NCBI GenBank assembly: GCA_020432165.1
Contig: JAGQGU010000001.1
Location: 120,655-184,654 of the forward strand
Direction: 5' to 3'
Origin: Thermomicrobiales bacterium
GTDB taxonomy: Bacteria > Chloroflexota > Chloroflexia > Thermomicrobiales > UBA6265
DNA length: 64,000 bases
A program made the position numbers and the translations under genes. Within the stretch, counting starts at the first letter, position 1, and every line of letters starts with the position of its first letter. Below are positions 1 through 64,000 of the stretch, piece after piece. The notes under the pieces are model-generated. The model was not told the DNA's origin. It searched no databases and saw only the letters and a program-made list of their open reading frames with translations.

Positions 1-52
1 GCCGGAGAAGGAAATGCCAATGCCGAATCCAGGCATGGGTATGGACTACTAG
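1..52 (+). CDS. groL: 3' end of probable chaperonin GroEL (partial)
   Basis: Only the last 16 codons are present. They encode PEKEMPMPNPGMGMDY followed by TAG at 50-52, and a strong terminator follows. A Met/Gly/Pro-rich flexible tail of this kind is typical of the C-terminus of GroEL, which folds proteins with GroES in the cytoplasm. The usual GGM repeats are reduced to PGMGM, and the acidic-aromatic end DY is seen in some phyla. The call rests on this tail alone, so another protein with a Met-rich tail cannot be excluded. Confidence 0.6.
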   Translation, partial: PEKEMPMPNPGMGMDY

Positions 53-100
53 TCCTCCACAGCAACATCGAAGCTTTCGCTTTCGGCGGGAGTTTCCCGA

Positions 101-132
101 ACACCCCAGGCTCACCGGCCTGGGGTGTTTTG
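101..132 (+). terminator. Rho-independent terminator after groL
   Basis: A 10-bp perfect stem (101-110 with 119-128) with an 8-nt loop is followed by TTTTGG. It lies about 50 nt past the groL stop codon. Confidence 0.85.
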
Positions 133-222
133 GTATATCTGGAACCGGATATCTGACATCGGCGTTACTATTGCAACGAAACACACGCCTTGAATATCGG
201 TCAAGCAAAAGGAGAGATTGCC

Positions 223-1398
223 GTGAACACAACCAGCCGTCGCGTAATCGTGCGCGGAATGAGCGCCGCCGCTGCTGCCAGCATCCTGGCCTCCACCAGC
301 AAGGTCTTTGCCGCCCAGGCCAATGACCGCGAGTACGTATCCGAGCTCACCAACTCCGTCGTCGAACTCACCAACGATGACTTTACGTTTGCTGAAGACT
401 CGTTTGATGTACGTTCCTTCGATGAGTACACGCAAGAGTACCTGTCGATCAGCACCGGTCGATCCACCGTCGAGATTATGTTCGTTCAGAACGGGAATGA
501 GCCCGCTGATTTTGTCGATGTGATCCGCCAGCGCTATCAGGAGAATTACGATACGTTTGAGGATGGCGATAGCGACGAGGTGGATGGCAGTATCTGGTTC
601 ACTGCGGCAACCCTCTTCAACGACCAGCAGATCAACATCTATGGTGAGTACCAAACCGGCGCCTACGATAGTGCCGATCTGTTGGTGCTGGTGAACGCCT
701 GGAGCGACGAGATTGTCGATGAGATAGAAGCCGCGCAGAATGGTATTTTGGTTGGCGATGCGCCGCCGTTGCTTATGCTCGCTGGAGACGATCCTGCTGA
801 TTTGGTCTTCCCGGTCCTCGGTTCTACTTCGACGACTTCCACGGGGACCCGGAGCACGCGATCGAGCCGCACGTCGTCTACAGACGACGACGACAACACC
901 TCCGAAACGCGTAACTCCACCAGAGGTAACGACGATACCAAGACAACATCGACCGATGCCGATTCGACGGATTATCGCGAGGCAGTAACCGCGCATCGAG
1001 AAGAGTTCCTCGATTCCTTCGCAGTCTTCGCGACTTCGCTCGCAGCCATGACCGCAGAAGACGCCACCGACGCCGATCTCACCGATGCCGTCACCACCAT
1101 CGATGGGTTGGCTGCTGACTGGATCACCTATCCGGATACCTATGCCGAACTCACAGCACCATCATCCGAGCGGACGCTGAAGAAGCTCTACAAGACCTGG
1201 TGCGATGAGATCGCTACGCTTGGCGAGAGTTGGAACAATGCTCGCAACAGCACCGCCTCCGTCGAGGTCATGTTCAACCAGATTGATGTGGTTGATCAGG
1301 CCGACAAGGCACTGGCAGCGGAACTCGGCATGGCCCGTGGTGACTTCCGTCGATCCCGACAGTTGGCGTCACGGAGTCGCCAGATACGCTTGATCTAG
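223..1398 (+). CDS. Secreted protein with Tat-like signal and Ser/Thr/Asp linker, unknown function
   Basis: About 391 residues. The start is taken as GTG at 223 because AAAGGAGAG sits just upstream at 208-216; an in-frame TTG at 190 has no such site. The N-terminus has a twin-arginine-like motif (SRRVIV), a short Ala-rich hydrophobic stretch and an Ala-rich cleavage region (VFAAQA), so export is likely. A first globular domain (about 25-190) is followed by a low-complexity Ser/Thr/Arg/Asp linker (about 200-250) and a helical C-terminal region (about 255-380). The first domain resembles that of the next gene: both begin with a VSEL motif after the signal, then have similarly spaced EY, E(I/V)(M/I)(F/L)VQ and EYQT segments. 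No enzyme motif was recognised. The two genes look like a tandem duplication that later diverged. Confidence 0.8.
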   Translation: MNTTSRRVIVRGMSAAAAASILASTSKVFAAQANDREYVSELTNSVVELTNDDFTFAEDSFDVRSFDEYTQEYLSISTGRSTVEIMFVQNGNEPADFVDVIRQRYQENYDTFEDGDSDEVDGSIWFTAATLFNDQQINIYGEYQTGAYDSADLLVLVNAWSDEIVDEIEAAQNGILVGDAPPLLMLAGDDPADLVFPVLGSTSTTSTGTRSTRSSRTSSTDDDDNTSETRNSTRGNDDTKTTSTDADSTDYREAVTAHREEFLDSFAVFATSLAAMTAEDATDADLTDAVTTIDGLAADWITYPDTYAELTAPSSERTLKKLYKTWCDEIATLGESWNNARNSTASVEVMFNQIDVVDQADKALAAELGMARGDFRRSRQLASRSRQIRLI

Positions 1399-1410
1399 GT
1401 TGTCTGCTAT

Positions 1411-1440
1411 GGCCCGAGACGCACTGTCTCGGGCCGTAAT
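1411..1440 (+). terminator. Hairpin terminator between the two secreted-protein genes
   Basis: A 10-bp perfect stem (1411-1420 with 1426-1435) has a 5-nt loop. Only a short mixed A/T tract follows, so termination may be partial. Confidence 0.6.
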
Positions 1441-1524
1441 ATTTCCGGCGTGGGGAACTGCATCCCCTGGCCCATCGTTACCTGAACAATGCCAATACGG
1501 GCGGAAGAGAAACGCGAGGAACTG

Positions 1525-2784
1525 ATGAACCGTTTCTGGAAATCTACAACCATCGCAGTCGCAACCACATTGTTGGTTGCCATGCCGTGGCTCTCAGCTT
1601 CGGCACAACCAGCAGCGAGTGATACCGTTTTTGTTTCGGAACTCACCGGCGAGGAAGTTAACCTCGGTAATAGTGGCGCCTTCGAGTTTATGCCAGATGT
1701 ATATAGCGTCACGGAAAGCGGAGACTATGCAGAGGAATACATCTGGTACACCGGAGGCTACTCCAACTTCGAGGTGATCCTGGTGCAGGGGCCAACCGAT
1801 GCCACGGAGTATATGGATATCACCGATAGCAATATGGGAACGTTCTATGACGCGTGGGACGTGATCGATAGCCAGGATGATGGCGATACCTCGTGGTTCC
1901 TCGGTGAAGCCAACTACCAGGGTACTGATCTGCTTGTGTACTTTGAGTATCAGACCGATGTCTTCGGCGATGTCGACCTTGCCTATATGCAGTTCGCAGA
2001 TCCGATAGACCTGCTTAATGATATGGAACTCAGCCAGAATGAGGTTTCGATTGGTACCGAAATGCTGCCAATGGATCCAGACTGGGATGCGTTGGAATCC
2101 GCCATCGGTGGTGGTTCCACAGACGATGTTGATGCGACTGCGGAGACCGATGTCAACGCTGAAGATGCCAAACTGGACGATATTCTTGGCCAGGTACGTG
2201 GTACCAGCAATGACGAAGAGGTCGAGGCCACTGCTGAGACCGATTTGGCCGGAGAAGACTGGGAATCGATGGGCCTGGAAGGTGCCGACACGTGGGTCAG
2301 CCCGACGTTCGATTCCGAGATCACCTGGGATACGGATTCCTGGGAGTTCCCGACAGATTACGAGTATGCGATCTATCTGGGTGATGGTTGGGATTCACTG
2401 ACGCTGACAACAGTTGATGGACTCGGTTACGTCTTCATCACCGTCGATCAGCAGTTCGACAACACGCCCCAGAGCATCGTTGATTACTGGCAGACGGATG
2501 AGTTCCTCGCTTCCCGCGGGCCAGATGTGGAAGTCGTCGATGTTGCCACCACCCGCGATTCCGCCAGCATCGTCTACACCAGCACCAATACAGCTGGCGA
2601 GCCGCTGATGACGATCATGGATGTGACGTTCGAGGATGACGGCACGGCCGTCTTCAGTGAGATCAGCGCTGCCCCGGAGAGACTGGACGATGTCTACCAG
2701 CAGTACATCGACGGTGTTGAGTTGAACGGCGCACCGATCAATCTCACCTGGGATGTTGAAGAGATTCAGGACATGCAGCCATAG
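1525..2784 (+). CDS. Secreted protein, paralogue of the upstream gene, unknown function
   Basis: About 419 residues starting at ATG 1525, which has GAGGA just upstream; an in-frame ATG at 1489 lacks a convincing site. A Sec-type signal peptide (positively charged start, hydrophobic core, ASA cleavage motif) is followed by a domain (about 30-185) similar to the first domain of the preceding gene. Next comes an acidic linker with a near-repeat of a D-x-TAETD motif, then a second domain (about 255-415) rich in Trp, Asp and Tyr. The mature protein is very acidic. No catalytic motif or membrane anchor was seen. The second domain is not shared with the neighbour, so the pair differs in architecture. 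Extracellular or wall-associated location is inferred. Confidence 0.8.
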   Translation: MNRFWKSTTIAVATTLLVAMPWLSASAQPAASDTVFVSELTGEEVNLGNSGAFEFMPDVYSVTESGDYAEEYIWYTGGYSNFEVILVQGPTDATEYMDITDSNMGTFYDAWDVIDSQDDGDTSWFLGEANYQGTDLLVYFEYQTDVFGDVDLAYMQFADPIDLLNDMELSQNEVSIGTEMLPMDPDWDALESAIGGGSTDDVDATAETDVNAEDAKLDDILGQVRGTSNDEEVEATAETDLAGEDWESMGLEGADTWVSPTFDSEITWDTDSWEFPTDYEYAIYLGDGWDSLTLTTVDGLGYVFITVDQQFDNTPQSIVDYWQTDEFLASRGPDVEVVDVATTRDSASIVYTSTNTAGEPLMTIMDVTFEDDGTAVFSEISAAPERLDDVYQQYIDGVELNGAPINLTWDVEEIQDMQP

Positions 2785-2831
2785 CGTTGTTCACACAGGT
2801 ATGGCTTGAAGCATAACCAAAGAGATAGTCT

Positions 2832-2880
2832 AAACGAAAGGACTCACAGACAAGTTCTGCGAGTCCTTTCGTTTCTGGAG
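2832..2880. terminator. Bidirectional terminator between convergent genes
   Basis: A perfect 14-bp stem (2832-2845 with 2861-2874) has a 15-nt loop. The stem ends in AAA on one side and TTT on the other, so it can serve the secreted-protein gene and the convergent PPOX gene. Confidence 0.85.
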
Positions 2881-2884
2881 TTAC

Positions 2885-3346
2885 TCAGTTTGGCCCTGGG
2901 TACCGTGTCTCGAAATCAACGACCTTGATCCAGGTCGGTTTAATGCGTACCAGCGCCATATTGCGGTTCTCAGCGCGAACGGCCCGTTCCCAATCTGGCA
3001 TTCTGTCCTCGCCCACGATTCTTCGTGATGCCTCGACATAAACCTCTGGCAAGCCCTGATCGAACTCGACGGTTGCAATCCCCCGTACCGACAGGATCAG
3101 GGGAGGGAAGTCGGTCGTGTCCACGGAGAAGGCCACCGCAGGGTTCGCGACAATCGACTTGATCTTGTACCACTCGGGTGGCGATGCGAAGACAAAGTGT
3201 GATCCATCCCAGAGATAGCTCACGGGCACGACTCTCGGTGTTCCATCCAGACCGATGTAGGCGAGCCGGGCCGGGATTGGTGCAGCCAACAGCTTCTGTA
3301 CAAATGGATCTGTGTTGAGCGTATCGACAATCTCTTCGTATGTCAT
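2885..3346 (-). CDS. Pyridoxamine 5'-phosphate oxidase family protein (PPOX-fold flavoprotein)
   Basis: 153 residues with the split-barrel PPOX-like pattern: an N-terminal helix, a strand reading PARLAYIGLDGTPRVVPVSY, a WDGSHFVFAS strand, then a helix-strand segment ending in NPAVAFSVDT. Family members bind FMN or F420 and reduce or oxidise small molecules. The substrate cannot be told from sequence. The start ATG has AGGGGG about 6 nt upstream. It lies downstream of, and in the same direction as, the ferredoxin gene with a 68-nt gap, so the two may be co-transcribed and the ferredoxin may be an electron partner; that link is inference. Confidence 0.85.
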   Translation of the reverse strand: MTYEEIVDTLNTDPFVQKLLAAPIPARLAYIGLDGTPRVVPVSYLWDGSHFVFASPPEWYKIKSIVANPAVAFSVDTTDFPPLILSVRGIATVEFDQGLPEVYVEASRRIVGEDRMPDWERAVRAENRNMALVRIKPTWIKVVDFETRYPGPN

Positions 3347-3414
3347 GATGAACCCCCTTCATTCATTGCCGAAACAATGGCGCTCCGGAACTGAATGCAG
3401 TGTGAGGGAGGGTA

Positions 3415-3690
3415 CTAATCGGGCGCTTCTTCGATCTTGTCACCAAACATCGGCGGAATAATCTGCGGATACATGCGTCGACCGTATTGATGGATGGCGA
3501 TCGCCTGTGTCGGGCACGCTCGTGCACCGGCAAAAAGCTGCTCGACAGTCGCATCGTCGGCGTTTTCGAGCACCGCCTTCCGTGTTTCCTCGTCGATTGT
3601 GTAGATACCGGGTGCGACGGTTGTGCATTTACCCATACCAATGCAGCGGTGAGGGTCGATGGTGACGGTGAGTCCGGGTTTGGATTGCAT
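3415..3690 (-). CDS. Small ferredoxin, P450-type [3Fe-4S]/[4Fe-4S] family
   Basis: 91 residues. Cys16 and Cys22 (C-x5-C, within RCIGMGKC) plus Cys59 followed by Pro match the single-cluster ferredoxins that often serve cytochromes P450 and related oxidoreductases. With only three cluster cysteines, a [3Fe-4S] centre is most likely. The extra 30 C-terminal residues are rich in Pro and end acidic. A strong AAGGAGGT site precedes the start. No P450 is in the window; the neighbours are a PPOX-fold protein and a YigZ-like protein. Confidence 0.85.
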   Translation of the reverse strand: MQSKPGLTVTIDPHRCIGMGKCTTVAPGIYTIDEETRKAVLENADDATVEQLFAGARACPTQAIAIHQYGRRMYPQIIPPMFGDKIEEAPD

Positions 3691-3707
3691 AGCTACCTCC
3701 TTCGTGG

Positions 3708-4358
3708 TTAGTCGTTCAGCAGCAGCGGTGCTGGCACTTCCACGAATTGCTCACCCTCTATGGTAGCGTGTGTTCTGCCATTCGTGAGTTCCTGCAGCCA
3801 GGTATCGAATGCGGAGACCTCTTCTGGCGGCATCGCCAGCACAAATGTCACATCAAGCGCATAGAGAACATCCTGCAGAGGCTCCTCGCGAGCGCGGATA
3901 GCGTTCTCGATCCGACCAGCATCATCGTAACTGGCTACGGCATGAACGATCGCCAGAGGCTTGCGTTCGACGATGCCAATGACATCAAGTGCTTCGCTAA
4001 CGGCCCCGCCGTATGCGCGTATCAGCCCTCCAGCTCCCAACATGACGCCACCAAAGTAGCGCGTAACCACGGCGAGAGTATCCGTAAGGCCACGCCGACG
4101 CAGCACCTCCAGCATGGGCATGCCCGCGGTACCACTCGGTTCGCCATCGTCGCTGGAGCGTTGATTCGCTTGACCAGCACCGATGATCCAGGCGGTGCAG
4201 TTATGATTGGCGCTCCAGTGTTGCTTCCGCACGATCTCGATCTGTGCTCGCGCATCCTCTTCACTCGTTACGCGGAAGAGGTGGCAGATAAAGCGCGACT
4301 TCTTGATCTCTATTTCGTTTGTACCGTCCGCACGAACCATGCGGTAAGGTGCATCCAT
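3708..4358 (-). CDS. YigZ/IMPACT (UPF0029) family protein
   Basis: 216 residues from ATG 4358, close to the usual family length of about 205. The open frame extends upstream to 4640, but that extension overlaps the divergent mqo gene and does not look like protein. Family signatures are clear: KKSRFICHL near the start, a SDDGEPSGTAGMPML segment, and TRYFGG..LGAGGLIRAYG in the middle. The C-terminal half has the typical small alpha/beta domain. The biochemical role of bacterial YigZ is not settled; the eukaryotic relative IMPACT regulates translation. Confidence 0.88.
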   Translation of the reverse strand: MDAPYRMVRADGTNEIEIKKSRFICHLFRVTSEEDARAQIEIVRKQHWSANHNCTAWIIGAGQANQRSSDDGEPSGTAGMPMLEVLRRRGLTDTLAVVTRYFGGVMLGAGGLIRAYGGAVSEALDVIGIVERKPLAIVHAVASYDDAGRIENAIRAREEPLQDVLYALDVTFVLAMPPEEVSAFDTWLQELTNGRTHATIEGEQFVEVPAPLLLND

Positions 4359-4485
4359 CTCAATATCGATTCTGGTGATGTCGGTAGTTTTCCCGCTGGT
4401 GAGGGAAGCAATGATGGTGTAGTTTACCTTGAAGGGGTGGTCGGCGCTCGGGCAAATGCTGCGCGCAGGTGAGTGGCAGGTTGAT

Positions 4486-5967
4486 GTGAGCAATTCTTCA
4501 GTCGATATTGTCCTTATTGGCGGTGGCGTGATGAGCGCGACCCTCGCCTCCATGTTACAGATCGTGCGGCCTTCCTGGTCGATCGCGATGTACGAGCGAG
4601 CCGAGTCCGTTGCGACCGAGAGTTCCGGCGAATGGAACAACGCCGGTACCGGTCATGCGGGACTGTGTGAGCTCAACTACACACCTCCCCAGCCCGATGG
4701 ATCGGTTTCCACCACCAAGGCACTTGCCGTTAATGCCCAGTTCCAGGAATCACTGGGCTATTGGTCCCATCTCGTACAAGCAGGGATTTTGCCTGAACCG
4801 GGCGCCTTTATCCGTTCAGTGCCACACATTAGCTACGTTACTGGAGATAAGGATGTGGATTTCCTCCGCGCGCGCTACGAGGCACTCCATCGTGATTTTG
4901 CCTATCGCTCCATGGTCTATAGCGAGGATCGCGATGTACTGACCGAATGGGCTCCGCTCATGTTTCAGGGGAGGTCGGGAGACGCTCCAGTTGCCATGAC
5001 TCGCGCCATCGCGGGCACCGATGTGAACTTCGGTGAGTTGACGCGCCAATTGGTGACGAGCGCCGCCAACTCCGGCCTCGATCTTTTTACTCGCCACGAA
5101 GTTACTGATCTCCAGAAGACCGCTACTGGTTGGCGCGTTACAGTCAAGAATCTGACGGACGGCACTACCAGTCAGGTCGATACGCGATTTGTCTTTGTTG
5201 GCGCGGGTGGTGCTGCCATTCTTCTCCTGCAGAAATCGGGTATTGCGGAGGCCAAAGGCTACGGTGGCTTCCCCGTGAGCGGACAGTTCTTCCGTTGTAC
5301 AAATCCGGAACTCATCGCCCAACATGACGCCAAGGTATACGGTCAGCCGCAGTTAAATGCACCGCCCATGAGCATGCCGCATCTGGATACTCGTGTCGTC
5401 AACGGAGAACAGGTGTTGCTCTTCGGGCCGTTTGCGGGTTTCGAGCCCCGTTTCCTCAAGGCAGGATCGCTGTTTGACCTCTTCAAGTCGATCAAACCGA
5501 ACAACCTCAAAACCTATCTCAGTGTGGCCAAGGATGAGTTTGGTCTTACTACCTACCTGATCAAGCAAGTGATGCTCAGCCATACCGCCGAAATGGATGT
5601 ATTGCGCGATTTCCTGCCAGAAGCGCAAGACAGCGATTGGCAACTGCACAAAGCAGGTATGCGCGTGCAGACGCTGAAGCCGGGCCCGAATGGTCGGGGC
5701 AAGCTGGAGTTTGGTACAGAAGTCGTGACAGCGGCTGATGGTTCCATTGCCGGGTTGTTGGGTGCCAGCCCAGGTGCCTCCACTGCGGTCTCTATCATGC
5801 TCCAGATCCTGGAGCGCTGTTTCCCGGATGTGGATCTGGCTGATTCTTTGGGCGATATCTTTACGCAACGTCTCACAGGTGCAGCGCCCTCTGAAAATGA
5901 TCGTCTGGCACATGAAGATGTCATCCGCGATGTGTTGGGGTTGGAAGGGTACGGCAGCGCGATCTAG
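4486..5967 (+). CDS. mqo: Malate:quinone oxidoreductase
   Basis: About 493 residues. It oxidises malate to oxaloacetate and passes electrons to the membrane quinone pool, as a peripheral FAD enzyme of the TCA cycle. The N-terminal FAD motif reads DIVLIGGGVMSATLASML, followed by the diagnostic ESSGEWNNAGTGHAGLCELNY segment of the Mqo family. The C-terminus carries the family motif GASPGASTA. The start is taken as GTG 4486, which gives the usual VSN start just ahead of the FAD strand; upstream in-frame codons (TTG 4429, ATG 4456) would add an unlikely extension. An NAD-dependent malate dehydrogenase is also encoded at 12669, so malate can be oxidised by two routes. Confidence 0.95.
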   Translation: MSNSSVDIVLIGGGVMSATLASMLQIVRPSWSIAMYERAESVATESSGEWNNAGTGHAGLCELNYTPPQPDGSVSTTKALAVNAQFQESLGYWSHLVQAGILPEPGAFIRSVPHISYVTGDKDVDFLRARYEALHRDFAYRSMVYSEDRDVLTEWAPLMFQGRSGDAPVAMTRAIAGTDVNFGELTRQLVTSAANSGLDLFTRHEVTDLQKTATGWRVTVKNLTDGTTSQVDTRFVFVGAGGAAILLLQKSGIAEAKGYGGFPVSGQFFRCTNPELIAQHDAKVYGQPQLNAPPMSMPHLDTRVVNGEQVLLFGPFAGFEPRFLKAGSLFDLFKSIKPNNLKTYLSVAKDEFGLTTYLIKQVMLSHTAEMDVLRDFLPEAQDSDWQLHKAGMRVQTLKPGPNGRGKLEFGTEVVTAADGSIAGLLGASPGASTAVSIMLQILERCFPDVDLADSLGDIFTQRLTGAAPSENDRLAHEDVIRDVLGLEGYGSAI

Positions 5968-6004
5968 CATTGCGCCGTAGACCCACGCAGGCCGGAGCAA
6001 CCGC

Positions 6005-6412
6005 ATGGCTCAGTTCAAAATCTATGGGCGTGACGGATTTTTGCGCGCGCACTCTGTTGCGATTTCGAATGCGATCCACGCTGCCAGCGTCGCTGGATTG
6101 GGTTTGCCCGAGGAGAAGCGATTTCATCGCTTCATTCCCCTGGCCGATTGGCAGTTCATCGCGCCTCCTGATCGCTCTGAACGCTATCTCATCATTGAGG
6201 TGATGATGTTCACCGGTCGATCGGTCGAGACCAAGAAGGCCTTTTATCGACTGCTCTTGCAGAATCTCGACGACTACTGTGGGATAGGGGCCCAGGATGT
6301 GGAACTCACGATTACAGAGTCTCCACGCCACGATTGGCTTATCCGTGGTTTGCCAGGTGATGAACTTCCGCTGAACTACCGCATCGATCACAACGAGGAC
6401 CGTAACGAGTGA
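6005..6412 (+). CDS. Tautomerase family protein
   Basis: 135 residues similar to the longer tautomerase-superfamily members (Tautomerase_2 type): an N-terminal strand MAQFKIYG, a middle segment with RYLIIEVMMFTGRS, and a conserved ETKKAFYRLL helix. In 4-oxalocrotonate tautomerase, Pro2 becomes the catalytic N-terminal proline; here residue 2 is Ala, so classical tautomerase chemistry is doubtful. A GGAG site lies 7 nt upstream. The stop overlaps the next gene's GTG start by 4 nt, so the two are translationally coupled. Confidence 0.75.
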   Translation: MAQFKIYGRDGFLRAHSVAISNAIHAASVAGLGLPEEKRFHRFIPLADWQFIAPPDRSERYLIIEVMMFTGRSVETKKAFYRLLLQNLDDYCGIGAQDVELTITESPRHDWLIRGLPGDELPLNYRIDHNEDRNE

Positions 6413-7803
6413 TCGATCGTCGCTTGCGCAATACGGCGCTCCTGGTGGCGGCCTGCTACTTCATGGAGAATCTGGATGGCACCATCGTTACTACTGCCAT
6501 CCCGCAGATCAGTGCATCCCTGAACGCGACAGCAGCAACGGTCAGCCTGGTTGTCACCGCCTATTTGCTGGCGCTGGCGACCCTCATCCCACTCAGTGGC
6601 TGGCTGACGCAACGCTTCGGGAGTCGTGTCATCTTCCTCACCGCCATCATCATCTTCACATTGGCATCGCTTGGGTGTGGACTCTCCCAGAATGTGGAGA
6701 CACTAATTCTAATGCGCGTGGTTCAGGGTATTGGTGGAGCAATGATGGTTCCAGTCGGACGGATGGTGGTCCTCGGTCACACCGAGAAAGAGGATCTCAT
6801 TCGCATCACTGCCTATATCATCTGGCCAGCCCTGATTGCACCGGTGATTGCGCCATTGCTCGGGGGAATCATCACCGAGTACTTCTCCTGGCACTGGATG
6901 TTCCTCATCAACATCCCCATCGGTATCGCCTGTTTTGTCGCGGCCTGGATTCTCATCGACGAGCAGGACGCGCAGAAAACTGCACCACTCGATATCGTGG
7001 GTGCGATTTTGACCACGGCCAGCCTGGGGGCGATCACCTGGGGTGCACATATGATGTCTGAAGCATCCTACTCGACGAGCATTGGTGTTCTGATACTTCT
7101 CATGGGAGTAGGGTTGTTGGTGATCGCGGTGCGCCATCTCCTGCGTGTCGATACCCCGTTGCTCAATCTGCGCACCCTCAGTATCGAGACATTTCGGGTA
7201 TCAACCTTCGGCTTTTTCATGTATGCGCTCATTGTCTGGAGCGTCCCTTTCATCCTGCCGCTTCTCTTTCAGGAGGTTTTCGGCTGGTCACCCGTACAAT
7301 CCGGTGCAGCGGTGCTCTGGGTCTTTGCGGGCAATATCTCTATCAAACCTGCCACCACCTGGATGCTGAATCGCTTTGGTTTTCGCAATAACCTTCTCTT
7401 CGCGACGACTGGTGTCACGCTAAGTGTCGCGGCCTTCTCGATGTTGCGAGCTGATACGCCGTTCATTGTTATCGCGATACTTGCCTTCGTGAGCGGTGTC
7501 TTCCGCTCCATCGGTTTCACCGCCTACAACACCCTGGCCTTCAGCGATGTGCCCAAGGGCAGCACCACCCGCGAGGCCAGTGCGCTCTTCGCGACGGTGC
7601 AGCAGGTTGCCGGTGCAATCGGAATTGTTGTCACCATGCTCGCTATCACAGCAGGCTTCCGGTGGGGATCGTTCCTCTCGGGCGATGATCTCCAGAATGC
7701 CTATTCGTTTGCGTTCATCACCATGGCGATCATCGCGACTGTGCCGCTGATGATGGCGACGAGAATATCCCCGCAAGCCGGAGACCAACTGCGAAAACAC
7801 TAA
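6409..7803 (+). CDS. DHA2 (EmrB/QacA-like) MFS multidrug exporter
   Basis: 464 residues with about 13-14 predicted membrane segments. It carries MFS signatures: the motif LDGTIVTTAIPQI in TM1 (DHA2 motif D1), the TM2-3 loop GWLTQRFGSR (motif A), and the antiporter motif APVIAPLLGGIITEYFSWHW in TM5 (motif C). It probably exports hydrophobic compounds using the proton gradient. The GTG start overlaps the tautomerase stop (GTGA). Its last bases overlap the convergent MmcQ/YjbR gene. Substrate unknown. Confidence 0.9.
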   Translation: MIDRRLRNTALLVAACYFMENLDGTIVTTAIPQISASLNATAATVSLVVTAYLLALATLIPLSGWLTQRFGSRVIFLTAIIIFTLASLGCGLSQNVETLILMRVVQGIGGAMMVPVGRMVVLGHTEKEDLIRITAYIIWPALIAPVIAPLLGGIITEYFSWHWMFLINIPIGIACFVAAWILIDEQDAQKTAPLDIVGAILTTASLGAITWGAHMMSEASYSTSIGVLILLMGVGLLVIAVRHLLRVDTPLLNLRTLSIETFRVSTFGFFMYALIVWSVPFILPLLFQEVFGWSPVQSGAAVLWVFAGNISIKPATTWMLNRFGFRNNLLFATTGVTLSVAAFSMLRADTPFIVIAILAFVSGVFRSIGFTAYNTLAFSDVPKGSTTREASALFATVQQVAGAIGIVVTMLAITAGFRWGSFLSGDDLQNAYSFAFITMAIIATVPLMMATRISPQAGDQLRKH

Positions 7804-8162
7804 TCCGGCAGGAATCGCATTCGTTCTGCGCGTGGCAGTTTGTTCACGACTAACATGTGCGCATCTTCCAGCAGACCTGTAAGCAATGATGCCTCGGCCT
7901 CAGCGATACGCGCAGTGATCCAGTGGCGCTTGTTCATGTGGTATCCCGGCGATATCCAGGTGTAATTGGCGATGAGGAACGGGATCATTTCAGGATCAGC
8001 CTTGAGCTGGATCGTTGGCGGTGTGCTCTCTGTCGCGCTCCAGGCGAACATCTTGCCGCCAATGCACCATGCCCGTAGATCGGGTGCGGATTCGAAGGGA
8101 TAGCGCACTTCGCAGCCGACAAATCCACAGCAAACCGCGTCAATCTCATCCAGCGTCATCAT
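7800..8162 (-). CDS. MmcQ/YjbR family protein
   Basis: 120 residues with the CyaY-like fold pattern of this family: a MTLDEIDAVCCGFVGCEVRYPF start, GGKMFAWSA strand, and the IPGYHMNKRHWITA-like segment (here ISPGYHMNKRHWIT). Family members are often annotated as DNA-binding, but evidence is thin. Two ATGs are adjacent in frame; GGAGG lies upstream of both and the second (8159) has the better spacing. The stop overlaps the convergent exporter gene by 4 nt. Confidence 0.85.
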   Translation of the reverse strand: MMTLDEIDAVCCGFVGCEVRYPFESAPDLRAWCIGGKMFAWSATESTPPTIQLKADPEMIPFLIANYTWISPGYHMNKRHWITARIAEAEASLLTGLLEDAHMLVVNKLPRAERMRFLPD

Positions 8163-8216
8163 TCGCCTCCATCATTGCTATCATGTCACAACGGAACTGA
8201 ATCTGAGGGAGCGCAC

Positions 8217-9113
8217 ATGAGCAATCTGGTTACGGCAACATGGTTACAGGAACATTTGCATGACGACAACCTCGTTGTTGTCGATATTCGCGGTGCGGTC
8301 ACGAACGAAGATCTCGGCGGCGGCAAGCAACGTGCCACCTATAGTGGCGATCCGGCAGCCTATGCTGCTGGCCATATTCCCGGCGCTGTCTTTATCGACT
8401 GGACGAAAGATATCGTTGATCCGCATGCCAGCGTAAAGGCGCAGATAGCATCACCAGAGGATTTTGCCGCCGCTATGATCGCGCGTGGCATCGGTGACGA
8501 TACCTTCGTCGTTGTTGCTGATGGCAGTGGTGGTCACCTGGCCACGCGTCTGTGGTGGGCGCTGCAGTATATGGGTCACGAGGCCGTCGCGATTTTGGAA
8601 GGTGGCTATGCCGCCTGGAACGCTGCTGGTGGTGAGATAACGACCGATGCGACGACTGTCAGAGCTGATGCCATATTCACGTCGAATATCCAGCCGGAGC
8701 TTCGGGCTGAGTGGAACGATGTATTGCATGTGGTTCAGCATGGCGGTGCGCAGCTTGTGGATGCTCGTGATCCGCTAACTTTTTCTGGCGAAGTGCAGCG
8801 AGCCAGTCGCGGAGGGCACATCCCCGGTGCAGTCAACCTCCCCGCTGCGTCCATGATGAATACCGATGGTTCCTGGAAATCCGCCGACGAGATTAGGGCA
8901 CTTGCGGTAGAGGCCGGGCTTGATCTGGAAAAGCCCATCGTTGCCTATTGCAACGGTGGCGTAACCGCCACCCAAGCCATGTTCGGCTTTCATCGCGCTG
9001 GTGCTGACAAGCTGACCAACTACGATGGTTCCTGGAACGAATGGGGCGAACGTCAGGACTTGCCGGTTGAAGCGAATCGCGACCTGTTTGGCGCTACTGA
9101 TTCCACGGCATAA
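8217..9113 (+). CDS. Rhodanese-type sulfurtransferase (thiosulfate/3-mercaptopyruvate)
   Basis: 298 residues from ATG 8217, which has GAGGGAG upstream; the frame remains open to 8175 without a better start. Two tandem rhodanese domains are visible: an inactive N-terminal one (VVVDIRG ... GHIPGAVFIDW) and a C-terminal one with VDARDP and the catalytic loop CNGGVTA at Cys245. This is the layout of the two-domain thiosulfate/mercaptopyruvate sulfurtransferases (SseA type). The loop CNGGVTA resembles thiosulfate sulfurtransferases more than the CGSGVTA of mercaptopyruvate enzymes. Its 3' end overlaps the convergent Tat-protein gene by 20 nt. Confidence 0.92.
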   Translation: MSNLVTATWLQEHLHDDNLVVVDIRGAVTNEDLGGGKQRATYSGDPAAYAAGHIPGAVFIDWTKDIVDPHASVKAQIASPEDFAAAMIARGIGDDTFVVVADGSGGHLATRLWWALQYMGHEAVAILEGGYAAWNAAGGEITTDATTVRADAIFTSNIQPELRAEWNDVLHVVQHGGAQLVDARDPLTFSGEVQRASRGGHIPGAVNLPAASMMNTDGSWKSADEIRALAVEAGLDLEKPIVAYCNGGVTATQAMFGFHRAGADKLTNYDGSWNEWGERQDLPVEANRDLFGATDSTA

Positions 9114-9885
9114 CGATCTCGCAGCCCGGATTCATCATCGCCGTGCGTGGCTGCAATAGCATCTCCACGCTCATCCCGTCGGTCGAGGGGATGAGCGTGA
9201 AGGGATTGGCAATGTAGTTTTGCCTGGCGGTGATGTTTGTGTTGATCTCGCGCGTGGCCGCGGGCTCAAGCCTGAGAATCGATGTCAGTGTTCCGCCGCA
9301 GATACGTCCATCAGCATCCCGAACCAATCCTTGCAAGGTGAGATTCCGTTGCTGTGTATCGGTGAGGTTTGCAGCGGTGGTGAGCACTTTTGCGGCGGTG
9401 TCGCTGGTAATGGATAGCGTCGATTCCAGACTGAGAACATCTGGATCGAACTTGTCGCTGAGTTTTGTCTGCACATCGCCGCACAGCTCCCAGGTTGGTT
9501 CGCCCCAGCCACTATCCGTCATCAGTCCAGTTGGGGCTACGCCGATGATGCCCATCGACGATTGCGGATGTATCACCGGCTGCAGCGGCGTCCCCCAACC
9601 GTAGTTGCCATCGGCCGACAGATGCGGCAGGATCACGCCGACAGCCGGCGTATCCACAAACGATTCGGTGGTGTTGTGAATCTCCGCGATGAATCGGGTG
9701 ACATCTTTTGTGGGGAAGAGTCGATAGTCCCGCACCTGAAGTCCATTGCCGAGATCGTACGTGGGGACAGGTGTTGTACCTTGTGCCCTCGCGGTCACGA
9801 TGACGCCAGCAGTCGCGATTCCTGACAGGAGCGCCCGCCGCGACAACCGATTGTTGCACCACACCGACACGGCAGACTCCTGCAT
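9094..9885 (-). CDS. Tat-exported protein of unknown function
   Basis: 263 residues. The N-terminus carries LSRRALLSGIATAG, a Tat signal (twin arginine, hydrophobic stretch, ARAQ cleavage site). The mature part (about 36-263) looks all-beta: an early segment VRDYRLFPTKDVTRFIAEIHN is reminiscent of FxLYD-type beta-sandwich domains that describe a change in an extracellular protein partner. Two Cys pairs could form disulfides. No catalytic motif was seen. The ribosome-binding site is weak, so the exact start is uncertain. Function unknown. Confidence 0.75.
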   Translation of the reverse strand: MQESAVSVWCNNRLSRRALLSGIATAGVIVTARAQGTTPVPTYDLGNGLQVRDYRLFPTKDVTRFIAEIHNTTESFVDTPAVGVILPHLSADGNYGWGTPLQPVIHPQSSMGIIGVAPTGLMTDSGWGEPTWELCGDVQTKLSDKFDPDVLSLESTLSITSDTAAKVLTTAANLTDTQQRNLTLQGLVRDADGRICGGTLTSILRLEPAATREINTNITARQNYIANPFTLIPSTDGMSVEMLLQPRTAMMNPGCEIVMPWNQ

Positions 9886-9943
9886 GCAGATAACTCTGAT
9901 CGCAATTATGCATAGGCGTGCCGGATTGGAGTGCCTGATCGCA

Positions 9944-11971
9944 CTACGCGGCGATTACCTGGTATTGCGGAACCGGACCTTCGCTCGTGCCCGTGCTCTT
10001 GTGCAAGAGCTCATTCCAGTGACCGCCGTACCCGAGAAGCCGCAACCCATTCAGGATAACCAGCACAGTGCTTCCTTCGTGGCCGATGACGCCAAGTGGG
10101 AGAGGGATCCCGATCAACAGGTTAAGCGTAGCCAACGTAGCGATCACACCAAGGGCGAAGGTCAGATTCATCTTGATGATTCTGCGCGTTTTGCGACTGA
10201 GACCAATGGCATAACCAACACGGGAGAGATCATCTGACATCAGCACCACATCGGCCGTTTCGAGGGCGGCATCCGTGCCCACTCCGCCCATGGCAATACC
10301 GATATCGGCGCGAGCCAGTGCCGGGGCATCATTCACGCCGTCTCCCAGCATCGCCACAATCCCCTGGCTGCGCAAGGCATCGATTTGTGTCAGTTTGTCT
10401 GCGGGTAGCAACTCGGCTCGTACCTCGTCTATACCGATCTGGTTGCCTATGGCAGTTGCAACCCGGTGGTTGTCGCCGGTCAGCATCACCGTGTGTTTGA
10501 TCCCCAACTTCTTGAGCTCAGCGAGGGTGGTTTTCACATTGGGTCGGAGCACATCCGCCACGGCGATCAGTCCGATGATGACCGATGCGCGAGCGACGTA
10601 GACGATGCTCTTACCCTCATCGCTGGCTCGGTGCTCGTGGATCAGCGCCGTCTCCGAGACCGAGATAGCTGCCTCACGCATCATACGACGATTCCCAATC
10701 CAGATACGCTCACCATCAACCAGAGCGGTGATGCCATGCCCGGGATAGGCTTGCAGATCGCTTGCTGACGGAACGGACAGACCATCACGCTCTGCCGCCT
10801 GGACGATCGCACTTCCCAGAGGGTGTTCGCTAAGCCGTTCGGCCGAAGCCGCAATCGTGAGAATCTGTTGGGCGTCGTTACCGTCGAACGCGATGATATC
10901 GGAGACAACCGGCCGCCCGAAGGTCAACGTCCCGGTCTTGTCGAAGGCCACCGTATCAATCCTGCCCAGCGTATCCATCGCGCGACCGCCTTTGACAAGC
11001 ACGCCACGTCGGGCGGCATTGGCAAGCGCACTCAGCGTTGCCGCAGGTGTGCTGATAACAAGCGCGCATGGACTGAGAACAACCAGGAGTGTCATACCGC
11101 GATAGAAGGCATCGCTTCCGGGAACACCGAACATCATCGGTATGAGTGTGGCCAGAGTCGAGAATACGATGACGAAGACTGCGTATTTGCCCTCGAATCC
11201 TTCTGCGAACTCTTGCAGATCGGATTGATCCTCCTGGGCATCGGCTACAAGCTTCACGATGCGCGCGATGGTGGAATCAGTAGCCAGCCGGGTCACTTCC
11301 AGCAGCAGACTGCCATTGCCATTGATGGTCCCTGCAAAGACCTCATCACCGAGCCGCTTCATGACCGGCACAGATTCGCCGGTGATGGCCGCTTGATCGA
11401 TTGCAGATTCGCCTTGGGTGATCGTCGCGTCGACAGGTATCCGCTCGCCGGGTTGAACGACCACGATATCGCCGATCATGACGTCAGCGATATCTATCGA
11501 GATGTAGTCGCCATTGCAGATCACCCGGGCAGTTGGCGGGGTGAGCTCCATCAGTGCCCGAACTGCCTGTCGGGTTCGATTCATGGCGTAGAACTCGAGC
11601 GCGTTTGAGGTGGAGAAGAGACCGAGAAGGATGGCACCTTCCAGCCATTGTCCTAATATCGCCGCTCCCAATGCCGCGACAACCATCAGGAGATCAACAT
11701 TCACATGCCCGTGTATGAGATCACGAATAGCCGTGCGTGTCGCTAACGTCCCTCCGAAGATATATGCAGCGATGTATGCCACGAGAGCGGCTGTCTCATA
11801 GCTATGGAGAATGTGGTTGAGGACTAGACCGGTGATGGTAAAGAGCCACGTAAGGACAGCTGCAATACCAAGGCCATGCCGGGCGATGATATCGCGGAAT
11901 GGTTTCGGGGATGAGTCGACGATGCTGCTAGTGAGGGTGAGTGTATCTGTCACGAATTGGTGCTCCAACAT
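9944..11971 (-). CDS. P1B-4-type heavy-metal transporting ATPase (Co/Fe-type)
   Basis: 675 residues. Canonical P-type ATPase parts are present: TGES at 198-201, phosphorylation site DKTGT with Asp344, and GDGVNDAP in the hinge. The membrane metal motif is SPC (300-302), not CPC, and the last membrane pair carries HEGST (631-635). That combination defines subgroup P1B-4 (CoaT, CtpD, PfeT), which exports Co(II), Fe(II) or Ni(II). There is no N-terminal metal-binding domain, also typical of P1B-4. About six membrane segments are expected. A GTG at 11950 with GGAG upstream is an alternative start. The upstream palindrome at 12009-12024 suggests metal-responsive repression. Confidence 0.93.
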   Translation of the reverse strand: MLEHQFVTDTLTLTSSIVDSSPKPFRDIIARHGLGIAAVLTWLFTITGLVLNHILHSYETAALVAYIAAYIFGGTLATRTAIRDLIHGHVNVDLLMVVAALGAAILGQWLEGAILLGLFSTSNALEFYAMNRTRQAVRALMELTPPTARVICNGDYISIDIADVMIGDIVVVQPGERIPVDATITQGESAIDQAAITGESVPVMKRLGDEVFAGTINGNGSLLLEVTRLATDSTIARIVKLVADAQEDQSDLQEFAEGFEGKYAVFVIVFSTLATLIPMMFGVPGSDAFYRGMTLLVVLSPCALVISTPAATLSALANAARRGVLVKGGRAMDTLGRIDTVAFDKTGTLTFGRPVVSDIIAFDGNDAQQILTIAASAERLSEHPLGSAIVQAAERDGLSVPSASDLQAYPGHGITALVDGERIWIGNRRMMREAAISVSETALIHEHRASDEGKSIVYVARASVIIGLIAVADVLRPNVKTTLAELKKLGIKHTVMLTGDNHRVATAIGNQIGIDEVRAELLPADKLTQIDALRSQGIVAMLGDGVNDAPALARADIGIAMGGVGTDAALETADVVLMSDDLSRVGYAIGLSRKTRRIIKMNLTFALGVIATLATLNLLIGIPLPLGVIGHEGSTVLVILNGLRLLGYGGHWNELLHKSTGTSEGPVPQYQVIAA

Positions 11972-12000
11972 TTCTCAAATCCGATCAGAGTAGTCGTAAA

Positions 12001-12036
12001 TGAGAATCATTCCTATTTAGGAATAAGTATAACTCA
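12001..12036 (-). promoter_or_regulatory. Candidate metal-responsive operator upstream of the P1B-4 ATPase
   Basis: A perfect inverted repeat ATTCCTA-TT-TAGGAAT (12009-12024) lies in an AT-rich 36-bp block that starts TGAGAATCATT and ends with CTCA. The TGAGAATCATT half resembles a Fur-type half site. On the minus strand a TATACT hexamer sits next to the palindrome (12026-12031), so a bound repressor would cover the promoter. The palindrome is about 40 nt upstream of the ATPase start. Regulator family is inferred, not shown. Confidence 0.5.
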
Positions 12037-12071
12037 TGGACAAGAGAAAAAGGGGATAGGTGACGCGATGC

Positions 12072-12100
12072 AAAAGGCCACGAGGATTATCCTCGTGGCT
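12072..12100 (-). terminator. Terminator of the tRNA operon
   Basis: A perfect 10-bp stem (12077-12086 with 12090-12099) has a 3-nt loop and, on the minus strand, is followed by TTTT. It lies 5 nt past the tRNA-Phe CCA end. Confidence 0.8.
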
Positions 12101-12104
12101 TGGG

Positions 12105-12180
12105 TGGTGCCAAGGCCCGGGCTCGAACCGGGGACCGCACGATTTTCAGTCGTGAGCTCTACCAACTGAGCTACCTTGGC
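12105..12180 (-). tRNA. tRNA-Phe (GAA)
   Basis: 76 nt including an encoded CCA. Acceptor GCCAAGG pairs with the 3' strand; the anticodon loop reads CTGAAAA with anticodon GAA; T-loop GGTTCGAGCCC is present. It is the last gene of a three-tRNA operon. Confidence 0.97.
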
Positions 12181-12211
12181 GGGTTTGCGATTGTGTTCCG
12201 CACCACAGTGG

Positions 12212-12286
<75 letters not shown>

Positions 12287-12311
12287 GCATCCGTGGTGAA
12301 CGATCAACCGG

Positions 12312-12396
12312 TGCCCAGGAAAGGATTTGAACCTTCACGCCCTAAACGGGCACTAGCCCCTCAAGCTAGCGCGTCTGCCGATTCCGCCACCTGGGC
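12312..12396 (-). tRNA. tRNA-Leu (GAG)
   Basis: 85 nt with the long variable arm of class II tRNAs. The acceptor GCCCAGG pairs perfectly, and the anticodon stem-loop CTAGC-TTGAGGG-GCTAG gives GAG. CCA is not encoded. It is the first tRNA of the operon. Confidence 0.96.
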
Positions 12397-12421
12397 TGGT
12401 GACTGCTGTGCAGCGGATGGA

Positions 12422-12451
12422 AGTATAGGCGGCTGAAGCCCGCAGCGTCAA
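12422..12451 (-). promoter_or_regulatory. Promoter of the tRNA-Leu-Val-Phe operon
   Basis: On the minus strand TTGACG (12446-12451) and TATACT (12422-12427) are 18 nt apart, close to the sigma-70 consensus. The start point would fall about 20 nt ahead of tRNA-Leu. The remaining 12452-12668 stretch towards mdh holds no gene; a TACACT at 12553-12558 is a weak -10 candidate for mdh without a good -35. Confidence 0.65.
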
Positions 12452-12668
12452 CACATGCGCGCATTATCTGCCAATCGTGATGGAAATCACACTGTTTCGC
12501 TTTTGACACGTCTTGCCGCGCTTTTCCTGACGCGATTCCCTGCTTATATGGCTACACTGAACGCAGTTGCTGATGATTGATTCGGCGATGCGGTTCAATC
12601 CACAAATCGTCCCAATCACCAGGTGAATAGACGGTCAGATGAATGACCGAGTCGAAGGAGAATCTGGT

Positions 12669-13616
12669 ATGGCTCTCATGGAAAATCGCCCCAAGGTCAC
12701 CGTTGTTGGTACCGGTATGGTGGGTGGCACCGTTGCCCAGCTTATGGCTCAGCGAGACTACGTCGATATCGTTATGATCGATATCGTCGAAGGTCTGCCA
12801 CAGGGTAAGGCACTTGATCTCCGCGAGACCGGTCCGGTTATGGGCTATGACACATACCTGCTTGGCTCGAACGACTACGCCGATGCCGCTGGCTCCGATA
12901 TCGTCGTGATCACATCCGGTATCCCGCGCAAGCCAGGGATGAGCCGTGACGATCTGCTGAAGGTAAACAAGGGTATTCTCACCAGCGTTACCAGCGAGAT
13001 CGCCAAGGTCGCACCGAATGCGATCCTCATCGTCGTTTCCAATCCGCTCGATGCCATGTGCCACGTCGCTTTGGATGTCAGTGGCTTCCCGCGAGAGCGT
13101 GTGCTCGGTATGGCTGGCGTGCTGGATAGTGCCCGCTTCCGCAGCTTCATCGCGGAGGAGCTGGAGGTTTCCGTGGAGGATGTCTCCGCCTTCGTGCTCG
13201 GTGGTCATGGCGATACCATGGTGCCGCTGGCTCGTTACAGCACCGTCGCTGGCATTCCGCTCCCGGATCTGATGGATGAAGAGACCATCGCCTGCCTGCA
13301 GACGCGCACAGCGAACGGTGGTGCCGAGGTTGTGGCCCTGCTCAAGACTGGCTCGGCCTACTACGCTCCCGCCGCGTCCGTCTGCGAGATGATCGATAGC
13401 ATCCTGCTCGACAAGAAGCGCATTCTCCCTGTCAGCGTTCATCTTCAGGGCGAGTACGGTGTTGATAACCTCTATGTGGGCGTACCCGTCAAGCTCGGTC
13501 GCAGTGGTTTGGAGAAGGTGATCGAGATTAAGTTGACCGATGACGAGTCGGCTGCCCTGAAGAAATCGGCTGCGGCCGTTCAGGATTTGGTCGATGCGAT
13601 GGCGAATCTGGAATAG
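12669..13616 (+). CDS. mdh: NAD-dependent malate dehydrogenase (LDH-like type)
   Basis: 315 residues from ATG 12669, which has AAGGAGAA upstream; an ATG at 12639 in frame has none. It interconverts malate and oxaloacetate in the TCA cycle. The Rossmann motif is VVGTGMVGG (13-20) with Asp38 after the second strand, which points to NAD rather than NADP. Substrate-binding residues follow in [19 protein letters not shown] and the catalytic histidine motif GGHGDTMVP. Length and layout match the tetrameric LDH-like malate dehydrogenases of Chloroflexi and Bacilli. Confidence 0.95.
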
Positions 13617-13753
13617 CTCTCATCTACCGGTTAACCCGAAATTTCAGGAGCGTGGGCGGCAAAACGTCCACGCTCTTTGCGTCTATCCGGTATGCTACCG
13701 GTGTACATCCGCAGGCAGGGGTCGCCGAAAAACGTCAGGAGAACTGGCCATCT

Positions 13754-14755
13754 ATGAAGATGCTGAAGGGTGGACCGAGCGGTGCCGTTGGCACAGCGAA
13801 GTCGTTCATGAATGTTGTTAAGGATATTGATTTCGCCGAAACGCGGGATCGTGCCGAAGAAATGCCGCGTATTTTGATTGTCGCGGCTACCGATGATCTC
13901 GCCAGCGAAGCGGCCACGAGGCTCTTTGGTCTGGATGATCGCAATGGCGTGCGCTCGGAGGCCTGGAGCGCAGTGCAGGCTGGTTTCGATGCGAACCGTC
14001 ACGATGTGGTGATCGTGTATGATCCCGAGAACTCCGGTCTCTTCGATACCGTGCGGCTCGTTGTTGGCGAGAAGCGCGATACCAGCAATGTCATCTTGCT
14101 CTCCGCGAGCATGGATGGCGATGATGCTTCCGTGAAAGCCGTGCGATTCCAGATTCTGGAGTTGCTGCCGGAGATGGCTCCGGCTTTCGGGCGATTCCAT
14201 CCTCACTGGCGCAAGGCCGCGGTGAACGCAATTGTCGATCAGACCGCCCGCGCTAATGCCCAGTTTGCTCTGGTTTCGAATATACCGGGTGTCATTCCGA
14301 TCTTGGGGTCATTCATCGCTGCTGGCGCTGATCTGATTGTGCTTACCAAGAATCAGGTGATGATGTGCTACAAGGTAGCGGCCGCGCATGGTGAGGATCT
14401 TGAGAACCACATGGCGCTCTTGCGCGAGCTTACTCCGGTGGTTGGCGCGGGATTCCTGTGGCGTACCGCCGCGCGCGAAGCGACATCGTTCATCCCGTTC
14501 GCAGCCGGAACGATACCGAAGGTTGGTATTGCCTACGCGGGTACACTCGCCATGGGTAAGGCGGCAGACTACTACTACCAGTACGGTGCCAAGCCGAGTC
14601 GGAAGCAGTTGGCAAGCCTGAAGGATCAGGCCATGGCTCTTGCGGAGAATCTGCCGATCGTGAAAGAGCTGGTCGACGATGACACACCGAAGGATGCTGT
14701 GATTCGCCCCCTCGCCGAGGAAACCGCCGAGATCACCATCGATTCCAAAGACTGA
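13754..14755 (+). CDS. DUF697-like membrane-associated protein
   Basis: 333 residues starting at ATG 13754 with AGGAGAA upstream; in-frame codons from 13652 are unlikely starts. The first half (to about 150) is a Rossmann-like domain with strands RILIVAAT and HDVVIVYDP, but it lacks a P-loop, so it is not a GTPase. The second half has two hydrophobic helices (about 175-225, including IPGVIPILGSFIAAGADLIVLTKNQVMMCYKVAAAHG) that match the YcjF/DUF697 pattern, then another amphipathic helical region. DUF697 is usually fused or adjacent to Era/YcjX-type GTPases; none is next to it here. A role at the inner membrane face is inferred. Confidence 0.7.
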   Translation: MKMLKGGPSGAVGTAKSFMNVVKDIDFAETRDRAEEMPRILIVAATDDLASEAATRLFGLDDRNGVRSEAWSAVQAGFDANRHDVVIVYDPENSGLFDTVRLVVGEKRDTSNVILLSASMDGDDASVKAVRFQILELLPEMAPAFGRFHPHWRKAAVNAIVDQTARANAQFALVSNIPGVIPILGSFIAAGADLIVLTKNQVMMCYKVAAAHGEDLENHMALLRELTPVVGAGFLWRTAAREATSFIPFAAGTIPKVGIAYAGTLAMGKAADYYYQYGAKPSRKQLASLKDQAMALAENLPIVKELVDDDTPKDAVIRPLAEETAEITIDSKD

Positions 14756-14800
14756 TCATTCTCGTCTTTGTCTCATTGGACGATAATAGGTTTGTATGTC

Positions 14801-15003
14801 CGTAGTCCCGGGGTTTATCCCCGGGGAATGCAGATCGTCTGGCTTGGAACTTCTCTCCGGACGTAGCCCCGGGGTTTACACCCGGGGAGCAGTGATCATC
14901 CGGCCCGGAGCTTCTTTCCGGACGTAGCCCCGGGGTTTACCCCCGGGGAGCAGTGATCATCCGGCCCGGAGCTTCTTCCCGGACGTAATCCCCGGGGGCA
15001 GGG
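14801..15003. repeat. Tandem array of 61-bp palindromic repeats
   Basis: Three full units and a partial fourth start at 14801, 14862, 14923 and 14984, an exact period of 61 bp. Each unit opens with CGTAG, then a GC hairpin (CCCCGGGG, TTTA-type loop, CCCCGGGG), then an ATGATCATC-like stretch and a second small hairpin (CCGGA ... TCCGG). The copies differ at a few bases. Related single copies occur at 30869 and 42143. The array fills the gap between the DUF697-like gene and aroKB (14756-15037), where no gene was seen, and could also end upstream transcripts. Confidence 0.9.
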
Positions 15004-15037
15004 CATCAACCGAAATCGTTCATTATCGAGGCACCGC

Positions 15038-16684
15038 ATGATTCAGAGATTGTTCCTTACTGGCATGAGTGGCGCAGGCAAAAGCACCATCGGCAAAATG
15101 GTAGCTGACGCGCTCGAATGGCGATTCGTCGATATGGACGATGTCATTGAGGAACGCAGCGGCCGTAGCATTCCTGCCATCTTCGCGGAGGATGGCGAGC
15201 CCGTCTTTCGCGCTCTGGAAGCCAATCTTCTCGCGGAACTCCTCGGCGGAAACGATGTCGTGATCGCCACCGGTGGTGGTGCAGTCTGCAACGATGTCGC
15301 CCGCGCCGCGATGAATGCCTCTGAAAGCACGTTATCCGCCTGGCTGGCGGCCGACCCGGAAGAACTCCTTGCCCGCGTGCTGGCGCATACGGATGAAGAT
15401 CGCACCACACATCGCCCGATGCTGGACGCCGATGATCAACTCGCGCGCATGTCCGCGCTCATCAATGCGCGAACCGACTACTACGGGGCTGCTGATGTCA
15501 CGATTCCCGTTGGCAACCGGTCCGCAGATCGCACCGCATCTGATCTCGTTGAGCTTGTGAATCTGGCGAACGGCATCCCCTCCGAGGTCGTACTTACGAC
15601 CGAGAATGCAGTCTCGCGGATTCGGATCGGGCGGGGGATCGCCGATACGGTAGCCGACGTGATTGCGACCAACTGGCCGAAGGCACAGGCGGTGTGGGTC
15701 GGTGTCGATGCTGGCATGTCGGCGGTGAATCAGCCATATCTGGAATCGCTACGCTCCAGCCTGGACATCCCTGTTCACATTTACGAGATCCCACGCGGTG
15801 AAACCAGCAAGAGCCTGGAACGCTATGGAGAAATGCTTGGCTGGATGCTGACTGCTGGTGTCGAGCGCGGCGATGTTGCCATCGCTCTGGGTGGCGGTGT
15901 CGTTGGCGATCTCATCGGATTCGTTGCCGCCACGGTTCTGCGCGGAATCGGGCTGATCCAGATTCCGACCACGCTGCTCTCGATGGTGGATAGCAGTGTC
16001 GGTGGCAAAACAGGTATCAACCACGCCACTGGCAAGAACCTTATCGGTGCCTTCTATCAGCCGCCAGTCGTACTGGTTGATCCGCGTTTTCTGCAGACAT
16101 TGCCGGAGCGTGAATTCCGCTCCGGTTTCGGCGAGATCGTCAAGCACGGCGTTATTCAGGCGAGCACACCCAATGGCGAGCCCGGTTTCCTGGCAGAGGT
16201 GGTACGCCTCAACGCCGCCAACCTGTTGGCGAAACGTGAACCCGCCATGAGCTGGGTCATCCGCCAGAATATCGCTCTCAAGGCGAATGTTGTTGCGGCC
16301 GATGAGCGTGAATCGGGCGTGCGTCAATATCTGAACTTTGGCCACACGATCGGGCATGGGGTTGAAGCTGCAGACTACAAGCTCCTGCACGGCGAGGCCG
16401 TGGCTGTAGGTATGTGCGCCGCCATGGCCCTGACTGTTGCGCGTGATGAGATCGATGCGACTTATCGGGATCGGCTCGTCGAGGTCATCACCACCTACGG
16501 TCTGCCGACTGTCTCGGCTACGACCCCGGAGGCCGTGTTGCAGAAGATGCGTTCGGACAAAAAGAAGCAGGCGGGCAAGCAGAATTGGGTACTGCCTGTG
16601 CGTGAGGGTGGAGTAGCTGTTACCAACACTGTGACTGACGCCCAAATAGAGATCGCCCTGCAATCCATACTCCGCGAGGAATAA
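15038..16684 (+). CDS. aroKB: Bifunctional shikimate kinase / 3-dehydroquinate synthase (AroK-AroB fusion)
   Basis: 548 residues covering two steps of the chorismate pathway. The N-terminal shikimate kinase (about 1-170) has the P-loop GMSGAGKST (9-17), DMDD and ATGGGAV motifs. The C-terminal 3-dehydroquinate synthase (about 185-548) has an NAD-binding GGGVVGD, the segment PTTLLSMVDSSVGGKTGIN, the metal-ligand region GFGEIVKHG and the NFGHTIGH histidines. The two activities are not consecutive: AroB makes dehydroquinate, AroK phosphorylates shikimate. A GAGG site lies upstream of ATG 15038. Fusions of this kind are known in a few bacteria such as Thermotoga. Confidence 0.95.
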   Translation: MIQRLFLTGMSGAGKSTIGKMVADALEWRFVDMDDVIEERSGRSIPAIFAEDGEPVFRALEANLLAELLGGNDVVIATGGGAVCNDVARAAMNASESTLSAWLAADPEELLARVLAHTDEDRTTHRPMLDADDQLARMSALINARTDYYGAADVTIPVGNRSADRTASDLVELVNLANGIPSEVVLTTENAVSRIRIGRGIADTVADVIATNWPKAQAVWVGVDAGMSAVNQPYLESLRSSLDIPVHIYEIPRGETSKSLERYGEMLGWMLTAGVERGDVAIALGGGVVGDLIGFVAATVLRGIGLIQIPTTLLSMVDSSVGGKTGINHATGKNLIGAFYQPPVVLVDPRFLQTLPEREFRSGFGEIVKHGVIQASTPNGEPGFLAEVVRLNAANLLAKREPAMSWVIRQNIALKANVVAADERESGVRQYLNFGHTIGHGVEAADYKLLHGEAVAVGMCAAMALTVARDEIDATYRDRLVEVITTYGLPTVSATTPEAVLQKMRSDKKKQAGKQNWVLPVREGGVAVTNTVTDAQIEIALQSILREE

Positions 16685-16826
16685 CGTCGCTGTGGTATCC
16701 TGATCCACGATACCGATAGCCGCCAAGGCTGTTGGGTAGTGTGCCCGCCGGGGCATGCGGCCTCCCTTCCACACCCCGTGATTCGGGTGGCCCGCTCCAA
16801 TTGTCACGGACAGGAGTTCCAACTCA
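16685..16826 (+). promoter_or_regulatory. Structured leader of the SAM-cycle operon, class unrecognised
   Basis: The 142-nt gap contains at least four consecutive hairpins: GGTATC/GATACC (16694-16714), AGCC/GGCT (16718-16730), TGCCC-GCCG-GGGCA (16742-16755) and CACCC/GGGTG (16772-16789). The ribosome-binding site AGGAG follows at 16812-16816. The genes downstream make and recycle SAM, so a SAM or SAH riboswitch would fit, but the consensus of the known classes was not found. Confidence 0.35.
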
Positions 16827-17819
16827 GTGACTCGCTCGACCAGAGTCGTAGTCAGTGCGTCAATCGCATACGACTACATCATGCATTTCGACGGCTCGTT
16901 TGCCGATCACATTCTTCAGGACAAAGCCCACACACTCTCCGTTAGCTTCTTGCTCGATTCGTTCAAGCGACAGCATGGTGGTGTGGCCGGGAATATGGTC
17001 TACAACCTCAGTCTCCTGGGCGTACCGACATCGCTGGTTGGCACCGTTGGCCAGGATTTCGGATCCTATCGCGCCAAGCTGGAAAACCTCGGTGTCGATC
17101 TCAGCCATGTGATTCAGGACGACGATGATTTCACCGCTACCGCGTTCATGAACGCGGACAATGTTGGCAATCAGATCGCTTCCTTCTATCCGGGCTCGAG
17201 TGCCGATGCGCAGAAGATCGACGTGACCGATATCGCGAGCACGGCCGCCTACGGTATCGTCAGCGCCGGTGATCCGGGCGCGATGGTGAAGCACACCGAA
17301 GAGATTGCGGCTGCGGATGGATGCGAGTTGATCTTTGATCCGGCTTTCCAGATCGTCATCCTCAGCCCCGAGCAAATCGCCCGCGGCATCGAGTTGGCCG
17401 ATATCGTTATTGGCAACGACTACGAGTTTGGCATGATGACAAACAAGACCGGTTTGAGCGTGGACGATATCGCCGCCCGGCGACCGATGACGGTGATCAC
17501 CTATGGCAGTCGCGGTAGCGAGATTCGTGCCAATGGCGAGAGCCATCTCATTCCGATCGCGCCGACGAAGCAGTTTGGCGATCCTACCGGCGGTGGCGAT
17601 GCTTATCGCGCTGGACTCATCGCGGGCTTGTTGATCGGTGCTGATCTGCCTGTGGCCGGACGAATGGCCGCGCTCACCAGTACCCATGCGATTGAGTATC
17701 ACGGTGCGCAGGAACATATTTTCACACCAGAGGGATTCGTGAAGCGGTTCGACGAATCGTTCCCGGATTACGCTGGTGCAGTTTCAGTTGAAGCGTTGGC
17801 GGGGCTCGCCGCGCAGTAA
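16827..17819 (+). CDS. PfkB-family kinase, probable adenosine kinase
   Basis: 330 residues starting at GTG 16827 with AGGAG upstream. The ribokinase-like fold is clear: an early HGGVAGNMVYNLSLLG segment corresponds to PfkB signature 1, and the C-terminal FGDPTGGGDAYRAG segment corresponds to signature 2, with the catalytic Asp near residue 257. Substrate cannot be read from sequence alone. It is followed 33 nt later by ahcY and then metK. AhcY releases adenosine, so phosphorylating adenosine to AMP would pull that reversible reaction forward. That makes adenosine kinase the best guess; a ribokinase or fructokinase role remains possible. Confidence 0.75.
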   Translation: MTRSTRVVVSASIAYDYIMHFDGSFADHILQDKAHTLSVSFLLDSFKRQHGGVAGNMVYNLSLLGVPTSLVGTVGQDFGSYRAKLENLGVDLSHVIQDDDDFTATAFMNADNVGNQIASFYPGSSADAQKIDVTDIASTAAYGIVSAGDPGAMVKHTEEIAAADGCELIFDPAFQIVILSPEQIARGIELADIVIGNDYEFGMMTNKTGLSVDDIAARRPMTVITYGSRGSEIRANGESHLIPIAPTKQFGDPTGGGDAYRAGLIAGLLIGADLPVAGRMAALTSTHAIEYHGAQEHIFTPEGFVKRFDESFPDYAGAVSVEALAGLAAQ

Positions 17820-19115
<1,296 letters not shown>

Positions 19116-19160
19116 TCGCAATCTCGAACGAACGTAATTTATCAGCCAAAGGACACGGTC

Positions 19161-20369
19161 ATGGCGAACACGTTTGACGCTTCAGAGCGCCTGCTCTTCA
19201 CTTCGGAATCGGTTACTGAGGGACATCCGGACAAGGTCTGCGATCAGATCTCCGATGCTGTGCTCGATGCATTGCTCGAACAGGACCCCATGAGCCGGGT
19301 GGCGTGCGAAACCAGCACAACCACCGGACTCGTGATGGTTTTTGGTGAGATCACCACCGAGGGCTATGTCGACATCCAGACCATCGTTCGTGATGTCATG
19401 AACGATATCGGTTACAACCACTCCGTCGCCGGTTTCGATGCCTCCCAGGCTGGCGTTATCGTTGCGATCAAGGAGCAAAGCCCCGATATCGCTGGTGGCG
19501 TCAACGTGGCGCTGGAAGAGCGGAGCGGCACCTCTGCCGATCCGTTCGACAACACCGGTGCCGGTGATCAGGGCATGATGATCGGCTATGCCAGCAACGA
19601 GACTCCCGAACTCATGCCGCTGCCGATCAGCCTGGCGCACAAGGTTGCACGTAAACTGGCCGATGTCCGCAAGAGTGGCGAGGTCCCGTACCTCCTACCC
19701 GACGGCAAGAGCCAGGTAACGGTGGAGTACAGCCAGGGAAAGCCGATTCGTGTCGATACTGTGGTTGTTTCCACGCAGCACACGGATGATGTCACCAACG
19801 AACAGATCCAAAAGGATGTGAAGGAGAAGGTTATTCTTCCGGTCGTCCCGAATGAATTGATTGACGATCAGACCCGGTTCATCATCAATCCCTCTGGCCG
19901 ATTCGTTATCGGTGGACCAATGAGCGATGCCGGTCTGACTGGCCGGAAGATCATTGTCGATACCTACGGAGGCATGGCGCGCCACGGTGGTGGCGCCTTC
20001 AGCGGTAAGGATGCGACCAAGGTCGACCGTTCGGCAGCCTACGCTGCTCGCTACGTCGCCAAGAATGTCGTTGCGGCTGGTCTGGCGGACCGCTTCGAGC
20101 TGCAGATCTCTTATGCCATTGGGATGAGCCATCCGACCTCGGTGATGTGCGAGACCTTTGGTACCGGCAAGATTGCGGATGCGAAGATTGAGGAGTTGGT
20201 GCTGAAGCACTTCGATCTGCGCCCGGCCGCGATCATCCACAATCTTGATCTGCGTCGCCCAATCTATCGTCAGACCGCTGCCTATGGTCACTTCGGTCGC
20301 GACGATCTGAACCTGCCATGGGAACAGACCGATAAGGCAGAAGCACTGCGTGCTGACGCCGGTCTCTAG
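19161..20369 (+). CDS. metK: S-adenosylmethionine synthetase
   Basis: 402 residues. It makes SAM from methionine and ATP. The three-domain family is recognisable from [21 protein letters not shown] at the start, [12 protein letters not shown] in the middle, and the second signature [25 protein letters not shown] precedes the ATG with good spacing. It ends the SAM-cycle operon and is followed by a terminator. Confidence 0.97.
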
Positions 20370-20392
20370 GTACGACGAGAAATAATGGTATT

Positions 20393-20420
20393 GGGCATCA
20401 CATTCGTGGTGCCCTCTTTC
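20393..20420 (+). terminator. Terminator of the SAM-cycle operon
   Basis: A perfect 9-bp stem GGGCATCAC/GTGGTGCCC (20393-20401 with 20406-20414) with loop ATTC is followed by TCTTT. Confidence 0.85.
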
Positions 20421-20500
20421 CAATTTTCGGTTTCGTCGTACACTAGGTCAGAAGTTTCGGGTATTGAGGGAGCGCTCCCACACATCTCTGTCGAGTTGCC

Positions 20501-20866
20501 ATGAAGTTCGTCATCACTATCGTGCAAGCTTATGATTGCGACCGCCTCCTCCGGGCACTCACTGGTGCTGGTTTTGGCGCGACCAAAATCTCCTCCGTCG
20601 GCGGATTCCTCCGCATGGCGAACTGTACGACCATGATGGGTATGGAAGATGAGCAGCTACCGGAAGCGATTCGTATTATCGAATCGGTAGCCAAGCGACG
20701 GGTTGAGGTTAAGATGGATACCTCGGAGGCGGAGTATAGCGAGTGGGTGAGCGCTGGCTTCCATGAAGTTCAGATCGGTGGCGGCATCGTTTTTGTTCTA
20801 CCGTTGCAGGAGATCTATCGTATTCATCCCGACTACATCGAACGGAAAACCAAAACACCGGCGTAA
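20501..20866 (+). CDS. darA: Cyclic di-AMP receptor, DarA/PstA (DUF970) family
   Basis: 121 residues, PII-like. The start MKFVITIVQAYDCDRLLRALTGAGF and the ATKISSVGGFLR segment are hallmarks of the DarA/PstA receptors, which bind c-di-AMP as trimers in the cytoplasm. The B-loop region carries an insertion of typical size. The downstream target of DarA proteins is not known in general. The stop codon lies inside the terminator stem. A related PII-like function with another ligand is unlikely but possible. Confidence 0.88.
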   Translation: MKFVITIVQAYDCDRLLRALTGAGFGATKISSVGGFLRMANCTTMMGMEDEQLPEAIRIIESVAKRRVEVKMDTSEAEYSEWVSAGFHEVQIGGGIVFVLPLQEIYRIHPDYIERKTKTPA

Positions 20867-20886
20867 TCGTACGCCGGTGTTTTGCA
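20852..20886. terminator. Bidirectional terminator between darA and the SWIM gene
   Basis: A perfect 14-bp stem (20852-20865 with 20870-20883) with an ATCG loop carries AAAA and TTTT at its ends. It overlaps the darA stop codon and lies just past the convergent SWIM gene. Confidence 0.88.
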
Positions 20887-20896
20887 TCAGTATCTC

Positions 20897-21172
20897 CTAA
20901 AGCGGATCAGCATCACCTTGCGTGCTATAGCGCACATCATCGTTCAGCATCTTCCCGAGTACAAGTTGCAGCGCCATAACGTGGCTGCATGTTTCCAGAA
21001 TATGACTTTGGAAGGTGTGGCAGGAGCATTTCCAACCCTCCGGTGTCAGCGAAACATGATAGTCGTCATTATCTCCCGAGATGGTGGCGTCGAGCGTGGT
21101 GAATTTCACACGCTCCGGTTCATGAGCATAGCGATGGGCTTTCTCGATTTTGCCGATCATGCTGGAGTTCAT
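20897..21172 (-). CDS. SWIM zinc-finger protein
   Basis: 91 residues. The motif Cys49-x-Cys51 ... Cys62-x-His64 (WKCSCHTFQ ... CSHVMAL) is the SWIM zinc finger, CxCx(n)CxH, found in DNA- or protein-binding proteins. The N-terminal part is a short strand-rich region that reads like the usual segment preceding SWIM domains. An internal ATG at 21160 is an alternative start. No enzyme domain is fused. The upstream region carries a possible promoter and a short leader frame. Confidence 0.8.
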   Translation of the reverse strand: MNSSMIGKIEKAHRYAHEPERVKFTTLDATISGDNDDYHVSLTPEGWKCSCHTFQSHILETCSHVMALQLVLGKMLNDDVRYSTQGDADPL

Positions 21173-21249
21173 GGCCTGTGCTCCCGATTACAAAGGCGCT
21201 TGTGCGCCGCAAATATCGTCACCAGCAGAATGCTACGGGAGACACAAAA

Positions 21250-21275
21250 GCCGCTCGGGGTTATTCCCCTGCGGC
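21250..21275 (-). terminator. Hairpin with T-tract upstream of the SWIM gene (possible attenuator)
   Basis: GCCGC-TC-GGGG-TTATT-CCCC-T-GCGGC forms a two-part stem. On the minus strand it is followed by TTTTG. It lies between a candidate promoter and the SWIM gene, and it overlaps the stop of a 19-codon frame, so it may terminate part of the SWIM transcript. Confidence 0.6.
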
Positions 21276-21320
21276 TCGGCAGTGTCCATATTCATAGCGA
21301 TGTGCATCACGTGGTTTCAT
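21261..21320 (-). CDS. Possible 19-residue leader peptide
   Basis: ATG 21320 to TAA at 21263-21261 encodes MKPRDAHRYEYGHCRAAGE. GGGAG lies about 10 nt upstream. Its stop falls inside the hairpin at 21250-21275. No run of one amino acid is present, so classical amino-acid attenuation is not suggested. The frame could be chance. Confidence 0.25.
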   Translation of the reverse strand: MKPRDAHRYEYGHCRAAGE

Positions 21321-21381
21321 GACGACGTCACTCCCGTTAGCTCCACCACCGCCTCGTGGTCTCGCCTGCTGTTATGCATGC

Positions 21382-21409
21382 AGTATACCCAAGATTCACG
21401 GTTTGCAAA
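21382..21409 (-). promoter_or_regulatory. Candidate promoter for the SWIM gene
   Basis: On the minus strand TTTGCA (21404-21409) and TATACT (21382-21387) are 16 nt apart in an AT-rich stretch. Apart from this, the leader frame and the hairpin, nothing was seen in the 21173-21520 gap. Confidence 0.45.
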
Positions 21410-21520
21410 CCGATTAAGAGGGAACGTTGCAAGATTGTTATGCGGCATGCTTTTTGGCATACAGCAAACGGGAACCATTCGGTCCCCGCTGCTCGAATTC
21501 TGGATTGAAGGAGCTACCGA

Positions 21521-22378
21521 CTACTCTTCGGGAGCCTCTTCATCGGTGTCGATATCGCCGCTGATGAACTCATCGTCATCGTCAGACGGATCGAGATCAT
21601 CGTCCATATCCTCGTCGTCATCACCGAGATCGGCCGCATCCTCATCCTCGTCACCGAAGTCGAAGTCATCACCCTCGCGCTGCGAAAGCTGTTCACGTTC
21701 ACGCAGCAGATCCTGATGAGCGATATCCTGGCGTGGGAAGGTCATGATCCGTTCAGATTCCTCGGCACGCGCGGTCTCACGGATGATGAAGCGCAGGCTT
21801 CCCATGCTTTGACCGAGTGCGTAGGCGTCGAACTCATGACCGATTGCCATCAGGCGTGCCATGCGGCTACCGATGACCTGATCGACCTGACCGAGCTCAA
21901 CGCCCTCCATGGTTTTGACATAGACGCGCTCGCCTTCAACCACCAGTTTGAGCTGGTCGCCAGGAGCTACTAACGCGAGAATATCGTTCTCCACAGGATG
22001 CGCGAGATCATCGATCCAGGTCTTGCCGATTTCTTCGACAAAGACATTTGCTGGCGGGATCGCCTGGGTGCGCACCACACCAGTATCTGCGGCATCGTCG
22101 GTCTTGTAGATGGTCTCCAGACGCTGCAGATTGCGGCGAGCAATCATGTTAGCGGGATCAGCCTTCAGCGCTTCCAGATAGCTTTCGCGGGCGGCACCAA
22201 GCTTGCCCAGTTCCATATAGGCGCGACCCTTGCGATTCAGCGCCTCGGCATCGCGCGGGAAACGATCAAGGTACTCCTCGTTCAGTGCGATGGCTTCTTC
22301 CCAGTTATTGGCAAGGCTGGCGTCCAGCGCGTACTGATAGAGTTGCTTCTTGGTCTTTGGCTTCTGTGCAGATGTCAA
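21521..22378 (-). CDS. TPR protein with long acidic tail
   Basis: 285 residues. The N-terminal 90 residues form about two to three tetratricopeptide repeats (ALDASLANNWEEAIALNEEYL, AEALNRKGRAYMELGKLGAA). A middle domain (about 105-210) has strands such as KLVVEGERVYVKTMEGVELGQV. The last 50 residues are almost only Asp and Glu. The start is TTG 22378, with GAAAGGA upstream and no ATG available. It follows miaB on the same strand with a 57-nt gap, so co-transcription is likely. The function is unknown; TPRs suggest protein contacts and the tail may bind basic partners. Confidence 0.8.
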   Translation of the reverse strand: MTSAQKPKTKKQLYQYALDASLANNWEEAIALNEEYLDRFPRDAEALNRKGRAYMELGKLGAARESYLEALKADPANMIARRNLQRLETIYKTDDAADTGVVRTQAIPPANVFVEEIGKTWIDDLAHPVENDILALVAPGDQLKLVVEGERVYVKTMEGVELGQVDQVIGSRMARLMAIGHEFDAYALGQSMGSLRFIIRETARAEESERIMTFPRQDIAHQDLLREREQLSQREGDDFDFGDEDEDAADLGDDDEDMDDDLDPSDDDDEFISGDIDTDEEAPEE

Positions 22379-22435
22379 CGTATATGTTCCTTTCCTCTCC
22401 GGCTACATTCCGCCGGCAATTTCTCAGATTGATGA

Positions 22436-23830
22436 CTATCGGGGTGCCGAAACAGCTTCACCCAGCAAATACCACGGACTCGGTTGCGTGATGCGGACAT
22501 CAACGAACTTGCCAAGCACATCGGTCTCGCCATTGTCGTCGAAGTGCACGAGTGTGTTGCCTCGGGTACGACCGGTCCAGCGACCCTTCTCCTTGCTTTC
22601 CACGAGCACCTCGTAGGTATCACCCTTGCGTAGATCATTCAGCTCGGTGCAGACATGCAGTTGCAGGTTCTCAAGTGCCTGGTGCCGTCGCCATTTCTCT
22701 TCGTGCGGCACATCATCGTCCCAGCGTGAACTGAGCGTGCCGGGGCGCGGCGAGTACATGGCCAGATGCACCTTGTCGCAGCGTGTCTGCTCCAACATGT
22801 CGTAGGTCTGCATGAACTGCTCTTCGGTTTCGCCCGGGAAGCCCACAATGATATCGGTGGCAACGGTTACGCCGGGCACCTTTTCGCGTGTGGTAGCAAT
22901 GCGTTCCATCCACAAGTCGCGCGTGTAGGTGCGGCGCATACGTCGCAGGACTTCGTTGTCGCCCGCCTGGACCGGCAGGTTCATATGCTCACAGGCGCTG
23001 GGTAGCTCAGCAATGGCATCGAGAACATCATCACCCATGTACTTCGGATGCGATGTCAGGAAGCGCAAGCGTTCAAGACCAGGAATCTTGTCGACCGCAG
23101 TCAACAGTTTGGAGAGCGAGCTCTTCTCTTCGAGATCGTAGCCGTAGGCGTTTACGGTCTGACCAAGCAGTGTCACCTCGCGCACGCCCGAATCGACCAG
23201 GCGTTCAACCTCGGTGACGATGTCCTTGAACGGTCTGCTGGTCTCCTTGCCGCGACGGTAGGGCACAATGCAATAGCTGCATACGAAGTTGCAGCCGTAA
23301 ATGATCGGCACGAATGCCGAGACACCCACCTTGTTGCCACTGAGCTGTGGTTGATAGTAGTGGGGGAGGCTGGCGAGATCGTCCTCCAGTAGTTCGAGTT
23401 CTGGCACAACGGCTACAAGCGCATCAAAATCGCTGGGATTGAAGAAGAGATCGACGTGCGGGAAGCGTTGCTTCAACTTCTCCTGCTGGCGTGTGACCAT
23501 ACAACCGGTGAGCACTAATGGCATTTCCGGCTTCTCGCGCTTGAGGCGCGCCAGATAATCGAGGCGACCGGCAACTTTGTCTTCGGCAGCCTGTCGCACC
23601 ACGCACGAGTTGAGAATGACAATGTCCGCGTCGTTCTCGCTCTCCGCCTTGCGATAGCCCACTTCCTGCAGCATCGCTGCGACTTTCTGGCTATCGGCCT
23701 CATTCATCTGGCAACCCATGGTCCAGATGAAGAACTTCTTGCCATTGGAGGGAATGGGATGGCTGCTCATCGGTACCGGTTGTGATTGTTGGTCGTGGGG
23801 CACCAATGGAATAACGGTTCGGGTTTGCAC
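22436..23830 (-). CDS. miaB: tRNA-2-methylthio-N6-dimethylallyladenosine synthase
   Basis: 464 residues from GTG 23830, chosen because GGAGG lies 6 nt upstream; the frame continues to 23851 without such a site. MiaB adds a methylthio group to i6A37 in tRNAs reading UNN codons. The N-terminal domain holds cluster cysteines Cys40 (MGCQMNEADS), Cys76 (NSCVVR) and Cys110 (TGCMV). The radical-SAM triad is Cys180, Cys184, Cys187 (CNFVCSYC). A C-terminal TRAM domain follows with RTRGNTLVHF. The N-terminus is about 25-30 residues longer than usual ahead of the first conserved strand; a start at ATG 23770 is also possible. Confidence 0.95.
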   Translation of the reverse strand: MQTRTVIPLVPHDQQSQPVPMSSHPIPSNGKKFFIWTMGCQMNEADSQKVAAMLQEVGYRKAESENDADIVILNSCVVRQAAEDKVAGRLDYLARLKREKPEMPLVLTGCMVTRQQEKLKQRFPHVDLFFNPSDFDALVAVVPELELLEDDLASLPHYYQPQLSGNKVGVSAFVPIIYGCNFVCSYCIVPYRRGKETSRPFKDIVTEVERLVDSGVREVTLLGQTVNAYGYDLEEKSSLSKLLTAVDKIPGLERLRFLTSHPKYMGDDVLDAIAELPSACEHMNLPVQAGDNEVLRRMRRTYTRDLWMERIATTREKVPGVTVATDIIVGFPGETEEQFMQTYDMLEQTRCDKVHLAMYSPRPGTLSSRWDDDVPHEEKWRRHQALENLQLHVCTELNDLRKGDTYEVLVESKEKGRWTGRTRGNTLVHFDDNGETDVLGKFVDVRITQPSPWYLLGEAVSAPR

Positions 23831-24097
23831 GGAAGCCTCCGGAATGTGCACAACATGGATGCCCTGATGGAATGTGGCTCCATCAAGGCACCCTTGGTAA
23901 CGACTCAGTATACGAGATTCTTCTCATCGCTGCCGAGGATGATTTTGGACCAGGGGTGCTTAACGCCCGTACGAACGCGTCGACGCTGTCGCCTCCCATG
24001 CGCTACCTTAACAGGGGGAAGACACCTCACCCGATCCCTGCGCGTTGGAATGTGTAGGGAAGCACACACATCATCTTCCCGGGAGGCTCAAGTCCGC

Positions 24098-24979
24098 ATG
24101 ACGTCTATTAAGGCGAGACTCACATCGGTAGCGTCGATTGTCGTGTTACTCTCGCTCCTGTTCACATCTATTCCTCTGAAATCATCGGTATCCGCGCAGG
24201 GCGTTGGTTGGCTTGGCGATGATTCCGTGAGCTATCTCACCTCATCTGGCATCACGGTGATGGTGCCCTCTTGGGTTCCCGGACCGGTCAATGGTGTGGC
24301 TCCGGAGATATCTGCGGGTGGCGGTAGTTATGGCATTTACTTCTACTACTCAGGCACGACTTTTCTCTACATCACGGGAGTTGCCGGTGCAGGCTTCCCG
24401 GGTGGATCCGAGGCAAACCTCAATGTGCAATTGAGTGTTAACGCCAGCGTTCAGGGGTATTCCGCGATTCAGGACATTGGTATCCCGGAAGGATCCTCAA
24501 CACCTATCTACGACAAAGTCATGTGGATTCAGAACGGTGTGCTTTACACGATTATGGGTAATGGCCTCGATACTGATTCCCTGACTCTGGCGAACAGCTC
24601 CGTGGCACTCTACGCTCCCGTTGCACCGGCTCCAACCGATGTTCCGGTGGTCACGCAGCCGGAGGAAGCGTCGAGTTCTTCTTCGTCGACCTCAAGCTCT
24701 TCAGGAAGCGATACCGGTGGCACGTCTCAAACATCAACCACCTCGCAGACATCGGGTTCATCCGTCGTGCAACCAACACCAACTCCCACGCTGCTCAGCG
24801 ACGGGACGGATGGAGCGGTTTATCCGAGTCCAACCGAACCAACCGATGGCACCAATGGTCCCATACCACCCGTGACCGCCAACGACGGCACCGGCGGTGC
24901 GTGGCTATCGCCGAGCGATTTCTTTCTGGAATCGGGTGCTATTGCCCGGAGGGTTGTCGAGCATAGTTTTGCTGCGTAA
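24098..24979 (+). CDS. Secreted protein with Ser/Thr-rich linker, unknown function
   Basis: 293 residues from ATG 24098, preceded by GGGAGG; the frame is open further upstream but that part overlaps miaB. A clear signal peptide (basic start, VASIVVLLSLLF core, SVSAQ cleavage) leads to a beta-rich domain (about 38-180) with many Gly, Tyr and Ser. A low-complexity Ser/Thr/Pro linker follows (about 190-245), then a short tail. There is no anchor, so it is probably released or wall-bound. The composition resembles the two secreted proteins at the left end, but clear sequence similarity was not seen. Confidence 0.78.
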   Translation: MTSIKARLTSVASIVVLLSLLFTSIPLKSSVSAQGVGWLGDDSVSYLTSSGITVMVPSWVPGPVNGVAPEISAGGGSYGIYFYYSGTTFLYITGVAGAGFPGGSEANLNVQLSVNASVQGYSAIQDIGIPEGSSTPIYDKVMWIQNGVLYTIMGNGLDTDSLTLANSSVALYAPVAPAPTDVPVVTQPEEASSSSSSTSSSSGSDTGGTSQTSTTSQTSGSSVVQPTPTPTLLSDGTDGAVYPSPTEPTDGTNGPIPPVTANDGTGGAWLSPSDFFLESGAIARRVVEHSFAA

Positions 24980-25042
24980 ACAGGCAAATCCTCATCCGAT
25001 AACTGGAATCCAGTAACTCGGTAAACAACGAAAGATGGAACG

Positions 25043-25080
25043 AAGAGATAGCCCGCAAGGCTGTCTCTTCTGGTTTTGCG
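25043..25080 (+). terminator. Terminator after the secreted-protein gene
   Basis: An 11-bp stem AAGAGATAGCC/GGCTGTCTCTT (25043-25053 with 25059-25069, one G-U pair) is followed by CTGGTTTTG. Confidence 0.75.
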
Positions 25081-25204
25081 TAGGCCGCGTTGCTGGTTAT
25101 CCCCACCAGAGAATGTCGCGATAGGCTGCTGTTGGCGAGAGATGCTCGGGATCAGACTGTTGCTTGGGGGTGACCTCAACGGATCTGGTTACGAGGAGAA
25201 AACC

Positions 25205-27409
25205 ATGAACGCATACACAAACTCATTTGGCAAGTTGGGAAGGCTGAGTGCATCCCACCCGTGGATTACCGTCGTCGTCTGGATCGCATTGGCGGTGGCG
25301 ATCATCTTTGCAGGAGCGAACACAACGGCGTTCGACCCTGATCGCCAGTTCACTGTTGATATCGAGTCCGAGACAGCCTCAACTGTTGAAAACCAGGCAT
25401 TCGGCACGGATGGCGGTGCCGATGAGATGATCGTAATCCAAAGCGATCAGTACACCGTGACCGATCCAGAGTTTCGGGCGGTGACGGATGGATTTCTCGC
25501 GAATCTCACGCCCTTTGCCGACGACATTGTCGCGATCACCTATTACTACGATGCCCCGGATGAACCGGCCATGCAGCAGCTGGTGAGTCAGGATCAGCGG
25601 ACACTCCTGATCCCAATCGCGCTGCACGGGGAGTGGTCGGACTATGATGCGCGCTGGTCAGAACTCGAGCAGGTTTTTGAGGCCTCTCAAGTCGACGGGT
25701 TCTTCCTTGGCGGTATCGGAGATATTTCCTCCGGAGAGATCAGCGAGATCGTCTCCAGCGACATGGAGAGCGAAATCAAGGTTGGTATCCCGGCCGCGCT
25801 TATCGTTATGGTCGTTGTCTTCGGTGCATTGGTCGCCGCCGGACTTCCGCTTCTTCTCGGTGTGACGACGATTGGTATCGGTACGGGCATCGTGACGCTG
25901 CTCGGTTCGCGGATCTACATATCTGACATCTCCTTCACGATGGTCAGCATGATCGGTCTCGCGGTCGGAATCGACTATTCGCTGGTGTTGGTGGAGCGCT
26001 ACCGTCAGGAACGGAAAAATGGTCGTATCAAACTGGATGCTGTCGAGGTTGCCTCTGCGACTGCAGGTAAAGCCGTCTTCTTCAGCGGTATGACGACGGT
26101 GATGGCCCTCTTCGGTGTCTTCTTCGTACCCATGGCGGAGTTCCAGGGTATGGGACTCGCCATGTCCATCGCGGTCGCTGTCGCAGTATGTGCAGCGTTG
26201 ACGCTCTTGCCTGCATTGGTCGCGATCGTGGGCGACTGGATCAACTTCCCCCGTATTGCAACCATTCGAAAACTGCGCGCGCAGGATGCCAGCGGCCAGG
26301 AGCCGGCTCCGGTGGCGGAGAAGCATGGTGCCTGGGGCAAGCTTTCGAGCGCTGTCGTGGCACGTCCGGTCGTCAGTGCCGCGGCAGTTACGCTCTTGCT
26401 GGTATTGGCTTCGTTGCCGGCATTGACAATGGAGCTGGGGCAGGCGTCTGTCTTCAGTCTGCCGGAGAGCCGGTTCGTTAGCAGTTACGAGATCGTCTCT
26501 AACGAATTTGCGGTCGGTATGGAATCACCTATTAAGGTTGTCCTTCGGGGCAATGCTGCTACGGACGAGAATGTCGCGGCCATTCAGTCCCTGTTTGCAA
26601 ATGATCAGGTATTTGGACCGACGTCAGTAATGACCAGCGATGATGGTAGCGTGATCATTATCGAGTCGCCGCTGACGGTAGAGATGAGTAGTGCATCGGC
26701 CCAGGCCGCTGTGAAAGAGCTCCGTAATGCTGATCCTGTCCAGAACGCAGGAAGCGACGCCCTCGTTGGCGGTGATCCGGCAGAGGTATACGACTTCAAC
26801 CACGTGCTGAGGGATTCATTGCCAAAGGTTCTGTTCTTCGTCCTGTCGTTGAGTTTCGTTGTGATGATGCTGGCATTCCGCTCAATCACCGTGCCGCTGC
26901 TCTCAGTCGTGCTGAATCTGCTCTCGGTTGGTGCTGCCTATGGCTCGGTGGTGCTGGTCTTCCAGCACGGGTTTATGGCGGATCGGTTGGGGCTGATCCA
27001 GGTTGATACCATCGTCAACTGGCTGCCGATCATTCTCTTCTGCATCCTCTTCGGCTTGAGTATGGACTACCACGTCTTCGTTCTGAGTCGCGTTCGTGAA
27101 GTCTGGGATCGCACTCGCAATATTGATCAGTCGATTATCGAAGGCATCAATCACACGGGTCACATCATCACTGGCGCCGCTGTCATCATGATCGCTGTGT
27201 TTGGGAGCTTCGCCCTCGGTCGTGTATCCGAGATGCAGCAGATCGGGTTTGGCCTGGCTCTGGCGGTCTTTGTCGATGTGATGCTGGTGCGATCGATTCT
27301 TCTTCCCGCTGGATTGAAGTTGCTCGGGAAGTACGCCTGGTGGTGGCCGAAGTCCCTGGGTTGGGTTCCGAATCTGCAGATTGAAGGCCAAGCTGCACCC
27401 CAGCAATAG
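25205..27409 (+). CDS. MMPL family RND transporter
   Basis: 734 residues from ATG 25205, which has GAGGAGA upstream. Two repeats each have one membrane segment, a large extracytoplasmic domain (about 40-190 and 430-560) and a five-helix bundle. The conserved Asp-Tyr pairs of the MMPL proton-relay sites occur as GIDYSLVLVERYRQE in the first half and SMDYHVFVLSRVRE in the second. Family members export lipids, hopanoids or siderophores across the membrane using the proton gradient. The substrate cannot be told. It stands alone between terminators. Confidence 0.92.
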   Translation: MNAYTNSFGKLGRLSASHPWITVVVWIALAVAIIFAGANTTAFDPDRQFTVDIESETASTVENQAFGTDGGADEMIVIQSDQYTVTDPEFRAVTDGFLANLTPFADDIVAITYYYDAPDEPAMQQLVSQDQRTLLIPIALHGEWSDYDARWSELEQVFEASQVDGFFLGGIGDISSGEISEIVSSDMESEIKVGIPAALIVMVVVFGALVAAGLPLLLGVTTIGIGTGIVTLLGSRIYISDISFTMVSMIGLAVGIDYSLVLVERYRQERKNGRIKLDAVEVASATAGKAVFFSGMTTVMALFGVFFVPMAEFQGMGLAMSIAVAVAVCAALTLLPALVAIVGDWINFPRIATIRKLRAQDASGQEPAPVAEKHGAWGKLSSAVVARPVVSAAAVTLLLVLASLPALTMELGQASVFSLPESRFVSSYEIVSNEFAVGMESPIKVVLRGNAATDENVAAIQSLFANDQVFGPTSVMTSDDGSVIIIESPLTVEMSSASAQAAVKELRNADPVQNAGSDALVGGDPAEVYDFNHVLRDSLPKVLFFVLSLSFVVMMLAFRSITVPLLSVVLNLLSVGAAYGSVVLVFQHGFMADRLGLIQVDTIVNWLPIILFCILFGLSMDYHVFVLSRVREVWDRTRNIDQSIIEGINHTGHIITGAAVIMIAVFGSFALGRVSEMQQIGFGLALAVFVDVMLVRSILLPAGLKLLGKYAWWWPKSLGWVPNLQIEGQAAPQQ

Positions 27410-27422
27410 TCTGGCTATATGC

Positions 27423-27465
27423 AAAAGGGGATCGACCTCTCGTGAGGTCGATCCCCTTTTGTTTG
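27423..27465. terminator. Bidirectional terminator between convergent MMPL and kinase genes
   Basis: A perfect 17-bp stem (27423-27439 with 27444-27460) with a TCGT loop carries AAAA at one end and TTTT at the other. Confidence 0.92.
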
Positions 27466-27499
27466 CTATCTGATTGGTGATGGCGCTGTAGATGCCGGA

Positions 27500-29638
27500 T
27501 TATCCTCGTGGGATCTCGATATTGAATCTGGCGCCGCCGCCCGGCGCATCGTCGATGAAGATATCACCGTTATGCGCCAGGACCAGCTCGCGTACGATGT
27601 AGAGACCAAGCCCCAGGCCGGGGACAGCGCTCTCATTGGCATCACGTGTGCGATAGAAGGCCGTGAAGAGCGACTCCCTATCTTCTTCGGGAATACCACT
27701 GCCTTCATCCGACACGGTGAAGCGAATCGTGTCGTCGTCTGCTGTCAGGTGAATCGTTACCTGTCCGCCCGGGGTGTATTTGATTGCGTTTCCGATCAGG
27801 TTATCGAGCACCTGCATCATGCGGTCTCGATCCAGACGGGCCGGTAGCTCCGCCAGGGAAGTATCCAACACGATCGTATGCGTGGTTTGGCTTGCGCGCC
27901 GACCATCAACCACAGCCATTGTGAGCTCCACCACATCAACATCGTCGTGGAGGACGCTGAGCCGCCCGGCGCGCATTCTGCTCACATCCAGGAGGTCATC
28001 CACGAGTCGTGTCAGTCGATCGGTTTGGAGCTCCAGGGTTTTTAGCCACTTGATGTGTTGTTCGTGTCCACCTTCACGCTTAAGATCGCGACTAATCACC
28101 TGGGCGAAGCCCCGAATTGGCGTTAAGGGCGAACGCAGTTCGTGGGAGACCACGCTAATGAACTCATCGCGCAACCGTTCGGCTTCCTTCAGAGGCGAAA
28201 CATCCTGGAAGACACAGACAACCGCATCGACCTCGTTATCCTCGGTGATCAGTGGCGCGGCACTGCCAACAACGGGTACATCTCGCCCTTCGGGGGTCTG
28301 TACGATCAACTCGACACTGGTGACGGTGATGCCCTCATTCATTGATTGCACCATCGGCAGTTCGATATCCAGCTCCGGCGGATCTGGGGTGATATTGAGT
28401 TGATCGATACGGCGGGTGTTGATTTGCGCACCGGGTCGATTGAGTCCGAAGAGTGCCTGCGCCGCGGCGTTGCTGGTGATGATGGCTCCATTCGGCGGTT
28501 TGATGACCATCACCGCTTCCGGCATTGTCTGGATCACCGCCTGGAGACGTCGATGACTATCTTGCACGCGCCCGAGTTCCTCAACCTGAAGATCGGCCAG
28601 ACGGGCGCTCTCCATAAAGGCAATCGTGCGATACGCGAGAGCCTGCAGCCGTGCCTGCGATGTCTGCGTGAACCGATAAGGCACATAGAGCCCGACCCAG
28701 GCTACTCCGGCAAGTGTGTTTTGGCCATCGAAGATCGGCACACCCACGACCGAACGAATATGTGGATTGGTGCTGAGCACATCCGGCACGTCATCCTTGT
28801 CGGTAACTCTGGCGATAACCACCGGTCGACGCTCGGTCGCTACCCGACCGACGAAGCCATAGTCCATCGGGACAATGCGGGCAATATCATCGCCGTCGAG
28901 CGGCTGGAGCCCTTCCTCACCGCCATAGGTTGCCGCCTGCACGAGCGCGTGGTTCGGGGCGTCCAGGAGATAGATGGCTCCCGCGCTGGCGCGATTGACA
29001 CGCACCATCGCCGTCAGAATCATCTCGAGCACACCGACGAAGGCTTCGCTATCACCCGCGGGTCGCTGCGCTGCGGCGATTTCAACCGAGTAGAAGGCCG
29101 TATTGGCTGCGCGTAACGCCGATGCCTCAATCTTGGCGATGGCCACCTCATGCTTCAGGTGTTCTGTCATCGTCACCAATGCTCCTGCGGCGAGGAAATA
29201 TGTCACGACAATCCAGGCCATATCGGAGTTGTGCCAGGCATCCAGCGTATTCTTCTCGCCCAGAAAGAACATATCGAGAGCAAGATAGCCGGTCAGGATT
29301 GAGGTCAGGCCGCCGACCCAGTCAGCGGCATAGGTGCTGAGGAGAATCAACGCCAGCAACACTGCAATGAGCACAGCCGTGGGAATGGCCCACGGCAACG
29401 CACTGAGAAGTGTCAGTGGCAGGAGCACAATCACAATCGCGAAAACCAGCCGCCAGGGTTCCAGCCGCACGGTGCGGAACGACGTTACGGTATCGCTGCC
29501 GATACTGGCCCAGCGCTGGACTTCGGAGACACCACGCTGCACCCCACGACCGCCCGTCGCGAATCCCGCGCCGATCCGGTTCCACGATTCTGGTGTCATG
29601 CGGGCTCGTGCCCATTGTTTGATACGACTCTCGCTCAC
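27500..29638 (-). CDS. Membrane sensor histidine kinase (DUF4118-GAF-PAS-HisKA-HATPase)
   Basis: About 712 residues from GTG 29638, which has GGGAG upstream; an ATG at 29716 in frame lacks a site. Order: a short cytoplasmic N-terminus; a four-helix membrane domain like KdpD's DUF4118 (about 60-155); a GAF domain (about 190-355); a PAS domain (about 365-490); a HisKA with phospho-acceptor VVSHELRSPLTPIRG; and a HATPase_c with DNLIGNAIKYTPGG, SDEGSGIP and GLGLGLYIV. No response regulator is next to it. The signal is unknown; DUF4118 plus GAF suggests an internal or membrane cue. Confidence 0.92.
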   Translation of the reverse strand: MSESRIKQWARARMTPESWNRIGAGFATGGRGVQRGVSEVQRWASIGSDTVTSFRTVRLEPWRLVFAIVIVLLPLTLLSALPWAIPTAVLIAVLLALILLSTYAADWVGGLTSILTGYLALDMFFLGEKNTLDAWHNSDMAWIVVTYFLAAGALVTMTEHLKHEVAIAKIEASALRAANTAFYSVEIAAAQRPAGDSEAFVGVLEMILTAMVRVNRASAGAIYLLDAPNHALVQAATYGGEEGLQPLDGDDIARIVPMDYGFVGRVATERRPVVIARVTDKDDVPDVLSTNPHIRSVVGVPIFDGQNTLAGVAWVGLYVPYRFTQTSQARLQALAYRTIAFMESARLADLQVEELGRVQDSHRRLQAVIQTMPEAVMVIKPPNGAIITSNAAAQALFGLNRPGAQINTRRIDQLNITPDPPELDIELPMVQSMNEGITVTSVELIVQTPEGRDVPVVGSAAPLITEDNEVDAVVCVFQDVSPLKEAERLRDEFISVVSHELRSPLTPIRGFAQVISRDLKREGGHEQHIKWLKTLELQTDRLTRLVDDLLDVSRMRAGRLSVLHDDVDVVELTMAVVDGRRASQTTHTIVLDTSLAELPARLDRDRMMQVLDNLIGNAIKYTPGGQVTIHLTADDDTIRFTVSDEGSGIPEEDRESLFTAFYRTRDANESAVPGLGLGLYIVRELVLAHNGDIFIDDAPGGGARFNIEIPRG

Positions 29639-29801
29639 TGTGCTCCCTGCCCGGACATACCAAAGCGCCTTGTGCGCGGCGTCCAGATGGTTGATTGGAT
29701 TCCGACCGGGTTGCATACCTTACCGGGTTGGTCGGATAGTATTCTTTGGTGAAGATCGACAAGGGTGTCGCCGCGCGCATATATCAGGAGAGACAACGTC
29801 T

Positions 29802-30857
29802 GTGACCGATCGTGAATTCCTAACCACACCGGAGTTCCTTGCCGAACCCGTATTTGATCTCAATATAATCGGTGCCGGCCCAACCGGTCTGTTTGCGACA
29901 TTCTATGCCGGTTTGCGTGGCATGAGCGTGCAGATTATCGATTCGCTGGAAGAGGCGGGCGGTCAGTGCACGGCCATGTATCCGGAAAAGTACATCTACG
30001 ATGTCATCGGATACCCGCGAGTCCTCGCCAAGGACTTCGCTGCTGCCTGCCTGGAGCAGGCGATGAAGTCCGATCCCACCATTCGCCTCAGCGAGCAGGT
30101 GCAGCAGGTCTTCAAGCTGGAGGATGGCACATTCGCGTTGCAGACGAGTAAGGGATATCGCCGTAGCCGCGCGATCATCATTGCGGCCGGTGTTGGTGCT
30201 TTCGAGCCAACCCGACTCACCGCCGAAGGCGTTGAAGACCTTGAAGGCAAGGGTGTGCATTACTTCGCGAAGCATATTGAGGATTTCCGCGACAAGGCGG
30301 TCGTCATCGTTGGTGGTGGCGATAGTGCCGTCGACTGGGCGCTCACATTGGAACCGATTGCCAAGAGCGTGCGAGTGATCCATCGCAGCAAGTTCCGCGC
30401 GCATGAGAGCACGGTGGAGGATCTCGAGCGCTCGACAGTGACGCTTCATTACCCTGAGTATGAGGTTACCCATGTTCGCGCCGGTGACCACGGTCGCATT
30501 GCCAGCCTCACTTTTGCTCACAAGGATGGCACCACTCAGGATGTCGAGGTTGATGAATTGATCTGCGCGATCGGCTTCAAGGCCGATCCAGGTCCGTTGA
30601 AGAGCTGGGGTTTCGAGCTACAGCGCAACTCGATCGTGGTGAATGCGCAGACCCTGGAGACGAGTATCCCGGGCATCTTTGCCGCAGGCGATATCGCCGC
30701 CTATCCGGACAAGTTCAAGCTGATCGCGACCGGCGCGGGCGAAGCGGTTTCCGCCGTCAATCATTCGTTGACCTACATCAACCCGGATGCCCGCCTTGAT
30801 GGTGGCCACAGCACCACCATCATGGAAAAGCGCGAAAAGGCTGCGACATCAGCCTAG
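29802..30857 (+). CDS. Thioredoxin-reductase-like ferredoxin/flavodoxin-NADP+ reductase
   Basis: 351 residues from GTG 29802 with AGGAGAG upstream. The FAD motif IIGAGPTGLFATFYAG and the AGGQCTAMYPEKYIYDVIGYP segment are typical of the YumC/TrxR-like FNR group, as are the NADPH motif VVIVGGGDSAVDWAL and the C-terminal GIFAAGDIA. The CxxC redox pair of true thioredoxin reductases is absent. It probably moves electrons between NADPH and ferredoxin or flavodoxin in the cytoplasm. The ferredoxin at 3415 is a possible but unproven partner. Confidence 0.92.
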   Translation: MTDREFLTTPEFLAEPVFDLNIIGAGPTGLFATFYAGLRGMSVQIIDSLEEAGGQCTAMYPEKYIYDVIGYPRVLAKDFAAACLEQAMKSDPTIRLSEQVQQVFKLEDGTFALQTSKGYRRSRAIIIAAGVGAFEPTRLTAEGVEDLEGKGVHYFAKHIEDFRDKAVVIVGGGDSAVDWALTLEPIAKSVRVIHRSKFRAHESTVEDLERSTVTLHYPEYEVTHVRAGDHGRIASLTFAHKDGTTQDVEVDELICAIGFKADPGPLKSWGFELQRNSIVVNAQTLETSIPGIFAAGDIAAYPDKFKLIATGAGEAVSAVNHSLTYINPDARLDGGHSTTIMEKREKAATSA

Positions 30858-30868
30858 GTTGCCCTACA

Positions 30869-30895
30869 CGTAGCCCCGGGATTGCCCCCGGGGGG
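30869..30895. repeat. Single palindromic repeat copy of the 61-bp array family
   Basis: ACGTAGCCCCGGGATTGCC followed by CCCGGGGGG matches the first hairpin of the units at 14801-15003. It fills the gap between the two converging genes and may act as a terminator for both. Confidence 0.75.
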
Positions 30896-30900
30896 TAGAG

Positions 30901-31926
30901 CTACCGGTGCAGCTTGCCGCCCACACCCGTCTTGCGATTCACATCGGCCATCTTGGCTTCGGCCAGGATGGCTGCGCGGGTGCGGCCGATTTCCAGCAAT
31001 CGGGCAACTTCCTCTGGGTTCGCCTTGTACTCTGCCAACTTGGCCTGAATAGGCGCCAGACTCTCGATCAGCAGGTCAGTGAGTTCAGCCTTGAAGGGAC
31101 CATATCCCTTACCTGAGAAATGCTCCTCAACCTGATCGAGAGAGAGGTCGGCCAGGATGCCATAAATCTGCATCAGATTCGTGACCGCTGGTTTCTCGGG
31201 CGAAGCGGAGACGCGCGCATCGGAATCCGTAACCGCGCGCTTGATCTTGCGCTTGATCACGTCCGGGTCGTCGCTTAGCGCGATATACGCATTCGCATTC
31301 GCATCACTTTTGCTCATCTTCTTCGTCGGCTCTTGCAAGCTCATGATGCGAGCGCCGACTTCCTTGATGTCGGCTTTCGGGATCACGAACGTATCGCCGT
31401 AGCGCGTATTGAAGCGCGTAGCGATGTCCCTGGTGAGCTCGACATGCTGACGCTGGTCATCACCCACTGGCACCAGATCCGTGTCATACAGGATGATATC
31501 GGCCGCCATCAGCACAGGGTAGAAGAAGATGGCACTGTTGATCGCGGCATCATCTTTGCCCGCACTTTTGTCCTTGAACTGGGTCATGCGGCTGAGTTCA
31601 CCGAACTGGGTGACATTGCTGAGTGTCCAGGCCAACTCTGCATGCTGCGGTACGTCCGACTGCACAAAGAGCGGTGCGATTTCAGGATTAAGACCAGCCG
31701 CGAACATGGTCGCCGCCAGACTGTGGATGTTCTCTCGCATCTCGTCGGGATCGGTCAGCGTACCCATCGCGTGCAAATCGACGATGCAGAAGAGATTGTC
31801 GTACTGATCTTGCTGCGCAACCCAGTTGCGAATGGCACCAAGATAGTTGCCGATGGTCGCGACACCCGACGGCTGCATTCCGCTGAAGACGCGCTTGTTG
31901 CTCGTTGAAGTAGGTTCCATGAACAT
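30901..31926 (-). CDS. trpS: Tryptophan--tRNA ligase
   Basis: 341 residues. Class I synthetase that charges tRNA-Trp. The SGMQPSGVATIGNYLGA segment holds the HIGH-type motif in its TIGN form, usual in bacterial TrpRS, and KKMSKSD is the KMSKS loop. The middle LFVQSDVPQHAELAWTL and DDQRQHVELTRDIA are also diagnostic. A second ATG (third codon) is an alternative start. Its 3' end faces the FNR-like gene across a palindromic repeat. No T-box leader was seen upstream. Confidence 0.97.
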   Translation of the reverse strand: MFMEPTSTSNKRVFSGMQPSGVATIGNYLGAIRNWVAQQDQYDNLFCIVDLHAMGTLTDPDEMRENIHSLAATMFAAGLNPEIAPLFVQSDVPQHAELAWTLSNVTQFGELSRMTQFKDKSAGKDDAAINSAIFFYPVLMAADIILYDTDLVPVGDDQRQHVELTRDIATRFNTRYGDTFVIPKADIKEVGARIMSLQEPTKKMSKSDANANAYIALSDDPDVIKRKIKRAVTDSDARVSASPEKPAVTNLMQIYGILADLSLDQVEEHFSGKGYGPFKAELTDLLIESLAPIQAKLAEYKANPEEVARLLEIGRTRAAILAEAKMADVNRKTGVGGKLHR

Positions 31927-32016
31927 TGAACGTGCTCGGTTCTTGCATAGGGCAGTTACGCTGCCTTCGTCAGATTCCGAAGGAAGGATAGCAAGAAACC
32001 GTGAAGTTGAGGGAGA

Positions 32017-32394
32017 TTAGTCGCACTCTTCGTCGGCCAGCCACACCTTGCCGAACTCGCGCATGCTATCGATGACCGGGAGAAGCGCGTGACCCTTCTC
32101 GGTGAGTTGATACTCGACTCGCGGTGGAACTTCCGGATAGCAGGTACGTTCGATAACGGTGCTATCTTCCAATCGCTTCAGGCGTTCGCTCAGCGTCTTG
32201 GGGCTAATGCCTTTGAGGGAACGTTCGAGTTCGCTGAATCGCATCTCGCGCTTGGCGAGGTCGCGGATGATGAGTGGTGTCCACTTGTTGCTGATAAGAT
32301 CAGCGGTGCGTGCGACCGGACAGCCATCCTGATTAACGCTTTGTGTTTCTGCCATTGCTCTGCCACGGATAGGGGTGAATACGTTACTTTCCAT
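32017..32394 (-). CDS. HxlR-family transcriptional regulator
   Basis: 125 residues, winged helix. The pattern CPVARTADLISNKWTPLIIRDL, then RFSELERSLKGISPKTLSERLKRLED and YPEVPPRVEYQLTEKG is the classic HxlR/YodB core. The single N-terminal Cys25 in GCPV is the position used for redox or electrophile sensing in YodB/HypR-type members. A downstream ATG at 32355 would remove 13 residues and is also plausible. It lies just downstream of an MFS exporter gene on the same strand, which it may regulate. Confidence 0.9.
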   Translation of the reverse strand: MESNVFTPIRGRAMAETQSVNQDGCPVARTADLISNKWTPLIIRDLAKREMRFSELERSLKGISPKTLSERLKRLEDSTVIERTCYPEVPPRVEYQLTEKGHALLPVIDSMREFGKVWLADEECD

Positions 32395-32459
32395 AGGATA
32401 GCAGCTTTTTCACCCCAATTGCACATAGGTTGTATGCGGTACACATTTACGGGTCCTCG

Positions 32460-33695
32460 TTAGGCAGGCAGTCCTTCGGGCGTATCCGCCTGCGACTTCG
32501 CCAACGTGGTGCGACCTATCATCAGCGCCTGCGTGCCGAACAGGGCCAGTGCGATCGCAAATACCAACGGATATCCTCCGAGTTTGAACCCTATATATCC
32601 GATACCCGCGCCGATAGGTCTGCCTCCGGCGGACGCGAACATGATCGCGGCGGAGACCCTGCCGAGGAGCGATGCTGGTGTAACTGTTTGCCGGATATTG
32701 ATGGTCGTGATCGTCCAGACGATAGGGCCGGTGCCGATCAGGAAGAACGCCAGGAAGAGGATCAGCTGGGTCTGGACGAGCATTGTAGTGATGACAAGGC
32801 TGGCAAAAGCAAATCCACACCATGGACCGATCTGAACCAGCGTTGTCTCCCTCAACAAAGCACCTTTGCGCTTCATGAATCCGGCGCCTGCAATCATGCC
32901 CAGCCCATAGCAGGCGAACATGGCACCTATACCGATCGACGTCATATGCAGCTCAGTGTTTGCCCACGCGACGATAACCCCGAGCAACACATACCACCCC
33001 AGATTGAAGAACATGGAGACGAGGAGGATTGGTTTCAACCACGGATTTCTCCAGGTGAAACGCATACCTTCAGCAAAATCGTCCCGAATCCTGCGCTTCA
33101 GGGCTGGCTGTTCAGCAACTACTGGTAGCCGGAGTGCTGCCAGCACCGCGGTGAGTACCAGGGCTGCGGCCACTGCAAGCGCAACACTGCCACCGGCGAG
33201 GCTGACCAATACACCCGCCAGAGGAGGGCCGGCGGTTACCGCAATGCTTCTGGCCAGTTCGATAGAACTGTTCAGTTGCTGGCGAGTGGTGCCCGATGTT
33301 GCCTTGGCCACAAGTGTTGGCGCTGCGACCTGAAAAGCGACCGTTCCGGTTCCGCCGCCAATAGCGAGGAGGGAGATCAATGCCAGGGAAGGCTGTGGTT
33401 GCAGGAGTATCAGGATCAGACCAACCAGCGATACCAGGCGGATACACTCGCCGGTGAGCAGCAAACTTCGTGCTTGTATCCTGTCTGCCAGCGCCCCGAA
33501 AGGGAGGGAGAAAATCAGGAGCGGTAAGGTGGCGGCCATCGTCAGGATGCTTGTATCACCCGCATCGCCAGCAAGTTTGCTGACGTAGACGATAGGAAGT
33601 GCAACCGTTGCGATCTGATCAGCAGCATTGGCGAAGAGGTTAATCCAGCCCAGTCGTTGGATTCCGGGCAGCGCTTCGCGAGGGGTTGAGCTCAT
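32460..33695 (-). CDS. MFS transporter (MFS_3/EntS-like)
   Basis: About 411 residues from ATG 33695, with AAAGG upstream; an ATG at 33710 is also in frame. Twelve membrane segments are expected. The TM2-3 loop GALADRIQARSLLL is motif A of the family, and the helix pattern fits the 12-TM exporters of the EntS/MFS_3 group. Family members export siderophores, macrolides or other small molecules. The substrate is unknown. The HxlR gene follows after 65 nt. Confidence 0.85.
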   Translation of the reverse strand: MSSTPREALPGIQRLGWINLFANAADQIATVALPIVYVSKLAGDAGDTSILTMAATLPLLIFSLPFGALADRIQARSLLLTGECIRLVSLVGLILILLQPQPSLALISLLAIGGGTGTVAFQVAAPTLVAKATSGTTRQQLNSSIELARSIAVTAGPPLAGVLVSLAGGSVALAVAAALVLTAVLAALRLPVVAEQPALKRRIRDDFAEGMRFTWRNPWLKPILLVSMFFNLGWYVLLGVIVAWANTELHMTSIGIGAMFACYGLGMIAGAGFMKRKGALLRETTLVQIGPWCGFAFASLVITTMLVQTQLILFLAFFLIGTGPIVWTITTINIRQTVTPASLLGRVSAAIMFASAGGRPIGAGIGYIGFKLGGYPLVFAIALALFGTQALMIGRTTLAKSQADTPEGLPA

Positions 33696-33734
33696 GGCAG
33701 AACCTTTCATAGAGGATTTGGTTAAGGGAGTGAT

Positions 33735-34787
33735 CTAGCCGATCTGTTCCTGCTGAAGAATCTTGCGCTTGCGCTCGGTGCCCCAGCGATAGCCGGTGAG
33801 CGAACCGTCTTTCCCGATGACGCGATGGCAGGGGATGAGTACCGCGACATCGTTGCTGCCGCAAGCCGATGCTACAGCTCGTGAAGCTGTTGGTTGGCCG
33901 ATGTGTTTCGCCAGATCGCCGTAGCTGACGGTTTTACCAAAGGGAATACTGCGAAGTGCATGCCAGACCTTGATCTGGAATGCCGTCCCTCGTACATCGA
34001 GCGGCAGGTTAAGCGCCTCGGGCGATCCGAGCGCAGCTACCGTTTGCTCAACCAGGTGAGTGAAGTCGTCGTCCGCGGGGAGCATGGTCGCATTGGCAAA
34101 ATCCGCTTTGAAGGCATCGCTTAGCGTTTGCTCATCGTCGCCAAACTGGAGTCGACAAATACCCTTGTCGGTCGCTGCGATAAGCGTTTTACCCAGGAAC
34201 GTATCGACAATGGTGAACCGAATAGATTCGTCCTTGCCCTTGTTGCGAAAATTCCCCGGTGTCATCCCCAACGCCGCTGGTGCATCCTGGTAGATCTGGG
34301 ATTGAGTCGCGTATCCGGCCTCAAGGCCGGCTTGCAGCACGTTATCCGCCATCGGCAGTTGTGTGTGCAGTCGTTGTTCCCGTACGGAGCGCGCAAACTG
34401 CGCTGGCGAAATCCCGACGATATCGCTGAATAGACGCTGGAAGTGAGATTCGCTCATTCCTGCTGTTTGGGCGAGTTGTGTCAAGGTCGGCGGCGTATCT
34501 GCCTCAAGAATATGCTGGCAAGCTGTTCCAATCATCTGCGCTTGTTCGGTCGCCACGGACTCACCCAATGGTCGGCACCGTTTACACGGCCGTAGCCCCG
34601 AGCGTAGGGCCTCACTGAGCGAATCGAAGAAGACCACATTCTTGCGCAGGGGTGTCCGCGCCGGACATCCCGGACGGCAGAAGACGCCGGTGGTGAGGAC
34701 TCCCAGCCAGAACTCACCCTCGCGGCTGCGATCTCGGGCTTCTACTGCCTGCCACATTTCGGTTTCTGTCAGTGTCTGCTGCATCAT
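33735..34787 (-). CDS. ada: Bifunctional Ada: methylphosphotriester/O6-methylguanine repair and regulator
   Basis: 350 residues. It repairs alkylated DNA by moving methyl groups to its own cysteines and, once methylated, activates repair genes. The N-terminal zinc site has Cys37, Cys41, Cys68 and Cys71, matching E. coli Ada Cys38/42/69/72, with the first being the methyl acceptor. An AraC-type helix-turn-helix follows (about 85-175; SESHFQRLFSDIVGISP). The C-terminal methyltransferase has IPCHRV with active Cys320. GAGGAA precedes the ATG. No other alkylation gene is adjacent. Confidence 0.96.
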   Translation of the reverse strand: MMQQTLTETEMWQAVEARDRSREGEFWLGVLTTGVFCRPGCPARTPLRKNVVFFDSLSEALRSGLRPCKRCRPLGESVATEQAQMIGTACQHILEADTPPTLTQLAQTAGMSESHFQRLFSDIVGISPAQFARSVREQRLHTQLPMADNVLQAGLEAGYATQSQIYQDAPAALGMTPGNFRNKGKDESIRFTIVDTFLGKTLIAATDKGICRLQFGDDEQTLSDAFKADFANATMLPADDDFTHLVEQTVAALGSPEALNLPLDVRGTAFQIKVWHALRSIPFGKTVSYGDLAKHIGQPTASRAVASACGSNDVAVLIPCHRVIGKDGSLTGYRWGTERKRKILQQEQIG

Positions 34788-34947
34788 TTCGGTTCCTCAA
34801 ATCGTTTCCCTATTGTCGCTGCCGAACGTCGACTCTGCTAGCGATACTTTTACAGAAACCCATCGGCACGACTTCCGGATTTCTGCGATCAAATCCCGAT
34901 GGCTCGTATACTTCCCGTGGCGTACTGGTTGGCGTGCAGGAGAGATC

Positions 34948-35289
34948 ATGGTTCGGATATTGGCCTACGCGCTCGCGGCGATGGTGGCGGCACTCGCGAC
35001 CTCAACAATTGCCCGCGAGTGGTTCGTTTTTGATTCATCCGAAAGCATATTGCTCTTCGGTGCGGTGATGGGTGTGATCAATAGTTGCATCCGCCCCATA
35101 GTGCGCATCATCAGCCTGCCGCTCACGTGTCTGACGTTTGGGCTCTTCTCCTTTGTCATTAATGCTGCGCTTTTCTGGCTTGGCGGCTCGCTTATTCCCG
35201 GAATTGAGCTCACCGTCGAAGGTGCCATCCTCGGATCAATCATCAGTAGCTTCGCGGCTGGCCTGATCTTCTCCGTTTTCGATGAGTAA
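34948..35289 (+). CDS. Phage-holin-family (PF04020) four-TM membrane protein
   Basis: 113 residues from ATG 34948 with GCAGGAGAG upstream. Four hydrophobic segments and the segment VINSCIRPIVRIISLPLTCLTFGLFSFVINAALFWL match the small PF04020 family, named after a holin but common in free-living bacteria, where its role is unknown. It overlaps the next gene by 8 nt, so the two are coupled. A TATACT at 34907-34912 is a possible -10, but the -35 is poor. Confidence 0.85.
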   Translation: MVRILAYALAAMVAALATSTIAREWFVFDSSESILLFGAVMGVINSCIRPIVRIISLPLTCLTFGLFSFVINAALFWLGGSLIPGIELTVEGAILGSIISSFAAGLIFSVFDE

Positions 35290-35872
35290 TCATCTGCTAC
35301 CAACCACCACCAAACGGGCATTCGATGCGCCTTTGGTTATCGGTGTTATCAGCGATACCCACATCTACACCGGAAGTCGACGCGAGATTGCTCCCGCCCT
35401 GAAGCGACTCTTCGAGCGTGCTGGTGTTGGTCTCATGGTTCATCTCGGCGATGCCAACAGCCGCTCGGTACTGAAGGAAATTGCCGAGATCGCACCATTG
35501 ATCGCTGTGGTTGGCAACAATGACGATGAGGATCTGCAGTATCTCCTCCCACAAACCACGCGCTTCACGGTGGGAGACTACAGCTTCGCGGCGATCCATG
35601 GCCACAGCGGCCGTTCCGCTCGTGATGTTGCTATCGAACGCTGGGCGGGCAAGGTTGATTGCATTCTCTTCGGTCATAGCCACAAGCCGCTGATCGAAAA
35701 GGAACAGGGAAGCATTCTCTTCAACCCCGGATCACCAACTGACCGACGCTGGTACGCACATTTCGGGGTTGGCATTATCACTGTTGACAAGACTGGCATT
35801 CACCCTGATCTTGTACTTTTTGAGGACGCGAATCATCTGGATTCTGTTTCGTTTGACACTGAAGGGGCGTAG
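35282..35872 (+). CDS. YfcE/MJ0936-family metallophosphoesterase
   Basis: 196 residues. Metal-binding motifs of calcineurin-like phosphoesterases occur in order: SDTH (near 25), HLGDAN, VVGNND, HGH and GHSH. The short length and the NPGS..DRR end are typical of the YfcE group of phosphodiesterases acting on small phosphodiesters. It overlaps the holin-like gene and precedes the aminotransferase by 2 nt, making a three-gene operon. Its physiological substrate is unknown. Confidence 0.9.
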   Translation: MSNHLLPTTTKRAFDAPLVIGVISDTHIYTGSRREIAPALKRLFERAGVGLMVHLGDANSRSVLKEIAEIAPLIAVVGNNDDEDLQYLLPQTTRFTVGDYSFAAIHGHSGRSARDVAIERWAGKVDCILFGHSHKPLIEKEQGSILFNPGSPTDRRWYAHFGVGIITVDKTGIHPDLVLFEDANHLDSVSFDTEGA

Positions 35873-35874
35873 GG

Positions 35875-36966
35875 ATGGATGAACGTTTGACACAGGGCCG
35901 ATGGTTGCGCATACCGGGGCCTACACCGCTGCATCCGAACGTGGTGAGGGCACTTGGTCATGAAATGGTGCCGCAGCGAGGCACGATCATTACGGAGATG
36001 ATGGCGCGTGTTCAGCCAATCCTGCGTAAGGTTCATGGCACAGAGAGCGGTCAGGTATTGCTGTGGGCCAGCACCGGTACAGCCGGATTTGAGGCAAGCA
36101 TCGTTAATATGACCAATCCCGGTGACAAGATTGTCGTGACCTGCGCCGGTGACTTCGGCAATCGCTACGCTGCTGCTGCTGAGACGCTTGGCCTCGACGT
36201 CCTCCGGGTAGAGGCTGAATGGGGGAGCGCGGTTACCCCCGAACAACTGGATGCTGCTATTCAACAGCATGGCGATGTTGTGGCTGTAATGATTACCCAC
36301 AACGAGACCAGCACCGGTGTCACGCAGGATCTGGCAGCTTTGGCCGCCGTTGCCCGGCAGCATGATGCATTGATCTGTGTGGATGCCGTCTCATCGGCAG
36401 CTGCCCTGCCAATCAATATGGACGTCAACGGCCTGGATTGGGTTCTGAGTGGTGCCCAGAAGGCGTGGATGTGCCCTCCAGGTCTGATGATCTCCGCGCT
36501 TAGTGAACGTGCGATTGCGCGAAGTCATGAGACGAAGGGGTATCCACGGTTTATCTGGGATGCTCCGATGATGGTCGAGGCCAGCCGCGGGAACATTCAC
36601 CCGGCCACCGCACCAGAGACCAGCCTGTTCGCCCTGGATGCAGCGCTGATGGCCATGGAAGAAGAGGGGATTGACGAGGTATTCGCCCGTCATGCCCGAC
36701 TCGGCGCGCATTTCCGGGCGGGTCTGGAGAAGCTTGGTATCGAGTTCCTTGCTGAGGAGGCTCTTCGCAGCAATAGTGTGACAGCGTTCCGGGCGCCTGG
36801 TGGCAGCGCCAAGGCGTTCCAGGCCAAGGTTCGCGAGCAGTCCGGTATTGAACTCGCTGTCGGTCAGGCGCAGTGGCAGGACGTCGCTATCCGCGTCGGC
36901 ACGATGGGCTGGACCTACGAGCCTGAGCTGGATGCCACGCTCGAAGCCATCGCTGCGGCGATGTAG
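35875..36966 (+). CDS. Class V PLP aminotransferase, alanine/serine-glyoxylate type
   Basis: 363 residues. The PLP lysine is Lys196 in SGAQKAWMCPPG, with Asp170 in ALICVDAVSS. The start PGPTPLHPNVVRALG is characteristic of the alanine-glyoxylate/serine-pyruvate group. Such enzymes transfer an amino group to glyoxylate to form glycine. This fits the glcDEF operon 8 kb away, which would supply glyoxylate. Phosphoserine transaminase or aspartate decarboxylase-like roles are less likely from the motifs. The gene is coupled to the phosphodiesterase gene upstream. Confidence 0.9.
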   Translation: MDERLTQGRWLRIPGPTPLHPNVVRALGHEMVPQRGTIITEMMARVQPILRKVHGTESGQVLLWASTGTAGFEASIVNMTNPGDKIVVTCAGDFGNRYAAAAETLGLDVLRVEAEWGSAVTPEQLDAAIQQHGDVVAVMITHNETSTGVTQDLAALAAVARQHDALICVDAVSSAAALPINMDVNGLDWVLSGAQKAWMCPPGLMISALSERAIARSHETKGYPRFIWDAPMMVEASRGNIHPATAPETSLFALDAALMAMEEEGIDEVFARHARLGAHFRAGLEKLGIEFLAEEALRSNSVTAFRAPGGSAKAFQAKVREQSGIELAVGQAQWQDVAIRVGTMGWTYEPELDATLEAIAAAM

Positions 36967-36993
36967 CGCTATTCAAAATCAAGATCTTCATCA

Positions 36994-37030
36994 AGAGGCA
37001 GCACACTTTGGCGTGCTGCCTCTTTGCTTG
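36994..37030 (+). terminator. Terminator after the aminotransferase operon
   Basis: A perfect 11-bp stem AGAGGCAGCAC/GTGCTGCCTCT (36994-37004 with 37013-37023) is followed by TTG CTTG. Confidence 0.8.
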
Positions 37031-37101
37031 CGCCGGTTATGTTCAGCAGGGTGAGCGCTAACGTGGATGTAAGCCAATATTGTACCCAAGGCAAGGAGAC
37101 T

Positions 37102-37695
37102 ATGATGAAGAACCAGTTTCGGCATCTGATGTATTGCTTGATTATCGTTGCGCTAGTGAGTGCTCCCGTTACCTTCATGCCCCGGGAGACGTTGGCGGAG
37201 ACGCCAATCGCGACCGCTTGCAGCGAGTTCCAGTTGCCTCGGCTGGATCGGGAAAACGTCGCCAAACTCTATGACTCCCGCGCCGCCACCGGCAGCGAAG
37301 CGATGCCGATTGTCGAACTACTCCGGGAATACGGTGATGCCACAGAGGGTGGTGATGTGGATCGGTTGGGGACCGTTGTCACTCCCCAGTTCGACGCTGC
37401 GATGGGATTTACTTCCTGCTCTGAACGGTTCTTCGAGCCTGGTCAGAATGATGCTCCGACGATGTTACTGACACCTATGCGGGTCACCACAGATGATGAT
37501 GGTAATTGGCTCGCATTCATCCAGCGCTCGTATGACGATGGATCTGAAAGCGGATATCGAGATGTGTTTATGGTTATTGCTCTGGAGCAAGAGGACGGAT
37601 CCCTCCTGATTGGTTTTGCTCATCGGAATATCCAGTTTATCGATGGCACGTTTCGCGATGCTGCATCAATTTACCTGGACGGGATCGTGCCGTAG
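37102..37695 (+). CDS. Small exported protein, unknown function
   Basis: About 197 residues from ATG 37102 (a second ATG follows directly), with AAGGAGA upstream. A signal peptide or N-terminal anchor (HLMYCLIIVALVSAPVTF) leads into a mature domain with the look of an NTF2/SnoaL-like or nuclear-transport-factor fold: helix ELLREYGDATEGGDVDRLGTVVTPQFDAAMG, then strands with VTTDDDGNWLAFIQRSYDD and DGSLLIGFAHRNIQFID. That fold match is a guess. Two cysteines could form a disulfide. Function unknown. Confidence 0.75.
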   Translation: MMKNQFRHLMYCLIIVALVSAPVTFMPRETLAETPIATACSEFQLPRLDRENVAKLYDSRAATGSEAMPIVELLREYGDATEGGDVDRLGTVVTPQFDAAMGFTSCSERFFEPGQNDAPTMLLTPMRVTTDDDGNWLAFIQRSYDDGSESGYRDVFMVIALEQEDGSLLIGFAHRNIQFIDGTFRDAASIYLDGIVP

Positions 37696-37697
37696 TA

Positions 37698-37726
37698 TTG
37701 CGAATTGCCGGATTCTCGGCTAATAT
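37698..37726 (+). promoter_or_regulatory. Promoter of the S1 protein gene
   Basis: TTGCGA (37698-37703) and TAATAT (37721-37726) are 17 nt apart, a good sigma-70 match. The transcript would start near 37733 with a leader of about 90 nt. Confidence 0.55.
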
Positions 37727-37821
37727 TCGTGCATATGTACTCCCACGTAGGGGGTCTATTGTCGTGACCGGGAGTCCGAATCCACGTTGCGACAGTGGTA
37801 GTTCTCGTTTTAGGTAGGTTT

Positions 37822-39372
37822 ATGGACGGAACGGACGTTCAAGAGCAGGATGCGCAGAACACACCAGTGAATCTGGATGAGTTGGACGGCGCAGCACTTA
37901 TGGAGGCTTTCCTCAGCGATCCATCCCACGGGTACAAAACCCTGAAGTATGGTGACGTGCTGGAAGGCACCATTATGCATGTCGATCGGGATGAGCTGCT
38001 GGTGGATATTGGATCCAAGGCAGAAGGCATTGTCCCATCGAAGGAGTATTCCAGCCTTACATCGGAAGAAAAAGAGCAGCTTGAGGTTGGCGATACCCTG
38101 CTCGTGTTCGTGGTTCAGGCCGAGAACAACGAGGGCCATCCGGTCGTTTCGATCGACCGCGCCAAGCAGGAGAAGAGCTGGCGCAAGTTGCAGGAGATCC
38201 ACGAGGCCAACGATATCATCGAAGCCGAAGTGGTGAACTACAACAAGGGCGGTCTGTTGGTGAATCTGGATGGTGTGCGCGGTTTCGTGCCAGCCAGCCA
38301 GGTATCCGAGATCCGTGGTGGTGATGAGTCCAGCAAGCAGGCCGATATGGCTCGCCTGATTGGCACCAAGCTGCCGCTCAAGGTTATCGAAATCAACCGC
38401 CACCGTAATCGCCTCATTCTCTCCGAGCGCCAGGCTGTGCAGGAGCGCCGCGATGCGATGAAGGAGAACCTGATCCAGGAACTCACCGAAGGTGAAGTCC
38501 GCACAGGTACCGTCTCCTCCATCTGCGATTTCGGTGCATTCGTCGATATCGGCGGTGCTGACGGACTGGTTCACCTCTCCGAGCTGAGCTGGAGCCGCGT
38601 GCGTCATCCAAACGAACTGCTCAAGATTGGGCAGGAAGTTCAGGTCTACGTGCTTGGCATCAATCCGAATGAGAAGAAGATCGCTCTCTCCATCAAGCGT
38701 ACACAGGCCGAGCCCTGGAGCCGCGTGGAGAACAGCTACGAGGTCGGTCAGCTCGTCAAGGGCACCGTTACGCAGTTGGCCAACTTCGGTGCGTTTGCTC
38801 GCATTGAGGATGGTATCGAGGGTCTGATTCACGTCTCCGAACTGGCTGACGAGCGTATTCAGCATCCGAAACAGGTCGTGCAGGAGGGCCAGGATCTCAT
38901 CCTGCGCATCATCCGCATCGATCCGCAGCGTCGTCGCATGGGCCTCAGCCTTCGCCGCGCGCTCGATACACCGGATGCCGATCTGATCGAAGTCTTCGGC
39001 GAGGGCATCATCGAAGAGCGCAACGAACTGCAGCAGAAGCTGCACGATGCACTCGAGGCGGAAGGCCTGCTCGGCACCCGCCAGGATGAGCCGGAAGGCG
39101 AAGAGGGCGATGGCGACGCAGTTGCCGAAGTCAATCCGGATGCCACCGAGGTTGATATCAAGGAGGCCGGTGAGGCCCAGGTTGCTGCATTCGAAGAGCG
39201 CGCCGCTCGTGCCGAGAAGGCACCGGCCAAGCGCCAGAGCCGCAGCCGCAAGAAGACCGACGAAGAGACGGTGGATACCAACCAGACCTTCGGCGATGAA
39301 AGCGGTATGAGTGCCATGGAGCTGGCCTTCGCCAAGCTTGGCGCCGACCTGTTGGAAGAAGACGAAGAGTAG
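37822..39372 (+). CDS. rpsA: S1 RNA-binding domain protein (ribosomal protein S1-like)
   Basis: 516 residues from ATG 37822 with TAGGTAGG upstream. Four S1 domains follow one another: YGDVLEGTIMHVDRDELLVDIG, NDIIEAEVVNYNKGGLLVNL, EGEVRTGTVSSICDFGAFVDIG, and VGQLVKGTVTQLANFGAFARIE. Each ends in a G..HVSEL-like strand. The four-domain layout is usual for Chloroflexi, Actinobacteria and Firmicutes, compared with six in E. coli. The C-terminal 130 residues are low-complexity, acidic then basic (APAKRQSRSRKK). It probably helps mRNA binding on the 30S subunit. Confidence 0.9.
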   Translation: MDGTDVQEQDAQNTPVNLDELDGAALMEAFLSDPSHGYKTLKYGDVLEGTIMHVDRDELLVDIGSKAEGIVPSKEYSSLTSEEKEQLEVGDTLLVFVVQAENNEGHPVVSIDRAKQEKSWRKLQEIHEANDIIEAEVVNYNKGGLLVNLDGVRGFVPASQVSEIRGGDESSKQADMARLIGTKLPLKVIEINRHRNRLILSERQAVQERRDAMKENLIQELTEGEVRTGTVSSICDFGAFVDIGGADGLVHLSELSWSRVRHPNELLKIGQEVQVYVLGINPNEKKIALSIKRTQAEPWSRVENSYEVGQLVKGTVTQLANFGAFARIEDGIEGLIHVSELADERIQHPKQVVQEGQDLILRIIRIDPQRRRMGLSLRRALDTPDADLIEVFGEGIIEERNELQQKLHDALEAEGLLGTRQDEPEGEEGDGDAVAEVNPDATEVDIKEAGEAQVAAFEERAARAEKAPAKRQSRSRKKTDEETVDTNQTFGDESGMSAMELAFAKLGADLLEEDEE

Positions 39373-39405
39373 GGCGTATTGCCTCGCGATTCGAGCACAT
39401 TGCAC

Positions 39406-39450
39406 AAACCGGAGGGAGCCCTTTTAGGGGCAACCTCCGGTTTCTTGTTA
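39406..39450 (+). terminator. Terminator after the S1 gene
   Basis: A 10-bp stem AAACCGGAGG/CCTCCGGTTT (39406-39415 with 39434-39443) is followed by CTTGTT. The loop contains a smaller GCCC/GGGC stem. Confidence 0.82.
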
Positions 39451-39609
39451 CCTCGGGCTATCACAAACTTGCCAGAAGGGGGTAGGATTATAGGTACCAA
39501 TAGCAGACGAACGGAACGAGGTTCTCGCCAGATGCGTTGGTGATTGCAGCGCGGTACGCAAGCACGTACCCTCGAGGTTCGCTCGAGTGAGGACAGATGG
39601 GAGAGCCGG

Positions 39610-42114
39610 ATGGCAGAGCAATTCGAGAAATTCACGGATCGCGCTCGCAAGGTCCTTACGCTCGCCCAGGAAGAAGCGACAAGGTTCAATCACAACTACA
39701 TTGGAACCGAACACCTGCTTCTGGGATTGGTGCGTGAGAACGATGGCGTAGCCGCAAAAGTGTTGGCGAACATGGGCGTGCAGCTCAGCAAGGTTCGTTC
39801 AGCGGTGGAGTTTATTATCGGTCGTGGCGAGAGCATGGTCACCAGCGAGCTCGGGCTCACCCCGCGCGCGAAGAAGGTGCTGGAGCTTGCCATCGATGAA
39901 GCCCGGCGGTTGAATCATCACTACATCGGCACCGAGCACCTGCTGCTCGGACTGGTTCGTGAGGGCGAGGGTATTGCCGCTGGTGTATTGGAAAGCCTTG
40001 GTGTCAACCTGGAGCGCGTGCGCACCCAGGTGATGCAGATTGTCAGCCAGGCACCGCCACAGCCGATGAACAGCGGCACAGGCGGCCAGAAATCTGGTGC
40101 CCAGACTGGTCAGAGCAAGACCCCGTTCCTCGATACTATGGGATTCGATCTCACCGAGGCGGCTCGCACCAATCGGCTTGGCCCGTTGGTCGGACGCAGC
40201 ATCGAGATCGATCGTGTTATGCAGATCCTGTCTCGCCGCACCAAGAACAATCCGGCGCTGATCGGCGAACCGGGTGTCGGGAAGACCGCCATCGTCGAAG
40301 GACTCGCCCAGCGCATCGTCAATGGCGATGTGCCAGATCAGTTGCAAGGGAAGCGACTCGTTTCGCTCGATATCGGTGCGCTTGTCGCTGGCACGAAGTA
40401 TCGCGGCGAGTTTGAGGAGCGCCTCAAGAAGATTGTTGCCGAGGTCAAGGAGACCCACGCGATCCTCTTCATCGATGAACTGCACACACTCGTTGGTGCA
40501 GGAGCTGCGGAGGGGGCGGTCGATGCCGCCAATATCCTCAAGCCAGCGCTCGCCCGCGGCGAAATGCAGACCATTGGTGCGACAACGCTGGATGAATACC
40601 GCAAGTACATCGAACGTGATGCGGCGTTGGAGCGTCGTTTCCAGCCGGTGCAGGTCGATGAACCGAGCATTGAGGACACCATCGAGATTCTGCGCGGCGT
40701 ACGATCCCTCTACGAGGATCATCACCGACTCAAGATTTCGGATGACGCCCTCTCGGCCGCGGCGAACCTGGCAGCACGATACGTAACCGATCGGTTTATG
40801 CCGGACAAGGCTATCGACCTGGTCGATGAGGCCTCCAGTCGTGTGCGTATGCAGCGGTCCGCCACCCCGACCGGTATCAAGGAGTCTCTGGCTGCGCTGG
40901 TTGCGCTGCAGGAAGAACTCGAGAATGCCGTGAATGCCCGTGCCTTCGAGGAGGCCGCCGAGCTTCGTGATCGGGAACGCAAGCTGCGTGATCGTATCGA
41001 GAAGCAGCAACGCGAACGCAAGGAAGCACAGGAATCGGAAGAGGTTTACGTTACCGAGGAGGATATCGCCGAAGTTGTGGCGATGTGGACCGGCATCCCG
41101 ATGGTACGCATTGCTGGCCAGGAGAGTGAGCGCCTGCTCCGCATGGAAGATGAGCTTCACGAGAAGATCGTCGGCCAGAAGGAAGCCGTCACTACCATCA
41201 GCAAGGCCGTGCGTCGTGCACGCGCTGGTATCAAGGATCCACGTCGACCGATTGGCTCATTCATCTTCCTGGGCCCCACCGGTGTGGGCAAGAGCTATCT
41301 CGCTCGGGCCCTGGCTGAGTTCATCTTCGGGAGTGAGGATCACCTCATCAAGATCGATATGAGCGAGTTTATGGAGCGACACGCCGTCGCCCGTCTCGTC
41401 GGAGCCCCTCCAGGCTATGTCGGCTACGAAGAGGGCGGACAGCTGACTGAAGCCGTGCGCCGCAAGCCATACTCGGTCATCCTGCTGGATGAGATCGAGA
41501 AAGCGCACCCGGAGGCATTCAATATGCTCCTCCAGATCATGGAGGATGGGTCGCTCGCCGATGCCAAGGGCCGCCGTGTCGATTTCCGCAACACGATCAT
41601 CATCATGACCAGCAATGTTGGTGCAGATGAGATCAGCAAGGATATGACACTTGGCTTCGTCAGCCGTGACGACGAGAAGGAAGAGGCGCAGCGCGAGCAT
41701 ACGCTCATGCACGACAAGGTTATGCAGCGACTCAAGCAAACCTTCCGTCCGGAGTTCCTCAACCGTATCGATACCACGATCGTTTTCCAGAGTCTGACCA
41801 AGCCGGAGATCCGGGAGATCGTCAATCTGGAAATGAGCCGGGTGCAGATGCAGCTTAAGGAGCACGAGATCACGCTGGATGTCACCGACGATGCCAAGGA
41901 TTTAATCGGCAAGGAAGGGTACGACCATACCTATGGTGCCAGACCGCTTCGCCGTGTGATCCAGAACAAGATTGAGGATCCATTGGCCGAGGGCATGCTC
42001 CAGCAGAAGTACCTGCCGGGTAGCACCGTTCGTATCGATGCTGATGGCGATGAGATCACCCTGACTGCGGAAGAGCAGGCCTCTGCCGCCCACGAGGATC
42101 TTGTCACGGTCTAG
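39610..42114 (+). CDS. clpC: ClpC-type AAA+ protease ATPase
   Basis: 834 residues from ATG 39610 with GGGAG upstream. ClpC unfolds proteins and feeds them to ClpP. Two N-terminal Clp repeats (each with [17 protein letters not shown] or [17 protein letters not shown]) are followed by AAA-1 with Walker A GEPGVGKT near residue 220. Next comes a middle helix pair with a UVR-like motif ([19 protein letters not shown]), then AAA-2 with GPTGVGKS near 555. The UVR-like middle domain identifies ClpC rather than ClpB. No ctsR, mcsA or mcsB lies upstream, unlike in Bacillus. Confidence 0.96.
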
Positions 42115-42142
42115 CGATACCGAACACACGTTTCTTTCCATA

Positions 42143-42170
42143 CGTAGCACCGGGTTTTATACCCGGTGTT
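42143..42170. repeat. Variant palindromic repeat copy of the 61-bp array family
   Basis: ACGTAG is followed by CACCGGGT-TTTAT-ACCCGGTG. Compared with the units at 14801-15003, the second base pair of the stem has changed on both arms (C to A and G to T), so pairing is kept. It lies just after clpC. Confidence 0.75.
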
Positions 42171-42212
42171 GGCGTGGGGTGGTCTGATTTCGTCTTCATC
42201 CGCAGGAATTTC

Positions 42213-43586
42213 ATGGCAAAAAAACGCACAACCTGGATTTGTCAGCAATGCGGTGCGTCCAGCCCCGCCTTCCTTGGTCGCTGCCCAGGCTGTGGAGAGT
42301 GGAACACGATGGTGGAGACACTTGATGTTAGCCCCACGCCGGCTTCATCCAGAAGCCGCGTGCGGCGGATGGATGGTGAGTCGCGCCTGACACCGCTCAA
42401 TCAGATCGCACCGCAGGGTGAATCGCGCATTCCATTGGGTATCTCGGAATTCAACCGTGTTCTCGGTGGCGGCCTCGTGCCCGGTGCGCTTGTATTGGTT
42501 GGCGGTGATCCTGGTATCGGCAAATCTACCCTCATCCTGCAAGCAGCCGGGCAGCTGGCCAACGATGGCGCGCAGGTGGTGTACGTGAGTGGTGAAGAGA
42601 GTACGCAGCAAATCAAACTCCGGGCCGATCGCCTCGGTGTCGATTCCGGCAATGTGCTCCTCATGGCGGAGACCGATGTCGATACCATTCTGGGTGTGGC
42701 GGACGATGTCCGCCCGGGAATCCTCATTGTCGATTCGATCCAGACAGTGATGATCGATGAGCTTGGTTCAACGGCCGGGAGTGTCTCGCAGGTGCGCGAA
42801 AGTACTGGTCGTATCATGCAGTGGGCCAAGAGCACGGGTGTTCCGGTCTTCATCATTGGGCACGTGACCAAGGAAGGTGCCATTGCTGGCCCGCGTGTGC
42901 TCGAGCATATGGTCGATGCCGTGATCTATCTGGAGGGTGATCGCTTCCACCAGTACCGCATCATGCGTGCCGTCAAGAATCGCTTTGGTAGCACCGATGA
43001 GGTGGGCGTCTTCGAGATGGCGGGGTCGGGATTGCGCGAGGTGCGGAATCCTTCGGAAGCATTTCTCGAGGAGCGATCATCGCGAGCCCCTGGTAGCACC
43101 GTGGCCGTGACGATGGAAGGCTCTCGTCCGATCCTGGTTGAGGTGCAGGCATTGGCCACACCCACCAACTACTCCATGCCCCGCCGTAGTGCCAACGGTC
43201 TGGATGGCAATCGTCTCCAGTTGCTTGTAGCGGTGCTGCAGAAGCGGGTGGGACTCGGACTCGGCACGCAGGACGTCTACGCCAATGTCGTTGGCGGTCT
43301 CCGTATCCAGGAACCAGCCGCCGATCTGGCCGTGGCCGTCGCTATTGCCAGTAGTCTGCGCGATATCCCGGTCGATCCCGGGATCGTTTGTATCGGTGAG
43401 ATCGGGCTCTCCGGAGAGCTGAGGACCGTATCGCATCTGGAGCGTCGCATTCAGGAAGCATCGCGACTCGGTTTCCGCAAGGCAATCATCCCCGCGCGAT
43501 CCGGCTCGACGCCATCTTCAAGCACATTAGGCATGGAGATTATCGCCGTCCAATCCGCCGCCGAGGCTATCGACGCGGTTCGGTAA
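42213..43586 (+). CDS. radA: DNA repair protein RadA/Sms
   Basis: 457 residues from ATG 42213, with CAGGAA upstream. It aids branch migration of recombination intermediates. A zinc finger with Cys10, Cys13, Cys24 and Cys27 leads to the RecA-like ATPase with Walker A GDPGIGKST. The diagnostic RadA motif KNRFGSTDE follows, and a C-terminal Lon-like domain ends the protein. It may be read together with clpC, as in many Gram-positive bacteria, but the palindromic repeat between them could separate transcripts. Confidence 0.97.
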   Translation: MAKKRTTWICQQCGASSPAFLGRCPGCGEWNTMVETLDVSPTPASSRSRVRRMDGESRLTPLNQIAPQGESRIPLGISEFNRVLGGGLVPGALVLVGGDPGIGKSTLILQAAGQLANDGAQVVYVSGEESTQQIKLRADRLGVDSGNVLLMAETDVDTILGVADDVRPGILIVDSIQTVMIDELGSTAGSVSQVRESTGRIMQWAKSTGVPVFIIGHVTKEGAIAGPRVLEHMVDAVIYLEGDRFHQYRIMRAVKNRFGSTDEVGVFEMAGSGLREVRNPSEAFLEERSSRAPGSTVAVTMEGSRPILVEVQALATPTNYSMPRRSANGLDGNRLQLLVAVLQKRVGLGLGTQDVYANVVGGLRIQEPAADLAVAVAIASSLRDIPVDPGIVCIGEIGLSGELRTVSHLERRIQEASRLGFRKAIIPARSGSTPSSSTLGMEIIAVQSAAEAIDAVR

Positions 43587-43597
43587 ACGCTTCTGGG

Positions 43598-44269
43598 CTA
43601 TCGGGCCAGAGTCGCTCCACCCAATGCTGCCAGGAAGACTCCTGTCCATTGGCAGAGGAACGCAGCCACGGTCAGCGAGTGGAAGATCTCGTGGAAACCA
43701 AACCATTTCGGCGAAGGATTCGGTCGCTTGAAGCCATAGACCGCAGCACCAATGCTATAGAGCACTCCACCGATCAGGACGAGTGTCATCGTGATCCAGC
43801 TGGCGCGGAAGAGATCGGTGACGAAGAGCATCGCACTCCATCCCAGGAGCAGGTAAAGCGCAACGTAGAGTGCACGCGGTGCACCGATCCAGAACACCCG
43901 GAAGAGCACGCCAGCGATTGCCCCCGTCCAAACGAGCGCCAATAGCAACTTCGATTTCTCTGGTGGTAGTAGCATCAGGCTCAGGGGTGTGTATGTTCCA
44001 GCAATGAGCAGGAAGATATTGGCATGATCGATTCTGCGGAAGATCGCCTTCACGCGTGGTTGCCACGGAATGCGATGATAGAGCGCACTCACCCCAAAGA
44101 GCAGCAACGATGTCGCCATGAAGATGGCCGCACCGGTGATCGCGGCCGCACCACGGGCAAAGACGATCAGCACCACCCCAAGGGCGATAGCGATCGGCAC
44201 GGTGCCCGCATGGATCCAGCCGCGTAGTTTCGGCTTCATTTCGGTTATTGGCTGCATGATGCTGGACAC
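43598..44269 (-). CDS. Hemolysin III / PAQR-family membrane protein
   Basis: 223 residues with seven membrane segments. Conserved family motifs are present: SALYHR in TM2, FRRIDHANIFLLIAGTYTP, and the C-terminal GFHEIFHSLTV with its zinc-site histidines. These belong to the CREST/PAQR superfamily (hemolysin III, YqfA). True hemolytic activity is rarely shown; a hydrolase-type role on membrane lipids has been proposed for the superfamily. The start is GTG 44269 with AAAGGA 9 nt upstream. Confidence 0.9.
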   Translation of the reverse strand: MSSIMQPITEMKPKLRGWIHAGTVPIAIALGVVLIVFARGAAAITGAAIFMATSLLLFGVSALYHRIPWQPRVKAIFRRIDHANIFLLIAGTYTPLSLMLLPPEKSKLLLALVWTGAIAGVLFRVFWIGAPRALYVALYLLLGWSAMLFVTDLFRASWITMTLVLIGGVLYSIGAAVYGFKRPNPSPKWFGFHEIFHSLTVAAFLCQWTGVFLAALGGATLAR

Positions 44270-44289
44270 AGAATCTAGTCCTTTGGCTG

Positions 44290-44880
44290 TTACTTCCCGC
44301 CAGCGTTATCGAGCAGAGTCGCTATACGGCCAAATCCGCGATGCTGGGCATGCTGCAATGGTGTGACGCCATCCTTGTCCGCCAGGTTCACGTCGGCCCC
44401 GGCATCAATAAGCTGCTTGGTGATATTGATATAGGGTTCAGAGCCATCGCCCAGAATGACCACTTCCAGCAAACCGCTCCAGCCAAGATTGTTGACGTGA
44501 TTGACATCGACACCAGCCGCGATCAGCATGGCTACCGTTTCTGCATGTCCACGTTCGCAGGCAGGGATCAATGCGGTCCCTCCGTAGCGATTCGTGCTGG
44601 TCAGGTTCGCGCCATGCTCGAGTGTCAATTGCAGGATCTCGTTGTAGCCACGGGCCCCCGCAAGGAGATAGGGTGAATCGAGGATGTCGTCTTGCGCATT
44701 CACATCTGCGCCAGCCTCCATCAACACCCGGGCGATCTCGATATTGTTGGCAGTGACAGCAGCCAGCAACGCCGTGCGACCATCTTCATCCCGGTATTCC
44801 AGATCGACGCCATTCGCGATCATATCTCGCACACGGTCGTAATCGTTGGCAACAACCGCATCGATAAGGGGCACGTGCAT
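44290..44880 (-). CDS. Ankyrin-repeat protein
   Basis: About 196 residues from ATG 44880; an ATG at 44901 would add seven residues. Five to six ankyrin repeats of about 33 residues are visible, with typical units such as DEDGRTALLAAVTANNIEIA and RYGGTALIPACERGHAETV. There is no signal peptide or other domain, so it is a cytoplasmic binding protein. The partner is unknown. It is read divergently from glcD and sits 20 nt upstream of the hemolysin III gene on the same strand. Confidence 0.9.
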   Translation of the reverse strand: MHVPLIDAVVANDYDRVRDMIANGVDLEYRDEDGRTALLAAVTANNIEIARVLMEAGADVNAQDDILDSPYLLAGARGYNEILQLTLEHGANLTSTNRYGGTALIPACERGHAETVAMLIAAGVDVNHVNNLGWSGLLEVVILGDGSEPYINITKQLIDAGADVNLADKDGVTPLQHAQHRGFGRIATLLDNAGGK

Positions 44881-44992
44881 GGCTTTGGCTCCGGTACGCA
44901 TTCAACAAGTCATTCCGCTAAGCATACAGTCTCGATTGCCAGCGGACATTTCACCACTGATACTATGTGACATGGCAGGAAGGAGTCCCGGC

Positions 44993-46453
44993 ATGACCAA
45001 CACGCCGCTGGTGAACGATCTCATTCGGGTTTGTGGCGAGGCAGGTGTACGCCACCGTCGCGCTGATCTGCTCGTCTTCGAGGCAGACGGCTCTGCGGAT
45101 GGTTCTCCGGAAAAAGTTTTGCCGCTCGCCATCTGTCTCCCCACATCTACGGAGCAGGTCGCTGGCTGCGTGAAAGTCGCACGCAAGTACGGCGTGCCGG
45201 TTATCGCTCGCGGAGCCGGTACCGGACTCAGTGGTGGTGCTGTCCCGTTGGCTGAGGGGATTATCATCTCGCTTACCCGTATGGATCGCATTCTGGATGT
45301 GAATCTGGCGGAGCGGACTGCGCTTGTCGAACCTGGCCTGATAAATCTCGATCTTTCTACTCACATCAAGGCCGATCGCTTCTTCTTCGCCCCCGATCCC
45401 AGCAGTCAGAAAGCGAGCACGATCGGCGGCAATATCGCCGAGAATGCTGGCGGTCCGCATTGTCTGAAGTACGGCGTCACCACCAACCATATTCTGGGTG
45501 TCGAGTTTGTGTTGCCTAATGGCGATGTTGTTTGGCTCGATAGTAATCAGACCGGATATGGCGGGCTCGATCTCACGGCCGCGATCGTTGGTTCCGAAGG
45601 AATGTTCGGCATTGTCACACGAGCCAAGGTGCTGCTCACACCGATTCCGGAATCTATCAGCGTCATGCTGGCGGCATTCGCCAGCATGGACGATGCTGCT
45701 CAGGCGGTTACCGAGATCATTGCCAGCGGCACGATGCCATCATCACTGGAGATCATGGATTCGCTCTCGATGCAGGCCGTCGAAGCTGCCTATCACGTTG
45801 GTTATCCCACCGAAGCAGCGGCAGTGTTGCTGGTAGAGGTGGATGGTCACCCGCTTGAAGTGGCCGAGATCAGTGCGGAGGTGGAAGCGCTTTGCCGTCG
45901 TATCGGTGTGGTGCAATATCGTCAGAGTTACGATCCGGTGGAACAGGCTGGGCTTTGGCTTGGTCGCAAGATGAGCCTGGCTGCCATGGGCAGGCTCGCA
46001 CCTAACTACTACCTGCAAGATGCTGTGGTGCCACGGAGTCAGTTGGTGAAGACGCTGGATGAAGTGGCACGCCTGAGCAACGAGAGCGGATTGCTGGTCA
46101 GCAATGTCTTCCACGCCGGCGATGGGAATCTACACCCGCTCATTCTCTTTGATCGCCGGGAGACCGGTGCGGTTGAACGCGTACTTCATCTCAACCACGA
46201 TCTGGTGGTGGCCTGCGTCGAACTTGGCGGTACGCTCAGTGGCGAGCATGGTATTGGCAGCGAGAAACGCGACCACATGGATCTGATCTACAACGAATCC
46301 GATCTGCGCGCAATGGCTGGTCTCAAACGCTCCTTCGATCCCGACGATGCGTTCAATCCGGGTAAAGTCCTGCCGAAAGGCATGCTTTGCGGCGAGGTGA
46401 AGGATCTGCACATGCAGCGTATGGCTCAAAAGTACGGCATTGTGGCGTTCTAG
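44993..46453 (+). CDS. glcD: Glycolate oxidase, FAD subunit
   Basis: 486 residues from ATG 44993 with AGGAAGGAG upstream. It oxidises glycolate (or D-lactate) to glyoxylate. The PCMH-type FAD domain carries VPVIARGAGTGLSGGAVPL and KASTIGGNIAENAGGPHCLKYG. The C-terminal domain has GDGNLHP and SGEHGIGSEKR, with the ligands typical of GlcD/D-lactate dehydrogenases. It is the first gene of glcDEF; glcE begins 9 nt later. Confidence 0.94.
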   Translation: MTNTPLVNDLIRVCGEAGVRHRRADLLVFEADGSADGSPEKVLPLAICLPTSTEQVAGCVKVARKYGVPVIARGAGTGLSGGAVPLAEGIIISLTRMDRILDVNLAERTALVEPGLINLDLSTHIKADRFFFAPDPSSQKASTIGGNIAENAGGPHCLKYGVTTNHILGVEFVLPNGDVVWLDSNQTGYGGLDLTAAIVGSEGMFGIVTRAKVLLTPIPESISVMLAAFASMDDAAQAVTEIIASGTMPSSLEIMDSLSMQAVEAAYHVGYPTEAAAVLLVEVDGHPLEVAEISAEVEALCRRIGVVQYRQSYDPVEQAGLWLGRKMSLAAMGRLAPNYYLQDAVVPRSQLVKTLDEVARLSNESGLLVSNVFHAGDGNLHPLILFDRRETGAVERVLHLNHDLVVACVELGGTLSGEHGIGSEKRDHMDLIYNESDLRAMAGLKRSFDPDDAFNPGKVLPKGMLCGEVKDLHMQRMAQKYGIVAF

Positions 46454-46462
46454 GAGGCTGCT

Positions 46463-47587
46463 GTGATTCCTCATCAACTGAACGTTATCGATACGATCGC
46501 CATTGAGTCCGTCGATCATCTTGCCGAAGTTGTGGCCGCTGCCTCTGCGACAAATCAGGCATTGCTTCCCATTGGGGGAGGGACCTGCCTGGCTACTGGT
46601 TGTATCACCGAGACGCCGTATCTGGCGTTGGACCTGAGCGAGCTCAGCGGTATCGATGACTATATTCCCACCGATATGACGGCCTCTTTTCAGGCAGGAA
46701 CATCGCTCAAGCAGGTGCGCACAGCATTGGCAGCGAATGGGCAGGAGCTTCCGATTGATCTGGCGGAGGATGACGCTGGCACGATCGGTGGCCTGGTCGC
46801 GACCGGCTTCTCGGGTCCCCGTCGCCTGGCGCAAGGCACGCTCAAGGATCTGATCATCGGCTGCGAATACGTGCGTGGCGATGGTCTGCTGGCCAAGGCC
46901 GGCGGTATGACCGTCAAGAACGTCAGCGGTTTCGAGATCAGCCGGTTGCTTCATGGCAGTTGGGGATCGCTGGCGATACTGACGCGGGTAAATCTGAAAC
47001 TGCTTCCACAACCTCGCGGTGACAGGACGATCACCTGGACCGATGAGAACTTGTCAGCAGCGATTGCGCGTCAGCAGACATTGCTACAGGCGTTACCGAT
47101 GGCAGTAGCTGTCCAGTCAGTCAGAACAGCCATGGGTATTGCTACCAGTATTCGCTTCATGGGTCGCGAAGCGGCGATTGCTGATTACCTGGCGCGGGCC
47201 ACGGCACTCGTCGGCGATCCGTCTGGCGATTCTGCGGATTGGGTCCTCCCTCGGGCGAATGAGGCGCAGCCTCTGATCGTCTGTACTGCTCACCTCAATG
47301 AACTTGTCACCAATGCGACTATGCTCGAACAGATGGCTGGTATCGGCGAGATTCGGGTCTCCCTGGGCACGGGCACACTCTGGGCGACAATTGATCCTGC
47401 CCAACTTGACATGGCAATGGTATCGGCCGCCGTCACGGGCCTGTGGACGATCGAGGGTGGTCCAGCCACCTGGAAGGCTGGCCTGAATGTCTGGGGGCCA
47501 GATCGCGGCGACGGTAAGGTCGCCCAATCCATCAAACAGCAGTTCGATCCGGTTGGCGTGTTGAACCGCGGTCGCCTTTTCGTCTAG
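46463..47587 (+). CDS. glcE: Glycolate oxidase, FAD-binding subunit
   Basis: 374 residues from GTG 46463 with AGGAGG upstream. Its FAD-binding part is shorter than GlcD's and includes LLPIGGGTCLATG, TIGGLVATGFSGPRRLAQG and KAGGMTVKNVSGFEISRLLHG. The last is a reliable GlcE signature. It associates with GlcD and the iron-sulfur subunit GlcF. Confidence 0.93.
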   Translation: MIPHQLNVIDTIAIESVDHLAEVVAAASATNQALLPIGGGTCLATGCITETPYLALDLSELSGIDDYIPTDMTASFQAGTSLKQVRTALAANGQELPIDLAEDDAGTIGGLVATGFSGPRRLAQGTLKDLIIGCEYVRGDGLLAKAGGMTVKNVSGFEISRLLHGSWGSLAILTRVNLKLLPQPRGDRTITWTDENLSAAIARQQTLLQALPMAVAVQSVRTAMGIATSIRFMGREAAIADYLARATALVGDPSGDSADWVLPRANEAQPLIVCTAHLNELVTNATMLEQMAGIGEIRVSLGTGTLWATIDPAQLDMAMVSAAVTGLWTIEGGPATWKAGLNVWGPDRGDGKVAQSIKQQFDPVGVLNRGRLFV

Positions 47588-47602
47588 TTCTGGAGGAACC
47601 TC

Positions 47603-48991
47603 ATGGCAACGATCAGTCTCATCGATGAACTCCAGAAACCGATTCCCTTCAGCGGCCACGATATCCCCGAGGATGACTTGCTCCGTGCCTGTGTTCACTG
47701 CGGGATGTGTCTGCCAAGCTGTCCGACCTATCGAGAAACCGGCGATGAAGCGTCTTCCCCGCGTGGTCGTCTCTGGTTGATGAGTGCCGTATCGGATGGA
47801 AAGCTCAGTTTGCTGGACGAAGACTTTGGCGAGCAAATGTACCAATGCCTGAATTGTCGCGCCTGCGAAGCGGTTTGCCCGAGCGGTGTTCAGTATGGCC
47901 CGTTGGTGGAAGCAAGCCGCTCGCAGCTGGAGCAACATCGCCAGCGACCGCTCTGGCAACGCGTCTTGCGTAACACTGTCATGAGTTGGCCATTCGATGA
48001 TGTCCGTCGTATGCGCGCTGGTGCCATGGTGCTGCGTCTCTATCAGCGCAGCGGAATGAGTTCGTTCCTGCGTAAGACCGGTATCCTGCGCATCATTGGT
48101 CTGGAGAATCTGGAACGCATGGTGCCGGATATCGAGGAAGCGCCGCTGACACCGGGCACAGAGACCTGGACTCCACAGAATGTGATCGGCCATGCACATG
48201 TCTTCAATGGCTGCGTCATGAGCTCAGTCTTTGGCGATGTCAATCGGGCAACCGGTCGTGTGCTTGCACACAACGGCTACGCGACCGATGTCCCGGTGGG
48301 GCAGGGGTGTTGTGGTGCGATCTACAGTCATACCGGCATGCTCGATAAGGCACGGGTGCTCGCCCGCGAGAATATCGATGCATTCGAACGTGCAGGTGAG
48401 GGAACAATTGTCGTCAACGCCGCCGGTTGTGGCAGCGCGCTGAAGGAATACCCGCACCTGCTTAAGGACGATCCCGTCTACGCTGAGCGCGCCAAAGCAT
48501 TCGCTAGCCGTGTCTTCGATGTCAACGAACTGTTGGACAAACAGCCACTGGTGCCGATGAGTTCGCCTATGGCAGCCACGATCACGCTTCAGGAACCCTG
48601 CCATCTGGTGCACGCACAGCGCATTTCCGCGCAACCGCGATCGCTACTGAAGCAGGTTCCGGGATTAACGCTGATCGAAATGCACGAGAGTTCGCTCTGC
48701 TGCGGGAGTGCTGGTATCTACAACATCACCCGACCGCAGATGGCTGATGCGCTTGGCGATCGCAAGGCGAAGAACGCGATCGCGACGGGTGCCGAAGCTG
48801 TTGTCACCAGCAATCCCGGGTGTCACATGCAGCTGCGAACCTCGCTCATCCGCAATGGTTCAGAGCAACCAGTCGAGCACATCGTCTCGATTCTCGACGT
48901 GGCGTACGGTGGCAGCGCTGCCAATAGCTGGGCCATTGACGACTATGCGGCTAAACCGTCTGATCCTTCTCGGCCGCAATCGGGAATCTGA
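47603..48991 (+). CDS. glcF: Glycolate oxidase, iron-sulfur subunit
   Basis: 462 residues, ATG with TGGAGG upstream. Two [4Fe-4S] sites occur at Cys30/33/36/40 (ACVHCGMCLPSCP) and Cys82/85/88/92 (CLNCRACEAVCP). Two CCG domains (VFNGCVMSS ... GQGCCGA, and LQEPCHLVH ... SSLCCGSAGIY) follow, as in GlcF and heterodisulfide-reductase-type subunits. It passes electrons from glycolate to the quinone pool. Its 3' end overlaps the convergent histidine kinase gene by 41 nt. Confidence 0.94.
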   Translation: MATISLIDELQKPIPFSGHDIPEDDLLRACVHCGMCLPSCPTYRETGDEASSPRGRLWLMSAVSDGKLSLLDEDFGEQMYQCLNCRACEAVCPSGVQYGPLVEASRSQLEQHRQRPLWQRVLRNTVMSWPFDDVRRMRAGAMVLRLYQRSGMSSFLRKTGILRIIGLENLERMVPDIEEAPLTPGTETWTPQNVIGHAHVFNGCVMSSVFGDVNRATGRVLAHNGYATDVPVGQGCCGAIYSHTGMLDKARVLARENIDAFERAGEGTIVVNAAGCGSALKEYPHLLKDDPVYAERAKAFASRVFDVNELLDKQPLVPMSSPMAATITLQEPCHLVHAQRISAQPRSLLKQVPGLTLIEMHESSLCCGSAGIYNITRPQMADALGDRKAKNAIATGAEAVVTSNPGCHMQLRTSLIRNGSEQPVEHIVSILDVAYGGSAANSWAIDDYAAKPSDPSRPQSGI

Positions 48992-50915
48992 TTGTGGCGT
49001 AGGTTCCCTCAGCATCCGAGGTGATCGTGAAGGTACCTCGGAGATCGCTGGTTACCAGACGATGTGTGATCTTCATACCCAGGCCCTGGCTCTGGCTGGG
49101 CTCGAAACCTTCCGGCACTTTCTCGCCATCGTTGAAGATTTCGACATTGGCGTAGCCGTTGTCCTCCCACGCCCGAATACGAATGAATCCTTCGGTGCGA
49201 TCCTCAAAACCGTGACTGATCGCATTGGCCGCCAGTTCGTTGATGAGCAAACTCATAATCGTCGCCTGATTGCTGGGGATGCGGAGATCGCTGGGTGGAA
49301 TATCGAACGTCACCTTCAACGTGGGTGGAATCAACGTGCTGTGGGCATCCTCGGCGACGAGACGCGCGATCTTGTCCACAGTGGCGCCCGTGAAACGACT
49401 GGGATCGCTCAGGAGATCGTGAACACCGGCAATCGCCTGGATACGACTAACGGCTTCGCGGATCTCTACCGCCCATGGGGCATTTTCCGCTGCCCGAATC
49501 TGGAGACTGAGGAGTGCTGCTACGGTCTGGAGATTGTTGCGCACGCGATGGTGCATCTCTTGCACGAGCGTGCGTTGCGTGCGCAGCGAATGCACGGCAT
49601 CGCTATAGAGATTGGCATTCTCAATCGCGATGGCTGCCGAGTCGGCAAATGCTTGTAGCAAGCCGATCCGCTCCGCCGGTATCTCCAGACCAGCTTCCAA
49701 ACGATAGGCGATGGCTCCCACCACCTCGCGTGCCGTCCGTAAGGGCATGCAGAAGATCTGGGCGGGTCCATCCTCGTATTGCAGATGGGCGCTGGCAGCG
49801 GCACCAGTGCGCAGCACACGCTCGATCACATCGTTGCGTTGGCGCACATCAAGCAGCATCCGCACCGAACCGATCCGACTCTCGATAATCGGTTCAGTAC
49901 TGTTTGCCAGCTTGTTCGGTCGGAAGACCGCCGCGGCTTCGGCATTGGCGATAGCGATACCGTTTTGCGTAATCAGCCGCAGTACATCTTTGAGCTCCAG
50001 CGTGCTTGTGAGCGAGCGTGTGACCCGTTGCAACGTGCTCAGCTCTTCCACCTTCTGATGAAGTTGCTCATCGGTCTGCGCATAGACACGGGCATTATCG
50101 ATCGCGATGGCGAGCTCACCCGCCACTGTGCGCAGGAACTCCAGTTCCTCGTGGTCCCAGGTTCGTGGTTCGATTGAGTGGATATTGAGAATACCAACCA
50201 GTCGATTCTGCGCCTGAATCATTGGCACCGAGACCTGGCTGGCGTATTGATCGTCACCGATGCCGGGGTGGGGGAGATAGCTCTCGTGGTCACGGGCGTT
50301 CGTTGCTGAAATCAGGACGCCCTCTACCGCCGCTCGGCCAACAATGCCCTCGCCCGGATGCAAGGTCACCTTACCCACAGCCTCCTGATTGAGGCCATTG
50401 GTGGCATCCAGCGTGAGCAAGCCTGTGCCCTCGTGATAGAGGAAGATGGCGCTGGCATCGGCCTTCGTCGCGTTCTTGACCGCATCCGCCACGATATCCA
50501 GCATCTCATCCGAGTGCATATTGCTGGTGGCAGCCCGGTTGATTCGATGCAGTGCCGCCAATCGCTCGTGTTGGGTATCCGGGAACGTATCGTCTTCGGC
50601 GACCAGGAAATGAGGGACGGCTCCCCGATATGCCTCGGCGACAACGGTTAGCGCGATACCGGCGGCATGCTCGCGGTCACTCGTGGCAACCGATTTGCCG
50701 AAGCGATCATAGATTGAGTTCAGGGCACCCAGCGCGACAGTGAACGCGTCAGACAGCGTGACATCGGCTGCCGAAACGCGTGCACCGAAGCGTTCGAACC
50801 CCTTGAGCACGCCATCCCCGCCCAGCATGGGGCCGGTTGCCCGTGGATCAAAGCTGGCTGCCAGTTCCGCACTGAGGCGTTCACTCAGGCTCTGCAGCGA
50901 TACATTCACGGGCAT
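48951..50915 (-). CDS. Soluble GAF-GAF sensor histidine kinase (HisKA_2/PdtaS type)
   Basis: 654 residues without membrane segments. Two GAF domains (about 125-285 and 310-445) precede the phosphorylation helix VQEMHHRVRNNLQTVAALLSLQ, which is the HisKA_2 motif of PdtaS/EutW-type kinases. A short HATPase_c with NELAANAISHG and GLGMKIT ends the protein. PdtaS-type kinases usually act on ANTAR-domain RNA-binding regulators; none is in the window. It lies 15 nt after the S9 peptidase gene and is probably co-transcribed with it. The signal is unknown. Confidence 0.92.
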   Translation of the reverse strand: MPVNVSLQSLSERLSAELAASFDPRATGPMLGGDGVLKGFERFGARVSAADVTLSDAFTVALGALNSIYDRFGKSVATSDREHAAGIALTVVAEAYRGAVPHFLVAEDDTFPDTQHERLAALHRINRAATSNMHSDEMLDIVADAVKNATKADASAIFLYHEGTGLLTLDATNGLNQEAVGKVTLHPGEGIVGRAAVEGVLISATNARDHESYLPHPGIGDDQYASQVSVPMIQAQNRLVGILNIHSIEPRTWDHEELEFLRTVAGELAIAIDNARVYAQTDEQLHQKVEELSTLQRVTRSLTSTLELKDVLRLITQNGIAIANAEAAAVFRPNKLANSTEPIIESRIGSVRMLLDVRQRNDVIERVLRTGAAASAHLQYEDGPAQIFCMPLRTAREVVGAIAYRLEAGLEIPAERIGLLQAFADSAAIAIENANLYSDAVHSLRTQRTLVQEMHHRVRNNLQTVAALLSLQIRAAENAPWAVEIREAVSRIQAIAGVHDLLSDPSRFTGATVDKIARLVAEDAHSTLIPPTLKVTFDIPPSDLRIPSNQATIMSLLINELAANAISHGFEDRTEGFIRIRAWEDNGYANVEIFNDGEKVPEGFEPSQSQGLGMKITHRLVTSDLRGTFTITSDAEGTYATIRFPIAAEKDQTV

Positions 50916-50930
50916 GGGGATCAGTCTCCA

Positions 50931-52964
50931 CTAAAGGTGCGAATCAAACCACCCAATTATGTGCGATAGACGGGCCTTGCGGCGACTCGGTGTGCCGGAA
51001 CGGCTAAGATCGTGACTCTCACCCGGAATGCGGACGAATCCGACTTCGCGATCCAGGTATTTGAGGGCGGTAAACATCTGCTCCGCCTGTTCGATGGGAC
51101 AGCGCAGATCATTCTCGTTGTGCATGATCAGCAGCGGCGTGGTGATGTTCTCCACATAGGTGAATGGACTGTACTTGAGCAGAAGCTCGGCATCCCGCCA
51201 TGGCACTCCACCGAACTCAAACTCGCCGAAGTTCACGCCGATATCGCTGGTGCCAAAGAACGAATGGAAGTTGCTGACGCAGCGCTGTGTCACCGCCGCC
51301 TTGAAGCGATCATCGTGGCCAACGATCCAGTTGGTGAGGTAACCACCATACGATCCACCAGTGACACCCAGACGCGCGGCATCGATCCAGTCGACCTGCG
51401 CAATCGCCGTTTCCAGCGCCGCGAGGACGTCTGGCATATCGCTCTCGCCCCATTTTGTGCGGGTGCAGGAGCAGAAGTCGTGGCCATAGCCAGCTGACCC
51501 GCGAGGATTGCTGAAGATAACGGCGTATCCCTTGCCTGCCATCGCCTGCATTTCATGGAAGAAGTCGTACGCATACATTGCATGCGGACCGCCATGAATC
51601 TCCAGAATGGCGGGGTACTTCTTGCCATCTTCCCGGTTTGCTGGCGGTATCAACCACGCCTGAATCTCGGTGCCGTCTGGTGCCGTGGCAGTGATATCGA
51701 TAGCGTCGCTCAATACGAATGCAGCGAGTGCCTCATCGTTGACGTGTGTGACCTGGATCTCGCCGTCAACGGCTTCTACGAAGAGTTCCTTTGGTCGATT
51801 GATATACCCGGCAACGAAAGCGACGCCATTGTCTGCCGCTGCGAAGCCGCCAATACGACGCTTGCCGGCAGTAAGCTGCTTCGGTTTGGCGGCGCGTGTG
51901 GTATTCACGCTGTAGACATGGGTGGTGCCTTGCTGCGATGCCAGGAAGAGGACAGCATCGCCATCCCAAATCGGGCGACCCTCACTCCCGCCATGGACAT
52001 CGCTCATGCCGCTATCGCCGATGCTCACATCCCACTTTTCCGTGTGGTTCTTCACCTTGGTGCCATCGGCATTGGCGGTCCAGAGCGTGTCATTGGCGGT
52101 GTTATCCGATGCATCTCGATGACCGATCCAGGCGATCTTGCTGCCATCGGCATTCCAGGAGGGTGACCCGAAGCTGACATCGTCCTGGTCGATGGTGGTG
52201 ATATCGCCTCCGCTTGCCGAAACCAACAGAATTTGGCGTGGAGAGAGATAGCGCTTGCGATCATCCCGGCGATTGCTCACAAAGGCGATGCTATCGCCAC
52301 CAGGTTGCCATTGCGGATCGGTATCGAAGTACTCACCGGTGGTCAATTGGGTATGATCACCGCTGGCGATATCCACGGTGTAAATGTGGCTATAGCGCTC
52401 GCGGTAGCCGATGCCATCGAAGCGATAGCTGAGATCGCGAATGATGCGCTCATCGGCAACATCACCATTTGTCATGGGCGCTGTACCTGGCTCAGGATCA
52501 TCCTGAGTGCTGAAGGTTAGTTTGGTGCCATCTCCATTCCAGCTTGCTGCACTGGCACCATAGCGAAGATTCGAGACCTGTTGGGCTTCACCGCCATCCA
52601 GCCGAATCACCCAGATCTGATTCGGATGCTTTGTCGGAGCCTTAGCCTTCTTCTTCTCATCCTTCTTGTCGTCGTCTTCCTCTTTGGCAGGCACGGTCAA
52701 TGCGGGTGCGCGATTGCTGGTAAACGCGATCAAGCTGCCGTCTGGCGACCAGCGTGGATTCGCATCCCGATCGGTGCCGCTGGTGAGCTTGCGCACATTG
52801 GTGCCATCGGCATTGCCGACCCAAATCGCGCTCGTGTAGGTATCTGCATCGGCATCGATACTGGTGACAACCCAGGCGAGCTTGTTGCCGTGTGCCTGTG
52901 GATCATGCACCTGAGCAAGTTTTGGCAAGTCGTCGATGGTGATTGGTGATGGTTGTGTGCTCAT
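50931..52964 (-). CDS. S9-family serine peptidase (acylaminoacyl-peptidase/prolyl oligopeptidase-like)
   Basis: 677 residues. A seven-bladed beta-propeller (about 1-400) with repeated PRWSPDGSLIAFTSNR-like WD40/TolB-type blades covers an alpha/beta-hydrolase domain. The catalytic Ser is in GVTGGSYGGYLTNW near residue 535, Asp in NENDLRCP and His in PGESHDLSR. The Gly-x-Ser-x-Gly-Gly motif matches S9. A GAGGAGGA site precedes the ATG. It probably trims acylated or short peptides in the cytoplasm, as no signal peptide is present. Confidence 0.94.
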   Translation of the reverse strand: MSTQPSPITIDDLPKLAQVHDPQAHGNKLAWVVTSIDADADTYTSAIWVGNADGTNVRKLTSGTDRDANPRWSPDGSLIAFTSNRAPALTVPAKEEDDDKKDEKKKAKAPTKHPNQIWVIRLDGGEAQQVSNLRYGASAASWNGDGTKLTFSTQDDPEPGTAPMTNGDVADERIIRDLSYRFDGIGYRERYSHIYTVDIASGDHTQLTTGEYFDTDPQWQPGGDSIAFVSNRRDDRKRYLSPRQILLVSASGGDITTIDQDDVSFGSPSWNADGSKIAWIGHRDASDNTANDTLWTANADGTKVKNHTEKWDVSIGDSGMSDVHGGSEGRPIWDGDAVLFLASQQGTTHVYSVNTTRAAKPKQLTAGKRRIGGFAAADNGVAFVAGYINRPKELFVEAVDGEIQVTHVNDEALAAFVLSDAIDITATAPDGTEIQAWLIPPANREDGKKYPAILEIHGGPHAMYAYDFFHEMQAMAGKGYAVIFSNPRGSAGYGHDFCSCTRTKWGESDMPDVLAALETAIAQVDWIDAARLGVTGGSYGGYLTNWIVGHDDRFKAAVTQRCVSNFHSFFGTSDIGVNFGEFEFGGVPWRDAELLLKYSPFTYVENITTPLLIMHNENDLRCPIEQAEQMFTALKYLDREVGFVRIPGESHDLSRSGTPSRRKARLSHIIGWFDSHL

Positions 52965-53098
52965 ACGTCCTCCTCATAGAAACGTTCTCTGCCAAGCAGC
53001 ATACGGCAGGCCAGTGCCGCGCTCAATGGTTCCTTTATACTCTTGGCACTGCTGCCCGCATTTCGGGCGGCTTGGCATGCCCGTGAAGGTGACGCTGG

Positions 53099-54892
53099 TT
53101 GAGAGAGTATCCGCTCGATCCAATAGATGGGGGCAACCGACCTGATCCAGGTCGGCAGCGGTCGACTCCATTTGCAGCCCAGCTCGCATACAGCGTCGCA
53201 GGGGTCATTGTTTGGCTCCAGCAAACCAGGCGTAACCGTCGCGATCTTGCGCATTTCCTCGAGAGTCTCGTTCTCATCCTGCTCGGTGTCGCCATGCTGA
53301 TCTCGGCGGCCGTTACCGATATGTATCTGCATCGTGGTGTGGAAAGCGGTGCCGATCAACCCTACGTGGTGCAGCCGAGTGGGCGCGAACTTTCCACCAA
53401 CGTCGATATGCGCGGCCTCACTCCTGAACAGATGGAGAGCGTCGCCGGTACCTTGCAATCATCTGGATACGGATTTGTGCGTCAGGAGGTCAGTTGGGCG
53501 CAGATCGAGGCTACGCAGGGCCAGTACGACTGGACTGAGTACGATCAGATATTCCAGACCTTGAGCGACCATGGCATCGGTGTGATCGCGGTAATTGTCG
53601 ATTCGCCTGCGTGGAGCTGGGCGGGTGACATTATTCCCAGCGAAGCGCAACCTCCCGCGGATCCATCTACACTCGAGGCATTCTCGCGGGATCTCACCAG
53701 TCGCTACAAGACCTCGGTTCGCTTTATTCAGGTTTGGCATCAACCGAACCTCGCCAGTCGCTGGGGCGGTGTCCCTTCCACGGGAGAAAGCTTTCGACCC
53801 TATCTCTCGGCAGCTTTCTATGGCGCACGTAGCGGCAACCCGGAGGTTCAGATTATCCTGCCGGAGTTGGCCGTTACCAGTGATGTCGATGAAGGGATGG
53901 GCGATCTAGCCTGGCTTCAGTCTGTCTACAACGCTGGTTCGCGAGATATCTTCGATATTGTTGCGATTCAGCTAGACGGTGGCCAATCGTCCCCTGATGA
54001 CCGCTCGGTGAGCGCGGACAAGCAGAATTTCTCACGCGCCATCCTCTTCCGCGAACTCATGCTCAAGAATAACGACGGCGAGACACCCGTCTGGGCCACG
54101 TCTTTCGGCTGGAGTGCGGATGGTGTGCACGTTACACGGGAGCAGCAGGCAGAGTATGTCGTACGAGCGCTCTCTCGTTCCTGGAGTGAGTGGCCGTGGA
54201 TGGGCCTGATGGTGCAGTGGAAGTTCACGACACTCCCGGGCGATCCCGAAGCCAGCTACGCCACAGCACCGGAGGGTCAGGCAACACCACTCTTCCGTCG
54301 GCTTAACGATCCGGAACTGATCCGTCGTTCTGATATCGCGAACACCGGCTTCACGCCGATGGATGCAGATTCCGTGCAGTACGAAGGCACCTGGGCGGAT
54401 CAGCATCTGGAAGGGCGTACGTTCCGTACTACAAACCAGACGGGCGCGACGGTCACCTTTGAATTCCATGGTACCGGCCTCATCTCCTATATCCGTACTG
54501 GTCCGCAGTCTGGCGATCTGAAAATCACGCTGGATGGGGAGGCGATCGATGGTGGTGCTGAGGATGGTAACTGGAGCTATTACTATCAGTATCAGACAAA
54601 CGATTATCCCCAGAGGCTCTTCTCCAATCTGGAGGAGGGGAATCATGTGGTCACGATTACGTTGGCAACACCGGGACAGCTTACACTTGGCGGTATGGTA
54701 GTGGAACGTCAGCCACCATTTATCTGGCCAATCATCATGATTACCGCCTCAGGCGTGCTAGTCCTGCTGGTCGGTATTCGGTCGTTTATCTACTTCGTGG
54801 CGATCCGGGCTGGCCACCTGACCCGCTGGGAGAATGTCACCTCACCGGAGCTACCTCGCATGCCCGATTGGATGCCGGAGCGACAACGATGA
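53099..54892 (+). CDS. Membrane-anchored glycoside-hydrolase-like protein lacking both catalytic glutamates
   Basis: About 597 residues from TTG 53099, preceded by AAGGTGA; the true start may differ. One membrane segment near 56-76 and another near the C-terminus (about 540-565) flank a GH-A-clan TIM-barrel domain (about 95-400) and a beta-sandwich domain (about 420-530). The barrel keeps the order of this clan, with GYGFVRQEVSW at the start. Where active enzymes read WNEPN, this has WHQPN (His214-Gln215), and where they read TEFGW, this has TSFGW (Ser335). Both catalytic glutamates are therefore missing. It heads the polysaccharide operon and overlaps the next start by 4 nt. Confidence 0.8.
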   Translation: MREYPLDPIDGGNRPDPGRQRSTPFAAQLAYSVAGVIVWLQQTRRNRRDLAHFLESLVLILLGVAMLISAAVTDMYLHRGVESGADQPYVVQPSGRELSTNVDMRGLTPEQMESVAGTLQSSGYGFVRQEVSWAQIEATQGQYDWTEYDQIFQTLSDHGIGVIAVIVDSPAWSWAGDIIPSEAQPPADPSTLEAFSRDLTSRYKTSVRFIQVWHQPNLASRWGGVPSTGESFRPYLSAAFYGARSGNPEVQIILPELAVTSDVDEGMGDLAWLQSVYNAGSRDIFDIVAIQLDGGQSSPDDRSVSADKQNFSRAILFRELMLKNNDGETPVWATSFGWSADGVHVTREQQAEYVVRALSRSWSEWPWMGLMVQWKFTTLPGDPEASYATAPEGQATPLFRRLNDPELIRRSDIANTGFTPMDADSVQYEGTWADQHLEGRTFRTTNQTGATVTFEFHGTGLISYIRTGPQSGDLKITLDGEAIDGGAEDGNWSYYYQYQTNDYPQRLFSNLEEGNHVVTITLATPGQLTLGGMVVERQPPFIWPIIMITASGVLVLLVGIRSFIYFVAIRAGHLTRWENVTSPELPRMPDWMPERQR

Positions 54893-56337
54893 TCGAAACA
54901 GGCAGCAACCGCTTCCCCATGGTCCTGGCCCTGCTATGCACGGCGTTGCTGGGAGGAATCGGCTATGCAGTCTGGCTCGGTTATGCCGAGCAAACCATTC
55001 CTGGGTTGGCAATGGTGGTGGCTGCGATCGCGTTGAGCGCGATCTCGCCAGCAGCCGGGCTCGCTGGCGTGATGATGGCGCTGCCGACCATGCAGCATAT
55101 CAATCCCATGCCTCGCGGCGAGTTCAGTTTGATCGAACTCGCGATCATCACGAGCACCTTCGGTATCGGACTCAATCTTCTTCTGGTCTCATTGCGGTCG
55201 GGTTGGAGGCATCTGGGTGACCTCTTCACTCCCGCCCAGATCGTGGTGCCCGCGATCATGTTGGTTGGTGCTACCGCGATCTCGCTTCTCAATCTCGCCG
55301 ATCCATCGCATATGACCGAATCGCTGCGGGAAGTGCGGTTGGTCATCATCGAACCGCTTATCTTCTTCTTTACCGCAAGACTTGTGCTACGTCGGGATCA
55401 CAATCGCAATTGGGTGAGCATTGTCTTTATCCTCACCGGTGCTGCTGTCGCGGTTTACGGTGTGGCCCAGATTGTCTTTGATCTCGGTGGTGTGCAGGCT
55501 GGCGATATCACCCGTGCCACCGCGCTTTATTCGCATCCGAACAATCTCGCCATCTATCTCGAGCGTACGCTGCTCTTCACGCTGGGTGTCTGCATTATGC
55601 GACCTCGCTGGGTGCCGATGTGGATTCTGGCTTCCATACAAGCCGTAGGGCTGCTGGCTACATTCTCCCGCGGTGCCCTGGTTGGTGTGGTTGTTGGCGT
55701 GGGTGTGGTGCTGCTCTTTATCGGCGCATGGCGCTGGATCGCCGGCCTGGCCGCCGCCGCGGTGGTGATTGGGCTGATTGGCTTGCTGCTCTTCCCTGAT
55801 CGTTTACTGGATGTCGGTGGTGGTGGCACCGAACCCACCCGCTTTGCGATATGGCGGTCGGCGATTGCCATGGTCAAAGAGCATCCTGTCTTCGGACTCG
55901 GGCCCGATCAGTTCCTCTATCAGTACATTCGCCGTTTTGTGGAACCGATGGGGTGGCCGGAACGGTATACATCGCATCCGCACAACATCATCCTGGATAC
56001 ATGGCTGCGGCTCGGAGTGCTCGGTTTGGCAACACTGGCCACGCTCATATTCGGCGTTGTCTGGTTGATTCAACGCACTACCGCGCAGATTCGTCAGGAT
56101 GCCTGGGCGATCGGCGCAGTAGCAGCTCTCTTCGGCGGCTTTATTCACTCGATGGTCGATAATGGCTTCTTCCTCGCCGACCTCGCGACCATTAGCTGGT
56201 TCCTGATCGTTATCATCATCACCGTCCCCCGGGCACAAACGGCTTCGGTAACGGCTCCAGCCAAGATTGTTGATCCACCAACGACCCTTTCCGTCGGCGA
56301 GACATGGCCCACCTGGCAAGGAACCGCGGCGCGATGA
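54889..56337 (+). CDS. O-antigen ligase / Wzy-family polymerase-like protein (first)
   Basis: About 482 residues with about 12 membrane segments. The start is ATG 54889, overlapping the previous TGA (ATGA). The large periplasmic loop near the C-terminal half carries HPHNIILDTWLRLGVLGL, which holds the H-x-H-N pattern conserved in Wzy_C-type ligases and polymerases. An Arg-rich preceding motif (TRFAIWRSAIAMVKEHPVFGLG) is also typical. It either joins polysaccharide to its carrier or polymerises repeat units in the outer membrane face of the cell membrane. Confidence 0.88.
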   Translation: MIETGSNRFPMVLALLCTALLGGIGYAVWLGYAEQTIPGLAMVVAAIALSAISPAAGLAGVMMALPTMQHINPMPRGEFSLIELAIITSTFGIGLNLLLVSLRSGWRHLGDLFTPAQIVVPAIMLVGATAISLLNLADPSHMTESLREVRLVIIEPLIFFFTARLVLRRDHNRNWVSIVFILTGAAVAVYGVAQIVFDLGGVQAGDITRATALYSHPNNLAIYLERTLLFTLGVCIMRPRWVPMWILASIQAVGLLATFSRGALVGVVVGVGVVLLFIGAWRWIAGLAAAAVVIGLIGLLLFPDRLLDVGGGGTEPTRFAIWRSAIAMVKEHPVFGLGPDQFLYQYIRRFVEPMGWPERYTSHPHNIILDTWLRLGVLGLATLATLIFGVVWLIQRTTAQIRQDAWAIGAVAALFGGFIHSMVDNGFFLADLATISWFLIVIIITVPRAQTASVTAPAKIVDPPTTLSVGETWPTWQGTAAR

Positions 56338-57764
56338 CCTCTCTACTCGCCCGGAAATTCTGGTTGCTGATCCTGGCAATTCTTGTCATCGGTGTAGCTG
56401 CCGGGGGTGTGCATTGGCTCATTACGGTGGCTGCGTTGGGTGTTGTGGCGTGTATCGCCCTGTTACAGCCAGCGATGGTGGCCGCCCTGGTTGTTGCCAG
56501 CATTCCCATCCAGTCGGAAGTGATGTTGCCATTCGTACGTGGTGAACTGACCGTCACCCAGCTGACCCTTTTCGGGCTGATAGCAGGTTGGGGAGTGATC
56601 TTCTGGAAACGACGTATCTGGCTCGATTCCGTGGTCGTTGGCTTCCTCTGCCTGCTGGCTGCCTACTGCTTTAGTTTTTTGGCCGTGGATACCCCTTCGC
56701 TATGGTTTGAGGAAACATATCGCTGGGCGGTTGCAGGGCTCTTCTACGTCATCTGCCGGTCGGTCATTACCAGCTGGGATGAAGTCCGCTATAGCTTGCT
56801 GGCTGTCGCGGCGGGTGTGTTGGGTGTGAGCCTTTTGAGCATTGCACAAATCGGGACTGGTGGCGGATCGGTTCGGGTTTCGGGAACATTTGGTACACCG
56901 AACACGCTCGCTGCCTATCTGGAGATGACCGTGCCAATCTTGTTGGCGGTTCTCGCGGCAGCGCGGTGGGGGAGTGGCGACAGGACGATTGGTGTCTCCG
57001 AGAAGTGGTTCATGCTCGCTGCCTCAGCGATCGGAATCCTTGTCATCGGCTTCACCCAGTCGCGGGGAGGTTGGCTCGGATTCACCGCCGCTGGTGTTGT
57101 GCTCTGGATGAACGTTCCTGGCAGAAGCAAGTTCTACATTCTTGGTACTGCCGCCGTGATCGGAGGGGTGTTTTTGCTCACACCTCCTGGCCAATCCCAG
57201 CTTGAACGGTTTCTGGAGATACGTACCGAGACAGCGACGACGGATGATAGCGAGAGTACCGACCTCGCTTCATACGATGTCGGTGCTGGTCGAGGAGCCA
57301 TTTGGGCGGCCGCCCGCGCAATGATTGCCGATCACCCGGTGATTGGTCTTGGTGCTGGCGAGTTTGATGAACACTATCGGCAGTATGTTCCCAGTTGGGC
57401 AAATCGAATCCCCCGTGGACACGCGCACAACGTCTGGCTGCAGATGGGTGCTCAGGCAGGAGTGATTGGTATTGCAGGCTACAGCGTGTGGTACGCCGCC
57501 AGTATCTGGAGTCTCGTAACTGCCAGGGGGCGAACACGACCTTCGTTCGATCGCTGGATCATCATTGGTGTGATCGCTGTCTTTGCGGCCTATACCATGC
57601 ACAGTTTGGTGGATTACCTGAATGTATTGAGTCTGGGGCTGCAGTTGTCAGTCCTCACCGCGATTGCCCTCAATCTGGCACCAGTCCCCCTGATGCGCTA
57701 TAAAGCTGTGCGGGAGCAACGCCCGGTTATCACCTATTCGGAGCAGCGTGCGTGTCCAATCTGA
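56334..57764 (+). CDS. O-antigen ligase / Wzy-family polymerase-like protein (second)
   Basis: About 476 residues, about 11-12 membrane segments; ATG 56334 overlaps the previous stop (ATGA). Its conserved loop reads RGHAHNVWLQMGAQAGVIG, again H-x-H-N, after AIWAAARAMIADHPVIGLG. The two genes are related but clearly diverged. Having two side by side suggests one polymerase and one ligase, but sequence alone cannot assign the roles. It overlaps the next gene by 13 nt. Confidence 0.88.
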   Translation: MTSLLARKFWLLILAILVIGVAAGGVHWLITVAALGVVACIALLQPAMVAALVVASIPIQSEVMLPFVRGELTVTQLTLFGLIAGWGVIFWKRRIWLDSVVVGFLCLLAAYCFSFLAVDTPSLWFEETYRWAVAGLFYVICRSVITSWDEVRYSLLAVAAGVLGVSLLSIAQIGTGGGSVRVSGTFGTPNTLAAYLEMTVPILLAVLAAARWGSGDRTIGVSEKWFMLAASAIGILVIGFTQSRGGWLGFTAAGVVLWMNVPGRSKFYILGTAAVIGGVFLLTPPGQSQLERFLEIRTETATTDDSESTDLASYDVGAGRGAIWAAARAMIADHPVIGLGAGEFDEHYRQYVPSWANRIPRGHAHNVWLQMGAQAGVIGIAGYSVWYAASIWSLVTARGRTRPSFDRWIIIGVIAVFAAYTMHSLVDYLNVLSLGLQLSVLTAIALNLAPVPLMRYKAVREQRPVITYSEQRACPI

Positions 57765-58828
57765 ATCCTGGAGCCGAATCTTCGGTCGAAGACGCATCGC
57801 TGGAGCTTGAACTGGAGCGCGAGAGCGAACCGCGTGATATCGGCAGCTCACTCCTCACACCGCGCACTGCCATCTCCTTCTTGCTGGCCCTTGTGGTCTT
57901 CTATTTCGTTATTCGTCGGACCAATCTCGATCTCGGTGAAGCCCTTCGCCAGATCAGACAGGCCAACTTCTTTTACTTCCTCGGAGCACTGGCGGCCTAT
58001 TACTTCACGTTTGTGATTCGTGGATGGCGCTGGTCCAAAATGCTGGCATCGGCGGGCATTAGTGAGGAGACCGGCCACGACATGCCCGATACCGTCGGCA
58101 TGTTCGAGATCTTTACGCTCTCCTGGTTTGTGAACTCGATTCTGCCGGCGCGTATGGGCGATGCCTATCGCTGTTACCTCATCAAACGTCGTGCCAATGC
58201 ATCGTTTGGTATCTCCCTGGGTACGATGCTGGCTGAGCGACTTGTTGATCTTGTCGTGCTGGTTCTGATGCTTCTGGTGGCGGGTATCGCGGTGTATGGC
58301 ACACATGCGCCGGATCGTGCGGAGAACGCATTCCTCGTCGGTGGAGTCGTAGTAGTTATTGGCGTGACCGGTGTGGTGGTGCTGTGGCTGTTGCGCAATC
58401 GCATCGAAGGTTTCCTGCCTGCCAAGATCGCCCGTGTGTATGCCCGTGTCCGCAATGGGCTCTTCGACTCTCTGGCTCAACCTCGTACCCCGGTACTCGT
58501 ATCTGTTGGCATCTGGCTCTGTGATGGACTCCGTGTCTTTCTGGTGGCATGGGCGCTCGGGCAGCACATCTCCTATCAGGCCGCCATTATGGTGGCACTC
58601 CTGAGTGCGCTGGTGAGCACGGTACCGATTACCCCGGCAGGACTGGGATTCGTGGAGGGCATCATGATCTACGCCCTGACCACTATCGGTGTCCCCAACA
58701 GCACAGCTGGCGCTATTGCATTGCTGGATCGGGTGGTGACCTATGGCTCGCTCCTGATCGTTGGTGGCATCATGTATCTTTGGGTGTTGCGCAAGGACTT
58801 GAGGGCGATTGATGCGCGTCCTGATTGA
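57752..58828 (+). CDS. Lysylphosphatidylglycerol synthase TM family protein (AglD/UPF0104-like)
   Basis: 358 residues starting at GTG 57752, with an acidic cytoplasmic N-terminus and about eight membrane segments. The segments FVIRGWRWSKML, LPARMGDAYRCYLIKRRA and ITPAGLGFVEGIMI are conserved in this family. Members lacking the synthase domain act with glycosyltransferases and are proposed flippases or acceptor-lipid handlers. It sits inside the polysaccharide operon between the ligases and the GT4 gene, which supports that role. Confidence 0.87.
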   Translation: MSNLNPGAESSVEDASLELELERESEPRDIGSSLLTPRTAISFLLALVVFYFVIRRTNLDLGEALRQIRQANFFYFLGALAAYYFTFVIRGWRWSKMLASAGISEETGHDMPDTVGMFEIFTLSWFVNSILPARMGDAYRCYLIKRRANASFGISLGTMLAERLVDLVVLVLMLLVAGIAVYGTHAPDRAENAFLVGGVVVVIGVTGVVVLWLLRNRIEGFLPAKIARVYARVRNGLFDSLAQPRTPVLVSVGIWLCDGLRVFLVAWALGQHISYQAAIMVALLSALVSTVPITPAGLGFVEGIMIYALTTIGVPNSTAGAIALLDRVVTYGSLLIVGGIMYLWVLRKDLRAIDARPD

Positions 58829-59933
58829 AGCCAGCGCCGCCTGTAACCAGCACGCTGGCATCGGACGGTATAGTCGCAGTATTCTCCAGCGACTGATTCC
58901 CCTGGCTCCTGCTGATCAGTTCACACTCTTGCGTGCACCCGAGGACCCTGCGATCAATCGGTTCGATTGCTCCTCGTGGCCGAATGCACGCTTGCGGACA
59001 CTGCCCTTCAATCGTCGCAATGCCGACCGACTGTGGTTTCGCATGTGTGCTCCGATAGATGCCCGCATTTTTGCCGGGCCTGCAGATGTTGTCTATTCCC
59101 CGGATTTCACCGCTCCGCCAATGTGGCGTGTCCCGCGCATGATCACGATTCATGATCTGGCCTTTCTCACCCGACCTCAGCACACCACCGATGCCTTGCG
59201 TCGCTATCTGGAAGCCGTCGTCCCTCGGCAGATTGCCGGTGCTGATTTGATTGCGGTCGTCTCGTACGCCACGGGCCATGATGTGCAGCGGTACTATGGC
59301 GTCTCTCCCGATCGTATCGTGGTCGCGCGTAATGCCGTGGATGATGCCTTCTACAACGCCCATCCACCCACAGAACAGGATCGCATCCGACTGGGATTGC
59401 CACCTCGCTATCTGGTGATGCTGGGAACCATTGAACCGCGGAAGAATCATCTGACCGCCCTGGCTGCGCTTGAGGTTGCGGGAGTAGGAGTGCATACGCC
59501 GCTCGTCATTGTCGGACGTCCCGGCTGGGGGCATGAGACAGCGATGGCGAAGATCGCCGAACTGGCCGCCAAAGGCATGGTGATTCACCTGGACAACGTG
59601 GCAGATCCGGATATTCCCATGATTCTGGCTGGTGCGCAGGGTATGGTCTATCCCAGCTGGACCGAGGGATTTGGACTTCCGGTGGTAGAGGCGCTCGCGA
59701 CCGGGATTCCGGTAGTGACCAGCAACGATGCCGCATTGCGCGAAGCCGGAGGAGCGTTTGCCGAATACGTTGATCCGGAGGATGTCGATGCGCTGGCATC
59801 TATACTGCAATCATTCGCGGAGACGGACAACGATCCCGTTGCCGCGGCTGCTCGCATCGAATGGACAAGGCAGTTTTCATGGGACTTCTCGACATCTATG
59901 GTCTACGACGCACTCCGAAAGATGAGCAGGTAG
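58812..59933 (+). CDS. GT4-family glycosyltransferase
   Basis: 373 residues from ATG 58812, overlapping the previous stop. GT-B fold: the N-terminal domain opens with MRVLIEASAACNQHAGIGRYSR, and the C-terminal domain has MLGTIEPRKNH, then PSWTEGFGLPVVEALATGIPVVTSN with the conserved Glu-x7-Glu donor-binding motif. It transfers a sugar from a nucleotide-sugar to a growing glycan in the cytoplasm. The sugar is unknown. The small membrane protein gene overlaps its 3' end. Confidence 0.93.
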   Translation: MRVLIEASAACNQHAGIGRYSRSILQRLIPLAPADQFTLLRAPEDPAINRFDCSSWPNARLRTLPFNRRNADRLWFRMCAPIDARIFAGPADVVYSPDFTAPPMWRVPRMITIHDLAFLTRPQHTTDALRRYLEAVVPRQIAGADLIAVVSYATGHDVQRYYGVSPDRIVVARNAVDDAFYNAHPPTEQDRIRLGLPPRYLVMLGTIEPRKNHLTALAALEVAGVGVHTPLVIVGRPGWGHETAMAKIAELAAKGMVIHLDNVADPDIPMILAGAQGMVYPSWTEGFGLPVVEALATGIPVVTSNDAALREAGGAFAEYVDPEDVDALASILQSFAETDNDPVAAAARIEWTRQFSWDFSTSMVYDALRKMSR

Positions 59934-60100
59934 ACGAAGAGACAGATGAAGAGAAACTGGAGCCCCTACCGAAGATCGGGATGGATGAGCTTTGGCCGCC
60001 TTCTCCTCGGGTGAAGTTGCTCTATATCGGCCTGGGATTTGGCCTCTTCAACTTCATCCTTCTGGCAATATGGGTCTATGTGATGGTTGCTCTCCGTTAG
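59861..60100 (+). CDS. Small single-TM membrane protein
   Basis: 79 residues at most. The first half is charged and acidic, then a short WPPSPRVKLLYIGLGFGLF stretch leads to one membrane helix (about 55-75). The frame overlaps the GT4 3' end in another frame (59861-59933). Starts at ATG 59879 or 59981 are also possible, giving 73 or 39 residues. It ends the polysaccharide operon. No homologue is recognised; it may be an accessory subunit. Confidence 0.55.
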   Translation: MDKAVFMGLLDIYGLRRTPKDEQVDEETDEEKLEPLPKIGMDELWPPSPRVKLLYIGLGFGLFNFILLAIWVYVMVALR

Positions 60101-60537
60101 GTATCGAAGCGGATCATCTCCACCAGCGTCTTGTTCCGGTAGACGATATCGGGCCGGGTTGTGAAGCCAATCTTCTCCCAGAACTCGTTACCCATCTCGT
60201 TGCGGGCAAAGACAACCAGAGCAACCTTGGTAATCCCCTCGGCTTCGAGTGCCTGCAGCGCTCTATCGACCAGCACGCGACCTATGCCTTTCCGCTGATG
60301 ATCCACCGACACCGTCAGGTGGTAGATATAGCCGCGCCGACCATCATGCCCGGCCATAACGCAGCCCGCCAACTCGCCATTCTCTTCCGCCAGAAAGCAT
60401 GTTTCGGGATTGCGACACAGATAGCGCTCGATTCCTTCTCGACTATCGTCAATATTGTTCAGACCAACCCCCGGCACGCTTTGCCATAGGGTATAGATGG
60501 CATCGTAGTCATCCATCGTGAGAACACGAATTTGCAT
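60097..60537 (-). CDS. GNAT-family N-acetyltransferase
   Basis: 146 residues from ATG 60537, chosen because GGAGG lies upstream with good spacing; the frame extends to 60648. The acetyl-CoA site HLTVSVDHQRKGIGRVLVDR carries the R/Q-x-x-G-x-G signature. The start IRVLTMDDYDAIYTLWQSVPGVGL and the ERYLCRNPETCFLAEENGELAG segment resemble the YpeA/RimI-like subgroup. Acceptor unknown. Confidence 0.88.
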   Translation of the reverse strand: MQIRVLTMDDYDAIYTLWQSVPGVGLNNIDDSREGIERYLCRNPETCFLAEENGELAGCVMAGHDGRRGYIYHLTVSVDHQRKGIGRVLVDRALQALEAEGITKVALVVFARNEMGNEFWEKIGFTTRPDIVYRNKTLVEMIRFDT

Positions 60538-60682
60538 GATTGGCCTCCAGGACCTGATATAAGATGCGACTTCGTGCAAAACGCACGATTTTTCGGGTAC
60601 GAGATCGACAACATGCCCAATGTTCCACCGAAATCGACTCGCATACAATGCCGTTAACGAGTCCAGATGATAGGAGGAAGAA

Positions 60683-61795
60683 GTGGTTACCAGAGACGAC
60701 GACCTGTTCGCCCAGGTGTTGCACCATCGTATACGTGATCTGCAGCCGGGGGATCCGATTCCGGCTTCGATTGATCTTGCCAGTACCTACCTGTTGCCTG
60801 GCACACCTTCGACCCACCATCAATATGGTCGCTGGACCAATCCGGTCTGGGATGAGTTGGAAGCGGCGCTCGGGTTGCTGGAGAATGCCGAGGTTGTTAT
60901 CTTCCCATCGGGAATGGCCGCGATTGCTTCGGTGCTATTGACGCATCTGCACACCGGTGATCGCTTCCTCCTCCCGAGCGACGGCTATTACACCACCCGT
61001 ATTCTCGCCGAGAAGTACCTGGTTCCGAACGGTGTGGAGATCGAACTCTGTGCCACCCGCGACTATGCTGCGCGGGACTTCGCTGGATTCCGCCTTGTCT
61101 GGATCGAGACCCCATCCAATCCCGGACTTGATCTTTGCGATCTCCAGGATGTGGTTGCTCGTGCTCATGCGGCCGGAGCGATCGTGGTGGCCGATAACAC
61201 AACGCTCACACCGTTGGGGCAGCGTCCGCTTGATCTCGGTGCTGATGTCATCATCTCCGCCGATACCAAGGCGATTGGTGGTCACTCCGATGTCGTCTTT
61301 GGCCATGTCGCTTCGCGGAATGCCGAGATCATGACTGCGGTACGGGATTGGCGCAAGTTTGTGGGCGCCATCCCCGGGCCGTTCGAGAGCTGGCTGATCC
61401 TGAGGAGCCTGGAGAGCTTCGAGGTACGGTTCGACCGCATGTGTACATCGGCACTCGTGATTGCCGAACGTTTGGAGCAGCATCCGGCGGTGGCAGCGGT
61501 GAAGTATCCTGGCCTGGCAAGCCACACTGACCATGAGCTTGCTCAACGGCAGATGACGCGATTTGGGAGCGTTATCGGTGTGACCTTTGCCGATGCGGCA
61601 ACCGCTGAACGGTTCATCAATGACACACCCTATATCGTGCCCAGTACCAGCTTTGGTGGCACGCATACATCTGCTGAACGCCGCGCTCGCTGGGGTGATG
61701 CCGTTGCTGATGGCTACGTTCGCCTCTCCATAGGCTGCGAACCAACTGAGGCACTCTGGTCCGCGATGAAGGGTGTGTTGGATTCGCTTGCGTAG
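60683..61795 (+). CDS. Cys/Met metabolism PLP enzyme (cystathionine gamma-synthase/lyase-like)
   Basis: 370 residues from GTG 60683 with GGAGGAAG upstream. The PLP lysine is near residue 196 in SADTKAIGGHSDVVFG, and IETPSNPGLD and STSFGGTHTSAERRARWG are family markers. The protein belongs to the MetB/MetC/CGL group that makes or breaks cystathionine and related thioethers. Its N-terminus is short and lacks the usual TRAIHAG motif, which makes a precise assignment unsafe. It is followed by a terminator shared with the convergent tRNA-Asp gene. Confidence 0.85.
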   Translation: MVTRDDDLFAQVLHHRIRDLQPGDPIPASIDLASTYLLPGTPSTHHQYGRWTNPVWDELEAALGLLENAEVVIFPSGMAAIASVLLTHLHTGDRFLLPSDGYYTTRILAEKYLVPNGVEIELCATRDYAARDFAGFRLVWIETPSNPGLDLCDLQDVVARAHAAGAIVVADNTTLTPLGQRPLDLGADVIISADTKAIGGHSDVVFGHVASRNAEIMTAVRDWRKFVGAIPGPFESWLILRSLESFEVRFDRMCTSALVIAERLEQHPAVAAVKYPGLASHTDHELAQRQMTRFGSVIGVTFADAATAERFINDTPYIVPSTSFGGTHTSAERRARWGDAVADGYVRLSIGCEPTEALWSAMKGVLDSLA

Positions 61796-61810
61796 TTGAC
61801 TGGAAGAAAA

Positions 61811-61845
61811 AGCAAATGGCCCGAGTCAATCGACTCGGGCCGTTC
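61811..61845. terminator. Bidirectional terminator between the PLP enzyme and tRNA-Asp
   Basis: A perfect 10-bp stem GGCCCGAGTC/GACTCGGGCC (61818-61827 with 61832-61841) with loop AATC. On the minus strand a TTTGCTTTTTCTT tract follows. Confidence 0.85.
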
Positions 61846-61852
61846 TGTTGGG

Positions 61853-61926
61853 CGGAAGTGACGGGATTCGAACCCGCGATCTCAGCCTTGACAGGGCTGC
61901 ATGTTAGGCCACTACACCACACCTCC
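61853..61926 (-). tRNA. tRNA-Asp (GTC)
   Basis: 74 nt to the discriminator base G. Acceptor GGAGGTG pairs with CACTTCC (one G-U). The anticodon arm CAGCC-CTGTCAA-GGCTG gives GTC. CCA is not encoded. Confidence 0.96.
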
Positions 61927-61987
61927 AACAGCCCGGTAAATATAGCAAAGCGAGATAGGGGCGTCAAGGATATTTGTGGATGAACTT

Positions 61988-62845
61988 TCACCCATGCCCC
62001 GCAAACGCCTGGAGCAACGTCGGCAGGTCTTCGAAGACGAAATCTGGCAGAATCTCACTCTCCGCCACCATCTGCCGTGTGGTTAATCCGGTAAGGACCA
62101 GTGCCGTCATCATGCCTGCGCGTTGCGCCGAGAGCACATCGGTATCGAGTCGATCACCAACCATTACAGCCTCACCGATGTGGCAGCCGAGCTGCTCTGC
62201 CGCCTTTGTCATCATCAGTGGTTCCGGTTTGCCGACGATCAGTGGCTGCACCCGACTTGCGACGGCAATACCGGCGATACAGGCGCCGGCGCCTGGCTGA
62301 TAGCCGTGCTCGGTGGGCAGACGATCGTCCGCATTGGTCGCGATGAAGCGCGCCCCATGCCCGATCGCGGAGACAGCTCGGGTCATCTTCTGATAGGTAA
62401 AGTCGAAATCGAGCCCAGCCACCACCACATTGGCACTCGCGGGATCATCGTCCTCAGCAACGATCTGGAAATCTGTACCGGTCTGCAGAATGGAGGCAAT
62501 CGAGGGCTGACCGACGCACAGAATCCGCGCATTGTCTGGAATCGATTCATCGTCGCGCAGCAGATCACGCGTGACGGTTGTGGATGTCTGAATCTGATCT
62601 GCACTTACTGTCACTCCCATCGCTGCCAAACGCTCGACAAAGTCCTGCTGGGTGGCAGTGGAGTTGTTCGTCCCTAGTACGAATGGGACATCGCGCAACC
62701 GGAGCATATCAAAGAGATCGTTCACGCCGGGTAGAAGCCGCGATCCGAGATAGATGACGCCATCCATATCGAAGACGAATCCCTTTGCGGCCCGCAACCG
62801 GTCGTAATGATGCGTGATCGCTTCCTTCTTCCCAGAATCCGACAT
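61988..62845 (-). CDS. HAD-IIA (NagD-like) phosphatase
   Basis: 285 residues. Motif I is FVFDMDGVIYLG with Asp26 and Asp28; motif II is LGTNNSTA; motif III/IV are in KPEP and VGDRLDTDVLSAQRAG. A C2-type cap domain lies between, as in NagD and 4-nitrophenylphosphatase relatives. It probably dephosphorylates a small metabolite such as a nucleotide or sugar phosphate. No gene context points to a specific substrate. Confidence 0.92.
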   Translation of the reverse strand: MSDSGKKEAITHHYDRLRAAKGFVFDMDGVIYLGSRLLPGVNDLFDMLRLRDVPFVLGTNNSTATQQDFVERLAAMGVTVSADQIQTSTTVTRDLLRDDESIPDNARILCVGQPSIASILQTGTDFQIVAEDDDPASANVVVAGLDFDFTYQKMTRAVSAIGHGARFIATNADDRLPTEHGYQPGAGACIAGIAVASRVQPLIVGKPEPLMMTKAAEQLGCHIGEAVMVGDRLDTDVLSAQRAGMMTALVLTGLTTRQMVAESEILPDFVFEDLPTLLQAFAGHG

Positions 62846-62911
62846 TTAGGCGAAACTCCTTATACGCGCATTTGCGATTTACCTCTCAGCAACTATAGGA
62901 GGATTCGTCCC

Positions 62912-64000
62912 ATGGATGCCAAGCGTACCCTGTCCGATCTCGAAGATGCCGTATTGAGTCTGATCTCCGAGGATGAGATCGTTGCCTTCCACCGGGGATT
63001 GGTGCAGATTCCTTCTGTCAATCCCCCCGGTGATTGTGTCGATAACATCGCCTTTGTGCAGAAGCCGCTGGAGGAAGCCGGTTTCTCCATCGACTACATC
63101 TTCGATGATCCAACCCAGCCGAATATCGCCGCCAGCTACGGACCGACCGGTGGTAAGAAACTGCTCGTAAACGCCCACGTCGATGTGGTGCCGATCGGCG
63201 AGCGTTCCGCCTGGAAGCATGAGCCTTTCGGTGCGGAAGTGGAGGATGGCAAGATCTACGGACGTGGTGCTGGCGACGACAAGGCCAGTGTGACCGCGCA
63301 GGTAATCGCCTCGCTTGCGTTGCAGCGGAGCGGTATCCCTCTGAAGGGGCAGCTTATCTACACTTGCGTTTCCGATGAGGAGAATGGTGGTGTGCACGGG
63401 GCCTCTCTCGTCGCTGAGAAGTACCCAGATCCAGATTGGGCCATCGTTGGCGAACAGACATTGAATCGCGTCGCGGTCGGTGAAAAAGGTGGCGCGGGTG
63501 TTCAATTTGTTGTCCACGGAAAAACCGCCCACGGTGCGCTTCCCTGGGAAGGTGCCAACGCCATTGAGGGCGCAGCCGAGATCATCGTGGCGCTTCGTCG
63601 CGAGTACTGGCCCAAGCTGAAGGATCGCGTTCACTGGGCTTTCAAGCCATCCAGTGCTTCTGTCAACATGATTAGTGGTGGTGTGAAAGCAAACGTTGTG
63701 CCGGATCGCGCGACGCTGCTCATCGACCGTCGCATTGTTCCTGGCGAGAAGCCGGACGATGTCCGCAATGAGATGTTCGAGATCGCCAAGCAGGCGATTC
63801 AGAACGTTCCTGGTTGCACCGTGGAGATGGAAATTGGTTTCCCGGGTAAGGAGGCTAACGCCAATGCCGTTACCGATCCGTTGGTGGTGGCGATGTTGGG
63901 AGCCAACGAGAAGCTGGGTTTGAACACCGAGCCAACCGGCTTCAGTATGGGCACCGATGGTCGTTTCTGGAACGCCAAGGGTGTTCCCACCATCATCTAC
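62912..64000 (+). CDS. M20-family metallopeptidase/deacylase (partial, runs off the window)
   Basis: 363 codons are present without a stop. ATG 62912 has TAGGAGG upstream. Metal-binding motifs of the ArgE/DapE/carboxypeptidase group are visible: HVDVVP (His89, Asp91), GRGAGDDKAS (Asp122) and DEENGG (Glu156-Glu157). A lid domain follows, with the conserved HGKTAHGALPWEGANAI segment. The enzyme uses two zinc ions to cleave amide bonds in amino-acid or peptide substrates. Which one cannot be decided here. Confidence 0.92.
   Translation, partial: MDAKRTLSDLEDAVLSLISEDEIVAFHRGLVQIPSVNPPGDCVDNIAFVQKPLEEAGFSIDYIFDDPTQPNIAASYGPTGGKKLLVNAHVDVVPIGERSAWKHEPFGAEVEDGKIYGRGAGDDKASVTAQVIASLALQRSGIPLKGQLIYTCVSDEENGGVHGASLVAEKYPDPDWAIVGEQTLNRVAVGEKGGAGVQFVVHGKTAHGALPWEGANAIEGAAEIIVALRREYWPKLKDRVHWAFKPSSASVNMISGGVKANVVPDRATLLIDRRIVPGEKPDDVRNEMFEIAKQAIQNVPGCTVEMEIGFPGKEANANAVTDPLVVAMLGANEKLGLNTEPTGFSMGTDGRFWNAKGVPTIIY

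Follow-up and report, generated by a model that had tools for sequence, protein, structure and literature searches.

The window, i.e. the whole 64,000-nucleotide stretch of DNA analysed here, carries at 53099-54892 an ORF encoding a protein of 597 aa, with a TTG start codon at 53099 and GAAGGTGA a few bases 5' as a good ribosome-binding sequence. A search of the window's genome recovered a single copy. The ORF heads an operon that continues with two Wzy_C membrane proteins, a flippase-like protein and a glycosyltransferase; a promoter and terminator scan gave no signal above chance. The frame, coordinates and residues reported in an earlier sequence-only reading of this DNA were reproduced. 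The features are as follows, f1 being the window's GTDB family:

53099..54892, + strand: predicted catalytically dead PslG-like barrel protein, 597 aa, gene 1 of the operon (ORF, homology)
53258..53326, + strand: transmembrane (TM) helix 1, residues ~54-76 (hydropathy maximum 2.4; model helix 48-85)
53384..54328, + strand: predicted (beta/alpha)8 barrel, residues ~96-410 (structure models; Foldseek top match PslG)
53405..53407, + strand: D103, end of beta1, invariant in f1 (29/29), Phe or Leu in intact relatives
53738..53743, + strand: H214-Q215, site of the acid/base motif, aligned with PslG N164-E165
53864..53866, + strand: E256, end of beta5, invariant in f1 (30/30), Gly, Pro or Ala in intact relatives
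53975..53977, + strand: D293, end of beta6, Asp in 25/30 f1 members, Tyr in the closest intact relatives
54101..54103, + strand: S335, nucleophile site, aligned with PslG E276
54329..54709, + strand: C-terminal beta-sandwich, residues ~411-537, the part retained across the order (model; profile search)
54722..54793, + strand: TM helix 2, residues ~542-565, then a short tail carrying a conserved Trp (hydropathy, alignment)
54889..54892, + strand: ATGA start/stop overlap between the dead-barrel gene and Wzy_C A (sequence)
54889..56337, + strand: Wzy_C membrane protein A (Pfam PF04932, E=8e-25)
56304..57764, + strand: Wzy_C membrane protein B (Pfam PF04932, E=1e-22)
57752..58828, + strand: flippase-like protein, the most persistent partner gene (PF03706/TIGR00374)
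58809..59933, + strand: GT4 glycosyltransferase (domain matches)

The two hydrophobic segments found by hydropathy flank the barrel and the sandwich, which agrees with the membrane anchoring and the C-terminal beta-sandwich proposed from the letters; the sandwich matched CE2_N weakly, below the cut-off. Elsewhere in the window, three adjacent ORFs (44846-48991) resembled, by reading, the glycolate oxidase set glcD, glcE and glcF, tRNA-Phe, tRNA-Val and tRNA-Leu stood in a row at 12105-12396, and a single tRNA-Asp lay at 61849-61927.

The nearest solved structure to the 53099-54892 protein was PslG (4zn2/5bx9, E=3e-12), the GH39-related endo-beta-glucanase of the Psl operon of Pseudomonas aeruginosa. 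The full-length model was poor (pLDDT 61); the barrel-only model was usable (pLDDT 72, pTM 0.76), and Foldseek again placed PslG on top (5bx9, 9g17 and 4zn2, TMq 0.73-0.78). Remote likeness in both sequence and fold was also seen to the GH39 beta-xylosidase 5jvk, although f1 lacks the canonical acid/base and nucleophile pair. Based on these comparisons, the barrel is assigned as PslG-like and GH39-related. The GH42, GH5 and GH35 labels from Pfam and NCBIfam were rejected, their matches being short and weak and PslG far better. In the alignment, WNEPN of PslG faced WHQPN (E165 to Q215) and STEWGW faced ATSFGW (E276 to S335), so that Gln215 and Ser335 do stand at the two catalytic sites, E165 being the acid/base and E276 the nucleophile of PslG (PMC11912335; PMC6813494).

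The gene was searched in 32 f1 genomes and found in 30, the two genomes without it being 65% and 75% complete. The nucleophile Glu at the end of beta7 (335) was kept in 0/30 members and the acid/base Glu of the NE motif after beta4 (215) in 1/30, G009 alone (L040:3715-5568), which reads WDEPN and has Ser at the nucleophile site. The GH-A catalytic pair is thus lost with the barrel retained, as the sequence-only reading had it. The Gln and Ser whose conservation it proposed to check are not conserved: residue 215 varied among L/R/Q/A/M/E/H/K and 335 among H/S/R/T, which argues against a new conserved motif at these sites, and Gln215 and Ser335 were rejected as functional replacements. All 30 genomes, from 19 genera, had a long open frame, interrupted in one case by a single TGA inside the match, and this concordance led to the rejection of a local frameshift or assembly artefact. 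No further full-length PslG-like copy was found in f1, where the two extra matches were short and weak.

Outside f1, both Glu were kept in 35/35 aligned homologues from the rest of the order, as in PslG, and two of these intact homologues, in family f4 (L057, L058), occupy the same operon slot. Normal motifs in the same context had been named beforehand as grounds for doubting the call, and they exist in f4; the intact slot homologues point to an active ancestor rather than to a wrong pseudoenzyme call. In a maximum-likelihood tree the dead f1 proteins formed one clade (SH-aLRT 83.9, UFBoot 92). With every aligned outside homologue intact, the simplest history is that the catalytic pair of an active ancestor was lost once, probably in the f1 ancestor.

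Within the genus, pN was 0.12-0.15 against a saturated pS of ~0.75; as dS was saturated, dN/dS was dropped and pN was compared with neighbouring genes, which it did not exceed. The dead-barrel gene is under strong purifying selection. Descent from an active enzyme, lost canonical residues and continued selection mark it as a pseudoenzyme, and a family-wide pseudo-glycosidase of PslG type, predicted to be non-hydrolytic, is well supported. The pocket face of the f1 barrel was more conserved than the other barrel positions (2.86 vs 2.29 bits; permutation p=0.0015), an excess resembling that in intact enzymes, and together with the pN pattern this upholds the continued selection proposed earlier.

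The pocket has nevertheless been remodelled. D103 and E256, both at strand ends, are absent from intact relatives, and T334 is likewise new and invariant in f1. Tyr293 of the closest intact relatives has become Asp in 25/30 members, Asn214 has become Asp in 26/30, and Arg165 of the closest intact relatives has become Val in 28/29. With His or Gln at residue 214 in the window protein and those closest to it, and Asn in G010, D214 was considered unlikely as a new catalytic Asp. The claim that surrounding residues are kept holds for the Trp lining, for W374 (26/30), which aligns with PslG Phe319, and for R128 (29/29), but several substrate-contact positions have changed. In GH-A enzymes, the Arg at the R128 site contacts the nucleophile, and D103 may be its new partner in f1. 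Apart from the stacking aromatic, PslG contacts were mostly lost (Val at the Y114 site, Asp or His at the N164 site), which suggests that the former ligand is probably no longer bound as before. Phe319 stacks on the -1 sugar in PslG (PMC11912335). For the f1 barrel, glycan binding is supported only indirectly, by W374 and the conservation of the pocket face. When scaled to the flippase-like gene, the dead barrel evolved 2-5 times faster than intact barrels, and at about the rate of its own sandwich and of the flippase-like protein, which implies that the enzyme-level constraint has gone and a weaker one is left; this fits partial relaxation.

A profile of the sandwich and TM helix 2 was searched in 61 genomes of the order. 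Matches were obtained in 56/61 genomes, including all 28 of high quality, and outside the order the profile gave weak matches only. The slots of the sister families f2, f3 and f4 retain the sandwich and TM helices with different N-terminal parts. The f4 slot (L057, L058) encodes a protein with an intact barrel, and another gene for an intact barrel lies upstream. The motif after TM helix 1 reads YLHRG in f1 and L057 and FLNRG in L058, and together with the C-terminal tail it supports orthology of the f1 and f4 slot proteins. The f2 slot protein is roughly 460-480 aa long with an N-terminal part unrecognisable as a barrel, and in f3 (including G045) the protein is TM-sandwich-TM, ~240 aa, and the barrel is absent.

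The f2 slot proteins (L076:3669-5147, L089:5812-7329, L097:2-1261, L098:8111-9577 and L099:7752-9200) share a conserved N-terminal domain of ~240 aa, which gave no Pfam match in L099, the one tested. Aligned with the barrel by hhalign, this domain scored a weak probability of 3-8%, with the beta4 region in register and a better result than the reversed control, which is only suggestive of a worn barrel. Intact PslG-like genes of the order fall into groups GH-A, GH-B (of f4, sharing the f1 operon slot) and GH-C, all with the barrel followed by sandwich and TM helix and, unlike f1, with both catalytic Glu. Group GH-A lies 5' of the slot gene in f4 and some f2 and f3 loci (L057, L058, L073, L076-L082, L089) and is absent from f1. 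Group GH-C lies outside the slot operon (L059:8611-10512, relatives L060-L072), its neighbours in L059 including a PMT_2 membrane protein, SelB and a PIG-L deacetylase. The f3 operon carries a GDP-mannose-dehydratase-like SDR gene between two Wzy genes (L073:4869-5828; L073 tested), which is absent from the window operon.

The reduced f2 and f3 slots lend themselves to a purely structural account, in which partner membrane proteins are held by the sandwich and two TM helices, leaving the barrel as a folded spacer that binds nothing. The f1 barrel's sandwich-like rate of evolution would fit such a spacer. However, a pocket face still conserved above the rest of the barrel, and the new, invariant D103, E256 and T334, would be unneeded in a mere spacer, and this account was judged unlikely, though it deserves to be kept in view.

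The same new residues could instead form a relocated active site, in which sugar hydrolysis or transfer would proceed via D103 (beta1) and E256 (beta5), perhaps assisted by D293 (beta6) or D214 (beta4). D103 and E256 are invariant in f1, are missing from intact relatives and sit at C-terminal strand ends, the catalytic face of such barrels. Other acidic residues in the catalytic positions would have spoken against a dead enzyme, and this objection keeps some force: D103 and E256 are new acidic residues of the pocket, although they do not occupy the GH-A positions at beta4 and beta7. Moreover, residue 214 is not acidic in the window protein and its closest relatives, D293 varies, and the Gly-to-Glu change at 256 may just fill the pocket. 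A relocated site therefore appears improbable, and the related proposal that D103 and E256 make a new catalytic or metal-binding pair, with a new glycan-processing activity tied to the flippase-like protein, is a long shot.

Concerning the operon neighbours, the sequence-only reading coupled the protein to two Wzy/WaaL-like proteins and proposed a chain-length role. The coupling stands in the window, where both downstream proteins pass the Wzy_C cut-off and the first overlaps the dead-barrel gene by ATGA. These are the only Wzy_C genes of the genome, and Wzy genes occur in the slot operon across most of the order, as would be expected if the protein set chain length for the neighbouring Wzy_C pair or guided their polymer. 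The tie is not the key one, however. No Wzy gene lies between the dead-barrel and flippase-like genes in g6, g12, g14 and g18, none lies beside the dead-barrel gene in the readable loci of g13, and WzyA alone went undetected in the L047 and L056 loci. No Wzy_C was found anywhere in G008 (98% complete), G020, G024, G014 and G015 (90-93%), all of which carry the dead-barrel gene; the Wzy-poor f1 genomes are all draft assemblies, and the same search was positive in other f1 members and control genomes. The gene does not, then, occur only together with a Wzy polymerase, and its retention in these five genomes makes a chain-length role unlikely as the conserved function; an accessory role for Wzy has little chance of being right.

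Nine genomes from the Wzy-poor genera have the PF03706 flippase-like gene directly 3' of the dead-barrel gene, with genes of other families beyond it; the flippase-like gene was not seen in the short stretch examined in G015 and G026. As the dead barrel stays beside this gene, wherever the neighbour could be read, despite Wzy loss, the flippase-like gene is its most persistent partner. Such a conserved neighbourhood is no proof of joint function. No description of this link was found in the searched literature, nor did the searches give anything on point for PslG-type pseudoenzymes or Chloroflexota homologues.

A decaying enzyme or local gene damage would fit the free variation at both catalytic sites and the faster evolution, but with long open frames across 19 genera and strong purifying selection it merits very little credence.

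The reading preferred here, to which we give an even chance, is that a protein derived from an active PslG-like enzyme now holds a glycan without hydrolysing it, as the partner of a flippase-like glycolipid system. The ancestor was an active, GH39-related, membrane-anchored endoglycosidase heading a surface-glycan operon. In the f1 ancestor, both catalytic Glu were lost and the pocket was rebuilt (D103, E256, usually D214 and D293, Arg165 to Val). The PF03706 protein would bring a glycolipid to the outer face, where the pocket of the barrel, together with the sandwich, would keep hold of a glycan or the head group of a glycolipid, or present it, and leave it uncut. From GH-A chemistry, hydrolysis is expected to be lost; the protein would also lie on the outer side of the membrane, bind a glycan and work with the flippase-like protein.

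Among known systems, PslG shares the fold, motif layout, membrane association and place in a polysaccharide operon. It is active, whereas the window protein has lost both Glu, has gained a sandwich and a second TM helix, and differs in its other contacts. Klotho and chitinase-like proteins are pseudo-glycosidases in which a glycosidase fold without catalysis has been reused for binding; they belong to GH1 and GH18, are eukaryotic and come from a context unrelated to the window protein. In one study, PslG activity was needed for normal Psl output (PMC6813494), and an E165Q+E276Q mutant did not restore Psl production (PMC6813494), which indicates that binding alone is insufficient in the Psl system.

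Glycosidases in polysaccharide operons are puzzling because they are able to cut the product. Here, one order presents in one slot a graded series that runs from an active enzyme through a remodelled dead one and an unrecognisable barrel to the sandwich alone, which allows asking what the non-enzymatic job is, and the natural loss of Wzy genes points to the flippase-like protein as partner, a link that is testable.
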